64,000 bases of DNA from Voacanga thouarsii (lineage: Eukaryota; Streptophyta; Magnoliopsida; Gentianales; Apocynaceae): the NCBI GenBank assembly GCA_026120185.1, contig JANUWF010001110.1:535001-599000 (forward strand), given 5' to 3'. The position numbers and the translations under genes were made by a program. Within the stretch, counting starts at the first letter, position 1. Every line of letters begins with the position of its first letter. Below, piece after piece: positions 1-64,000 of this stretch. The notes under the pieces were generated by a model. That model searched no databases and had not been told where the DNA came from. It saw nothing but the letters and a program-made list of their open reading frames with translations.

Positions 1-544
1 TCATGATTTCTCAATAATAACTCATTATTTTTCTCTGCAATGAGGAGGGCAGTAATTAAATCTGTAAATTTTGTATACCCCTTTTCTCGATATTGTTGCT
101 GCAGGACAATATTTGAGGCATGAAAGGTGGAGAATGTCTTCTCCAACATATCTTCATCAGTCACTTTTTCTACGCATAATTTTAATTGAGATGTAATTTT
201 ATACATTGCGGAGCTATATTCATTCACGGTTTTAAAATCTTGCAACATCAGGTGCAACCATTCATACCGTGCAGTGGGTAGTACGACCATCTTCAGGTGG
301 TCAAATCTTTCTTTTAAATTTACCCACAGGACATATGGATCTTTTTCGGTAAGATATTCCATTTTCAAATTTTCATCGAGATGACGACGAATTAAAATCA
401 AAGCTTTAGCCTTGTGTTGTGCAGATGCACTATTATTTACTTGAATTCAGCATTTAGATGTATTTCTGCATCGAGAACCCATGACATATAATTTTTTCCA
501 GAAATATCAAGGGTTACAAATTCGAGTTTAGCGAGATTAGCCAT
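1..544 (-). pseudogene. Copia gag polyprotein, N-terminal part (partial)
   Basis: The minus strand from 544 starts MANLAKLEFVTLDISGKNY, the characteristic start of a plant Copia gag (UBN2-type capsid). After one frameshift near base 450 the frame continues as LILIRRHLDENLKMEYL, then LWVNLKERFDHLK and on to the left edge. It would encode the nucleocapsid-type protein that packages retrotransposon RNA in cytoplasmic particles. The ATG at 544 is the natural start because it lies just downstream of the LTR and leader and matches the family start. The frameshift makes this copy inactive as read. The same gag is present but more damaged at 2771-3340. Confidence 0.8.
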
Positions 545-645
545 AGAGATCAATAAATGCGTACCTGTCTTCTGGTTTTGGTAACGACAGAAACTCGTGC
601 TTAGTCTTCTGGTTTTTGTACCGATAGAGACTCGTGCTGATAACG

Positions 646-1014
646 TGTTATAAAATTAGGGTAGTGTTAGAATAAAATCTACACACTACACACTAAGAAA
701 ACTCTAACTATTCTTTGCACAAGAATTTCTCTTCAAACTTCTCTCTTTCTTTCTCTCACAATTCTTTCTCTAATCTTTCTTTCACTAATCTTTCTTTCAC
801 AAAATGATGGTGTCTTACAAGCTTAAAGAATAGCTCTATTTATAGAGTTCTAATTAGTGGAATACATCATGCCATACATCATCTTCCACTAATCTCAATT
901 AGTGGTGTCTCCACTAAATGGTGGACATCCATAAAAATCTTCTATAATAATTCACATAAATCCATAATTAGTGGAGCCTCCACTAATTAATAAAGATTCC
1001 AATAATTAATAACA
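646..1014 (-). repeat. 5' LTR of the left Copia element
   Basis: 369-bp LTR with TG...CA ends on the minus strand. It contains the TATAAATAG box, the paired 'TTAGTGGAG' motifs and the polypurine-rich 3' part also seen at 2333-2671 and 7064-7402. The leader after it (minus strand) reads CGTTATCAGCACGAG, which is not the common initiator-Met primer-binding site TGGTATCAGAGC. Confidence 0.85.
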
Positions 1015-2332
1015 AGTATGGAATTTTTAAGATTATTTTCGATTTAATTAATTAAATTTGGAGAAATATATAGGATTTGATAATTAAAAAGTGGAGGATG
1101 ACTCATAAATAAAGTTACGGTCCATATGTGTGTTAAAGAGAGGGATGATAAGGATAACTTCAGTTATTATGTGCCACATTTTTCATTATAAGATTATATC
1201 TTAGACAATCTAGAATTAAAAAAATTTACTATTAAAAAAATTCATAAATATTTTACAAAAAATAATAAATTATATTGTTAAGATAATAGTAAAACTATTG
1301 AATATTTAATTCATAATTTAGAATGAAGAGATCAAATCTTAAAAGTATTAAAAAAGAAATTAAAAAGAGAAATTATGGTCAAGTCTGTGACAGCAGCCAC
1401 CAGGCCACAACCATTGCCTTCCTACCTTTGGTCGATAGTGCAATTAGTTTTTCTTGATGGATACTTCAGCGATCCATCTGTTGGGTATTTTTTTACTATG
1501 ATGGACTTATCTTGTTTTGGGTCATTTTCACTGCTGTATTTTAATCTCTTTAAAGACTCTGGCTTCTCTGCACTAACATTTTTTTTTTTTTTTGTTTTTG
1601 ATGGGCTTTCTTGGTGGCATTAATCAAGGTATTATAGAACATTATTTGCAATGGGACTTTTTGACAAAGCAGAGATGTGTTTATGAGGGCGAGAGAGGCA
1701 CGGCCCTCCAAAAATTTTTAAAAATTATTTTAAAAAAAATTATAATATTATTCTCCGAAATATATTTTCATGTAACTTGCTTTCTCTAATATCGAGTTAT
1801 TGATTTCATCCTTATAGGAAAACATTTGAATATTTACATCCCTAACAGCTTATTTTTCATTACTGTTAGGAATGTGTCATTAGTTACTATTTGTCAAGTA
1901 ACTTTAACATGATTCTTTTGACATATTGAAGATGGGTTTAGAAGATGCTAATTTGGCAATGTTTGAGGCGTGCATTATTTGAAGTTGGGTCAGGAAAGGA
2001 TTGCAGCAAATCTAGGGATTTACTTGATTTGAGTGATTCTGATGCAGACAACATCGATGATGTTTTTCGATATTCTTTGTTAAAGTTTGTATTAGTGATT
2101 CTAATTGATCGATTCAATAATCACTATCGTTTTGAGAGGAACTTGAATCCATCTATTTCTTCTGCAAAGTGAGTACCTTTCTGGTGAAAAGGTTCATGTT
2201 GTCAAAAAAAATCCTGCTCAATTACAACAATGAGGATTAAAAGGTATTCAATTAAAGTGGTTGGTTCAATAAAAGTCTTCTGTAAATTTGACAAAAAGAA
2301 CACTGGATTATATTCTATTAAAGTCTACTAAG
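1015..2332. other. Host spacer between two inverted Copia copies; holds segment X
   Basis: AT-rich intergenic DNA. Bases about 1060-1620 ('X') are clearly similar, in the same orientation, to 26750-26860 joined to 27530-27890; the shared piece includes CTACCTTTGGTCGATAGTGC. Bases 1690-1800 look like a degraded transposon end (GGCACGGCCCTCC followed by A/T runs). No convincing gene was seen apart from the weak exon-like stretch described separately. Confidence 0.6.
1932..2172 (+). pseudogene. Unrecognised exon-like fragment
   Basis: I do not recognise this. The stretch starting ATGGGTTTAGAAGATGC reads MGLEDANLAMFEACII, then needs a +1 shift to continue as EVGSGKDCSKSRDLLDLSDS and on to ...NLNPSISSAK before a stop at 2170-2172. 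The downstream frame is 75 codons from its own ATG at 1945. Residue composition (acidic and Ser-rich, then hydrophobic) looks protein-like, but no motif identifies a family. It may be a decayed host exon or a fragment of a retroelement ORF. It lies 160 bp upstream of the Copia LTR at 2333. Confidence 0.25.
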
Positions 2333-2671
2333 TGTTATGAATTATTGGAATCTCCATTAATTAGTGGAGGCTCCATTAATTATGGATTTATGTGAATTAT
2401 TAGAGAAGATTTTTATAGATGTCCACCATTTAGTGGAGACACCACTAATTGAGATTAGTGGAAGATGATGTATGCCACGATGTATTCCACTAATTAGAGC
2501 TCTATAAATAGAGATATTCTCTAAACTTGTAAGACACCATCATTTTGTGAAAGAAAGATTAAAGAAAATTGTGAGAGAAAAGAAAGAGAGAAATTCTTGT
2601 GCAAAATAGTTAGAATTTTATTAGTGTGTAGTGTGAAGATTTTATTCTAACACTACCCTAATTTTATAACA
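2333..2671 (+). repeat. 5' LTR of the RKD-bearing Copia
   Basis: 339 bp, TGTTATGAATTATTGG to TTTTATAACA. A TATA box (TCTATAAATAG) lies at 2511-2521. It is followed by leader CGTTATCAGTACGAG; no standard initiator-Met primer-binding site is visible. Confidence 0.9.
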
Positions 2672-2770
2672 CGTTATCAGTACGAGTCTCTGCCGTTATT
2701 AAAGCCAGAAGACAGCACGAGTCTCTACCGTTATTAAAGCCAGAAGACAGGTACGCATTTATTGATCTCT

Positions 2771-3340
2771 ATGGCTGACCTCGCTAAATTTGAATTTGTA
2801 ACCCTTAATATTTCTAAAAAAAAAAAAATTATATGTCATACAGAAATGCATTTAAATGCTAAAAAAAAGGAGATCCATATGTCATGTGGATAAAAAGAAA
2901 GATTTGACCACCTGAAGATGGTCGTACTACCCACTGCACGGTATGAATGGTTGCACCTGAAGTTGCAAGATTGTAAAACCGTGAACTCCGTGATGTATAA
3001 AACTACATCTTAGTTAAAAATTTTGCGGAGAAAAAGTTACTGATGAAGTTATATTAGAGAAGACATTCTCCACTTTTCATACCTCGAATATTGTCCTACA
3101 GTAACAATATCGAGAAAAAGGGTATCCAAAATTAACAGATTTAACATGAGTTATTATTGAGAAATCATGAAGCCAGATGAACTGGCTCAACAGCATTCTC
3201 AGAAGTGAATGCTGTTGGCTCCAGCAGAAGCCATCGTTATAATCGTAGTTGTGGCAGTGGCCGTCGTTATGGTCATGGACACACTCGATATTTCCCTTAT
3301 CATAGAGAAATACTGGCCACCTGAAGTGAAACAGAAAAGA
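2771..3340 (+). pseudogene. Copia gag remnant
   Basis: The ATG at 2771 begins MADLAKFEFVTLNIS, the same start as the left copy at 544. An internal deletion and poly-A run near 2815-2870 and several frameshifts follow. Recognisable pieces continue to about 3340: the minus-strand-homologous gag end ...ELLLRNHE near 3130-3170 and a basic Arg/Gly/His-rich tail at 3200-3340. The end of gag, protease and start of integrase are absent because sequence of a different origin begins at about 3345-3390. Confidence 0.75.
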
Positions 3341-3398
3341 TAATAAGGGAAAAAAATATTTCCATTAATAATAAACATCACATCTTTTATTCATATCA

Positions 3399-4741
3399 CT
3401 AGTGTTCATATGAATTTGAGGATACATGCTTATAGTTGCTCTTTTGTAATTGAGCTGACAAATTTAAGATGAAGGTTTGTAATTGTTCTTTTTCAATATT
3501 TACATTAGAGGAAGACAAACAATTAGTAATTATAGACTTCAGCTCATCTTTTTCGGCATCCTCCTCATTTTCTTTCTCCTTTGAGCCAGCATCGAGACTA
3601 GCAGCAGAATTAGCCGTAAAATTACTACGAAATGAGTCTTGGGATTTTATGATCCCCTTAAGTTTATTATAATTAAATTTCTTATTATATTTGGCCTTGA
3701 AGTATGCTTGTCTCAATTTCTGTGTTTGGTCCTCTAACTGCGTATTAAGACTTTCTTCCACCAACTATTTTTCACATTCCAGTATCGCAATGGCTTCTTT
3801 CAACTTCTTCTCAGCCATATGTCCTCCTTCTTCTTTATTTTGCATCTCTTGTAAATCGAAGTGATATCATCGGTTATTTACTTATAAATCTTTCATAGTT
3901 TCATACTTGCAAATTATAAGTATTTATGAGAGAGAACCTGAACATTCTTGATTATGGTCTCCAAGCTCACCAACTTCCTGTGAGGCCATCGACGAATTCC
4001 TAACTCCCTACATCTTTTTTTGAGACGGGTTATGCCAATATTCAATTCTTTGGCTGCGCTCTTGATTGGTAGGTAAAAGTACTGCAAAATTGTTTCTCTT
4101 GATAGTGTCTGGGAGTTGTTGCCCTTCTTCTCTCTCTGCCTCTTAATCATCTTCTTCTCCCCAGGAATTTTATCTGTAATAATATCTTGAACTTCGATAT
4201 TATGCATTTCATGAGTACTTACTCCGACTTCGTTTCCAAGACTACTCATTATTTCTCCTAGAAAAAGAAAATAATATCAGTAAAGGTAATACCATTCAAA
4301 ATCCATGTTTAAATGTATAATAACCTGGAATCATATTCTGGCTTTGTTCAAAATCCATTAGAGAGTAGAAAGGATCATGCACAAGCATATCCTCATTCAA
4401 ATGAATAGCATCAAGAGGAACAGTATCAAAAGCAGTCTCTTGTAGGGGCAGATCAACTTGGTCCAAAGCAGTATGTTCAAAACTTCCACTGATTTACATA
4501 AAAAACAAACCAAAAGAGAGTTTAATTTCATTATCAAGCACACTAAAAATAAATGGAAGCCCTCAAAGGTATCTCACATGAAATTAGGAGGAAGCGGTTA
4601 GTTTGGAAAGGAAAACATATCAAAATCTTCTGCGTTCGAATTAGGCAGAAGCGGTTGGTTTGGAAAGGAAAATACATCAAAATCTGTTGCAGAAACCGCG
4701 TCAAAATTTGACCATGTCTCAAATGAATTACGAGTCTCCAT
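3399..4741 (-). pseudogene. RWP-RK domain (RKD-type) transcription factor gene with two in-frame stops, antisense inside a Copia element
   Basis: Four exons fit well on the minus strand: 4578-4741, 4325-4488, 3938-4257 and 3399-3845. All introns have GT/AG ends and the joined phases agree (about 364 codons). Exon 3 encodes the RWP-RK domain: LSRETILQYFYLPI, AAKELNIG, LKKRCRELGIRRWPHRK, then SLETIIKNVQ. Exon 4 has the family C-terminal motif LEDQTQKLRQAYFKAKY after a coiled region. RKD proteins are small plant nuclear DNA-binding factors active in egg cells and early embryos. Two stops break the frame: TAA at 4598-4600 (codon 48) and TAG at 3765-3767 (about codon 243). Exon 1 holds a duplicated motif (DFDVFSFPNQPL / DFDMFSFPN-stop-PL), and the neighbouring copy has CAA where this has TAA. 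An AUG in exon 2 could still produce a protein with the RWP-RK domain. The gene could also be edited or differently spliced, but pseudogene is the simplest reading. Confidence 0.85.
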
Positions 4742-5009
4742 ATCTGCTTTGTGATTTTTATTTTTGATGTTTACTAATAACTGATGACTGAAATATATAT
4801 CGATACATATATATATATATATATATATATCTATCTGTATGAGGAAGAAGAAGAGGTAGATGGTAGGTAGAGGGTTGGAGGAGAAGAAAAGACAAGAGAG
4901 GAAGAGGAAAAGTCGGTACCGGGAAGAGTGAAAAAAAAAGGAGATATTTTTCTTGGCATTTCCTGCTTGTCATCATTTTCTTATATTTCTTTTCTTATTC
5001 TCTTGTGAA
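4742..5009 (-). promoter_or_regulatory. Upstream flank of the RKD gene, carried inside the Copia
   Basis: About 260 bp lie between the RKD start codon and the point where Copia pol resumes. It holds an (AT)n microsatellite at about 4808-4831 and a purine-rich (plus strand) stretch at 4840-4930, i.e. a CT-rich leader on the RKD strand. This looks like the 5' UTR and proximal promoter of the captured gene. No specific TATA box can be separated from the AT repeat. Confidence 0.4.
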
Positions 5010-6935
5010 ATCATTATTCCCTAAATTAGGGGGAGAATAGAAACAGTACAAGAAAGATCGTGATTGGACAACATCATTAAATTATCTTAATCCGCATACA
5101 AGCGCGTGTGAACTTGAAGTTCAAAAGATAATTTATTTGTAAAGCATTGTAAATCAAATGCCAGACGCTTTTGTTGACTCTAGAAGAGTAACAAAATCGC
5201 ATATACCAGCTATAAATGCTCCTATTCTAATTGAAGTTCTAACAGAACAAAAGATTTTATATATGGCTGTTGAGCCAAAAGCATGCCAGAAGCATGGCCG
5301 ACCTCTTAGTTCTAAAGATAAAAATCCTCGAAAGAAGAGATGATTAATGGTCCAGATGATCATATTAAAGCAAAGAATGATAAAGACTAAGAGAAAACTT
5401 ATGACAAAGAACCAGACATAAATGAAAGTAACACTGAAATTTCTATCCATTATACCACTTCCGTAAAAATTGGAATCGGATAGAAATAAGTATTGATCAT
5501 ATGTTTGCATATAATATCTCTTGATGTTATATAGGATAATGATGATCCTGAACCAATATCAGTTGATGAATGTCGGCATAGAAAAGATTGGTTGCAATGG
5601 AAAGATGCGATTCAATCGGAGTTAAATGCACTGACACAACGTGAAGTCTTCGGACCTACAGTTTGAACACTAGAAGGTGTAAAACCTATTGGCTACAAAT
5701 GGATATTTGTACGAAAGAGCAATGAAAAGAGTGAAATCGTTCGATATAAAGTGCGATTAGTAGCCCAAGGTTTTTCACAAAGACCAGGTATTGATTATGA
5801 TGAAACTTATTCTCCTATTGTTGATGCTATTACACTCCGATATCTTATCAGTTTGGCAGTACATGAAAAGATAGATATGCGCCTATTAGATGCTGTCACT
5901 ACTTACTTGTATGAAAATTTAGAAAATGATGTTTACATGAAAATCCCCAAAGGATTTCATATGCCAGAAGCATATATACATTATCCTCGTGAAAATTACT
6001 CCATCAAATTGTAGAAATCATTATATGACCTGAAGTCATCTGGGCACATGTGGTTCAATTATCTTAGTGAATATTGATTGAAAGCGAGATTTAAAATGAC
6101 CAGGTATGTCCATGCGTTTTTATTAAGAAATCTGGTTCTAAATTTGTGATATTAGCTATATATGTTGATGATTTTAATCTTATTAGAACTCTTGAAGAGC
6201 TCCAAGAAACAATTGATTATTCGACATCAAGGATGGTCGTAAAAGTATACTTTGCCTTGGTTTACAAATTAAACATTTGGCAAGTAGAACGTTTATTCAA
6301 CATATACAGCAAAAGTTCTAAAAAGATTTGACATAGACAAAGCACATCCATTGAGTATTCCAATGATCGTCCGGTCCTTTCCGACCTTAAGAAGATGTTG
6401 AAGAACTTCTTAGTCCTGAAGTACCATATCTCAGTACAATTGGTGCATTGATGTATCTTACTAACAATACACGACTTGATATTGCCTATGCTGTCAATTT
6501 ATTAGCAAGATTTAGTTCTTCACCAACATGACGACATTGGAATGGAATTAAACAAGTCATTCGATATCTCCAAGCAGCTACTTCTTCAAATTATGCTGAA
6601 ATTACAGCCATTCATGAAGTAAGTAGAGAATGATTCATTATATCCGAGAAAGTTGTGGATTATCATATATCAGAGATATTCCAACTCCTATTTATAAAGA
6701 TAATGCAGCTGGCATAAGCATAATTACGAGGAGGATATATTAAAGGAGATCGGACACAACATAGGTCACCAAACTCCAGAAGAAAGGTGAAATTGATGTG
6801 CTACAAATTCGGTCATGTGACAACCTCGCAGATATTTTCACGAAGACTTTACCGACTGCAACATTTGAAAAGTTGAGATATAAAATCGGTATACGTCGGT
6901 TTAAAGATTTAAAGGAATCATCTCATAAGGGGGAG
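5010..6935 (+). pseudogene. Copia pol remnant (end of integrase, reverse transcriptase, RNase H)
   Basis: Reading resumes as FPKLGGE, then CELEVQKIIYL, then a 61-codon open part from 5158 (MPDAFVDSRRVTKSHIPA...KDKNPRKKR), the linker between integrase and reverse transcriptase. Reverse transcriptase pieces follow: VRLVAQGFSQRPGIDYDETY (5748-5807), the metal-binding motif IYVDDFN near 6160, and RNase H pieces such as STIGALMYLTNNTRLDIAYA near 6430-6490. Several frameshifts and stops separate them. The end of pol is followed by CATAAGGGGGAGTAATAAGC near 6926. It cannot encode active enzymes. Confidence 0.85.
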
Positions 6936-7063
6936 TAATAAGCAGACATATAGAATAGTGTACTATTTTTCCTTTATTAGTTTTTTTTTCCCACTAGGTT
7001 TTTATCTAGTAAGGTTTTAACGAGGCATATTCTTTATGTAATGGATGGACATCCAAGGGGGAG

Positions 7064-7402
7064 TGTTATGAATTATTGGAATTTCCATTAATTTGTGGAG
7101 GCTCCACTAATTATGGATTTATGTGAATTATTAGAGAAGATTTTTATGGATGTCGACCATTTAGTGGAGACACCAATAATTGAGATTAGTGGAAGATGAT
7201 GTATGCCATGATGTATTCCACTAATTAGAGCTCTATAAATAGAGCTATTCTCTAAACTTGTAAGATACCACCATTTTGTGAAAGAAAGATTAGAGAAAAT
7301 TGTGAGAGAAAAGAAAGAGATAAATTCTTGTGCAAAATAGTTAGAATTTTATTAGTGTGTAGTGTGAAGATTTTATTCTAACACTACCCTAATTTTATAA
7401 CA
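7064..7402 (+). repeat. 3' LTR of the RKD-bearing Copia
   Basis: 339 bp, same length as the 5' LTR and about 96% identical by eye. It is preceded by the polypurine tract CCAAGGGGGAG (7053-7063) and followed by the target duplication CTAAG (7403-7407). Confidence 0.92.
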
Positions 7403-7407
7403 CTAAG

Positions 7408-8522
7408 GATCATTTAGTGATTTGAAATAAGTGTTATCGTTATAATTTTAATTAAAATTTTAGTGGATTCTTTTATTGGTTTAGGATTCACAAATATATA
7501 CTTGTTTATAGTCGAATTGTGTTATCAATTTATTGTGCTTGTTGAACTTTTTATTTTACAACTTGTCAAATTAATATAATTATAACAAAAAAATTTAATA
7601 AAATGATAAGAGATTGACAAATCAAACTATACAATTACGATTTAAATTTTACTATGAAAATAAACTATTTATAACCAATTTTCTAGGTGGTAAAAGCAAA
7701 AATGTTTTAGCAGTGAAATGAAAAGGTCGATCATCTGCTTCCTCTACAATGTAAAACAACGGAGTAGGTACTTCTGCAATTATCAAACACAAACCTATAT
7801 ACAAGATATATGATTTTGGATTTTTTTTTCTATGGCATTTTCTTGATAGGGTATATGGAGACCCTAAAAAAAAGGTGAAATTTTGTAGTGCATAATTAAA
7901 TATAAGTTGGGATAGTAAGATATCATTTACATTTTATGTTCAGTTAATTACTTGTTTTATGTTTTATTATAGTTAATGATTTATATTTTTATTATGTAAT
8001 ATGTAATATGTATGCATTTTTTTTTAAAAAATTTATTGTTGTAAATATTGCACTAGTTCTAGTTTATTAGTAACATAAAGATTAAATTATTATTGTACCT
8101 TATCCTCTCTAATAATTTAGAAGATGTTTAGTCACGATTCTTTTTTTGGTTCGAAAATGTCTCATTAAATGTGAAATTATGATTTAAGTGCATGAGATAT
8201 GAAAATTGCAACCTAACACTAGGTTTGGTCAATGGAAATGGAAGGGAAAAAGAATAAGTATTTTATCTAAAGGAAGTATTTTTGTTCACCTTATTTTGTT
8301 TTATACAAGGAGAAGTATAAAAAGAGATGAGATAGAATTATTAAGTTACTATTTTATTTTTTTACTTTTTATTATCTATCTTATTTAATTTTTAAAGTAA
8401 TAATTGAGGTTAAAATGTGTCATTTAATGTTAATTTAATCATTTTGTTGATGTAGAGGAGGAGTAGTACTCGATTTACTTTTGCTCCACTTCATACACTA
8501 ACTAAACAATGCTAATAATACT
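7408..8522. other. Host segment Y, duplicated at 23883-24907
   Basis: No gene is seen. From about 7426 the sequence aligns in the same orientation with 23883-24907, over about 1.1 kb with indels. The first 215 bp (7426-7640) resemble the 3' end of the family-A Copia LTR (compare 29470-29640 and 36470-36610). The remainder, including AAATAAACTATTTATAACC and ACTAACTAAACAATGC at the end, is not LTR. Confidence 0.7.
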
Positions 8523-9371
8523 ATTAGGTTTGACTTATCAATTTCCTATAATTTTGTTAAATTTCTTCTTAAAGTTATGTCAATTTAACATACAGTAATG
8601 TAAAGAGTTTAACAAATACAAGAAATTGATAACACAGTTCGATTAACAAGCCATACAATGCTTTCTCCGTCAAACTTGCACAAGACTCTTGTTGAACTCA
8701 ATACAACATGATTGATCACTCATCATTCATCATTGCAGTAACTCCACGGTCTTTGTTTGACTTGAACCTTTTCACATAAATGTAATAAATTTGAAGAATA
8801 GATTTAATTCAAATTTGTCCCCGTAGATGAGAAACAGTAGATGCAAATGTACTTGAATCGTTGTTGCAACAAATCAATAGAAAAATACAAACACTAGTAG
8901 TAGTTGCAAAAGATCACCTTTAGAAAATTATCATGAAACTCGGTCACACTATTTGTGCAAAAACTCTGTGCGTATGATCACTCAATTTTTCTACCCTCGT
9001 GTATATTCTCCTTCTTTAAGTCAACTTCATTTTACTTTAAAGACATGAGGTTTACTTGCATTAGAAAACTACTAAAGCACAAATGATTATCAAAGGTTTC
9101 CTAAAACATCACAAAGTTTCTTTCCTTCTCAAAATTAACCTCTGCAGAACGAAATCTTCTTCGTGATTTATCTCCAAGATCTTTCAATTAAATCTTTCAC
9201 AAATATTCACAAGATCTTAGTTGGATATTCCTCCAGAATCTATAGATATTGCTTGCTAAAGCAAATTTAATTTGCATCGAACTGTGCTAATAAAGTTGGT
9301 TCTTAAAAGGACTCAGTGCACTTGGTATGTCAAAGAGACGTGTTGATGTATTGACAATATAAGTCTCAACA
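8523..9371 (-). repeat. 3' LTR, family-A Copia (minus strand)
   Basis: About 850 bp. The left end TATTAGGTTTGAC corresponds to the ...AACCTAACA terminus seen at 29673 with one mutated base. The right end TCTCAACA at 9371 is the LTR start. This LTR is diverged from the 28692 and 35707 LTRs but collinear with them. Confidence 0.7.
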
Positions 9372-9649
9372 ATCTCCTTATTTGGTATTGTTTGATGTAA
9401 AAACCTTCTGTTGTAATTTCTGTAACATAACACAATATTCAACAAAACGTGCAGCACAACATAACTTGTGCATAGTAAATAGAACATTCAAAGATAATAT
9501 CCAAGGCATCTTGTGTTACTATTACAAACTAAAGTGTAGCAACCAAAATAATCAAAGTATGTAATGTTGTTTACTATCAAGCCAGAATAGCAACATGACA
9601 TCAACTTTGGCAGACAAAAACAATAGCAACATACCTATTATCTCTCATG

Positions 9650-10497
9650 TTTTTGGAACAAACACAGCCAACCATTGTCAATCCTGTAACTCTCCCTGAA
9701 AACAAGTCATGACCTTGTATAGAGTCTTCTGGTCAAATTGAACCTACTTAACTTCCTTTAGTACTTCAGCAACCCGTGCAGTAAGATCATTTACTAAAGT
9801 CTGCAACTTGCTAAGCTATGCTGATAGAGGAGATGAAGCTGAGGAACTTTGAGGAATTAGCTTAGATATAGAGGGAACAAGAATAGAGTGAGAAGCCATA
9901 TACTTCATTGAGGCTTGCCCTTCAAGTCTAATAGACTTTCTAACGGGAATCTTTGATGGAGCAAAGGCACAAGGCACAGACAATTACTTTAATGGGGGAC
10001 AAAGAACCTTCAAGTCTCTGACAATCTTATCAGTAGCAAGCTATTTGTAACTGAGTAAAACATGGAGATACTCTGTCAATAGACATGGGTACTGCAACAA
10101 CAAAGTGATGGCAGAAGGAAGAACGATATGGCAAATAATCTGTTGAAAGATCATGTCCTCAATATTGAACTTGAATCCGCTTGCAATTTTGTGAAGTAGA
10201 ATAGCCCTATCTTTTTAACATAATAGACACATTGTTAGTGAGTAGCTAATTGTAGCAAGAGTTTTATAAAGTAAAAGATAAGACCCAGTCAGCTGTGAGG
10301 ACTTCAAGTGTCCATCATCAGGCCAACAATCTATCTTACCATTTATTAGTCCCAAGTCTATAATATCCTTCGAGTAAGGAAGTTCAGATATCTTAGATAA
10401 AGACTTGGGACTGAAGGTTATGAGGGCTCTTCGTACAAAAACACACTAATGAAAAAGTCCCTTACTATTTGTAATTGTTACTTTAAGATTTGAGTAA
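9650..10497 (-). pseudogene. Post-pol ORF with 'putative plant transposon protein' type domain
   Basis: Minus-strand translation gives, with a few stops and shifts: NDLFYSNLKVTITNSKGLFH, VRRALITFSPKSLSKISELP, IIDLGLINGKIDCWPDDGHL, SYLLLYKTLATISYSLTM, AILLHKIASGFKFNIEDMIF and LPSAITLLLQYPCL. The order and spacing match my memory of the plant transposon domain often annotated near retroelement pol genes. The function is unknown. A C-terminal piece (LTARVAEVLKEVK, QFDQKTLYKVMT) corresponds to a degraded piece at about 35240-35370 in the complete family-A element, which places this ORF between pol and the 3' LTR. At least two stops are present, so it is broken. Confidence 0.6.
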
Positions 10498-10622
10498 AAC
10501 AAATCATTTTGTTGCTGCCTGACACTGGCACGACCGTGCAATGCCATAATGCACGGACATGTATGGTGTTGGATTACTGTGCATGAAGGTTTAAAATGGC
10601 AAAAATAATGGAAATGAAGGCA

Positions 10623-12474
10623 TGTTAGGAAAACGAAAATTTTACTTCTGTGATGAAGTGGCCCTCTTTGGATTGGTGTAGATGTCTGTATAATGATATT
10701 CGAGACTAGTGGCTCACTTCCTTGCAAACGTCTACTGCGTCTCATCTACGCGAAGCTTTCGATCTTCCGAAATGACGCCCATAGCACAGTTGGTGAAGGC
10801 TTGAAGTTTGGATTTTGATTAACTTTTTCCAAAGTTAGAAAATGGATTTTTGCTTCTGAGAGTGTGAAATGAAATACGCATAGTTTCTATGTTCACTTGC
10901 CTCTGTGAATTCAAAGCCACAAATCCAAAAAACTATCACAGACCTCCGCTCCTCTGCCATCCATATACACACACCGAGAGAGAATTATTTCTCTACGTGA
11001 AAAACAGAAAGCACCCATACTTTCTGTTATCCTTCACGCAAAATAACACGGGATCCATCTCGTGTTGTCTTTTTTTAAAAAATTAATTAATTAAATTAAT
11101 AATTAATTAATTTAGTTTTTTTATAAATTTTATTTTATCTTGGTCTTATTCATTGGGCCAGATAAATTATTTATTCTTGGGTTTGAACACCCATAAATAA
11201 GAAATCTTAATTATTTATTTTCTGAACTTTATTAAACAACCCAATAAATAATAACAAGCTCAAATAGATCAAATAAAATTCTATACCTTTTATCTAGTTC
11301 CATATTAGTTTTCTAATTATTCAATCTAGGCATTGGGTCTTGAATAATTAATTAATCAATTAAATTAGATAAAATTAATACTATCTCTTGAACCTTTTAT
11401 TTTATTCTAATCCAACAATAAATTAGACTAATAAAATAAAAATTCATAATTATCAAGACCAATTCCTTAACCCAAATTCTTCATGACTTAAAGACCATTT
11501 TGGGTACCAAAAGATATATCGCCTTGGCTACTAAAATGACCAAAATACCCTTATTATATAAATAACTATATTTTGCATTTTAAATATTTTCTAATATCAC
11601 CATAAGAAAATATTGACCCCAAAGATAATGCTGTGTTAGCAAAGTCTTCGACTTACATGTGTAATGACTAAAATACCCCTCTACGCATCGCCGTGCAATT
11701 AGAGAGGAATAATGTACTAACACCTCTCTAATAGACATCTACCAGCCTTAGACCTCTAGTCCAATGATCTACGACTCCTGGAAAGTTTCTACTTTTCAAG
11801 GGAGCTACCCTAAATTAAACATCCAAATAATGTTTCCCAGGGCCCTGGATAATTAGATAATTTGAACAGTCATAAGGGACGTTATAACGTAGAAGCTATC
11901 TTGTACAAATCTATCTTAACTAACTAGTCACATATACCCAACATACAAGTGTATTGATTTTATGAAAGAACCTCAACTACAGTATATCAAAATATATACT
12001 TCTAACTTCGTCAGACCACCAACTCATACTCAAGCGGTAGAGTATTAGTCCACGTTGTAGCAGTAACAGTTTGGGTTTCTTTTAAATAGTACTTTTAGAA
12101 ACCACTATTACAAGTCCCGTACTACGTAGTCGATATACGCTCATGTTATGAAGTGAGTGGACTATTCACTGGCTAAAGGTAAGCCATCCCCCATTTAGAA
12201 TTCATAACACAATAACCTATACATTATGAGATTTCCATTCTGATCAATCGGTTAAGAACAAACATTTATGTGTTAAGTAACCCGTGATCCATACCTTATT
12301 GTGAAAGACTACTATTCACATGGATTACTTACTTAAACACAATGAGTCTTTTTCAAAAGATTGTATACAAATAAAATGTAAATTCACAAACAAATTTTGA
12401 AAATAAAATTTTTTATTAATAAATTTGATAATTACATAAGATAATCTAGTCTAAAGGGTATATTTATTCCAACA
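10623..12474 (-). mobile_element. Probable solo LTR (about 1.85 kb), minus strand
   Basis: Minus-strand ends are TGTTGGAATAAATATACCC at 12474 and TTCGTTTTCCTAACA at 10623, fitting TG...CA LTR termini. The interior is very AT-rich with no coding sequence. Bases on both sides (10500-10622 and 12475-12881) resemble consecutive parts of the LTR at 15018-16085, so this LTR landed inside another LTR copy. No primer-binding site or polypurine tract is adjacent, which suggests a solo LTR. The flanking 5-mers (AGGCA and GTGCA) are not identical, so the left boundary is uncertain; an alternative left edge is the TGTTGGA at 10567. Confidence 0.5.
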
Positions 12475-12881
12475 GTGCATGGTCATAATGCATTGGCGTG
12501 CATACTTTTGCATGACTATGCAAAGCTGAAATTCTTCCATACTAGCTATTGGAATGGCTTGTTGCACGGTTATACAACAAACCGTGCATCCTTCTAAAGT
12601 CCGAAATAATGTTTTTGAGACCATCATGAATTCTATTTGCATTCTCTTGAACTCTATTGACTCTCCAAATAAGTTGCTAGACTATTTGAGCATTTTTTGG
12701 TTCTCTCTTCACCACCCACTTCTTCACAAACTTTTTGGTTCTTGACTTGTAGGATTTTTTAGTTAGAATATCTCCTTGAAACCTCTTGAAAATTGATATT
12801 ACCTAAGGAACCTTGAAGCAAGTCATGGCTCTCCATCCTATTTCTTTAGATGTGCCTTGTAGCTTAGAATGGTTCTTATCA
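12475..12881. repeat. LTR-B fragment (3' part), copy 1
   Basis: This aligns with 15670-16085: GTGCATGG-type motifs, GGAATGGCTTGTTGCACGG, CCAAATAAGTTGCTAG and the end GGTTCTTATCA. It stops at the same terminal CA as the complete copy and is followed by the same GAAGTATAC array unit. It is the left member of a 3.2-kb higher-order duplication. Confidence 0.7.
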
Positions 12882-15017
12882 GAAGTATACTATTTACGCC
12901 CTTAGTTTTTATCACATTTCCTTATTAACTAATCATCTGCCCTCCTTTAAATCAGTAAACTTCATTTACCAATAAGATTTTTAGTATTTTGTACCCAAGC
13001 CTCATACAGGCCTTAAAACTAATACTAGATTGTTATTTGGAAGTAAAGCGCGACGTACACACTACTCAAGAAGAAAAAAAGACCTCTAACGTGAGATATT
13101 GAAGCTATGTTCCTATCACCAAATAGAATATTTCTAAATACTTATTGAGATAAAAGAGACCAAAGTATACTATTTATGCCCTTGACCTTCATCACCTTTC
13201 CAGATTAACTGATCACCATCCTTTTTTAAGTTAGTTAAATCCATTCACCGATGACAATTTTAGTGTTGTTGCACTTAAGTCTCATATTGAGCTTAAAAAC
13301 CAATCATGGATTACTATTTCGAAGCAACACACAGCTTACATGCTACTCAAGAAGAATGAAAAACCACTGACATGAGCAATTGAAGCTCTATTCCTATTAG
13401 TAAATATTTTTTGAGGTGAAAGAGATCAAAGTATACTATTTGTGCCCTTGGCCTTTATCACATTTCTTTATTAACTGATTACCTGCCTTTCTTTAAAGCA
13501 GTCAAATTCATTTGCCAATGATAGTTTTCATATCTTTGCACACAAACCTAATACAGAGCTTAAAAACCAATCTTGATTGCTATTTAGAGGTAAAGTGTGG
13601 TTTATACGCTACTTGAGAAGTAAGAAAGACAAAAAATAAGAGCTGTTGCCGCTCTATTCCTATAATCAAATAGAGCCTTTCAATTTTTTTTATTTCTTTT
13701 TAGCATAAAAGAGATCGAAATATACATGTTTTGGCCATCATCGACTTTCCTTATTAACTAATCACTTACCCGTTTTTAAATCAGTCAAATTTGTTCACTA
13801 TTGATAGTTTTAGTATCTTTGCACTCAAGCCATATACATAGTTAAAAAACCAATCTTAGATTGCTATTTCGAAGGAAAGCACGCCTTACATGCTACTTAA
13901 GATAAAGACCACTGACACGAGTTATTGAGGTTTTGTTCCTTTCACCAAATAAAATCTTTCAAAATGCTTTTTGAGGTAAAAGAGAATGAAGTATACTATT
14001 TGTGCCTTTGGCTTTCATTACCTTTCCTTATTAACTGATCACTTGCCTTTCTTTAAAGCAGTCAAATTCATTCGCCAATGACAATTTTAACATCTTTGTA
14101 CCTAAACTTCATACAGGGCATAAAAACCAATCTTGTATTGCTATTTCAAAGCAAAGCGTTTAAAATTCTTTTTGACATAAAAGAGGCCAAAATATATTAT
14201 TTGCGCCCTTGGCCTTCATCAACTTTCCTTATTAACTAATCACCTGCCCTTTTTTAAATCAGTTAAATTCGTTCACTAATGATAGATTTAGTAACTCTAA
14301 ACCCAAGCCCTATATAGGGTTTAAAAACTAATCCTTGATTGCTATTTCAAAGCAAAACGCGACCACAAGCTACTCGAGAAGAAAGAAAGACCATAATACG
14401 AGCTATTGAAGTATTATTCCTATCATCAAATAGAGTTTTTCAAAATGCTTATTGAGGTAAAAGAGACCGAAATAAAATATTTATGCCCTTGGCCATCATC
14501 ATCTTTCTTTATTAACTGATCTACTATCTTCTTTTAAATTAGTCCAATTTATTCACCAATGACAATTTTAGTATCTTTGCACCCAAGCCTCATACAACAC
14601 TTAAAAACCAATCTTAAATTGATATTCCAAAGCACTAAAAAAGAAAGACATATCACTGACATGAGCTATGGAAACTATGTTCTTATCGTCAAACAGAGTC
14701 TTTCAAAATGCCTTTTAAGGTAAAAAAAACCCAAGCATACTATTTGCGCCCTTAGCCATTGTCAACTTTCCTTATTAACTAATCACCTGTCCTTATTTAA
14801 ATCAATTAAATTCATTCACCGATGATAGTTTTAGTATATTTGCACCTAAGCCTCATACAGGGCTTATACACCAATGCTGGATTGCTATTTCGAAGCAAAG
14901 CATAGCCTACACACTACTCGTGAAGAAAGAAAGATCGTTGACACAAGTTATTGAAGCTCAATTCCTATCATTAAAAAGAGTCTTTTTGAATGCTTTTGAG
15001 GTAAAAGAAACTGAAGT
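12882..15017. repeat. Tandem repeat array, units of about 265-290 bp (segment 1)
   Basis: Successive units restart with AAGTATACTATTTGCGCCC-like sequence at 12883, 13163, 13429, 13719, 13989, 14190 (short unit), 14470, 14733 and 15014. Each unit carries the same order of landmarks: CCTTATTAACTGATCACC, TTTAAATCAGTCAAATTC, TTTTAGTATCTTTGCACCC, GATTGCTATTTCGAAGCAAAG, GAAGAAAGAAAGACC and GGTAAAAGAGACC. Units are well diverged, and one is deleted to about 201 bp. No unit has a conserved open frame. This is a satellite-like array, not a gene cluster. Confidence 0.9.
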
Positions 15018-16085
15018 TGATGCGATTATGTGGAAGCCTCTTAAATCAAGAACAAGAAAACAAGAATTAGTCACCCAATTCTTTATTTAATGCTTACAAA
15101 AGAAAAACCCTAGGATTGAACAACTAGAACTCAAATTCTAGTAGGTATTGGTTAACTACTTTAATACTCAAACACTCTTAATCCTACAAAAAATTCAAGA
15201 ACAAGTGGAAAACAGAAAAGTAGGCATCCTTAAAAAATCCTAACAAAAATACTAGGTAACTAATCTACCCAATACCCAAGTTAAAGAAATAAGATGGATT
15301 AATTTAAGGATTTAGAAATTCTAAATAAAGGTGGATTTAATTCCTTTGATAGGTCTTGATTGCTTTTGAAAAATACCTAAGAGGAATCACCCTCACAACT
15401 CTCTCAAAGAGTTTCTTGTATTTAAAATGACTAATATCTCATAGTTGTTCATACAAGAGTTATAATAAGGTATTTATAACTTTCAGCAAAGCCTATCTAA
15501 TTAGCAAGCAAAATATAAAAATGAGGTGTCCTTAATACAAAATTTGATGCGTTAAAACATAATACAAATCGTAAGAAATGAAAATACATCAAAATAATGT
15601 TAGAAAGATAAAAAAACAAATCAACTTGTTATTGCCTGACACTAGCACGGTCGTGCAAGGCATGTGCATGGCCGTGTAATGCCATGATGCATAGGCGTGC
15701 ATGGTTTTGCATGGCTATATAAGGCTGAAACTCTTCTAGACTAGTGATTGGAACAACTTCTTGCACAACTATACAACAAGCCATGCTTTTCCTATATTCT
15801 AAAGTCTAAAATAATTTTTTTGAGGCCTCCATGGCTTCGATTTACATTCTCCTGGACTTCATTAACTCTCTAAATATGTTGTTGGTCCATTTGAGCTCTT
15901 TTTGGTCCTCTTTTCTCCGCCCACTTCTTTACAAACTTTTTAGTTCTTAGCTTGTAAGATTTGTTGCTTTGAATATTTCCTTGAAATCTCTTGAAACTTG
16001 ACATTATCCAAGGAACCTTGAAGCAAGTCATGGATCTCTACCATCTTCTTTAGATGTACCTTGTTGCCTAAGACGATTCTTATCA
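15018..16085. mobile_element. Solo LTR (LTR-B, 1068 bp) with GAAGT target duplication
   Basis: Starts TGATGCGATTATGTGG and ends GACGATTCTTATCA. It is flanked by an exact direct repeat GAAGT (15013-15017 and 16086-16090) inside the tandem array. It has no coding capacity. It contains a run of imperfect GTGCATGG / CCGTGCA palindromic motifs at 15647-15720. A second, incomplete copy lies at about 10500-12881. The retroelement superfamily cannot be decided without an interior region. Confidence 0.8.
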
Positions 16086-17056
16086 GAAGTATACTATTTA
16101 TGCCCTAAGCCTTCATCACCTTTCCTTATTAACTGATCACATACCCTCCTTTAAATCAGTCAAATTCGTTTGCCAATAACAGTTTTAGTATCTTTGCACC
16201 TAAGCAAAAGTGATGAAGGCCAATACATGCTATTTCGAAGTTAGGCGTGAAACACATACTATTCGAGAAGAAAGAAAGACCTCTAACACGAGATTGGAGC
16301 TCTATTCCTATCACCAAATAGAGTATTTCAAAATGCTTATTAAGATAAAAGAGACCGAAGTATACTATTTGCACTTGTGGCCTTCATCACTTTTCCTTAT
16401 TAACTAATCACCTCACTTATTTAAATCAGTTAAATTCGTTTTCTTATTAACTAATCACCTCAGTATCATTGCGCCCCAAGCCTTATACTAGAATTAAAAA
16501 CCAATTTTGGATTGCTATTTCGAAGCAATGTGTGGATTACATACTACTCAAGAAGAATGAAAGACCACTGACACGAGCTGTTGAAGCTCTGTTCCTAGTA
16601 CTGAATAAAGTCTTTCAAAATGCTTTTTAAGGTAAAAGAGACCAAAGTATACTACTTTTGCGCTATTGGCCTTCATCACCTTTTCTTATTATTTGATCAC
16701 CTACCCTACTTTAAAGTAATCAAAATTTTCCGCCAATGATAGTTTTAGTATATTTGCACCCAAGCCTCATACAAAGCTTAAAAATAAATTTTAATTGCTA
16801 TTTCAAAACAAAGCACGACCTAGACGCTATTGAGAAGTAAGAAAGACCACATACAAAAGCTGTTGAAGCTCTATTCCTTCATCAAATAGAGTATTTCAAA
16901 ATTCTTTTTGACGTAAAAGAGACTGAAATATATTATTTGTGCCTTTGGCCTTCATCAAATTTCCTCATTAATTGATCACCTACCCTCATTTAAATCAGTC
17001 AAATTCATTTGCCAATGATAGTTTCAGTATATTTACACCCAAGCCACATACACAAT
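16086..17056. repeat. Tandem repeat array (segment 2)
   Basis: Units start at 16087, 16358, 16645 and 16926. Unit by unit they share private variants with the units at 12883, 13163, 13429 and 13719. Examples are GACCTCTAAC in the first, CAAGAAGAATGAAA in the second, and GAGAAGTAAGAAAGAC with a missing GG in the third. This points to a block duplication at about 3.2-kb spacing. Confidence 0.88.
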
Positions 17057-18435
17057 TGTTAGAGATATGCCCTAAACAATTTGTATTTATACTATTGTCA
17101 TTATGTATTTTGTAATAATATGAGGCATTTCTTTTTATAAATAGTGCATTTCGTTTTAAGGTTATCAAGTACGTGACTTGATAGTAAAACTCAATAACAA
17201 ATAGAATAACTATTTTTAAATTGTCTCTAATCGATTATTATTGATGAAATAATAATAAATTAAGATTAGTATACTTGTGACTCGATAGCTATGTCTTACT
17301 GGTTATGGATATATATGATATCAAGTCAAAATATAAATAAATATTAGAGAATATTATATTGGGTATGATCCACTGTAGAGTACTTCATACGACATGTCAT
17401 AAGTACTTTCTAACTGTAATAATATTAGAAGTCCTTTAATTTGAATTCATCATAATTTCTTACTTAATAAATTCTGTATCTTGATGTTATCTAAAGTTAT
17501 CTTTAACTAGATAATAAAATTAGACTACTGTTGGATATAGAATAAATCAGGGAGAGAAATATGATTAATAGTAAATGAATTTATCCCTCTCATTTTTGAG
17601 AAAGATGTCCATAGGCCCCTTGATAAGCTAGATTATTAAAATGTATGGTCGTACTCAAATATATCAATTTAAGATATTGATATTATTTGTTTTAACAGTC
17701 TACTATGGTTTAATAAGGATTACATGCTCCATGCCTTATACTTAATTGGGATATCGTGTAACAAAATAATTAAATATTAAATTATTGTTTGGTTCAAAAG
17801 GATCATTAATTTTCATTTAACCTAGGTAGTTATATTATTTTGTTAAAAATCGCTTATAACTTATGGGCCATATAAATGTGATTTTGGCACATTGCCAGTA
17901 TTAAATAAACCTATATAGTCACACATTAAGCGAACGAGTTATGTTATTTTTTTAGTGACTAGGTTCGATATATTTGGAAATGTATCCAGGTTCATCGAAT
18001 CTAAAACGACATCTAAATTCAATGTATTTGAAAACTTTTCCAGATTCATTGTAGACGTCCACATTCGTTATGTCTAAAAACCTGTTCAGATTCGATGTAT
18101 TTAGAGGATGTCCAGATTCATAGAATCTGGCTTGGTAAATTAATTAGTAATTTACCAAGATAACTTGAGAATCTTATCATATCTTTTTCGAATTTGATTT
18201 GATATCGGAATAATATATGATAAGATCTCGTGACATGTTAACTCAAAAAACCCATGTGGTTTTATAAGATTAAAAACTTAGCCATCCATAAGAGAATACA
18301 ATACTTCATCTTTTCAGAAGAAAAATAACTCCCCAAAAACAAAAATCTCGTGGAAATCTTAGGCGCTAGCACTCTAAGTTCTTTGGAGTCGTTCGCTGTA
18401 TGGGCCATTAGAGGACATTCGCACATTGCAATATC

Positions 18436-21400
18436 TAGCAATGGCAACTGGGCCGACCCGCCTGGGGGCGGGTCGGTCTCGGCCGGTCCCTGGGCCAGAG
18501 GCCCTGGGACCGGATTGGAACGAGTACCTAGGCCCGTGTGGCCTGCGGGCCGGTGCGGGCCGACCCGTGGCTTATTCCTCTTTTTTTCCCCTATTTAACA
18601 TAATTTTTTTAAATTATAAAAAAATCAACTTGAAGTGGTGGGGGGTTTGGCTTGGACCCCTACCTATTTTATTAATTAATAAAATAAAGATTACATAAGA
18701 GGGAGACTTGATGCCTAAACCTCTTAAAAATATTACAATGATTAAAATTTAAAAATATAATAAATATCCTAAAAATAAAATTAAATACATAATATTACTT
18801 ATCCTAAATTCCTAATTACAAAAATACTAAACTAACTACTTGATTCACCCAATTCATCATCTGAGTCATCATCAATAATCCACGAATTAGCCGTCCTATC
18901 TTCGGCTGCAAACCAACTACTACAACACATTAACATCTCCAAAGTTTGAGGAGCCAATCGATATCTTCTTTCATCGATTGTTCGAGCGCTCCCACTGAAG
19001 ATGCTTTCCGATGACACTGTAGAGACTGATGGTGTCAAAAGATCACGTGCCATTTTTGATAAAATGGGGTATTGACTTACATGAGCCTTCCACCAACCAC
19101 AAATATCAAAATGCTGATCTTCATTTTCTACCAATGGCTGCATCTCGTAAATTGCCATCTCGTTGTATGTAGTAATCGATCTTTTTTGACGTTTCATAAT
19201 ACCCTGTGGATTAAATACTGATGAAATTGATGAGGTAGATTTTCGCGGAGGTTGAAAGTGACTACTAGATAATGAAGCTTGCCTACTTAAACTAGGAGAA
19301 CTAGAAGAAGAAGACTCAAACTCATACAAATGATACATGTCAGATAAAGCTTTAGCTGTTTTATCTTTTATGTCTTTTATCATACATTGTTTAAGTATTT
19401 GTGATTCATCAAAATCTAATGTTTCATATAAATATTCAATAATACTATGAAAACCTGGCGTCTTTACTCTAGGATCCATACACAATGCCATACAATATAA
19501 AATAGGAATATCTTCATAATATTTTTTATATTTTTCAAATATACTTCTCATAAAAAAATTATATTGGGGATGATACATATATTCATCAAAAATATGTGCT
19601 ACCTTAGCAAGTGTTGGAAGAATATGATGAGTAGTGGGATGATAAGATCCCGATAAAAGTTCAGTAACTTCTTTGAAAGTAAATAAAAATGTTGAAAGTG
19701 CAGTACAATTTTCAAAATGAGCTTCAGTTAGTGGAGGTTGAAAATTATTACTATTACAAAATTCAATAAGTTGGTTTTGAAAAGGTATAACACTTTTAAA
19801 CATATCTAAAGTTGAGTTCCATCTAATTTTACAATCTAATCTAAATTTTTTTAAAGATACACATTGTTCTCGGCATAATGCCTTAAAATTTTGTTGCCTA
19901 GTTGGAAATGTTTTAATAAATAAAACAACATTTCTAATTATATTAACAATATCATCAATATATTTATATCCTTCTTTAACACATAAATTAAGTATATGAC
20001 AAGCACACCTAGTATGAAATAAAATACCATCTAACATAGGATTCATTGTATTTTTTAAAATTGTTATGGCAGAATCATTATTTGAAGCATTATCTAAAGA
20101 AATAGAACTAATTTTATTTAAAATCCTATATTCATGACATGTTTGAGTAATCATTTTAGCTATACTACTACCTACATAAGGATATTCAAATAATTTAAAA
20201 CAAATAGTTTTTTGTACTAACCAATCATGATCTATCCAATGACATGTAATGCATAAATAAGATTCATTAGTAATTGTAGTCCAACCATCACAAGTAAGAG
20301 CAAATTTCCAATTACAAGAATCAAACATAGCAATTAGATACTCTTTCATTTCTTTATATATCTCTATTATATCATTTTTTAATGTTGTTCTAGGAATTCT
20401 TTTCCATGCTGGTTGACAATTATTTTGCATATATTGTTCATAATGTGGATTTTCTGCAAAATTAAAAGGTAATTTAGTTTGAACAATCATTTTAGCAAAT
20501 GCATTTCTATTTTTTCTATGATCATATTAAAAATTACCAACCATTTGACCTCCTGTAGTACGTATTTGTTGTTGTTTAAGTAAGTTTTCTAACCAATCAT
20601 TATGTGACCTTTTCATATGTCTAACTAATGTTCCCGTCCATCTCCCTTCTTATGTGCATATACCGCTCTACAAATTTTACATGTTGCCCTATCACTATCA
20701 TTATCTTTTTCAAAAAGATTCCAAACCACAAATGTTTTTGCTTTAGTTGTAACATCCGTTATTTCAACATCATCCTCACCTATATTAGATGCGTCGGGAT
20801 TAATTATTGGAGTTGGTTGTGATTGTGAAACACTAACACTAGGCCTACTAGGACCTTCATCTTCATTACCTATTTCATTATTTATTAAATTCAAAGCTGG
20901 ATCTATATTAAAATCAAAATGTGCAGATGATTGGGATGAAGAAAAATGATGATATTGATTTGGATCCATTATTTCTTAAAAAAAAAAACAAGCAATCAAA
21001 ATTCAAATAAAAGTTCAAAAAAAAGTATTAACAAATAATGAAATAAGAGAATTGAAAAATATAAATAACAAATTAATTTAAAAATTAAACAAATAACTAA
21101 AACAAATAAACAACTAATAAAGCTAAAATAAAAGAATGTAACATTAAGAAATTCTAACTTGTTGATGACCAAAATTCAAGAATAACAATACTTTGTTGAG
21201 CACTTGAGCTTTTTACTTCTTGTATCCATTATTCCGCTACTCAACAATCTTCCAAAATATGAAGACTTTCTTGATGAATTGAAAAAGTATTAACACAAAA
21301 ATAAATTCTATTCTAATACTCTTTGTAGAGAAAATGAATAAATTTGAGGATAATGAGAGAAAGATGAATGGAAATAAGAGAGAATTGGAGAGAGTTTGAG

Positions 21401-21732
21401 AGAATTGGAGAGTGTTGATGAGTTTTGGGTTGAATTGGGGGGCATTTATAGAGTTTTGGGGGTTAGGGACCAAATTGCAAAAAAAAAAAAAACTACTTCA
21501 GTTGTTTTAGGGGATAAATTGCAAAAAAAATATATTAAAGGATCAAATTTAAAAAAAAAAAGCAGAGAGAGCCGTTGGGTAACGGCTCTCTCAGGCGGGC
21601 CGGCCCGCCGGGCTGCAGGCCCAAGCGGGCTGGCCCGTGACGGGCCAGGGATTTTATCCCCTAGCCCGAACCGGGCCGGTGAACAGTCCTCGGGCTGCCA
21701 AGCGGGCCGGCCCGGGCCACTTGCCAATGCTA
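18436..21732 (-). mobile_element. hAT (Ac-type) DNA transposon, nearly complete, with 8-bp target duplication
   Basis: 3297 bp. Terminal inverted repeats are TAGCAATGGCAACTGGGCC on the left and TAGCATTGGCAAGTGGCCC on the right (reverse complement). An exact 8-bp target duplication GCAATATC flanks it (18428-18435 and 21733-21740). Both subterminal regions are strikingly GC-rich with repeated GGGCCGG / CGGGCC motifs (18445-18570 and 21590-21720), the kind of clustered sites that BED-finger hAT transposases bind. The interior carries the transposase on the minus strand. Two lesions in the N-terminal coding part make it non-autonomous as read. Confidence 0.93.
18832..20969 (-). pseudogene. hAT transposase (BED zinc finger, RNase H-like core, C-terminal dimerisation domain), two lesions
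   Basis: Cut-and-paste transposase that would act in the nucleus on the terminal repeats of this element. From the ATG at 20969 (MDPNQYHHFSSS) an acidic leader runs into a BED-type finger (WNLFEKDNDSDRATCKIC, then AHKKGDG). A one-base shift near 20640 sends that frame to a stop; in the next frame it continues as TLVRHMKRSHNDWLENLL. A TAA at 20527-20529 interrupts again, 13 codons before a 552-residue open frame (20490-18832). That frame has CDGWTT (Asp 68), SLDNASNND (Asp 133), the CACH motif at 162-165, IRWNST, and the dimerisation block WWKAHVSQYPILSKMARDLL...STVSSESIFS. Only two lesions suggest recent inactivation. Start chosen as the first ATG upstream of the finger. Confidence 0.9.
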
Positions 21733-21911
21733 GCAATATCTAGTGATCGTCGATTCTGCACATACACCTGAATAATTTGAAGGTAGAAGTAGTACTTCCA
21801 ACAACATGGAGGTAATTCTGGAAAACCCTTAGTCGACCTAATTGTTTAGCTTGGATCTTCAGAAGGGATTCGTGGATGTTTTTCGCGTTTAGAAGTCCAC
21901 GAATCCTAACA

Positions 21912-22301
21912 ATGATAACCAATCTTGGATGCTATTTCGAAGCAAAGAGCGGCCTACACACTATTCGAGAAGAGAGAATGACCACTGATACAAGCTATGG
22001 AAGCTATGCACCTATCACCAAATAGAGTTTTTTAAAATGGTTTTTAAGGTAAAAGACACCGAAGTATACTATTTGTGTTCTTGGCCTTCTTCATCTTTCT
22101 TAATTAACTGAACAACTACCCTCATTTAAATCACTTAAATTTGTTCGCCAATGACAGTTTTAGTATCTTTTCACCTAAGCCACGTACATGGTTTAAAATC
22201 CAATATTGGATTGCTATTTTGAAGCAAAGCGTGGCCTACATGCTACTTGGGAAGAAAGAAAGACCACTAACACGAGTTATTAAAGCTCTATTCCTATCAC
22301 C
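21912..22301. repeat. Tandem repeat array (segment 3)
   Basis: Resumes mid-unit after the LTR/hAT nest (ATAACCAATCTTGGAT), with a unit start at 22063, up to the MITE at 22302. Confidence 0.85.
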
Positions 22302-22481
22302 TATGGCTGTGCACTATTTGTTTTGAACCTCAATTCGGTTTGGTTTTAACAAAATTCAGTTCGATTTTAAAATTTATACAAAAATTAGATACGATTTTAA
22401 GTTTTTCAGAGTAAAAAATAAAAAAATCAAAATTGTATTTTTAATTAAAAATATAATTAATATTAGAATATTAATTAAATA

Positions 22482-22515
<34 letters not shown>

Positions 22516-22989
22516 GATTTTTTTTAAGATTTCAGTTCGGTTCTATTGTTTCGGTTCAATACTTGTAAGTTGTATTATTGATTCAAAATCTGTTGTTGGA
22601 CTTCTAGTTAGATTTTTCTAATGGCTATTGGGGAAGTTTTCTTGGTATTAAATTGTTTTGATACTTATGTAATGGTTTTAAAATGTTTAGGCTTTAATTT
22701 GTATTAAAATTTATATTGGATTTAGGATTTATTTTGTATTGAGCCAGCTAAATAGGCCAGTTAAAGGGGATTTAATATTATATTAGACTTGGGTTAATGC
22801 TTAATAGGCTAGTCAAATTTGGATCTCTCAATTCAGTTTACAACCAAACCGAACCAAAATGAATCGAAATTATTTCAGTATGGTCAAAATGGTTTTCCTA
22901 ATAATTCGATTTGGTTCGGTTGTAATGAAAAAAATAAAAAAATCGAAAAAAAATCAAATTCCTAACCGAACAGCGAATGCACAACCCTA
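22302..22989. mobile_element. Non-autonomous hAT-like MITE (688 bp)
   Basis: Ends are TATGGCTGTGCA and TGCACAACCCTA, imperfect inverted repeats. Flanks are CTATCACC (22294-22301) and CTATCACT (22990-22997), a near-perfect 8-bp duplication of array sequence. The interior carries repeated TTCGGTTTGG / CGGTTCGG motifs near both ends and an (AT)n run at about 22485-22511. No transposase frame. Length and 8-bp duplication fit a hAT-derived MITE. Confidence 0.75.
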
Positions 22990-23882
22990 CTATCACTAAA
23001 TCAAGTTTTTCAAAATGCATATTGAGGTAAAAGAGACGAAGCATACTATTTGCGCCCTAGGCCTTCATCACCTTTTCTTATTAAGTAATCACCTACTCTT
23101 CTTTAAATTAGTCAAATTTGTTCACCAATGACAGTTTTAGTATCTTTGTACCTAAGCCTCATATAGGACTTAAAAACCTATCCTGGATTGCTATTTCGAA
23201 GTCTTTCACAACTTACATGTTACTTGAGAAGAAAGAAAGACTATTGATACGAGCTACTGAAGCACTGTTTCTATCATCAAATAATATTTTTCAAAATGCT
23301 TATTGAGGTAAAAGAGACCAAAGTATATTATTTACGCTTTTTGCCTTCATTACCTTTCTTTATTAACTGATTTCCTGCCATCCTTTAAATCAATCAAATT
23401 TATTTGCTAATGACAATTTTAGTATCTTTGCACCCAAGCCTCATACAAGGCTTGAATTGATATTTCGAAACAAAGCGCGACCTATATGCTACTCAAGAAG
23501 AAAGAAAAACCACTTACACAAGCTATGGAAGCTATGTTCCTATCACCAAACAGAGTCTTTTAAACTGCTTTTTGAGCTAAAAGAGACCAAACTATACTAG
23601 TTGCGCCCTCGGCCTTCATCACCTTTCCTTATTAACTGATCACCTGTCCTCCTTTAAATCAGTCAAATTCGTTTCCCATGTCAATTCTAATATCTTTGTA
23701 CTCATGCCTCATCCAAGGCTTTAAAATCAATCCTAGATTGTTATTTCGAAGCAAAGCACAGCCTACGCTACTGGAGAAGAAAGAAAGACTACTGACACAA
23801 GTTACTAAAACTCTGTTTCTATCACCAAGCGAAGTCTTTCCAAATGCTTTTTGAGGTCAAAGATATGAAGTATACTATTTGA
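22990..23882. repeat. Tandem repeat array (segment 4, right end)
   Basis: Units start at 23039, 23321, 23589 and 23868. The last one breaks after AAGTATACTATTTGAG, where family-A LTR-like sequence of segment Y' begins. Confidence 0.88.
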
Positions 23883-24907
23883 GATAAGTGTTATCCTTAT
23901 AATTTTGATTAAAATTTTAGTGAATTCTTTTACTAATTTAGGACCCGCGGACGTAAACTTATTGATTTTCAAATTGCATTACAATTTACTGTATTTGTTG
24001 AATTTCTTAATTTACAGACTGTCAAACTAATGCAACTATAATAGAAAAATTTAACAAAACCACAACATATTAATAAATCAAACTATACAATTACAATTTA
24101 AATTTAACTATGAAAATAAACTATTTATAACCAATTTTCTAGATGGTTGAAGTAAAAAATTTTTAGTAGTGAAACGAAAAGGTCGATCATTTGTTTCCTC
24201 TACAATGTAAAACAATAGAGTAGGTACTTCTGCAATTATTAAACACGGACCTATATATAAGTTATATGATTTTTGAATTATTTTTCTATGTCATTTTCTT
24301 GGTAGAGTATATGGAGATCCAAAAGAAAAAAAAAAGGTGAAGTTTTGTAGAGCATACTTATGTATAAGTTTTGTAGAGCATATGATTTATACTTATAGTA
24401 TGTAATATGCATGCATTTTTTTTAAAGTTTTATTGTTGTAAATATTGCATTACTTCAAGTTTATTAGTAACATAAAGATTAAATTATTATTAGACACTAT
24501 CCTCTGTAATAATTTAGAAAATGTTTAGTCACGGTTTTTTTTTTATTTTGTTCCAAAAGGTCTCATTCAATGTTAAATTATCGATTTAAGTGTGGGAGAT
24601 ATGAAATTTGGAACCTAACACTAGTTTTGGTTGATGGAAGTGGAAGAGAAAGAGAACAAATTATATTTTACCAAAAGGAAGTACTTTTGTTTACCTCATT
24701 TTGTTTTATATGAGAAGTGGAGGGAGAGAGGAGAGAGAATTATTAAGTTATTTTACTTGTTTACTTTTCATTATTTCTTATTTAATTTTTAAAGTAACAA
24801 TTGAGGTCAAAATGTGTCATTTGATGTTAGTTTAATCATTTTATGTATGTGGAGGATAGGTACTTGGTTTACTTTTGCTCCACTTCATACACTAACTAAA
24901 CAATGCA
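23883..24907. other. Segment Y', direct duplicate of 7426-8520
   Basis: Same order of features as 7426-8520: an LTR-A 3' end, then AATAAACTATTTATAACC, GAAAAGGTCGATCAT, a T-run, and ACTAACTAAACAATGC at the end. A deletion of roughly 80 bp near 24350-24400 distinguishes it. No gene. Confidence 0.75.
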
Positions 24908-27900
24908 AATTGAGTGGAACCTCTTATTTACATGTCAAGATTTTTTTTGTAATTTAGTGATTTGAAAGTTAGAGAGGCAGTTATTATATATTTATTTTGT
25001 TTATATTTTAGAGTGTAGTAATTTTTTTATTATTATAAACTTCGTTGTCCCTTTATATAACTTATTTTCTTTGTTATTCAATAAATTCTCTTATCTAGTT
25101 AAAAAAAAAAAACTAAACAGCATAAATATTACTATTTAAATTTATATTTATTTGCCCTTCTCTTTTCCTTTCATGATTTATCCCACCCATATATACTGTG
25201 AGTCAAAAGAGCAATTACAAAACCAAAGAAGGTGAGGGGTGGTGAATGCCTCTAAAAACTTTTAAAAAACTATGTGAGTTCTCCAACACTTTACCCGTTT
25301 GGATTTTCAACCCAAGTTTTATTGGCGGTTTGGCCATTTGTGTTCCAGATTTCCAGGTAACTGGAATTTGTATTTTGGATTGTGAAGAATCCTAACATGA
25401 AGTTCCCATCTTCAGATACAAGAGTCTGAGGCCAGTCGATCACCTTGGTTGAGTGTGCTTGTTGCTGCAACTGGAAGATGATTTAAACTTTGGTAACAAT
25501 ATAGTGAAAAATCAGCAAGAAAATTGAGTTGATAAAACCCATTTTGGGAGCTTTCATTTAGGCAAAAATATAAGCAGATAGTTATGCAAATTCAGTTAGG
25601 TTTTATAGTTTTGTAGGATCTTTGTTTACCATATAGTATAGATAGTATCCACGGCTTTGACTGAAGCTTGTGGCCCGTAATTTTTTGTACGAAAATTGCA
25701 CATCAATTTGCACACGCTACTTTAAAAACAATTTTATTTTATTAAAAATTAATTAATATAATAATTTATTTTAAATAATCTAATTATATATATTTGTATG
25801 GATTTGAATATAAATATTTTATGCAAAAAATGATATTATATTAATTTTATTTTTTAGTATGTGAGTTATTAGTAAAATATTTGGATAAATATGTATTTGA
25901 GAGATAAATTCAAAATTTGAAATTAATTTGGGATACAAAGAATTCTTAGTTTATGTTTGCCTGAATAAGAAGCTATTTTGCATGTTCTTTTACTGAGGAA
26001 AAATAACAAAGTTCAACATTTAAGGGAATGGTTGCCTTTCTAGGTCATAGTCAACAAATTTTCTCTAACCAACTAACTAAGTGGTGCTCCGTTAGATAGA
26101 AATATTTTTTATTAGGTAATAAATTTTAAATTTGATTTATATTCAATATTTTTGTTAGTTAAAAATATTTTAGTTCGATTTATAATTTTAATATGTATTT
26201 TGTAGCAGCGAAGAGTTTAACCGCCCTCTTCTCAAAATTTTAAAAATTTTTATTTTTATTTTAATAAAATCATTTTTTTTAAAAAATTATTATTTAATAT
26301 ATATATTTTTATATAATTTACTCATCAATTTCACGTTTCTGTTAGAATCCCTATAGCAAAGACCATGCTCAGTCACTCATTTCATGTGTTTGATTATCTC
26401 GTAATTGATGGTCACGTTCACGAAGGAGACCAATCAATGCTAGGCCCCAATAGACATATAACATTGTAAACATTTTGGGCTAATAATGATGCTAATAGAA
26501 GTTAGAGAAAATATACAAAGTTTTGGTAATTGGGAAAGTGATATTTTTAATTTCCAAAATCAATTGAACCAATCCAATGAGGAAGGAGGAAATTTTCAAG
26601 GTTTTGTATGTGTTTTATTGAGAAAGATGCCACGAGGAAATTTAAAAAAAAAAAAGAGTATAAAAATGAGGCGAGAGGTTGCGTTGAGATTTGGTGAGAG
26701 ATTATTTACATAAAAATGAGTATGAAGTTTAAAAAAAAAAATTATTTGCAATTGAATTGAATTTATAGAAATATATAGAATTTAATAATTAAGAAGTGAA
26801 GGATGATTCATATATAAAATTAACATTTATGTATGTGTTAAAAGGGAGGGACAATAAGAATGACATTTGTATGACTAAGAATGAGAATATATTGATAAAG
26901 TTAAAAAGATTGAAAATATTATTTGTAAAATTGGAAACCTATATATATATATATATAAAGAGTTGCAGAAGATTTCTGATGCGACACTTGGCACTTTCAT
27001 ATATTGACCGTTGGTAATATTGGATTTACATATAGATTTTTTTAAAAGAAATGTGATTTTTTTTAATTTAAAATATCAAATTATTTGAATTTAATGAATT
27101 CAGATCTTAACAAACATTAAATTTACATGAAGAACAAGGGGATGCGTTCTTTCAATTAAGTTAAGTTAATTTATTTACAAATTAATACTTCTCTTAATCA
27201 AATAAAAAGCCATCTCATTTAATTCGATACAAATGATTTGACGTGCATGGTATTTAATTTAAGATTATTTTTTTTAAAAATAAAGTAAAATTATCTTTTT
27301 TTTTCTTAAATAAAATATGAAGATTATTTAAATTCATTAAATTCATATGTAAATTACAACAACCCTTACAACGCACGGGAAATCAAATTAGTTTGAAGAA
27401 TTTTAGAAAAGAGGCAAGAAAAAGTAAACCAGCCATTCCACTCATTTGATCATTTAAGTGAAATTCCAACAAGGCCTAAGGGATTCATCTCTCTTATGTT
27501 TATTAAGTTGTTAACTTCATTAGCTATCAAGTACCATATTTATGATTATAAGATTATTCATTGGATAGTTTAGAATTAAAAAAATTTTATTTTTAAAAAA
27601 TTCATAAATATTCTATAAAAATTAATAAATTATATTGTTAAGATAATAGCATAACTATTAAGTATTTAATTAGCAATTTAGGGTAATCCTAAAAGTATTA
27701 AAAAAAAAAAAAAAAATTATGATCAAGTTCGTAACGGAAGCAGACAGGCAACAACAATCACTTTCCTACCTTTGGTCGATAGTGCAATTAGTTTTTCTTG
27801 ACAGATGCTTCAGCAAGCTTTGTTGGGTATTTTCTGACTTTGATGGACTTATCTTGGATTGGGTCATTTTCTTGTGGATTCTTACTGATGGGCTCTTTTG

Positions 27901-28691
27901 AGCCCAATTGAGATGTTAGAATATTGGCATTGAACTGAATCACTAATTATAAATAGGATTTGGGTCTGCGTAATTTTAGTACGAAATTTATACAAAAATT
28001 TCATTACTCAAACTAGAAAGTAAAAAAAATCTAACAACAATAAAAAAAAGATTATGTGTTAGTTTTTGTTAGTAAAATGATATTATTTTTGCCATATTGA
28101 AGCTTGTTCATTGGATTGTGATTGTTATTAATACAATTGTGAGTTACATTCATGCAATTTTTACTATTTTTATAAATTATAAGTGATGTTCATGTAATCG
28201 AGAGTAATGTGCATATAATTGTAATTATTATTTATATAATCATGACAAATGTTTGTAATTAACTGTAATTTTTGTATACCAAATGGTACGATCTCAAATC
28301 CATATATACGAACGGAGAGGTGAGGACTTAAATTTTAAGTATCTAAATTAATTTTCAGAAAGAAAAGGAAGGGAATGAGAGGGAAATAAAGAGATTAATT
28401 TTAGTATGAAAATTTTAATATTTTTCATATAAAAATGGGTAGAAACGAAAAGAAAGGAAATCCTATTTAATGAAGTTTATTGAATAATCTAAAATATCTC
28501 TAATAAATATAGAATATAATATAATTATATAAAATTAGTGGGTAAAAATATTAATCCAAATTTCACATTTTTTCTTTCTTTTCCTTTCTTTAAATGTTAT
28601 ATTTAACATTTACTTTATTTTTTCCTTCATATATCCAACCAAACATCATAAGTAATAAGTGGACTTCTCTCCTTATTTTCTCTTTCCTTTC
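24908..28691. other. Host intergenic DNA with segment X' and a MITE; no gene recognised
   Basis: AT-rich. 26750-26860 and 27530-27890 resemble 1060-1620 (segment X). A ~340-bp inverted-repeat MITE-like copy lies at about 27962-28304, and a partial one near 25670-25730. Short (AT)n runs occur at 26938-26956. Bases 25230-25520 are less AT-rich and could be remnant exon sequence, but no frame or motif is convincing. Confidence 0.6.
27962..28304. repeat. MITE-like inverted-repeat element, copy 1
   Basis: Ends GGGTCTGCGTAATTTTAGTAC and (reverse complement of the right end) GGATTTGAGATCGTACCATTTGG. The interior is made of repeated AATTGTNANTATTATT-like words. It resembles the copies at 36822-37117 and 54001-54313. 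Confidence 0.5.
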
Positions 28692-29673
28692 TATTAGGAC
28701 TTATATTGTTGTGACTTTAACAAGGCCCTTGGACATACTGGTGATTTCCTAAGTTCGTTTAAGAGTTAGCATAATTGGCACAGTTTGATGATGTGTGAAT
28801 TTGTGGTGAATTTAGAGATTGATATCTGCAAAAGATTCTAAAAGAAAATATCTAGCAAAGATCTCAAAAATATTTGTAGAAAATTTAGTAAAGGATCTAG
28901 AGATAAATCAAGAAGAGATCTTGTGCTGCAGAAGACAAATTCAAGAAGGAAAGAAATTGCATTGCATTTAGGAAACCTATGAAGAAAGCACGACTTTAGC
29001 AGTTTCCTAATTCAATAAAACTACTATACCTCTGTCATATATACATATAAATACCGACTCAGAAGAAAAGGGGACAATGAGTTTAGAGAGAGAAAATTCT
29101 TCCTTTAGTGAGTTGAGTAAAACATATAGAGTGAGATTCATGCTTACATATTGAGAAGGTTTGATGCAAACAATTGTTGCAATGCTGCTATGATTCTCTG
29201 TTAAGAGTTTGCATTAAAGATTTAAGTTTAATTACTTCAATATTGCTTATTCTTAAGTTGAGGCGTGAATCAAACAAATTTCATAAAAGCGATCACTTCT
29301 CTAGAGAGGACGTTCCTGTTGTTAAACAATGATCATTTGATTTGCTTCAATATTGGTTGATGAGAGATCAATTATGATGATTGAGTTCAACAATGCTCTT
29401 CTACAAGATTGACAGAAAGAGTAATATATTGTGTTCTTATTAGATTCCATTAAGGACACTTGGTGAAAGGAGATAAGTATTACCATTGTAATTTTTGTTA
29501 AAGTTTAATGGATTCTTTTTACTAGTTTTAGACCCACAGATATAGGCTTGTTAACAACTGAACTGCGTTACTAATTTGCTATATTTGTTAGACTCTTTAT
29601 TTTACTATTTATCAAATTAACTTTAATAGGAAGTTTAACAAAATCACAGAAAGTTAGCAATTTAAACCTAACA
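28692..29673 (+). repeat. 5' LTR of the family-A Copia
   Basis: Starts TATTAGGACTTATATTG (the matching 3' LTR start is TGTTAGGACTTATGTTG) and ends TTTAAACCTAACA. About 40 bp longer than the 3' LTR, mostly from one insertion near the end (AACAAAATCACAGAAAGTTAG). Confidence 0.88.
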
Positions 29674-29699
29674 AGTGGTATCAGAGTAGTTCATTATAT

Positions 29700-30790
29700 T
29701 GAAATTACTAATAATATAGCAGGTGAGATTTGAAAATTTGGTTTGAAAATGTTTGGACTAGTAGATGAAAGATACTCTGTCGCAAGACCACTATTGCTAA
29801 AGAGTACAAAGTTTGCATATTGAAAGATTAGGATAAAAATCTTTATCTAAAGTTAGGATATTGCTGCAAGAAATGCTATTCAGAATGAATTAAAACCACC
29901 ATCAAAAGAAGGTACTAGTTCTGAAGTTTTTTTTTTTAAACAATCAGAGAATGGACAGATGAAGAATGTTGTCTTACTAATGCTAATGCTAAAGCATTAA
30001 ATATAATCTTTCTGTTGTCAGGTAAGAAGAGTTCAAGTTAATCTCAACTTGTCAAATTGCTAAAGAAGTATAGGATAAATTGCAAACTATATTCAAAGGA
30101 ACATCTCTATTCAAATGTCAAAGTGACAACTGTTGACAACTCAATTTGAGGACATAAGATGGTGCTATAGTGAAACTGATTGCAAAAGAGGGGAAATCGG
30201 CCATATTAAAATGATTTGTGATCCCAAATAAGTTCGGTGTAGGATCATGGGATGGGTGAACATAAGATGTTCGGTAATAAACTGAGGGATATTACAAATC
30301 AAGTATATAAACTTGGTAAAGAATATTCTGAAGACAAGTTGAGTTAGAAAAGGCTAAGATTATTACCACTAAGGTTTTAAGATAAAGTAGATGCCATTGA
30401 AGAGTGTAGAGAAATGTCAACAATATGATTAGATGAGCTAATAGGTTCTTTACAAACTTATAAGATGAATCTTCAATCTCAGGCCAAGTCCAAAAAGAAA
30501 GATGTTGCATTGAAAGCTAAAGAAGAGTCTGAGTAGAACAAAGACTCTGATGAGGAAATAGGATGTTGACAAGAAGGTTCAACAAAATGTTGAAAAGACG
30601 TAAGTAGATGAATAAACCATTTGGTATAACTTTCAATAGGAAGCCTGAGATTTCATAGAACACAAACACAAAGCTAAAATCCATAGAAGACAAAAACACT
30701 TCGAAAGGACCAAAATGTCATGAATGTGGTAAAATTGGTTATATTCACATTGATTGTGGAAATTTGAAGAAGAAATCAAAAAAATAAATC
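29700..30790 (+). pseudogene. Family-A gag remnant with mutated zinc knuckle
   Basis: Capsid (UBN2-type) fragments read WTDEECCLTNANAKALNII and later LITAKVLR-like pieces with many stops. The nucleocapsid zinc knuckle at about 30715-30765 reads CHECGKIGYIHIDC: the first two Cys and the last Cys are kept, but the conserved His at the CX2CX4H position is Tyr. The protein would not fold a proper CCHC knuckle. Confidence 0.7.
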
Positions 30791-31188
30791 TTACGGCACT
30801 ATTCTAAGTGAATGAGAGGACGATGCTTAGGATTATCTAGATGAGTTGAGTTATGATGAAACTGATGATTTTTCGGTTAATCAATTAATGTTGTATTTAA
30901 TGCAGTAGTCAAGGTAGATCTAAGTGCATAAGCTGCTAAAAATAATGAGGATATATCTGACAATGATGATGAGGAAATGCCACCAGAAGCGCTTTTGGAT
31001 AGATGTGAGTTGATGTACTAAAAATGGTGTGAAGAAGTGAAATAAATCAAACTATTGAAGAAAAGGTTGAAAAGCTTAATCAATTGTTTAGTGATTAACA
31101 ACAAACAATAAGGATGTATGAAAAGGAAACTTACCAAAAAGAGAAGGAATAGAGGTTCAGTGACCAGCAGGTACAGAAGTCCAATCAG

Positions 31189-34100
31189 TTGTTAATGGAT
31201 GCTGAATTAGCTATCAAAAGATTGAATATGGGAGAAGCTAAACTGGATGATGTATTGCCCTTTGGAAAATCACTTCTAGATAAAACTAGTTTGGGCTGTG
31301 AAAAATCTAACAAGAATGCTATGGCACATCATACAATTCTAACAGTTGTTAAGAAAAAAAGGGCAACTAAGAAAATTCAGACAAAAGCCCAAGAAGCTTC
31401 TATTTATTATGACTATTGTTCTTTTGCAGGTTATAGGTGGAAGAATTATTTCAAGAGATTTAAAGATCTTTAATATGGTTGAAAATATGTTAAACTTGAA
31501 TTTAACAAAAGCAAAAAATCCAAAAGTGAAGCATGTCTAGACCAGAAAGGCTGAAATTAAGGTACATATAGTACACATATCTCTAAAAGCTACAACAGAG
31601 AATATGGTATTTTGATAGTAGTTGCTTGAAACACATGACAGGAAGGAAGGAATTTCTAATAGACTATGATTGCAAAAGTGGTGGATCAGTCACGTTTAGT
31701 GATGGTTCAAAGACCCAGTTATCAGAACATATATGCTTAGCATTAAAGACATACCAAAACTTAGAACTTTGCATGTGGGCAGTCTAAAAGCAAATCTAAT
31801 AGGCATCAATCAATTGTGTAATGATAACATGTTAGTCAAATTTGATAAAGTTAAGTGTCTTGTTGTTGACAAAATTATGGATTGTGTGATTACTGGAGAT
31901 AGGACATCTAACAATTATTATCAAATATGCATGTCAAATTCGCATAATTGTATGTTATTTAAGTATGATGAAGTTGAATTATGGCATTAGAAGTTAGGAC
32001 ATGTTACTTATAATTAGTTGGAATTACTGAGTTCGACAAGAGTTGCTTGTAGACTACCTAAGTTAGGTAAGGTCAATAAAAACATTTGTAGTTCATGTTA
32101 AAATGGCAAGTAAGTAAAAGTGTCACATGTAGGAGTTCAACAAATTGCTATAGCATCACTTCTCGAACTCATTCGCACAGATTTGTTCGGACCAACTCAT
32201 ATAAAAAATATTGGAGAAAAAAGGTATATCATGGTATGCATTGATGATTATTCCAGATTTACATAGGTGAATTTCTTGAGACAAAAATCGGATGCCTTCG
32301 AAGCTTTTTAGAAATTGAGTTGAAGTATGCAAGCTCATAAATGTACAAAGGCAAAGAGGATAAGAAATGACCATGGAAGAGAGTTTGATAATATATTATT
32401 CAATGATTTCTAAGTCAAGAATGGAATTTAATAAGAATTTTCAGCACCTAAGACACTTCAATAAAATGGTGTTGCTAAAAGGAAGAATAGAACTATACAG
32501 GAAATGGAAAGGGTCATGTTGAATGCCAAAAAATTGCCACATAAATAGTAGGCAGAAACGGTGAATATTGCAATACACATTATAAATTGAACATATTTTA
32601 GGCTACACACCAAGAAAACAACTTATAAAATTTAGAATGGTCAAAAACCACAGCTGAACTACTTCTATGTGTTTGGAAATAAGTGTTATATTCAGAATGA
32701 CAGGAAAGTTGGGAAAGTTTAATGAAAGAAATGATGAAAGAATCTTTCTTGGATATTCTAACAATAGCAGAACATTTTGTGTGTTCACCAAAAGAACTTA
32801 AGTTGTTATAGAATTAATTAATGTTGTTGTTGAAGATATTTCATTAGAAAGTGTGAGAAGAAAGATATCATACGTAGATAATGATGAGCTTGTTCAAACT
32901 ATTGAAGAAGATCCAATCTCAGAAGGTATTTACAATGAAAGTGAAGAAAATTTTGTCAAAGAATAGGAAGCTGTTCAACAAAAGCCTTCATCATCCAAAA
33001 TAAAGAAGAATTATCCAATTGACTTAATTATTGGAAGTGTGGATGAGTAAAAAGAAGATAAGAGATAGATTGAAAGTTGATTATAAGGAAATGGTCAAGT
33101 ATACTTATTACACTTCGATCCTGAAGCCAAAAAATGTCAAAAAAATTTTGATAGATAAACATTAGATTGTTGCAATACAAGATGAACTATAATAATTTGA
33201 AAGAAATGATGTATAGGAACTTTTGCCTAGACCAAAAGATGTCCATGTGATTGGTACCAAGTGGGTATTTCGAAGCAAAATAGATGAATTTGGTAACATT
33301 ACAAGAAACAAGGCAAGATTAATTGTACAATATTACACATAAGTTGAAGGTGTTGACTTTGAGGAAACATTTGCTTATGTAGTAAGGTTGGAATTTGACA
33401 TACTATTACTTGTAGTAACTTGTGCTAAAAACTTCATACTTCAACAAATAGATGTGAATAGTGCATTCTTGAATCAATTTTTATAGGAAGAAGTATATAT
33501 TGAACAACCTAAAGATTTGTCAGTCCTAAGTTTCCAGATCATATGTAAAGATTAAAGAAAGTTCTATATGGCTTAAAGCAAGTGCTTCGAGCATGGTATG
33601 AAAGGCTTACAAACTATTTGCTCAGATGAGGATATAAATGAGAGGGAGCTGATAAGACAATGTTTGTCAAGAAAACTAGAATAGATTTTATTATTGTGCA
33701 AATCTATGTTAACGACATAGTGTTTGTGTCTATATCAAGACAGATGTCCAAAGATTTTGTTGAGCTCATGCAAACAAAGTTTGAAATAAGTATGATTGGC
33801 AAGCTAATATTTTTTACAGATCAAGCAAATAAAGGATAGTATCTTTATATCTCAAACTAAGTATGCCGACAATTTAGTCAAGAAGTTCAATATTGAAGTA
33901 TCAAAATCTGTCAGAACACCTATAAATGTTTTATAAAAGTTAACAAAGAATGACAAGGATAAAAGATTAAGCAACATCTATATAGAAGTATGATTGGGGG
34001 ATTGCTATATTTTATAGCAAGTCATCCTGATATCAGCAATATTGTTAATATCTATGCAAGATATCTAGTAAGTTCTAAGGAGTCACACTTGAAAGCTATC

Positions 34101-34620
34101 AGAGAATCTTGAAGTTTTCGTGTTATATTTTCGAGTATGGTATTTACCTTAGTAAGGACTTTAACACACTTTTATTTGGATATAGTGATGCAGACTGGGC
34201 AGGTAATTGTGATGATCGCAAGAGTACATCCTACGATTATTTTTATCTAAGAAACAGTCTTGTATTTTGGTTTAACAAGAAATAGAATTGCATATCTTTG
34301 TCAACTGTAGAAGTCGAATACATTTTAGTAGGAAGTTGTTGCACTCATTTGTTGTGGATGAAACAGATGTTAGGAGATTATGGTGTTGGTCAATAAGAGT
34401 TAATTATTTATTGTGACAATGTAAGTGTTTATTAATATTTCTAAGAATCTAGTTTAACATAGTAGAACGAAGCATATTGACATAAGACATCACTTTATCA
34501 GAAAGCTTGTTGAATAACGAATTGTGAAAATTGAATATGTTCCGACTTAGAAGTAACTGGTTGACATTTTCACAAAATTACTTGATGCTACGCAATTCGA
34601 AGAATTGCGAAAAGCATTAT
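31189..34620 (+). pseudogene. Family-A Copia pol remnant (protease, integrase, reverse transcriptase, RNase H)
   Basis: A coiled linker (31189-31473) leads into protease with FDSSCLKHMTG near 31610 (active-site Asp kept, usual Gly is Ser). Integrase pieces: LGHVTYN near 31995, LIRTDLFGPTH at 32170 and KRKNRTIQEM at 32477. Reverse transcriptase: TKWVFRSKIDEFGN near 33260, NKARLIVQ, and YVND near 33705 where YVDD is expected. RNase H fragments continue to 34600 (VDIFTKLLDATQFEELRKAL). In-frame stops are numerous and lie mainly where the family has Gln (for example 32430-32475, where QQ and QQNG become stops). Confidence 0.85.
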
Positions 34621-35706
34621 GACTTTACTTACTCTGACATATATCACTTTGTGTTAAACTTTATATATAAAAGAATTTCTTTTGATGCTTATTTTGTTTA
34701 TTTTGTTAAATCAGAAAACACAAAAAAGGGAAAACTACTTGGTATATGTTCAAAGATATTTTGCAGGCATGCAAGAGTTTTGACATGACTATAACTCTTG
34801 CATGACTATAACTCATGTCGCAGCAATCTCAGACATAACTCTTGCATCCATTATGCTGAATGTTGTATTGATCATCCCCAAGATCAACAAGTAGATCATC
34901 CATTATACTGAATATCTTCTACAAGCACTTTGCTATTGCTCTATCTCTGCTTGTTGGCCGAATATTTGTGTGCTTGTCCTACTCATCTTCAACTTTCTCT
35001 GATAAGATTGTCAGGGATTTGAAAATTCTTTATCCATCTTTGAAGAAACTATCTATGCCAAACTCTTCTGCTCCACTCAAGACCTTAATCAAGAAATCTT
35101 CACAACTTTAGAGTCAAGCCTCAATCAAGTCCATAACTACTAAGTTTGCTACTAAGCCTTCTAGTCTAAAACTAATTCCTCAGAGTTCTTGTACTACTAC
35201 CCCTTTTATCTTAGCTCAGCTTAATCAGAGCAATCCTTAGTGGATCATCGTACTACAAAAGTTGCCGATGTGTTGAAAAAAATTCAGTAGGTTTAATTGG
35301 ATTAGATGACTTCATATAAGGTTCTAACTCGTACCCATGAGGAGTCATCTAACTGATACTGTTTGGCTTTGTTTACTTCAAAAAAGGGGAGTAGTAGTGG
35401 TTAATTGATTGATTGCTTGGAAGTCTCTGTTTGAACATTTCTACTATTTCTGGTATTTCATAGTGATTGTTAACTAATTCATTGATGGTTCGTTGAACAA
35501 TTTGATTTGTTGAACACAACATATTTTTAGGTGTTGTAATAATGAATAGGTCTACTTGCACTATTTGCTATTTTAGATATTTTTTCTAAAAGCCATATTT
35601 GCTACAATATTGGGGCACAATTGTACTATGTTGAATGTTGTGTAGGAGCTTGTGTTGCTAGATTATAGCAAATGGTTTTGCATCAAAGAGTGTTAAAGAG
35701 GAAGAT
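34621..35706 (+). pseudogene. Post-pol region of family-A Copia with remnant of extra ORF
   Basis: Between the end of RNase H and the 3' LTR. The pieces SSLKLIPQSS (35165-35195) and VADVLKKIQ followed by SYKVLTRTHEE (35255-35350) align with the C-terminal part of the minus-strand post-pol ORF at 9650-9900, including spacing. The N-terminal domain part is not recognisable here. This supports an extra third ORF as a feature of the family. Confidence 0.55.
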
Positions 35707-36647
35707 TGTTAGGACTTATGTTGTTGCAACTTTAACAAGACCCTTTGACATACTGGTGGTTTTTAAGTTTGTTTAGGAGTTAGCATTATTGGCATAGTTT
35801 GATGCAGTGTGAATTTGTGGTAAATTTAGAAACTGATAGTCACATAAGATTCTAGAAGAAAATTTAGCAAAGATCTCGAAAATATTTGTAGAAGATATAG
35901 TAGAGGAATTGAAGATAAATCGAGAAGAGAACTTTTTTTGCAAAGACAAATTCAAGAAGAAAAGAAATTATATTGCGTTTAGGAAACTTATAAAAAAAAA
36001 CACGACTTTAACAATTTCCTAATTCAATGAAACCACAATACCTTTGTCATATATACATATATATAGCTAACTGAGAAGAATAGGGGACAATGAGTTCAGA
36101 GAGAGAAAATTGTAAAAGATAGATGGTGAGATTACAAATTGAGAAGGTCTGACACAAATGATTGTTTTGATGCCACTGTAATTCTTTGTTAAAAGTTTGC
36201 GTCGAATATTCAAGTTTAATTACTTTAATATTGCTCATTCTTAAGTTGAAACTTGAATCAAACAAATTTCTTGAAAGCGATTACTTTTTTGAAGATGAGG
36301 TTCATGTTGTCAAATGAAGACTTATCGAGTTGCTGCAACATTAGCTGATGAGAGATTAATTATGATAATTGAGTTCAACAATAGTCTTCTGCAAGTATGA
36401 CAAAAAAAAAAAAAAAACTATATTGCGTTCTTATTAGATTCCACTAGGGACACTTTGTGAATTGAGATAAGTATTGCTATTGTAACTTTTGTTAAATTTT
36501 AGTGAATTTTTTTTACTGGTCGTGGAAACGCAAACGTAGGCTTGTTCACAATCGAATTGTATTACTAATTTACTGTATTTGTTAGACCTTTTATTTTATT
36601 GTTTGTTAAACTAACTTTAACAGGAAGTTGATAATTTAAACCGAACA
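35707..36647 (+). repeat. 3' LTR of the family-A Copia
   Basis: Starts TGTTAGGACTTATGTTG and ends TTTAAACCGAACA. It is followed by CTTTC, matching the 5' flank. Contains a poly-A run at about 36402-36417. Confidence 0.9.
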
Positions 36648-36821
36648 CTTTCTTTCTTATCTTAGTCTAAACAAGCACTAAAGTTTCAGATTATAACCCC
36701 TACGCCTTTGTTCTTTGAGACATCAGTTGCATCCACTTTAATATTTTAATTGCCATGCTATCCAAGCGGCCATGAAAAAAGCTAACTTTTTGTTGTTACT
36801 AGGATGACTTCTTTGGAAGCC

Positions 36822-37117
36822 GGGCTGTAATTTGTGTACAAAAATCATACGGTCAATTAACAATAGGGATTAAAGGCAAAAATTTGATGGTATTTAGAGT
36901 GGATGCGTGTAAACCATTTTTAGTAGAATGATAACTTTGAGCCATATAGAAGTTTGTTTATTAAATCGTGAATGTTATTCATTTAATCGTAAGTGGTGTT
37001 TATCGAATTGTTACTATTTTTACATAATATGATATAACAAATCGTAGCTATTATTCATCATAGTGTAACTATTATTTATAACTGATTATAAAATTTTTAT
37101 ACACAAATTACACAGCC
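36822..37117. repeat. MITE-like inverted-repeat element, copy 2 (clearest)
   Basis: Left end GGGCTGTAATTTGTGTACAA. The right end reverse complement is GGCTGTGTAATTTGTGTATA. Terminal inverted repeats of about 25 bp enclose about 250 bp of AT-rich non-coding DNA. Confidence 0.65.
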
Positions 37118-37891
37118 TTAGATCCAACTTCTTCCTTTGGTTACTATTGTTCTCATCATCTTGATTACAATAGTAACTATCAAGTAATCATCATTTTTAG
37201 TAATGAATATAGTGAAAACTAGGCTCTCTAATAACATAGAATATGATTTTCTCTAGGATTATATACTATTATATATTGAAAAGAAATTATTAAATAATAT
37301 AATATTGACCCACACTAATGATTTTCGTAACTTGAAAACCATCCATGTGAATCTATACTATATCAAATATTAGTTTTGAATTTGATTCTTATCTATGTAT
37401 CAAACAATTGTTCAAAAAAAAAAAAAAGATTAATTTAGAAAACACACCTAAACTTTACAACAATTTTCACATAACTATATAAACAATTAAAATTGTCAAT
37501 TGGTACCTTATTTGAATGGAAATTTGTTGGGTGGTGGACCCATATGTCTTTTAAATTTTAAGCTATTATACCAAATTCACACTTAGGTAAGTTTTGTGTA
37601 AATTAAGAATCTTCTCTCAAACCAAAACCCTAACATCTTTTTCTTTACCTAATCATTATCGTCGTTGCCACCACCATTGCCACCCTCCTCTTTCTTCCTT
37701 TTCCCTTCTTTGTAAATTCCCTCTCTTCTTTTCGCATTGTCCTTACCCTTCTTTGTTGCACCACTGTGGGCGTCCTTCTCTTTTGTTTTTTACAAACTCC
37801 CTATCTTCTTCTTCCCATTTCCTTCTTCACTTCACCCTCTCTTTTACTGCATCACTGCCACTACCCTTCTCTTTCTTTTTGTCCTTTTCTT

Positions 37892-37894
<3 letters not shown>

Positions 37895-37930
<36 letters not shown>
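37895..37930. repeat. (CA)n microsatellite
   Basis: An uninterrupted CA run of roughly 17-18 units, followed by CTCACTCACTCACTCA. Confidence 0.95.
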
Positions 37931-37935
<5 letters not shown>

Positions 37936-38389
37936 TCACTCACTCATTCTTAGCCACCCCCAATTTTCATTTTTCCTTTGGCACCCCCTCCCAACCACAC
38001 CATCGTTGCTAGAGAAGGAATCAAGAGGGACAGAGGGTGGTGTTCACCCCCCCCCCCCCTCCAAAATTTCTAAGAATATAAAAAATTTGTTTAGAAAATT
38101 AAAACTCTGTAGAAAGACCTTTTCAAATTCTACATTTCACCTCTAAATTTTTTTAAGAAGATATGACTTTGTCTTTAAATATATCTTTTGTATAATTTAC
38201 TCTCCAACATTGAGTTTCTAGTTCTATCCTTGAGCACTGTTGCCATTCTTTTTCTTCTTTGCACACCCTACTCTTCATCACCCACCTATTTCCTTCTTAT
38301 ATTCACTGCCCCTTCCCAACTGCAGCATTGCAGTTGCCTTTCTCTTTCTTTTTTTCTATACACACCCCTCTTTTTTTCCCATTTCTTTC

Positions 38390-40643
38390 TGTTAGGTTTT
38401 TTATCTTACATTCTTAATCAAACTAGGACAAAATGATTTGATTAAAAAGATATTTCTAATATATTTAGAATAAAAAAGTTACTATTGTTCTCTGTATATT
38501 AGAATTAGAAAGTTACTCTTATTACATCTTATAGGAGTCTTACGACTTGGTAGCTATATATAGAGGGAGTTATAAGTTTTTTAGGTATCTTGATTTATTC
38601 TGGTATATCTAGTGTTATTGGGCGTATATCCTAATTTGATTAGGAATGCAAGACAAAAAACCTAGCAGAAAGAAATGAGAAGAAGAGAGGGGGTGTGCAT
38701 AGAAGATAAAAAGATATTCCTAATGTATTTAGAATAAGAAAGTAACTATTGTCCTATGTAAATTAGAATTAGGAAGTTACTCTTATTACATTCTATAGGA
38801 GTCTTACGACTTGGTAACTATATATAAATAGAGTCATAAGTTTTCTAGGTATCCTGATTTATTTTGGTATGTCTAGTGTTATGTGACGTATAGATGTAGG
38901 TTAAGGTTAGGTGAATTTATGAGTAGTGCGAGACAGAGTTGAAAAAATTACCAAAAATACTCTATGTAAATCTCCTGGCGGCTGTTAATAAAGTATTTCA
39001 TATTTTTTATCGTGTAGGCTTGGTTCAATAAACCGAACCATATAAATCTTTTGTGCCTTATTTTATTTATCATGCTCGTTTTTCTATTTTTGTTAACTAT
39101 CTTGATTTAAATATTTCCAAAAAGTGATATCAGAGCCGATTACTAGGTTTATGGGGTTTTGGGACTTTGAGATGGTGAAAGTCAATGAGAAAAATAGTTT
39201 AGGTGGTAAAAGATAGAGAAATATAAACTTTTCTTGGAATGGGCATATAGGTCAATATGTTCTTTATTAATTAGTTTATGTTTGGAGGATGTTTTTAGAC
39301 ACGGGTAAAATTACTCATACAATTGTACAACTTACATGAACTAGTTAGCTTATGAACCTAAAATATCTGATAGTAGATCCGAGGTAGGTAGATCTAGATT
39401 ACACATTCAGAGGAAGGAACAAACGGCTACAGTTGTCATAAATGGCTATGTATCATTGGAGAAAGTACAATAACACTTGCATATGCGAAGATATCTTCAC
39501 AACCTTTAAACATATGGATACTTCTTCTCAGATAGATTTTAGACGTCGGATGCTAATTTGAAAGGATTAATTGACTTTAATTTGAAAATAAGTATTTTTA
39601 TCATTTGTAATGGTTGTACTTATAGTGTATTGGAGCCTTAGAAAAAGTTCTTGGAGTGGAATGCATTTTGGGTGGTGTGACAGATATCCAGAAAATGCAT
39701 AGAATCTAATTTCCTTGAGCTAATAGGATTCTAATGGTTTCTATTTTTAATTGAGATGTTGTCCTAAAATCACATATAACTAGAATATCCTAGTATAATG
39801 AAAGAAGTATGGGTGATACTATTCATCTGCAAGTAAAGAAGTACCTCGATGACCTGGAATGGGCGTGCATACATGACTTCCAGGGGACATATGATAGCAC
39901 GAGGAGAAATCTTGTAAAAGCGAGAAACGATCGAGGCTTTCTCGTACATGTTAACAGATTGTGTTGGACTTGGGAATAACTACATGTTCATTGACCGAGT
40001 CAAATTAAGAATAATTAAAATTATTGGGATCATACTAATTTGGGTATATAGTTGGGAACCAATGAAATTTTAGTAATTTTGAAAGTCAATGGAGTTAAGA
40101 GGAGTTATTGCATATCTCGGAGGCCGGCAAAGACGGAATACAAACTAAGGTGGAGATTATTCGATTTTTTTTTGTCTTGCATTCCTAATCAAACTAGAAT
40201 AAAGTGATTTGATTGAAAAGATATTCTTAATATATTTAGAATTAAGAAGTTACTATTGTCTTTTGTATATTAGAATTAGGAAGTTACTCTTATTACATAC
40301 CATGTTGAGTAAGAGTTTTGTGACATAGTTGCTATATATATGTGGAGTTATAAGTTTTCTAGGTGTTTTGGTTTGTTGTGATGTATCCAGTATTATAAGG
40401 CGTATGTGTAGGTTAAGATTAGTTGAGTATATGAGTGGTGTAAGACAGAATTTGAGAAAATAATAAAAATCTTTGTGTAAATCTCCTGTGGCTATTAATA
40501 AATTATTTTGTAATTTTCATTGTGAATATAAGTTTGATTAAATAAATTATATCATATAAATTTTTTATACCTCATTTTATTTTTTATTTTTATTTTTATT
40601 TTTTTAATTCTTATTAACTATCTTGATTTAGATATTCTCAAAA
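38390..40643 (+). mobile_element. Small non-autonomous Copia-like LTR element with rearranged 5' LTR
   Basis: The 3' LTR is 40158-40643. The 5' LTR region is 38390-39119, followed at once by GTGATATCAGAGCC, an initiator-Met-type primer-binding site. A purine stretch AAGGTGGAGA precedes the 3' LTR. CTTTC lies on both sides (38385-38389 and 40644-40648), though the surroundings are pyrimidine-rich, so this is weaker than usual. The interior (39120-40157) is only about 1 kb, with no recognisable gag or pol and stops in all frames. The 5' LTR holds a partial duplication separated by an inverted copy of its own start plus flank. Confidence 0.75.
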
Positions 40644-40648
40644 CTTTC

Positions 40649-43600
40649 TTTCGTTCACCACCCTCTCCCATCCGTACTGCACCACTGCCACCCTTCTCTT
40701 TCTTTCAACAAAATTTCATTCTCTTCCTTTTCCTTTCTTCTATGTATCTCCTCTGTTGTGTCATTTAACAACATCCAAATGATTTGGACAGAAATTTAAA
40801 ATAGGAAGTCAATTAACAGTTTTAATTATTCAGATACAGAAGTGACAATTGCCCTAGAATTCGGGTATATTTTTTGAAATTAACCAAAAAAATAATTGCA
40901 AATCGTGTTAAATTTTGTCGACTTTGGTTTCAGAATTTTTTTTTTTGTGCGTTCAATGGGCAAATACATGTTTTCATTATGTTGTTCCCATCTCAAGGTA
41001 TAACGAAAATCGTTTGAATCATCTGTCAATGACATGCTGGCCACCCACCCTATATATGTTATTATTCGTATGTTATTGTAGTTAACTTTTTGACTTGATA
41101 TTTGAAAAATCAATAAAGGCAAGTTGGCTCAAAATCCGTATTGTTAAATGGTCGAACGTTCACATTTACTTAGTGATCTCCATAATGATATAGATTATAG
41201 ATATTACTCGGATTAGAGAAAAATACAAAATATGTAATAAAGTTGTTTGATTTTTTTTCCTTTTTACAAATAATTAATTTTTTTATATGTGCATTTTTTA
41301 TAAAGAAATGTGCACTTTGTTTCTTAGAAAAATAGTAGGATAAAAGTTTCAATAAATATTTTGGGCAACGTCCTTTATTCAAAACAAAGCAAGGGATTGA
41401 ACAAACAGGCAAAAATACCAAAATTTGTGAAACCACTTTTCAAAATAACTCCAATTCAATACTCCAAAAAAAAAAAAAAAGGCATATTATTTTTCTTAAA
41501 CAGCCCAAACTTGATATTTATTAAAACAGTGAAAATCTCTCTAGCAATATTAGTTAAAAAAAAAAAGATCCACTTTTTATTTTTAAAATGATGTGTGAAA
41601 ATGGATTTTGAAAACTTGAGTCATTTGCAGGACCCTCAAAGCAAAAATTAGACCAAGAAATTTCAATAAAGCAATAAGTAGAAGCATCTTCTTAATTTTG
41701 GGGTGATTCTTTAAAGTAATCGTATCAATATAATTGAGACGTGAATTAAAGATTTTGACTAAATAATGTGAAACATTTTGCAGTATTTTCATTCAACTTT
41801 TAGACAAAAGTGTGCAAGATTTTCATTCAACTTTTAGACCAAAGTGTTCAAGTCACGGAAAAGCTTTCGATGTTCTCTTCAAGTCGTCCATTATTGTTAA
41901 CCCAATGTTTCTTATTACCGTTAGTGGAAACGAGAATCTTTGAGCAAGCAAGACTTTGAAAGATCTTCAAGTAGAATCCATGTTTGCCACCATTTTTATT
42001 TCTTCTCTTGAAAATTTTGCACTTGAATATTATTGTTTTTATGATCATAACCCTTTTTTTTTTGGGTCAAATCAATTAATGTTATCCTTTAAAATTTGTA
42101 ATTGTACACTTTGTTGCATCAATTGATTCATTCGACTTTGTGGAGTTTAATTGCAACTATCCAAAAAAGGGTACATTTGTAATTTTAAAATCATATAATT
42201 TGTAATTGAGTTAATTTCAATACGGAAAAACTTGTAAATGATGAAAAAATAGGATAAGATTATAATTGTAGGATTTTAAAATTAGTTATAATTATAATTG
42301 AATCCATTCAAATAGTCAGAATCAAGTTAATAGAATAATATGATTGTAAATTTCAAAAAGTTTAAAGTAATAACAGTAATTGACAAGGAAATTACTCTCC
42401 TGGTTGCATGGTTTAACTCAAAGTACAAAAGTAAGGGATGCATGTGACAAATTATTTTTCCTAAGTGAAGGATTTTATTAAATAAAATTGATCTAATCGA
42501 TTCTATAGTAAGTTAAAATCAAAGTAAATACACAAAATATTATAGGTTGTAAACTTTAGGTGAAGAAAATATAGAATAAAGAAAATATTATTCATTACCA
42601 TAGAAAATCACCATCAACGATGTTACTTCAAGCTGCTCTTCCTTGCACTTGCCTAATGCATTCTTATCATCCCAAACGAGTTATTTAGCAATAATTGAAT
42701 GCTTATTGAAATGGTTCAAAGCTTTAGAAAAAGTGTTTTATGAAAGCATTTGATTAATTTATCCATAATGAATTATTATAATTAAGATCAATAAGCGATA
42801 AAAGTTAATTATATATATATATATATATTAAATTATGAATTATTTGTTTGATTGTTAAATTATTATTTAAATTGATAAATTAAAAAGTTTGTTTGATCAT
42901 TAAATTATTATTTGAATTGATAATCTCAATGGTCAATTGAAAAAAGTTATCAAAGCAACTCCTAAACAAGAGTATATGGGTATATACGAAGGCATATTTC
43001 ACATAAATGATTCAAAAATGCAATCTTTATATTAATTGTATCAAGTATTGACTTGATTACTTTGTTGTAGCATTTTCTTGCAAATTTATAAGTTGTCACC
43101 ATGCTAGAGTCTGCTCCTGAACAAAGATTAGCCGCCAACGACATGGAATCATGACTCCAATCATAAAGATCGAGCAGAAGAAGATTTCCGATGAAATTTC
43201 GAGGAAATGTCCAAAAGAGATCCCCAAATCCTCAAAGGGAAACAAATGTTGAAAAGCAACAGTTCAAAGAATCACATAGCTGAACTCATATGGGCAAAAG
43301 ACGATGCAGCCCTAAGCAAAAGCGCGGAAGTTGCATCCATAAAGAGGAAGTTAAAGTCCATTGCTTCACAATGGAATGGCAACTTTGGCACGGGCAACTT
43401 AAACTAATACTTTTGACAACTTTGGGGGTAAATTCTCTCATTAATAATTACATACAAAAAATTCCTAGGACATTCTTTGTAGTGAGAAAAGAAAGAAAAG
43501 GAAGAGATCTTTTAAAGATGGCCAAGAAAATATTAAAGTAATTTGCATATTTTATTGAAGTGGAGAATAAAAATGATTATTTATTTTGTGATGATTGTAT

Positions 43601-44713
43601 ATGTACTTTTGGAGTAGTAAATTGATCAAAGAAATCAAGTTTACAATTATTTTATTATAACGTATCTTACATATATTTAACTATTATATCAATCAAGATA
43701 GGATAGACTAAATCGAGATAAATTAAATATTGAACAGTAACAATTGTAACTCTAATATCCTATTCTTGTCATGTAAACAACAATCCTCAAAGTATTTTAT
43801 TTCAAAAGATTTGTTCACTTAAAAAAGGAAAAAACAATAATCTAATGTATGTTACATATCATAGTTTAAGCTTTCAATAGCTAGTTCATATAGTGGGTTC
43901 AACAGTCAAGGAGTCAGTCAATGGGTAGTTACAAATTTGATTATTTCATATCCCAACTTTTTGTTTTTATGATTCAGCAATCTTTTTCAAGAAACATACA
44001 AAATGTTCCCATTCAGCAATTTATTACTAACAACTAGAAACCAAATTTATGTAAAAAGAAATCCAGCATTGTAGCAAGTCAACTTGAGAAACTTGCTTTC
44101 TTTTCCTCCCCTTTGATTTCAATTTCTTTACTTAGAAGATATTAATCAAGGGATAAAGCTAGTATATCCCCCAGTCTAGAACAGTTTCAGGCTACTTGAC
44201 AATTTCCTGACCTATTAGTCAAGTTTTATGTTCCCACCAACTTATTTCTTTCAGCTACAATACTCAGTGCACTGTGTTTTCTTTTCATTCTCTTTCTGTC
44301 CAAACCTCTACCAAACTAAGGTAAGAAAAGACATGTAATCTTAAATTCTGCCTTAGTTATCCACATTGGCTAGCTTCCTTGGATCAAGATGGATTTATTC
44401 TGTGACTAGACTTTGGATTTCACTACCAAAACTGTCTTTAGTTTCTGAATGAACTTTCTCATCAGGCTAATCTCAGGATGCATATATTGTAAGGTACTAT
44501 AAAATAGAGCGAATGAATCACCACTTGTACTCCCAAGCTGGATTGTAAGGTACTATGTACTCACAGTGATACATACAAGCCTCATAGTTAGTTGTCCTGT
44601 AAATGTGTAAGTGGATTGGTATTTTTCTTAATCCGTCCTAATTTAAAATAATTATAATTTAAATAATTTTCGTTTTACGAAAATTATCATATACTCACAA
44701 TATATTATATTTT
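40649..44713. other. Host intergenic DNA; no gene recognised
   Basis: AT-rich, with poly-A/T runs and an (AT)n run at about 42808-42829. 40650-40760 continues the pyrimidine-rich repeat interrupted by the element at 38390-40643. Small open frames, such as 43207-43407, have no motif I recognise. 41815-41835 repeats GATTTTCATTCAACTTTTAGAC seen just before it, a short tandem duplication. Confidence 0.6.
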
Positions 44714-44775
44714 TTGTTTTTGATGCCACTTGAGCTTCACTTTGATCCCATGTTAGTTAATAATTTTTATTATAT

Positions 44776-45003
44776 TCAAATAAATTCATTTAAAAACAAT
44801 TCATATTCAAGTACATCCATCTCTAGCTTACCATGGAGATCTATATCAGGAGGAAATACTTCTATCAATTCTGCAGGAATATCTTCTTCTAAAGCAATAT
44901 TTGGATGGATAAGGTGATCTAGCAACTTTTCATCATAATCATGCAGAAGTTCCCTCACATTACCATTTTGCATAATGAAGCAATGCATTTTAAAAGCATC
45001 CAA
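44776..45003 (-). pseudogene. Unrecognised acidic exon-like ORF upstream of the resistance gene
   Basis: A 75-residue minus-strand frame, MDAFKMHCFIMQNGNV...LLDHLIHPNIALEEDIPAE...FLNEFI, with a protein-like composition (acidic, leucine-rich). Upstream on the same strand (45010-45330), another frame reads KRGSAEVEKLLSQVAILVVW with flanking stops. I do not recognise either. They could be one decayed gene, or exons of an unannotated gene divergent from the resistance gene. No domain can be named. Confidence 0.25.
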
Positions 45004-45569
45004 TAAGGTTGGTATGTCAAAGGAATCCTAGTAGACCTCTACAAAAAGTATCACACTAGTACCATAGTTGGCGATGTTTGAGCAGCTTCTTCTTCTGTTT
45101 ATATGAAAAACTTTGTCCCCAAACAACGAGGATAGCTACTTGTGAAAGCAGCTTTTCCACTTCTGCACTTCCCCTCTTAAATATTCATTTTGCATTAGTG
45201 AAATCTAAAGCAAGTCGTTCTGCTAGCCACATGGACGAAGCACCGGATTATAGCATATCCATATTATCGTTGGTGGTAATGTATGTTCACTGCCCTAGTG
45301 CTTCGATAGTGGTAATTGGGATTAAATATTGAATATAACCTAGTTATCGGATCAGGTCATACTTAGTGTCTTGTTAGCCTATAATTAAAGGAATTTCAGT
45401 CTAAACAATTCCAAGCTTGACCATACGACTTCAGAAAGGGTAACTAAACCAGTCATCCTATGGCAAATGTAGAAGAAAGAAATACTTGTCTCATCTCTCT
45501 GGGACACAATGTCTGCCCCCTCAGCCTGGTATGGTTTATTATGAATAGACAGAGAAATGGAAAGAATGT

Positions 45570-45578
45570 TTATAAATA
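45570..45578 (+). promoter_or_regulatory. Candidate TATA box of the resistance gene
   Basis: TTATAAATA, about 140 bp upstream of the chosen ATG (45717). It would give a 5' UTR of roughly 110 bp, normal for plant genes. The region just upstream is of ordinary composition. Confidence 0.5.
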
Positions 45579-45716
45579 GAGTTAACATCTTTAGATTTTA
45601 GCACTTCATAGCACAAATATCATTACCAATCATTCCCAATCAGGCCAATCCATGCACATTTTCAGCTGAATTTCCAAGTATCTTTTATGAACCTTAGAAC
45701 ATTTCATTTTCCTAGG

Positions 45717-48500
45717 ATGGCAGAGACTGCAGTAAGCCTTATACTAAACCAGATCGCACTGCTGCTTCCCAAGGAGGTGGATATATTGCCTAATGTTCGA
45801 GAAGAAATTGAGTATATAAGAGATGAGCTAGAGCGCATCAGGGCTTTCTTTAGAGAGTCGGATACATATGATGATGAGTGTGACTCCAGACAGCATGTTT
45901 GGGTGAAGCAAATATATGATGTTGCTTATAACACTGAAGACGTTCTTGATGAATTCATGCTCTTCTTTGCATGTCATCATGGGCACGGAGTATCCAGCGT
46001 CTTTCACAAGATCCTTTGCTCAATGAAAACCTTCAGAACTCGTCATCACATTGCATCGAGGATACGGAAAATCAAGTCCAGAGTTTCCGATATCACTGAG
46101 GGACGTGAGAGATACTTTTGCAGAAGTATTCCATTAAAACAACGTTCGAGCTCCAAAGCCGTGACCAAGGTGTGGAGCGATCGCCAAGGAGATGCACTTC
46201 TAATAGAAGAAGCCGAGCTGGTGGGCATTGATGAACCAAAGAGGCAGCTGATTGAGTGGATTTTGGATGGCAATCCTAACCGCAAAGTCATTTCAGTGGT
46301 TGGAATGGGTGGCTTAGGCAAAACCACCCTGGTAAAGAGAGTTTATGATGACAAAGACTTCAAAAGGCAATTCCAAAGCCATGCTTGGCTCACGGTATCA
46401 CAGACATACAACATGAAGGAGCTTCTAAAGGACTTGATTTATCAATTGTATGGTGAAATCAGGCAGCGAGTCCCTCAAAGAATGGACCAAATGGACAACA
46501 ATAAGCTGAAAGCAGTGATCAAAGAGTTCCTCCAACAACACAAGTATGTGCTTGTTCTAGATGAAGTTTGGAGTAGTGATGCTTGGGATGCAATCAAATA
46601 TGCATTGCCCAGCAACTATGGCAGCTGTGTCCTTGTCACAACGCGCATATTTGATGTGGCTTCGGCAGCCTCTGGTATGGAACCTTATGGTCACATATAC
46701 AAGATGAAGGCTTTATCTCCAGAAGAATCCTGGACTTTATTTTGTAGAAAAACATTTCAAGGTTGCTGTCCTTCACATCTGAAGATACTTTGCGAAAGTA
46801 TACTAAAAAAATGTGAAGGCCTGCCACTTGCAATTGTTGCAATTAGTGGTGTTTTGGCTTCAAAAGACAAGACAAGAACAGATGAATGGGAGATCATTCA
46901 CCGAAGTCTTCGTGCTGAATTTGAGAGCAACAATAAACTCCGCAGTACAACAAAAATATTACTGCTGAGTTACGATGATCTACCTCACCACCTTAAATTC
47001 TGTTTCTTGTACCTCAGCATTTTCCCTGAGGATCATTTGATTGAAAGGCTGAGATTGATCCGGCTGTGGATTGCAGAAGGATATGTTGATGCAAAAGAAG
47101 GGTTGACTCTAGAAGAAGTTGCAGAGAGTTATCTAAATGAACTCATCAACAGAAGCTTGATTCAAGTGGTAGGGACAACTATTGATGGAAGGGCAAAGAC
47201 ATGCCGTATTCATGATCTTTTGCTTGACATTGTTCTTTCAAAATCAAGGGAACAAAATTTTGCAGCAATAGCCAACCAACAAACCACAGAAGTTCCTGAA
47301 AAAGTCCGGCGTCTGTCAGTTCACAACTCCATTGCACATTTACCATCAAGAAAGTGTTTCTCTCGCCTCCGTTCATTGCTTATGTTTGGAGTAGGAGATC
47401 CTATATCCAAGTCATCCATAGCCAAACTGTTCAAAGGTGGCTCAAGGCTGATGAAAGTTTTAGACTTCAGAGGTACGTCTTTGGTAACAATTCCAGATGA
47501 AGTCTTCAAACTATTCAATCTAAGATATTTGAGCTTCAGGGGAACCAAGGTGCATTTCCTTCCAAACTCCATAGGGAAGCTTCGACATCTAGAAACGTTG
47601 GATCTTAAGGGTACATACATCACTAAACTGCCTTCAGAAATTCAGAATCTCCAGAAGCTTCGCCATCTGTTGGTGTATCGTTACATGAAGGAACTATATG
47701 CCTCCTTTCACTCTATATCTGGTTTCAAATCCACTGCAAAACTTGGAAGTTTGTCCTCCTTGCAGAAGCTTTCTTTCATGGAGTTTGGCGATGATAATGG
47801 CACTGGAATAGGAGAGCTACTCAAGCTGACACAATTGAGAAGGTTGAGCATCCTGAAACTGAGAAGGGATGATGGCAAGGCCTTGTGCTTCTCTCTTGGA
47901 AAGATGAAGAACCTTCTTTCATTGTCAATAACTTCGGTGGGTGAGGACTCGATAATTGATCTTGAAGCTATGTCATCAGCTCCACTATCACTTCAGCGGC
48001 TATATTTAACAGGACCTTTGGCAAGGTTACCTCACTGGATACCTTCTCTTCACAGCCTGGTCCGACTCTCTTTGAGATGGAGCAATCTAAAAGATGATCC
48101 TCTTGGTTCTCTTCAGAATTTGCCCAACTTGCTATATCTCACTCTTCTTCAAGTCTGTCGTGGAGAGGCAATGCAGTTCAACTCTGGCGGGTTTCAAAAA
48201 CTGAAGGTTCTATTATTGGTTAGATTACCAGAAATGAAGTGCATAAGAATAGAAGAAGGTGCATTGCCCCATCTCGAAGAGCTATACATCCGAAACTGTA
48301 AAATGTTGGAGGAGGTGCCTGAAGGCATTGAACATCTGAGCAACCTCAGAGTAGTTGAATTTGGAGATATGACAGACGAATTTGTTACCAGGATAAGACG
48401 CGACCAACAAGGTGAGGATTACTGGAAAATCACGGGCATTCCCAAAGTTTGGGTAGGGTACAAGGAAGATAATCGCTGGACTGGGTACCATGTAGAGTGA
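45717..48500 (+). CDS. CC-NB-LRR disease resistance protein, RPM1-like
   Basis: An intronless frame of 927 residues encoding an intracellular immune receptor. Members of this class detect pathogen effectors or their action on guarded host proteins and trigger cell death. The ATG at 45717 (MAETAVSLIL) is preferred over the in-frame ATG at 45687 because it fits the family start. Coiled-coil (Rx-type) N-terminus at about 1-150 with TEDVLDEF (73-80). The NB-ARC follows: P-loop GMGGLGKTT (196-204), kinase-2 VLVLDEVW (278-285), VLVTTR (305-310), GLPLAI (368-373), FLYLSIFPED (430-439), and RIHD (497-500) in the MHD position. Leucine-rich repeats span about 530-915. No stops or frameshifts, and length is usual for the class. 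Two motifs deviate slightly: LDEVW for LDDVW and IHD for MHD. A Copia LTR begins 130 bp after the stop, so the 3' UTR or poly(A) site may lie in it. Confidence 0.95.
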   Translation: MAETAVSLILNQIALLLPKEVDILPNVREEIEYIRDELERIRAFFRESDTYDDECDSRQHVWVKQIYDVAYNTEDVLDEFMLFFACHHGHGVSSVFHKILCSMKTFRTRHHIASRIRKIKSRVSDITEGRERYFCRSIPLKQRSSSKAVTKVWSDRQGDALLIEEAELVGIDEPKRQLIEWILDGNPNRKVISVVGMGGLGKTTLVKRVYDDKDFKRQFQSHAWLTVSQTYNMKELLKDLIYQLYGEIRQRVPQRMDQMDNNKLKAVIKEFLQQHKYVLVLDEVWSSDAWDAIKYALPSNYGSCVLVTTRIFDVASAASGMEPYGHIYKMKALSPEESWTLFCRKTFQGCCPSHLKILCESILKKCEGLPLAIVAISGVLASKDKTRTDEWEIIHRSLRAEFESNNKLRSTTKILLLSYDDLPHHLKFCFLYLSIFPEDHLIERLRLIRLWIAEGYVDAKEGLTLEEVAESYLNELINRSLIQVVGTTIDGRAKTCRIHDLLLDIVLSKSREQNFAAIANQQTTEVPEKVRRLSVHNSIAHLPSRKCFSRLRSLLMFGVGDPISKSSIAKLFKGGSRLMKVLDFRGTSLVTIPDEVFKLFNLRYLSFRGTKVHFLPNSIGKLRHLETLDLKGTYITKLPSEIQNLQKLRHLLVYRYMKELYASFHSISGFKSTAKLGSLSSLQKLSFMEFGDDNGTGIGELLKLTQLRRLSILKLRRDDGKALCFSLGKMKNLLSLSITSVGEDSIIDLEAMSSAPLSLQRLYLTGPLARLPHWIPSLHSLVRLSLRWSNLKDDPLGSLQNLPNLLYLTLLQVCRGEAMQFNSGGFQKLKVLLLVRLPEMKCIRIEEGALPHLEELYIRNCKMLEEVPEGIEHLSNLRVVEFGDMTDEFVTRIRRDQQGEDYWKITGIPKVWVGYKEDNRWTGYHVE

Positions 48501-48630
48501 GATCAATTCCCCCTGGGGCAGAAGAGGCAAGATCTAAGAATCTGTCGTCATGACCTAAAGTGAGTGCAGCAGCTGCTCTCTCTTTTTCTTTTCTTTAGGA
48601 TTGCCAAGTTTCTCCAATGCCTCTTGATTT
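48501..48630 (+). other. 3' flank of the resistance gene
   Basis: 130 bp between the stop codon and the Copia LTR, ending in the target duplication GATTT (48626-48630). No AATAAA-like signal is evident. The interrupted flank continues at 53318 (TCTGAACTTCAACAATC). Confidence 0.6.
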
Positions 48631-48965
48631 TGTTGAAGTTGTGCTTCAGCTACTCCAACATTGTTTAAGCTGGAATTTTACATAGTTGTTTGATTGTTTC
48701 AGATAATTTACTATTTTTTAAGAAGTTGTAGATCATGGAAATGTGTTCCATGTAGTGCCTTGTTTTTAGATGTTGATCATGGAAATGTGTTCCATGTAAT
48801 GCCTTGTTTTTCTCATTCCTTCAGTTACTATTTTTGCTGGATTTAAACACATTCTCAGTGAAAATAAATGGTAGAGACTTTACACAGCAAACTGTGCTGT
48901 TCTTTCTTGCTCTTATTGATCCTTTGATCATTTTAGTCTCTCTCATTCTGTTTAAAATTCCAACA
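48631..48965 (+). repeat. 5' LTR of the downstream Copia
   Basis: TGTTGAAGTTGTGCTTCAGC to AAATTCCAACA. Contains an internal short repeat: GATCATGGAAATGTGTTCCATGTAG/AATGCCTTGTTTTT occurs twice about 50 bp apart. Confidence 0.95.
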
Positions 48966-49049
48966 AATTGGTATTAGAGCCTTAGACTTTCTTGAGGGAC
49001 TTGTGATTGTGAGAAATTTTTTTTTTCGTATTTTTTGCTTTCTTCATCC

Positions 49050-49937
49050 ATGGATTCAGAAACTCTTTTTACTGCACTAGCACCACTAGTTTTCAATGGT
49101 GAAGGTTATCATGTCTGGGCAGCAAGGATAGAGGCTCATCTGGAGGCAAATGATCTCTGGGAAGCAGTGGAGGAGGACTATGAAGTTCCTCAATTACCTA
49201 CAAATCCAACTATGGCGCAGATCAAAAATCACAAAGAGAAGAAATCAAGAAAGTCGAAGGCAAGAGCTACATTATTTGCTACAGTCTCTTCTGAGATCTT
49301 TGTTAGAATTATGACAATGAGATCAGCTTTTGAAGTCTGGAATTTCCTGAAGAAGGAGTATGAAGGAGATGAGAGGATTAAGGGAATGAAAATTCTGAAC
49401 CTGATCAGGGAGTTCGAGCTTCAAAAGATGAAGGATTCTGAGACAGTGAAGGAGTACTCTGACAGATTACTTGGAATTGCAAACAAAGTAAGGTTACTTG
49501 GTTCTGAATTTTCTGATTCCAGATTAGTTCAAAAAATCCTTGTAACTGTTCCTGAAAGGTTTGAAGCTACCATTTCCTCGCTGGAAAACACTAAAGATCT
49601 GTCAAAGATTAGTTTGGCAGAATTGATGCATGCTTTACAGGCATAAGAACAGAGAAGGCTCATGAGGTCTGAAGGGTTTGTTGAAGGTGCATTAGCTACA
49701 AGAGCTCAGTCCAATCAAGGAGGAAAATGGAAAAAGAATGAGAAGAACAAGAAGGGAAACTCAGGTTTTGATTCTCCTAATACTATTAAGGGAACAAAAT
49801 CTAATTTTCCTCCTTGTAAACATTGTGGAAGAAAGGGTTATCCACCCTCCAAATACTGGAGAAAGCCAGACCAGCAGTGTGAAAAGTGTCAGAAAATGGG
49901 ACATAATCAAAGAATTTGCAAAAGTAACACTCAATAA
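49050..49937 (+). pseudogene. Copia gag with zinc knuckles, two stops
   Basis: The ATG at 49050 starts MDSETLFTALAPLVFNGEGY. The capsid domain (UBN2 type) is open for 198 residues to TAA at 49644-49646 (after MHALQA), then continues in frame as EQRRLMRSEGF and reaches CKHCGRKGYPPSKYW and CEKCQKMGHNQRIC, the zinc knuckle, before TAA at 49935-49937. Both stops fit a Gln codon changed by one C-to-T transition. The product would coat the element's RNA. Start choice: first ATG after the primer-binding site; the preceding TTG is not credible. Confidence 0.88.
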
Positions 49938-49943
49938 AAGACT

Positions 49944-52900
49944 ATGACACAAGTGAATTTGCATCAAAAGAATGTTGCTCAGATTGCTGATCAAGAAGAG
50001 GAGGAGCAACTCTTTGTAGCTTTTTGTTTTGCGACCTGTCATTCAAGTGAGAAGTGGCTCATTGATAGTGCTTGTACCAACCATATGACCTTTGATTGTG
50101 ATCTTTTCAAGGAATTAGACACTTCTGTAGCTTCCAAAGTGAAGATTGGCAATGGAGAGTACATTGTAGTCAAGGGAAAAAGCATAGTAGCAATTGAAAG
50201 CACTTCAGGTACAAAGCTTATCAAAGATGTATTATTTGTACCTAATATTAGTCAAAATTTGTTGAGTGTTGGCCAGTTGATTCAGAAAGGTTTCAAAGTT
50301 CTCTTTGAAACAAATCAGTGTTTAATCAAGGATGCAAAAGGCCATGATGTATTCAAAGTAAAAATGAAAGGGAAAAGCTTTACACTTGATCCATTAGAGG
50401 TGGAGCAAGTAGCACTCTCTGCAGCAAAAGTTAATGCAGAAATTTAGCACAAGAGACTTGGCCATTTCAATCATATAGCTGTGGTGAATTTGCAGAGAAA
50501 GGAATTGGTTCAAGGTCTCCCTTATTTTGAAACTGAAATTCCAGATTGTAAAGCCTGTCAACAAGGAAAGCAATCAAGACTTTCCTTCAAGCAAGCAACT
50601 TGGGGAGCTACTGAAAAGTTACAATTGATACACACTAATTTGGCTGGACCTCACAAAACTCCATCTCTGAATGGGAGTAGGTATTTCCTTATCTTCATTG
50701 ATAACTATTCCAAAATGTGTTAGATCTATTTTCTTAGATTCAAGTCAGAAGTTGCTGGTGTTTTTTGAAAATTCAAGCAATGGATTGAAACACAAAGTGG
50801 TCACAAAATCCAAACCTTGAGATCTGAGAATGGGAAGGAGTACACCTCCAATCAGTTTAATTTTTTCTGTGAAGAAGCTGGGATTGAACATAAACTCACT
50901 GCTCCATACACTCCACAACAAAATGGAGTCAGTGAGAGGAAAAATCGTACCATAATGGAGATGGCTAGATGTTTGATGTTTGAGAAGAATTTGCCAAGGG
51001 AATATTGGGCAGAAGCAGCACACACTGCAGTCTTCCTTCTCAACAGGCTTCCTACAAAAGCTGTAGCAGAAAAAACTCCATATGAAGTCTGGTATGGTTT
51101 TAAACCTTCTTTGAAAAATCTCAAAGTATTTGGATGCTTGTGTTTTGTTTATGTTCCTCAAATCAAAAGGGATAAACTGGATAAAAAGGCAGAAGCAGGG
51201 ATCTTTGTTGTTTATAGCACAATCTCTAAAGCCTACAGAATTTTCCAACCAAACACTAAGAAAATCTTAATAAGCAGAGATGTGCATTTCATGGAGAATA
51301 ATGAGTGGGATTGGGAAGGAAAGTCATTAGCTTTGGTTCCTGAACAAGTTCCAAAATTACAGCTCAAAGAAGATGAGTTGCTTGATGACATTCCTATTAG
51401 AGGTATGAGATCACTTTCTGATATCTATTAGAGATGCAATGTGGCTATACTTGAATCTACAGATTTTTGGGAAGCTAAGAAGGATCCAAAATGGATTACT
51501 ACAATGAAGGAAGAGCTCAAGATGATTGAAAAAAATCAGACTTGGAAGTTGGTGAAAAGACCTGCAAGTAGAAAAGTGGTTGGAGTAAAGTGGGTATTTA
51601 GAACCAAGTTGAATCCTGATGACTCAATCGACAAGCATAAGGCTAGGCTCATTGTGAAAGGGTATGCTCAGATTTTTGGTGTTGATTTTTCTGACATTTT
51701 TGCTCCTGTTGCAAGACTAGAAACAATCAGGTTGTTGCTTGCAATAGCTACACAAAAAGGTTGGAAAGTCTATCAACTTGATGTTAAATTAGCCTTCCTG
51801 AATGGTTTCTTGGAAGAGGAGATTTATGTTGAGCAACTGCGAAAGGCCAAGAAGATGATGTATACTTGCTCAAAAAGGCCTTGTATGGCTTGAAACAAGC
51901 TCCAAGAACCTTGTATAGCAGAATTGATGAGCACTTGATGCAACTGGGCTTTAGAAAAGTCTTAGTGAAGCTACCCTCTACATCAAAGGTAATGAAATCA
52001 ATTTTGTAGTTGTTTCTTTGTATATGGATGATTCGCTGGTTACAGGAAGCAATGAAGAACTTGTGAGAAAGTTCAAAGAATATATGAAGCAAACCTTTGA
52101 GATGACAAATTTAGGAAAGATGGCTTACTTCCTAGGAATGGAAATAAAGCAGAACAATGGGGAAGTGTTTATTTGTCAAAGGAAGTATGCTAAGGAGATT
52201 CTGAAAAAAATTCAAAATGGATGCATGCAAGAGTGTAGATACTCCAATGTGTCAAAACCAGAAGTTGAGTAAGGAAGATGAAGTTGAGAAGGTCGATGAA
52301 ACATTCTACAGAAGTCTAGTAGGTTGCCTGATGTATCTAACAGCTACAAGGCCTGATATCTTATACTCTGTAAGTCTATTATCCAGATTCATAAATTGTG
52401 CAACTGAAACACATTTTTCAGCTGCTAAAAGTGTCCTTAGATATGTGAGAAGGACACTAGATTATGGAATTAGATTTTGTGCAAATCAAGATTGTGTTCT
52501 GCAGGGCTATTCTGACAGTGATTTGGGAGGTTCACCCGATGATATGAAAAGTACTTCAGGTTATTATTTTAAGTTTGGTTTAGGAGTGTTTTCTTGGTGT
52601 TCCAAGAAGCAGAATACAGTGGCACAATCTACAGTAGAAGCTGAATTTATTGCAGCTACTGTTGCTGCAAATCAGGCTTTGTGGTTAAGAAAAGTGTTAG
52701 TGGATTTGAATTTGAAGCAAGAAGGATGCACAGAAGTGTTTGTTGATAATTAGGCTGCAATTGCTATCTCTCATAATCCTATTTTTCATGAGAAAACTAA
52801 GTACTTCAATATCAAGTTATTTTTCTTAGAGAAGTGCAGAAGGAAGGCTTAGTTGGTTTGAAATATTGCAAATATGATCTTCAACTAGCTGACATGTTTA

Positions 52901-52977
52901 CAAAGCCTTTGCCAAGAAGCAAGTTTGAGTTTCTTAGAGAGAAACTTGGAGTTTGCAGCAACCAAACCAAGGAGGAG
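49944..52977 (+). pseudogene. Copia pol (protease, integrase, reverse transcriptase, RNase H), broken
   Basis: Protease WLIDSACTNHMT (about 50055-50090; the usual DSG is DSA). Gag-pre-integrase domain RLGHFNHIAVVNLQRKEL with CKACQQGKQSRLSF. Integrase core IHTNLAGPHKTPSLNGSRYF, LRSENGKEYTSNQF, TPQQNGVSERKNRT. Reverse transcriptase GVKWVFRTKLNPDDSIDKHK, QLDVKLAFLNGFLEEEIYVE, ALYGLKQAPR and SLYMDDSLVTG (52012-52044). RNase H LTATRPDILYSVSLLSRF, STVEAEFIAATVAANQA and LADMFTKPLP. Stops at 50445 (W), 50721 (W), 50767 (W), 51429 (Q) and 52751 (Q), letters giving the expected residue, plus frameshifts near 51835, 51960 and 52215. Otherwise full length. Confidence 0.92.
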
Positions 52978-53312
52978 TGTTGAAGTTGTGCTTCAGCTGC
53001 TACAACATTGTTTAAGCTGGAATTTTACATAATTGTTTGACTGTTTCAAATGATTTGCTATTTTTTAGGAAGTTGTTGATCATGGAAATGTGTTCCATGT
53101 AGTGCCTTGTTTTTAGATGTTGATCATGGAAATATGTTCCATGTAATGCCTTGTTTTTCTCATTCCTTCAGTTACTATTTTTGCTATATTTAAACACATT
53201 CTCAGTGAAAATAAATGGTAGAGACTTTACACAGCAAACTGTGCTGTTCTTTCTTGCTCTTATTGATCCTTTGATCATTTTAGTCTCTCTCATTCTGTGT
53301 AAAATTTCAACA
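52978..53312 (+). repeat. 3' LTR of the downstream Copia
   Basis: 335 bp, same length as the 5' LTR. Ends AAATTTCAACA and is followed by GATTT. Confidence 0.95.
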
Positions 53313-54000
53313 GATTTTCTGAACTTCAACAATCTTTTGCCTTTTTGGCTATTCCAATCTCAGTTTGTACTCACATTGTAGAATTAAAACATAGAAATGA
53401 TTGAGTTCTTGAATTCAACTCTTTAATAGGGGGCCTAGAATGTCTTAAGACAGAGCACTTTTCTCCCCAAATTGTGTTGTTCCCTTTCTAACTTTTCAAT
53501 GCTAATTGGAGTAATATATGAATACCAGTTACAAAATGTGAGCTTTGAGGTCAAATTTGTCAATTCATGACAAGATATGATGCGGGGATGGAACCAGAAT
53601 ATTAAATTTGAGGATGCAAAAGCCATATGAAAGAAAATAGTGGAGGAAAATATTATAAATTTTAAAAATTTTTTGAGGTAGCAAAAGGTAAATATATACG
53701 ATTTTTTAAATCTCAATCAACATTTTTTAAAATTTTTTTGGGACGGACACTACTCCTACCCTTTCTTTCGTCAATGCAAGGAAAAAAACAAAGACGGAAA
53801 TATATTAACCTGTGTGAAATAAAACACGTCTGCTCAAATATCCTTTAATCGAAAAGTTATAATATAACAAAGGTAAAAGAATCTCCTATAACAAAGGGAA
53901 AAGAGTCTCCAATGAAATGGTTACTTTATTCTTTTTACTTTTTCTTTGTCTAGTTGTTATTCCTTTCCTTCTTCTCAATATCAAAGTATTGAAATTTGTT

Positions 54001-54313
54001 AGAGCCGTGCAATTTGATATATAAAAATTGTACGATCAATTATAAATAATTATTACGATTATATTAATAATAGTCACAATTGTATAAATATTATTTATAA
54101 TTATATGAATATCGCTTACAATTGTAAAAATAGTTACGATTTTATGAATATCAATCACGATTTAATAAATATATTTCAGTATGAGAAAAATGACATTGTT
54201 TTGCTAAAAGAACTTTTCACATGCAACCATTTTACCACCATCAGATTTTTTGCTATTTAAATCGCCATCGTTAACTCACTATGTAAATTTCGTAAACAAA
54301 TTGCACAGACTCT
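54001..54313. repeat. MITE-like inverted-repeat element, copy 3
   Basis: Left end AGAGCCGTGCAATTTG. The right end reverse complement is AGAGTCTGTGCAATTTG. The interior has the same repeated ATTACGATT / ACAATTGTA words as the copies at 27962 and 36822. No coding capacity. Confidence 0.6.
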
Positions 54314-54554
54314 CAATCTAAAATCTATTTGACCCTAGTTGACCTATATCCTACATTCCCAGCCCTGGCAGAATAACATGTTGGTAACAAGTATGGTTGG
54401 GGTCATTAAGCAAGAAATGAGGCCACACAACATGGCAAGTTTTTGAAACATTTTAGCAATGGGTTCCAATGTATACATAATGTCATTTTTTTACCTAAAC
54501 AAAAAGCAAAATTACTTTTTATTTTGCTGATTCTCCTATTTATTAGTCAAATCA

Positions 54555-54760
54555 GAGACTCTTATGCTTCATTTTTTTTTATTAATAAAGGAACTCGTAA
54601 CCTCTACTTGAAGATGCACACAGAGTTTATGTCTCAGAAGAGGTCTGAACCCAAGACTCCTATACTTCATTTTTTTTTATTAATAAAGGAACTCGTAATA
54701 GCTAATTGGAGGTGCGCACAGAATTTATGTCTCATGAGAAGTTTGAATCCGAAACGTTAA
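54555..54760. repeat. Tandem duplication of about 99 bp (two units)
   Basis: AGACTCTTATGCTTCATTTTT at 54555 and AGACTCCTATACTTCATTTTT at 54654 begin two units that also share TATTAATAAAGGAACTCGTAA, GCACAGA(G/A)TTTATGTCTCA and a GTCTGAACCC / GTTTGAATCC end. The frames across it are not a gene. Confidence 0.8.
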
Positions 54761-55430
54761 GATGGAAATCCCAACACCAACTCGGGACTTCTATGCTTTA
54801 TTTACGTGTTCATTTGTAGGGTAATATTGGGTAAGACTCTTCTCCAGTATTGATAACAATAGAAATCTTTCAATAATATTAAAACACAACATGTGATAAT
54901 AGTGCAAACGATTGAGATTTGAAACATAACATCTATTAAATTATGTAATTATCAAAGTGGACTCTTCATAAAAAGAAAAAATAGGGTAATGTGTTTGAAT
55001 TACCACTGTTTGTATAAGTATTAGATGACGTCTTGTGATATTATTAAAATATTAAAAGATTTTCAGTATTATTAATATTGAAGAAGAGCCATTCTTGGTT
55101 ATACTCGTATTTAATTCTAATAGTATTGGAGATCCGCCAATATTTATATAAGAATATATTACGGCAATAGTAATTTTATCGATGATTAAGATTAAAACAA
55201 GATTTAAACTAAAAAAGATAGTTATCAAAGTGAATTTTTTATGGTGAGAAAAGTAAAATAATATGAGTAAATCATGTAGATTATTACTAAATGACATATT
55301 TTAATACAATTAAAATATTAAAAAATCTCTAATTTTATAAGCATTTGAGAGGAACTATTCTCCCATTTGTCTGCTTAGGTATCATGCTTAGTATTTAGAC
55401 ACTAATTCCTTTAGACTGCTTGTAACACTC

Positions 55431-58400
55431 CCTAATAAGTGGCCTAATGGCCAAGGCTGTCGCCCCATCCTTTAGACCAGGGGTCTTTATAATGCGGTAC
55501 GATAAAAATCCAAGGAAAGATAGTAAAGGAAAAAGGATAAATCTTAGTGCTTAATCTTAAATTACATCACAAGGAATTTGCTAAGATCAGCGAAATAAAA
55601 TTATAAATTTGGCCAAAAGAAAATCTAATCGTTCATCCAGAATTAAAAACAACAAAAGTATCAAGACCTAACATTATTAAAAAATAGAGCTTCAAGTCCC
55701 AGTCTTGATAAACCTACCTCCTCCTGAAAATGTGATAATAATAAAAAAAAAGTGTGAGATTATAAATTATCTTAGCAAGTCTGCAGTGTGTGGTCGTGGC
55801 ACAATTTTCAAAATAAATATCATGATGCATGAATAAAAATAATTTGAACGGATATACTCATAATGCAATTTTTACTTATGCAAAATATAATTTTTGGGGG
55901 AGAAAGTGAGTATATTGTAATATACTGCTTAAAAAAAATTTTCATCGGATAAAATGCTAAATTACATATTACAATCCTAAAAAAGATTTTTCATTTATAC
56001 AAAATTTTGAACCCGAATTCTCCACATTATTCCCAATATGTCTCAAGTAGCTAAGGCATAACCAAAGCCAACAATAGCATGTACGGTGTACATCCCTACC
56101 ATGAGAATGTCCCCAACATATCTCTCATCTAATCCATCAGGCGAATGTCCTACATCTATCCTTCGATTTCACCTATTAAAAACCGTGTTGCTACCTAAGG
56201 ACCCGGTTTTGTCACCTAGTACTAACACTCCATTTGGAAACAGACAAACATTCGGAGACGACCAATCTTCCGGTAATCTCTTGAAAACTAACGTGAGCTA
56301 GTCCTAGTACCTCACTCATTCAGTACTTAATGTCCTATGGTTCATGGAAAAATTTCCCAATCCGATATGGATTATATAATTTTCATTCCCAACGGAAAAA
56401 TATTGTTCGAGTCGTAAATACCCGTCTTTCAAAACTTAAGTCGATCAAGGCTCAAACACATTTTCCCAAAGATTTTCCAAAACCAAAATCCCTATATCCG
56501 TTCTAGTAACTTATTCGAGAAGTATTAGCTGTAAATTGTTGTCATGATATTTGGGGCCATTTAGTGTAAATCATGCAATGATTTTAGCAATATTTTCATG
56601 TATAGCATAATTTTGGGGTATGGCCCATAATCATAATACTTATGAGAAGCTTCTTGGCAATATTCATGCATGATTAAATTATGATATCATAATAGAATCA
56701 TTACTTTTGTGTATAAGTGTTATGACAAAAAATGGCATACTCATAATTTAAATCGTACTTTTCATGCCATTGTGTGAAATGCTTCATAAAATTCATGCAT
56801 ATATTTTATATGCACTTGAATGCAAGTTGTACATAATTTAAATGTGGCATATTTGCATGGCTTTGCATTTTCCAAAATAGACTTGAGATGCAAGAACTTA
56901 TCTCTTGTCTAAAGCTTAGCAAAATAACTTCAAGCAAACTTAAGTGCTCTTTCTTCCTACGTTCAACTCAAAATCTAACATATACATATAATATAGGAAT
57001 TAATTTTCTAATTAAAGTGTTAATCTCCTAGAATAGTTAGGGGAATTACTTAAATCTTGAGTAACTGCAAATTATTTAGCGACAAAGCCTAATTGATTCT
57101 AATCACAAAGTATCCCATCAAGAAATCCAACAATCCTCTAAAATATCCATAATTCATAAAGTATAGAACTCTCCTACTTCCTAATTAACATCCATAGTTA
57201 AACAAGGCTTTAATTGCCAAGCAAAGCACTAATCATCCATGCAAATCCTAATTAGCCATGCAACTCTAATTAATCAATCAATAAAGTATCATCAAAACAA
57301 ACTTATATTACCAAGCACACCAAAAGTTCAAATAACTTTTCAAAAATTGAAGTTCTCATCTTATAATAGTACAAGGAATTACTCTTCAAAATTATACTAT
57401 AAAGAAAAATCATCAAAATTTAATCGAATATATTTTTCATAATTCTAAACATCACACAATGTTCACAAAAGCCAAATTTGCAACAATTATAGCTTTCTCT
57501 ATGAGTAAATTCATTTTCAAAATTCAAACACAAAATTTTGCTTTTACTCTAAAACGTGGGTCAAAATCATTTACTTAATTAACCAAAGAAACCATTTAAT
57601 TTTTAAACAAAAATCTTCAGTTTAAAACCTCCATACGTTAGGTGAATTACAATATGTTTTTCTTCCCAAGATTTCCACAAAAAAAGACTCAAATAATTTT
57701 TACATAAAGCATTGAGTGAACAGTAAATTACTTTGCGTAGTCAACTTTAAAAATTCATAACTCCCAAATTATAATGGATTTTTCGATGATTATTTTTCTA
57801 AAAATTTTATAGTATCTTGAAGTTTCTAAAATCCAAAAATTATAAGAAAATTTAGTTGGGAAAGAGGTTTTTTGGGTGTTTAAAGTTAGTCGTCTGTACA
57901 GGAGTTTCTGTACAGTTTGCATAGTTTGATTTAAAGGTTATAAAATTGGATTTTTCTTTATTTACTACATATAAAACTTACACCAACATAATCTTAACAC
58001 ATAATAGGATACTCAAGGACTCAAAATCAAACAAGCTATTAACAAAGTTCATCTCACAAAGTAGACCCATTTTAGCTTTTAAACTAAACTAGCAATACTC
58101 TATTTTCTTATCACCTTTATAATTCTCAAAATACAAAGCAAATCACCCAATTCATTCACACCAACCTATACAAACATCATAGATCACATTACCATGAAAT
58201 CCAACTCCTCTTTCACCCAAAATTCACCAAGAACACAACATTACACTACTAAGAATGTATCTAGGCTGCTTTGTGCAACTTTCGGTTTTCAAGCATAACA
58301 AGTAAAGAAAATGAGTTCTTAACATAAAAATGTTTCCCTTCCATATCCTACATCATTCCTTTAACCAAATTACAACAAAAGATTAATACATAAAGCAAAC

Positions 58401-59457
58401 CACTCCAATCTATAAAATATTTACAGATTTTCGGCCAGTAAGGAAGATGGAAGGGAAAGATGTATTTTTCATATACAAGAAGCCATTTTTACATGATATC
58501 TCAAGACTCTAGACTAGGTACAACATTTGGGCATCAAAGTACAACATAACTAAAGCATAAAATCACAGATTTTATAGCTAAACAACAGCCGCATTTTCTG
58601 CTACATGAAGAAGACAAGAATGGTGGATGGTTTACTTTGAAGTTTTGAAGCTTACTTCCAACCTTTCTACAGCAAATAACAGCCTTTCTACACACAAAAC
58701 GGTGATGATTTCTTGAAAAGTAGAAGAGATATGATCATGGAAGAGGAAGTACTACACTATTTTTTTGAGAAGAATGTAAGAGGAGATAATTTTCTCCTTG
58801 TTCACCAAGGCTGTCGGCCAGCCTTAGAAGAGAGGAGAGTGGTTTTTTATTGAGATGGAGAAAGAAATTTGAGAGAAAGGAGAGGGGGGCAGTCGGCCAT
58901 GTAGGGTGAAAATGAGGAGACAAGTAGATTTTATACTAGGTCATGTATTGATCTAAGGGTTGGAAGGAGCTTGTTTGAAATTGCCCTAAATTCAATGGCT
59001 AAGATGAAAGCCATTTTGATGGGTCAAATTGATCTATGGATCTTAGGTATATGTCTTGAGTTAAATAATGAAACTGGGTTAAAAAGTCAAATTGGTCTTG
59101 ACACAAGATTTAACCAAGACTTATTAATTAACAAATAAGGTTAAACTCCTAATTAAAATTAAATTGTTCAAGAGGAAAAAGTCATTATTATAATATTATT
59201 TGAGGTGTGTTACTATAATTAATTTGACTAAATTATCTACTACAAAATAGTAAATGTATATATAATACAATAATTAATTATGAATAAATCATTTACCACG
59301 AACAATATAAATAATTAACTCAATATACTTACGTTCTCTAAGAGAATTCACATAAGGAGCACATGAAATAGCCACAAATAATGCATTTAATTTATGAAGT
59401 GGGATTAATTCGATCAAGTAGTTAGTTCCCTAACTCTCAATTTAGTAGGGTGTTACA
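55431..59457 (-). mobile_element. Very long solo LTR (about 4.03 kb), probably Ty3/gypsy, minus strand
   Basis: Ends TGTAACACTCCCTAATAAG and ...TTAGTAGGGTGTTACA; TGTAACACCC/GGGTGTTACA ends and multi-kilobase LTRs are familiar in plant chromovirus-type gypsy elements. Flanks CTGCT (55426-55430) and TTGCT (59458-59462) match at 4 of 5 bases. On the minus strand a TATA-like AGTATAAAATC lies near 58930 followed by a CT-rich leader, so the LTR is read right to left. No gag, pol, primer site or polypurine tract adjoins either end. The short frames inside (such as 56086-56301 and 58735-58923) are not genes. Confidence 0.7.
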
Positions 59458-59462
59458 TTGCT

Positions 59463-61669
59463 TACCACTCTAATTTCGCAGCCAATCCTTCTTGCTCTTA
59501 ACTTGCTTCGTCCTCCCTCCCCCCCCCCCGCCCCCATTTAAAAAAAAAACTAAATAAGATCATTCATTCATAATATATAAATAAGTTACACATATGGACT
59601 AGGTGTTCCATGATAATAGAGAAATAATACACCCTAAACCTTAGGTAGATAAAGTACAAAAAATAGAAAATAAAATAAACACACAATAATCTTCTTCATA
59701 ATTTCTTTACACAAACAACCTTGACATGAGATATCTAAACTCACCATCCAGTTTCGTGTGCAGCAACTTGAAAGATTCTGGGTGTATCATTTACGTGAGA
59801 AAAGGGGAGAGATAGAGAAAGAAAGGGCCCAAAACAAGTTTGGGTAACAAACTAACTCTAAGAACATAGAGTAACAAATAAATCATACTAAAGAGTTGTA
59901 GATTTGGATAAATAAAACTAAAGGAATAGATTTTTGTGGTTTGTAGATAAAAAAAGAGTAAGAGTACAAAACTGCACCTCAGATTTGACCGAAAGGTGTA
60001 GATGCTAGATGAAGATGAAGGTTTGGTGGAGAAAAAAGGATAGAGAGAAAGTAGAAAGAAAAAAGGAGGAATGTCCAATTATTATCGCTGGCATTGTCCA
60101 TCCTTAGTTCATGGAATTCATGTTTAGCCAGTGAAGACAAAATTAGGATTAGATTTAGAACATCCTTGCAAAATGAACCCTTTTCTGGGCTACAACAATC
60201 AACAAAATAGAAACAAAGGCAATACAATAGGATATACAGAGCTAATATAAAAAGGAAAATAGAAAGGATATGCCTTCAATGGGTTAGCGCCGACCTAATT
60301 AGCTTGATTTAATTTGAGCTGAGTTTCTAGTGAGCTTAAATTGAGTCAAGCTTGACCTTAAATATTAGGCCTAAGCAGATTTAGTTTTGAACAAGCTCAA
60401 TTCATTATTTTGATAGTCATCGGTTATTTGTATAGAAATTATAAGTTTTATTTTAATTAAAATTTCAACATTAATGGTAATAATAATTGAGACACCAAAT
60501 TAATGAAAAGAAATAGAAAAAAATTCATGAGATTTACTTTTCTATATTGTAATAGACTTTTACAATATTATATAATATAATTATTTAAAGTTATATCCTG
60601 ATTATAAGTATCTATATTAATATATGTAAGTTAACAATTTATCATTTTAATTTTTTTATGAATTATTTCAAGCCAGTCGAGCTTATATTTTGCTTTTAAG
60701 CAAAGTTCTGGTTGTATCTTTGTGAGCTTGAGGGAGTTTAACTAAATACCAACATATATATTTTGCAATCAAAACAAAAATTATAAACTCGAATTGGCAG
60801 CCTCCCAAGAGAGAACACACCAAGTACTAGAATAAGACGGTAACAAAACTAGTACATGCATTTGACTATGGCCGTTCTGAAAAATTACTAATTTCATCAA
60901 AATCCTCAATTGCATCTTGATCGTTTTCCTGATGTGAAAACAGGAAAATTACCCAATTCACATTGTGCAACCACAATTATGGCTTGAACAACCATTTCAG
61001 ATTGCAATTTCTTGGACAAGCTTGGTTGAAGCATCTGTAGTAGATTTCAATCCTAGGGCTCCTTGGAAATTCAATAGAGGAGGTATCCACCTTAACTTCA
61101 AAGAGGAAAACACAAGTGTGGTACTTGAGAAATCTAGCACAATTCATCATCAAGAAGGATAAATATAATACCACAACACCATGTTACATTCTAAGTATCT
61201 AATAAAACTTCTAAAACTACTAAACCAATTGTAAGAACTGCCGAAAAGAATAAGAGGTTTTGTGTTTCACACTCTGACACTCTATGTTTGGTTAATCAAG
61301 GAGAAAGGGAAAAGGAATCGTTACTTTAATTAGGTAGAATAAATAATTTATTTTTATTTTGTTGGGTTGGAGTGGAAGAGAAGAAAATAACAATTCTTTC
61401 TAATAATTTACTCTATACTTGGTTCATTTTGTTTGTTTGATTGATTGGAGTAGAGGGGATTCTTTCTTAATTTATTTTTTCTCAAATTTTCCTTTCTCAT
61501 CAAATGACGTAAATCATATTTACCTCTAGATTTACGTCTTTTTCATTTTTTCTTCATTTTTTTTCACCATGATCAAATGTACTGCCTGTTTCTTTCATCC
61601 TTTTTTCTTTCCTCTTTGTAGTAGAATAAGCCTCTTGAAAAGTATTCGAGACCCCAAATAAGGCAAGGA
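59463..61669. other. Host intergenic DNA; no gene recognised
   Basis: A C-run lies at about 59517-59535. 60290-60740 has repeated AGCTTGA / GAGCTTGAG words typical of degenerate MITE or hAT remnants. 60965-61162 is a 65-codon frame without a recognisable motif. Confidence 0.5.
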
Positions 61670-63465
61670 CAGAGTTAGGGGTAGGAAAAGCGTTCGGCTC
61701 CAAACTTTCAAAAAAGGCTTATTCCTTTACGAAAAAAATTAAGATTTTTAAAAGAAAATTTAATATAAATTTACTTTTTGTCTCCAAAATTTTAAATTTA
61801 GCTTTTACTTTCAATTTTTTTTTAAAATTATAATATTTTCTTCTACCATCTTAACTTTATTCTCCAAAAGTTTTTGGTTGTGGGACTAGTGATTTAAAAG
61901 GGCATTTGAAGATAAATGTTTCTCAAGTGCTCGAATTTTGTATCAAGAGTTTTTAATAGTTGAATCTGTGGAGATGATCTGGGAGTTTTTTCATCCATGA
62001 GAGGAGAAGGCAAATTCTTGGAAGTTGGAAGGAGGAAGAAGGAAGACTTTACTTGTTGGTTAGAAGAGGCATATAACAAAACAGGTTTCAATCTTCCTAT
62101 GGCTTTGGCAATCCCTAGAAAAGTGCGACCCTTATCACAAAAAGCATTTCGTAGTCCATTTCGATCGGTTGTACTTGACATTCTTGGGTTGGTTCCCTTT
62201 GCTCCCATTAAAGCTCATTGATTTGGGAGATAACTTGGTTTTGTCTCCCCACTTTTGCCATGGATAGGTTTCTTTTCCTTGTCCTTGCCAATCTCCTTTT
62301 TTTGAAACTTAAACAAGGATTTGGCAATAGCCATAGCTTGTGTGATGTCTTAGATGTCCTCTGTTTCTAGCTTGAGCTTAGCCCAATGGCTTTGTCCATC
62401 CAAAAACATGAATAAGGCTTTCTTAAGGGCTATATCTTGTATCTCAAGCATAAAATCTGAGAATTCCCATACATATTCACAAATATAGTTGTCTCTATGT
62501 TGGAGACGACAAAGCTTAGCTCAGGCTTTGTCTTCTGTATTACATCTTTACTTTGGCTTTGAATCCTTCCCACATCATGATGGAATCAGCTCCCCTTTCG
62601 TATGTCATCACACCTTCGTGTCCACCACACGAGTGTGATGTTCTTTAGGTTGAGCAGATCGGTATCTAGCTTGGTGGCATCGTCCAAAATGCCGAAGGCG
62701 CCGAAGTATCGTTTAACTCCATAGAAGATGTTTTCAATATTCCGAGCATTTCTGACTCTACCATAAGTCTCCAGTTTCAGTACCTCGATCATTGGCCCAA
62801 CCACAATGACACCTTTACCGTTTAAGACTTGTAGACATTCAACTTGGCCCTTAGTTAGTGCATTTCCTTTTGGACATAAGATAGCTCTGTAATAGACAAA
62901 TTAGCACCTCTTGCTAGTTGTGTCTTGCATGCCTCAAGTTCATCCTTCAGCATGGCAATCTCTTGTTGAAAAGTCTCGATCATGAGCCAAATAGTGTTGT
63001 CCCGCTTGAGAAGCCCATTAATGGCTTGATTGTGTGCACCTTGCATTCCTTCTCGCAACTTTTTTCCATCGAGTTGCACTATGTACTGCTCCATTTTTTT
63101 GTTGTGGTCTATCACGGCAAGCTCCACCCGAGCAAGCCTTTTCTCGAACAATGCCATTGGCTCTTGGGTGACCGATTTGTCTTTACGATTCCGGTGGAAT
63201 CTCGTGGGTTCTGCTTGGCATCCCACCCATCATGCTCTTCTTTACCCTCCACGAGTTCTGAAATGGAAGCCATCATCTTTAATTCACAACTTAACCTTAG
63301 CTTAGTTCTGACACCACTTGTCACGAGTTGGATATTTTACACCCAATAGCCCACACAGCTATAGCAAGACTCAAAGATTAATTTAGAGAAAATTTGCTAG
63401 ATAAGACTAAAGAAAGAAAGATGAAAGTATAGTGGTTAAGTGACTAAATAAAAGTTAAGTGTTAG
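61670..63465 (-). mobile_element. Ty3/gypsy retrotransposon fragment: LTR end, primer site and gag, minus strand
   Basis: On the minus strand, part of an LTR ends CCAACTCGTGACA at 63319, followed two bases later by the primer-binding site TGGTGTCAGAAC (63316 down to 63305), then a gag reading frame to about 61890. The distal LTR part is cut at 63466 by a CACTA-type end. The left side stops near 61670 without pol, so the element is a 5' fragment. Confidence 0.75.
61890..63287 (-). pseudogene. Ty3/gypsy gag (Retrotrans_gag type), broken
   Basis: Starts MASISELVEGKEEHDGWDA at about 63284. After a frame change it continues RKDKSVTQEPMALFEKRL with a coiled coil to 62855. The capsid domain follows in pieces: VRNARNIENIFYGVKRYFGA, ITLVWWTRRCDDIRKGS (62586-62804), then, in another frame, YVWEFSDFMLEIQDIALKKA and LDGQSHWAKLKLE near 62370-62500. 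A degraded zinc-knuckle region with CDKG and HFSRDC lies near 62130. The order matches plant gypsy gag proteins (capsid then CCHC). At least three frameshifts and several stops break it. Confidence 0.75.
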
Positions 63466-64000
63466 CACTACAAGAAATCTATCAATTTGCCACAAACAAA
63501 TCTGTGGCTAAACTGAAATTTGCCAGGATCTATGACGGAATTGGTCCGTGGCAAATACCTTCATCGCTAAGCATTTTTTGTAAGGGAACTCTTTTTCTAT
63601 GGCAATTTGGCATAGATTTGCTACTAATAGTTCAAGTTGGTAGCACCTTTTAGGGAAAAATATTGCGAGGCAACCATGGCAAGTCCATCACAATCTGTTA
63701 TTTTTTGCATGGACCAACCACGCCGGATCATGGACTATTTGGTACGCAGCCTTCCTCATGCACCAGTCACACCGGATCACAAACTATTCGGTGCGCAATC
63801 CCTAAATTGTTCAAGAATTGCACAACGCAAGACTCGAACCTATGATCTCCAAAATGTGGAGGTTGTGTTTAGCTGCTGAGCTGCGACAATTGTTGATGCT
63901 ATCCTTTTTTTTTTTTTTTTAATTTAAACTATTATGAACAATCTTTGTGTACTTTTTTAAAATAAAAGTATTATAACAAAATATAATAATCATATTAAAT
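63466..64000. mobile_element. CACTA (En/Spm-type) transposon terminus, runs off right edge
   Basis: CACTACAAGAAATC at 63466 is the diagnostic plant CACTA terminal sequence. It is followed by subterminal palindromic repeats TTTGCCACAAACAAATCTGTGGC and ATGACGGAATTGGTCCGTGGC. The other end and the 3-bp duplication are outside the window. Bases about 63650-63900 carry further repeat-like sequence (CGCCGGATCATGGACTATTTGG and CACACCGGATCACAAACTATTCGG), two similar copies about 50 bp apart. Confidence 0.7.
63800..63892 (-). repeat. tRNA-like (SINE-like) segment
   Basis: On the minus strand GCAGCTCAGCAGCTAAACA resembles an A box, CCTCCACATTTTGGAG an anticodon-type stem-loop, and AGGTTCGAGTCT a B box, at tRNA-like spacing. 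No acceptor stem or CCA-compatible end is apparent, so a tRNA-derived SINE head rather than a tRNA gene. Confidence 0.35.

What the first reader, a model, noticed from the sequence alone, without database searches (positions are those of the whole stretch)
3345..5009. Intron-containing RKD (RWP-RK) gene captured antisense inside a Copia retrotransposon
A gene of the egg-cell/embryo RKD class with four exons and intact splice sites sits between broken gag and pol of a Copia element that has CTAAG on both sides and LTRs about 96% identical. Because the gene is antisense to the element, its introns would not be spliced from genomic retroelement RNA, so an intron-bearing passenger could be copied and moved. 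The start region and proximal promoter are included. This looks like transduplication of a developmental regulator. Two stops suggest a pseudogene, but Copia-driven antisense RNA could affect the parent RKD genes.
Basis: partly seen in the sequence, partly recalled or inferred. Interest (0 to 1): 0.88.

Follow-up and report, generated by a model that had tools for sequence, protein, structure and literature searches.

The report
Retrotransposon spreading antisense intron-bearing RKD gene
A Copia jumping element in this plant carries, backwards and with its introns, a gene of the RKD type (egg-cell and embryo regulators in other plants), and the same gene-element junction is found at about 2,200 places in the genome, likely because the backwards orientation keeps the introns from being spliced out of the element's RNA.

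Summary
Window 2333-7402 is a Copia element (339-bp LTRs, 96.5% identical; CTAAG on both sides; two element-free paralogous sites in the window). Between broken gag and pol it carries a four-exon RKD (RWP-RK) gene on the opposite strand, about 3346-5008. In the window's own genome (1.35 Gb) the gag/RKD junction 30-mer occurs at 2,235 places (at most 2 mismatches; control 0). All 20 further copies fetched have LTR-gag-antisense RKD-pol-LTR, all three introns and the same junctions; 12 of 21 copies, window included, have exact 5-bp target duplications. The neighbouring copy of the same Copia lacks RKD and keeps the 1.7 kb (zinc knuckle to integrase) that RKD replaced. Most likely one capture was followed by retrotransposition about 2,000 times, with integrase supplied in trans. 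A separate host RKD gene exists. RKD variation among copies looks neutral; 6 of 21 copies, picked by similarity, keep an unbroken frame. How the gene was captured, and any effect on host RKD, are not shown. Host-gene capture by LTR retrotransposons is known; an antisense intron-bearing regulator at this copy number I did not find described.

The parts
2328..2332 (.). Target-site duplication CTAAG, left
   Evidence: single copy in the aligned empty sites
2333..2671 (+). 5' LTR, 339 bp
   Evidence: 12 differences to the 3' LTR, K2P 0.036
2771..3345 (+). Broken Copia gag remnant (deletions, frameshifts and stops against the neighbour copy)
   Evidence: joins RKD between about 3345 and 3354
3346..5008 (-). 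Captured RKD block, antisense to the element: about 45-53 bp past the stop codon, four exons, three introns, 267 bp upstream of the ATG; stands where the RKD-free neighbour has 1,706 bp from zinc knuckle to integrase
   Evidence: same junctions in 21 of 21 copies; no integrase-core match in any of the 21
4578..4741 (-). RKD exon 1 (ATG at 4741-4739; 57-bp tandem unit; in-frame stop 4600-4598)
4325..4488 (-). RKD exon 2
3938..4257 (-). RKD exon 3 with the RWP-RK domain
3399..3845 (-). RKD exon 4 (in-frame stop 3767-3765; terminal stop 3401-3399)
3846..3937 (-). RKD intron 3; the acceptor kept by 17 of 21 copies and by the host gene is lost here, an in-frame one 3 nt downstream remains
4742..5008 (-). 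RKD upstream sequence (5' UTR and probably proximal promoter); RKD loci L042 and L044 outside this Copia share it to about 4931 and 4954
5009..6914 (+). Broken pol remnant (integrase C-terminal end, reverse transcriptase, RNase H); 13 stops and 10 frameshifts in 633 codons aligned to P0245 (10 and 7 in 508 to P0241)
   Evidence: one stop shared by 19 of 21 copies
7064..7402 (+). 3' LTR, 339 bp, preceded by a purine-rich tract
7403..7407 (.). Target-site duplication CTAAG, right
1..1014 (-). LTR and gag end of the neighbouring RKD-free member of the same Copia family (continues left as L045)
29151..29674 (+). Paralogous repeat showing the empty target site
36181..36639 (+). Second paralogous repeat showing the empty target site

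Best explanation
The window holds one member of a Copia family, with about 2,200 gag/RKD junction sites in this genome, in which 1.7 kb of gag-pol is replaced by an antisense four-exon RKD gene, and the gene likely kept its introns through reverse transcription because the element's RNA reads it backwards. Shown here: the same two junctions in all 21 copies examined, LTR-to-LTR insertion with 5-bp target duplications of eleven different sequences in 12 of them, no integrase core in any of the 21, and an RKD-free relative that has it. Following from established retrotransposon biology: copies without integrase need it supplied in trans, most likely by such RKD-free relatives. Inferred: capture happened once, when the donor RKD still had an open frame, probably by template switching of reverse transcriptase between Copia RNA and an antisense (read-through) RNA over an RKD gene. 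After capture the gene looks like a passenger: its codon positions vary equally among the copies. Most copies examined, the window's included, have a broken RKD frame. The confidence given is for the family and its spread by retrotransposition; for the template-switching step alone it is about 0.5.
For: Genome search: the window itself and 39 further places, all 40 scored candidates of 3,276 in the first look, match the block over its whole length or all but at most 5 bases, the 39 at 94-97%. Junction 30-mer 2,235 sites, reversed control 0. 20 of 20 further copies have LTR-gag-RKD(antisense)-pol-LTR. Of 83 listed junction sites typed (100 were listed), 60 have a listed RKD motif nearby; 60 of 60 are antisense, 581-676 bp apart. 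Exact 5-bp duplications in 12 of 21 copies; LTR K2P 0.009-0.055, some on partial LTRs. Introns present in 21 of 21, and in 6 of 6 further copies, one of them shortened. The RKD-free neighbour L045 keeps the replaced 1,706 bp with an in-frame match to relatives' integrase; a 30-mer of that region occurs at 2,715 sites; no integrase-core match in 21 of 21 RKD-bearing copies. Separate host RKD gene L042 with four exons; four element copies group together (100) and beside it (90). Pi at codon positions 1/2/3: 0.034/0.032/0.033.
Against: No RNA was examined, so protection of introns by orientation is inferred. The immediate parent was not found: L042 is only about 79-91% identical, exon piece by exon piece. 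Nine of 21 copies show no exact target duplication. Twelve other RKD copies (L029-L040) sit in other repeats and lack intron 3, so RKD is amplified here by more than one route. The capture step leaves no unique signature. The 21 copies were the best matches by RKD similarity, which biases the intact-frame count upward. The right-junction count did not complete.
Confidence: 0.9

Rival explanations
1. Capture was a DNA event: a segment of an RKD locus was copied into a resident Copia during double-strand break repair, and that copy became the founder that was then retrotransposed in trans.
For: The block has introns and upstream DNA, no poly(A), no terminal repeats or target duplication of its own, and stands in place of 1.7 kb of Copia, all compatible with patch repair.
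Against: Nothing specific; template switching on antisense RNA explains the same facts.
Confidence: 0.38
2. The RKD frame was kept by selection: the element gains from encoding a working RKD protein or from its upstream sequence.
For: Pol is far more broken than RKD in the window (23 lesions in 633 codons against 2 in 364); 6 of 21 copies have an unbroken frame; the RKD frame is open in some copies although at 9 codons of 52 in the RWP-RK domain no copy of the 21 has the host gene's codon and the commonest one there codes another amino acid.
Against: Equal diversity at the three codon positions; synonymous, replacement and stop variants near or, for stops among singletons, above random expectation; copies were picked by RKD similarity; of 6 copies picked by the junction instead, 1 has neither stop nor exon indel.
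Confidence: 0.08
3. RKD entered this one Copia after its insertion (patch repair or a DNA transposon at this locus only).
For: From the window alone it could not be excluded.
Against: 2,235 sites with the same junction and 20 of 20 further copies with the same composite structure.
Confidence: 0.01
4. Copies spread by segmental or satellite-like DNA duplication, or are assembly duplicates.
For: At least one tandem RKD array exists (C198); 9 of 21 copies show no exact target duplication.
Against: Different target duplications in 12 of 21 copies (AATAC twice) and different LTR divergences.
Confidence: 0.02

Closest known systems
Rider / SUN in tomato (LTR-retrotransposon transduction of a host gene; passages of review PMC13317346)
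   Same: An LTR element (Copia type, recalled) carries a host developmental gene
   Different: One transduced locus with a known phenotype; here an internal replacement, antisense, at about 2,200 sites, no phenotype known
Bs1 of maize (passages of PMC13317346)
   Same: Host gene pieces sit inside an LTR element
   Different: Bs1 carries segments of three genes; here one whole four-exon gene with upstream DNA, antisense
Retroduplicated NLR genes in pepper (PMC5664825, passages)
   Same: LTR elements, about 72% of them non-autonomous, amplify a host gene family; some of the copies do contain introns, which the authors put down to intron retention or exon skipping
   Different: Intron loss is given there as a distinctive feature, and 86-123 NLRs per genome lie inside LTR elements; here all three introns are kept, antisense, and one capture accounts for about 2,200 sites
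LTR-captured genes of rice and sorghum (PMC3726574, passages)
   Same: Captured genes re-amplified by retrotransposition, many of them pseudogenes
   Different: 672 and 1,343 captured genes per genome; its main text has no occurrence of intron, antisense or orientation
CitRKD1 and its MITE in citrus (PMC6090715, passages)
   Same: A transposable element bears on an RKD gene
   Different: There a MITE inserted upstream goes with higher expression; here the gene itself is carried by an element

Membership tests
Copia (Ty1) LTR retrotransposon | Two LTRs with TG..CA ends and short target duplication | tested here: met
   12 of 21 copies with exact duplication
Copia (Ty1) LTR retrotransposon | Copia-type reverse transcriptase with integrase upstream of it | tested here: met
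   RVT_2 112 bits; integrase upstream in the RKD-free neighbour L045, missing in the window copy
RKD subfamily of RWP-RK proteins | RWP-RK domain and closest relatives named RKD | tested here: met
   all 120 listed hits of 273 carry the domain, many are named RKD
RKD subfamily of RWP-RK proteins | No NLP-type GAF/PB1 region (definition recalled) | tested here: met
   Pfam finds RWP-RK alone in the spliced window protein and in the host model at E up to 0.01
Classical retrogene / retroduplicated gene in an LTR element | Introns lost relative to parent | tested here: not met
   three introns in 21 of 21 copies and 6 of 6, one shortened
Classical retrogene / retroduplicated gene in an LTR element | 3' poly(A) tract | tested here: not met
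   none between the RKD stop codon and the junction
Host gene carried inside an LTR retrotransposon | Gene lies between LTRs with target duplication and a related gene elsewhere | tested here: met
   immediate parent not identified
Non-autonomous element moved in trans | Lacks enzymes that relatives of the same family have | tested here: met
   no integrase core in 21 of 21; the neighbour keeps it and its 30-mer has 2,715 sites; movement in trans itself was not observed
Pack-type DNA transposon or Helitron passenger | Own terminal repeats or target duplication at block ends | tested here: not met
   longest direct match 8, inverted 9; shuffles for direct matches give mean 7.8, maximum 13; Helitron end motifs not tested

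The most novel reading that the evidence does not exclude
An egg-cell/embryo regulator has become a standing part of a retrotransposon: about 2,200 mobile copies, each with RKD upstream sequence, introns and, in some, an open frame, give the element expression in the egg or early embryo and flood the host with antisense RKD RNA and small RNAs that tune its own RKD genes.
Probability: 0.12. Interest if true: 0.93.

Novelty: new variant of a known kind. Interest (0 to 1): 0.8.

Why it matters
Intron loss is one mark by which genes amplified by LTR elements are recognised (PMC5664825, whose authors left out multi-exon NLRs inside LTR elements that had no parental sequence). An antisense passenger that keeps its introns can escape such a search. 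This family indicates that one can be amplified about 2,000-fold, carrying a whole developmental gene with its upstream sequence. It also supplies a natural set of RKD copies of graded age in a genome with a host RKD gene, so that silencing, antisense regulation and gene birth from a mobile regulator can be tested in one place.

Tried and rejected
Rejected: RKD joined the element after its insertion. RKD brought in by a DNA transposon: no own ends seen. Purifying selection on RKD among copies: not seen; the NG86 ratio of 0.58 between copies over 153 pairs I read as transition bias because codon positions vary equally, and the 0.55-0.67 against the host gene is then no evidence of constraint either. 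RKD more alike than pol between copies (0.031 against 0.054): I put this down to choosing copies by RKD similarity; six copies chosen by the junction are indeed further from the window (mean identity 0.954, against 0.967), but this was not tested further. The window's excess of pol over RKD lesions (p 0.0013 or 0.0036 by reference) is real for this copy but not proof of selection.

Led nowhere: viral-contig scan (no relative); tRNA and Rfam scans (none); Pfam on the three gag pieces (none); the right-junction count (all unanswered). Host species not identified: the NLR's nearest relative with a named host by identity is Nyssa (61%), the quick RKD tree groups the host gene with Catharanthus (99). 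The careful tree did not finish; only quick trees were used. L044, fetched as a possible host gene, gave no open model.

Full report
What is in the window. A Copia element lies at 2333-7402 with two 339-bp LTRs (12 differences, K2P 0.036), TG...ATAACA ends and CTAAG on both sides. Two paralogous repeats in the window (29151-29674 and 36181-36639, about 66% identical) span the joined flanks without the element and have the target once, so the unit inserted from LTR to LTR. On the minus strand between gag and pol lies a four-exon gene with an RWP-RK domain; its exons chain in phase over 364 codons with two in-frame stops. The protein search returned 273 proteins at E up to 0.001, the best 43% identical over 90%; all 120 listed carry RWP-RK and many are named RKD.

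The decisive result came when the own-genome search answered: the block is not unique. The window and 39 further places, all 40 candidates scored out of 3,276 in the first look, match it over its whole length or all but at most five bases, the 39 at 94-97%. A 30-mer across the gag/RKD junction occurs at 1,101 + 1,134 = 2,235 places with at most two mismatches, reversed control 0. A 30-mer of the RWP-RK exon occurs at 1,270 + 1,254 = 2,524 places; that count can include RKD genes outside the element, since L042 differs from it at one base. Of the 100 junction sites listed I checked 83; 60 have a listed RKD motif nearby, and in 60 of 60 it lies on the opposite strand, on the RKD side, 581-676 bp away.

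I fetched 20 further copies (L009-L028). All 20 have LTR, gag, antisense RKD, pol and LTR, although L011 and L028 have damaged 5' LTRs, and none of the 21 with the window matches a relative's integrase core. Of the 21, 12 have exact 5-bp target duplications at TG..CA ends, eleven different sequences (AATAC twice); 9 do not. LTR K2P runs from 0.009 to 0.055, in a few copies on partial LTRs. With the rate used for pepper LTRs (1.3e-8 per site and year, PMC5664825, passage) this would be about 0.3-2.1 million years, 1.4 for the window; the rate is borrowed and the host unknown. Both junctions are the same in all 21 apart from scattered point changes, which points to one capture.

What RKD replaced. 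The copy next to the window on the left (window 1-1014 plus L045) is the same Copia without RKD. Between the points where the two copies stop and start matching it has 1,706 bp where the window has 1,663 bp with RKD, and this stretch matches relatives' zinc knuckle, protease and integrase regions, the integrase part in one frame. A 30-mer from its integrase region occurs at 1,313 + 1,402 = 2,715 places, so RKD-bearing and integrase-bearing forms are of similar abundance, though this 30-mer may also count related families. Without integrase, RKD-bearing copies need it in trans (established retrotransposon biology; not observed here).

State of the gene. Intron sequence is present in 21 of 21 copies; 17 of 21 have GT/AG at all three introns by the window's boundaries; 20 of 21 have the ATG; 18 of 21 have no exon indel against the window; 6 of 21 have no stop and no indel (L011, L012, L014, L020, L024, L027), two of them (L020, L027) without the usual intron-3 acceptor. 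These copies were the best matches by RKD similarity. The window, L015, L020 and L027 lack the intron-3 acceptor that the other 17 copies and the host gene have; an in-frame one three bases on remains.

Selection. Nucleotide diversity is 0.034, 0.032 and 0.033 at codon positions 1, 2 and 3, and 0.021 in introns; singletons and shared variants fall into synonymous and replacement classes about as expected for random change, stops being above expectation among singletons (14 of 191) and absent among 20 variants with four or more carriers. RKD therefore looks like a neutral passenger over the life of these copies. The window's pol carries 23 stops and frameshifts in 633 codons (17 in 508 against another reference) against 2 in 364 for RKD. 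One pol stop is shared by 19 of 21 copies, another, at a frameshift point, by 21 of 21, two by 10: pol was probably already broken in the founder while RKD was open.

Origin. A host RKD gene at L042 (contig C591) has four exons, canonical splice sites and an open model of 297 codons, an AP2-domain frame about 3 kb away, and no part of this Copia within the 7 kb fetched. It matches the captured gene at about 79-91% by exon piece and shares upstream DNA to about window 4931. In a quick tree four element copies form one group (support 100) beside L042 (90), on a stem of 0.47 against 0.20 for L042. L042 is a relative, not the shown parent. The long stem could be fast change in the donor gene or in the element; I cannot tell which. 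The window's RWP-RK domain differs from P0003's at 10 of 52 residues; of 119 other full-length domains none differs at more than 9.

Mechanism. Shown: shared junctions, replacement of 1.7 kb, antisense orientation, introns kept, many copies with LTRs and, in 12 of 21, target duplications. Inferred: introns survived because splicing signals are on the other strand of the element RNA; integrase came from RKD-free relatives. Capture itself is open between template switching onto antisense RNA and DNA patch repair in a donor element.

Comparison with the literature. Seen as outline, abstract and passages: PMC13317346 (transduction, Rider/SUN, Bs1, abnormal template switching). Seen as passages: PMC3726574, PMC6090715 (there antisense over-expression of CitRKD1 abolished somatic embryogenesis, which shows that antisense RKD RNA can act in principle) and PMC5664825 (it also reports retroduplicated NLRs that contain introns, explained by intron retention or exon skipping, so kept introns as such are not new). 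My searches for RKD or RWP-RK with retrotransposon, Copia or transposable element and for intron-bearing or antisense capture and retroduplication listed no paper whose title or abstract start describes this; some lists were capped (12 of 788, 8 of 24), and apart from the four papers named I read none of them.

Noticed in passing
L029-L040 (contigs C817, C784, C958 and others): Twelve further RKD copies, about 76-86% like the window's, keep introns 1 and 2 where these are covered but lack intron 3; 10 of 12 have exactly 3 nt left between exons 3 and 4. Several share 2-2.8 kb of flanking repeat and show no part of this Copia within 1.5 kb; in L041 (around L030) a different Copia lies on the same strand as RKD. 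A second RKD-amplifying repeat is likely.
   Followed up: partly
G000 C198:1601242-1604353: Six exact RKD-motif hits spaced 616-617 bp apart on one strand beside a gag/RKD junction: probably a tandem array inside one element.
   Followed up: no
window 4582-4690 and L046, L050, L051: A 57-bp (19-codon) unit in RKD exon 1 is tandem (two copies in the window) and appears longer by about 3, 2 and 1 units in three of six sampled copies.
   Followed up: partly
window 45687-48500: Open reading frame for a CC-NBS-LRR protein of 937 aa (Rx_N, NB-ARC, LRR); nearest relative with a named host by identity Nyssa sinensis at 61%.
   Followed up: no
window 48996-52753: A second, different Copia, in broken frames, directly downstream of the NLR.
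   Followed up: no
window 18832-20526: Open hAT transposase frame of 552-564 aa on the minus strand.
   Followed up: no
P0111 (Tanacetum coccineum, 594 aa): A gene model named CCHC-type zinc finger that begins like a Copia gag (my reading) and ends as an RKD; may be a fused model or another RKD-element contact.
   Followed up: no
window 2672-3175 against the neighbour copy: Internal sequence differs twice as much (K2P 0.128) as the LTRs (0.053-0.063) between the two neighbouring copies; unexplained, perhaps a mosaic origin of the RKD form.
   Followed up: partly
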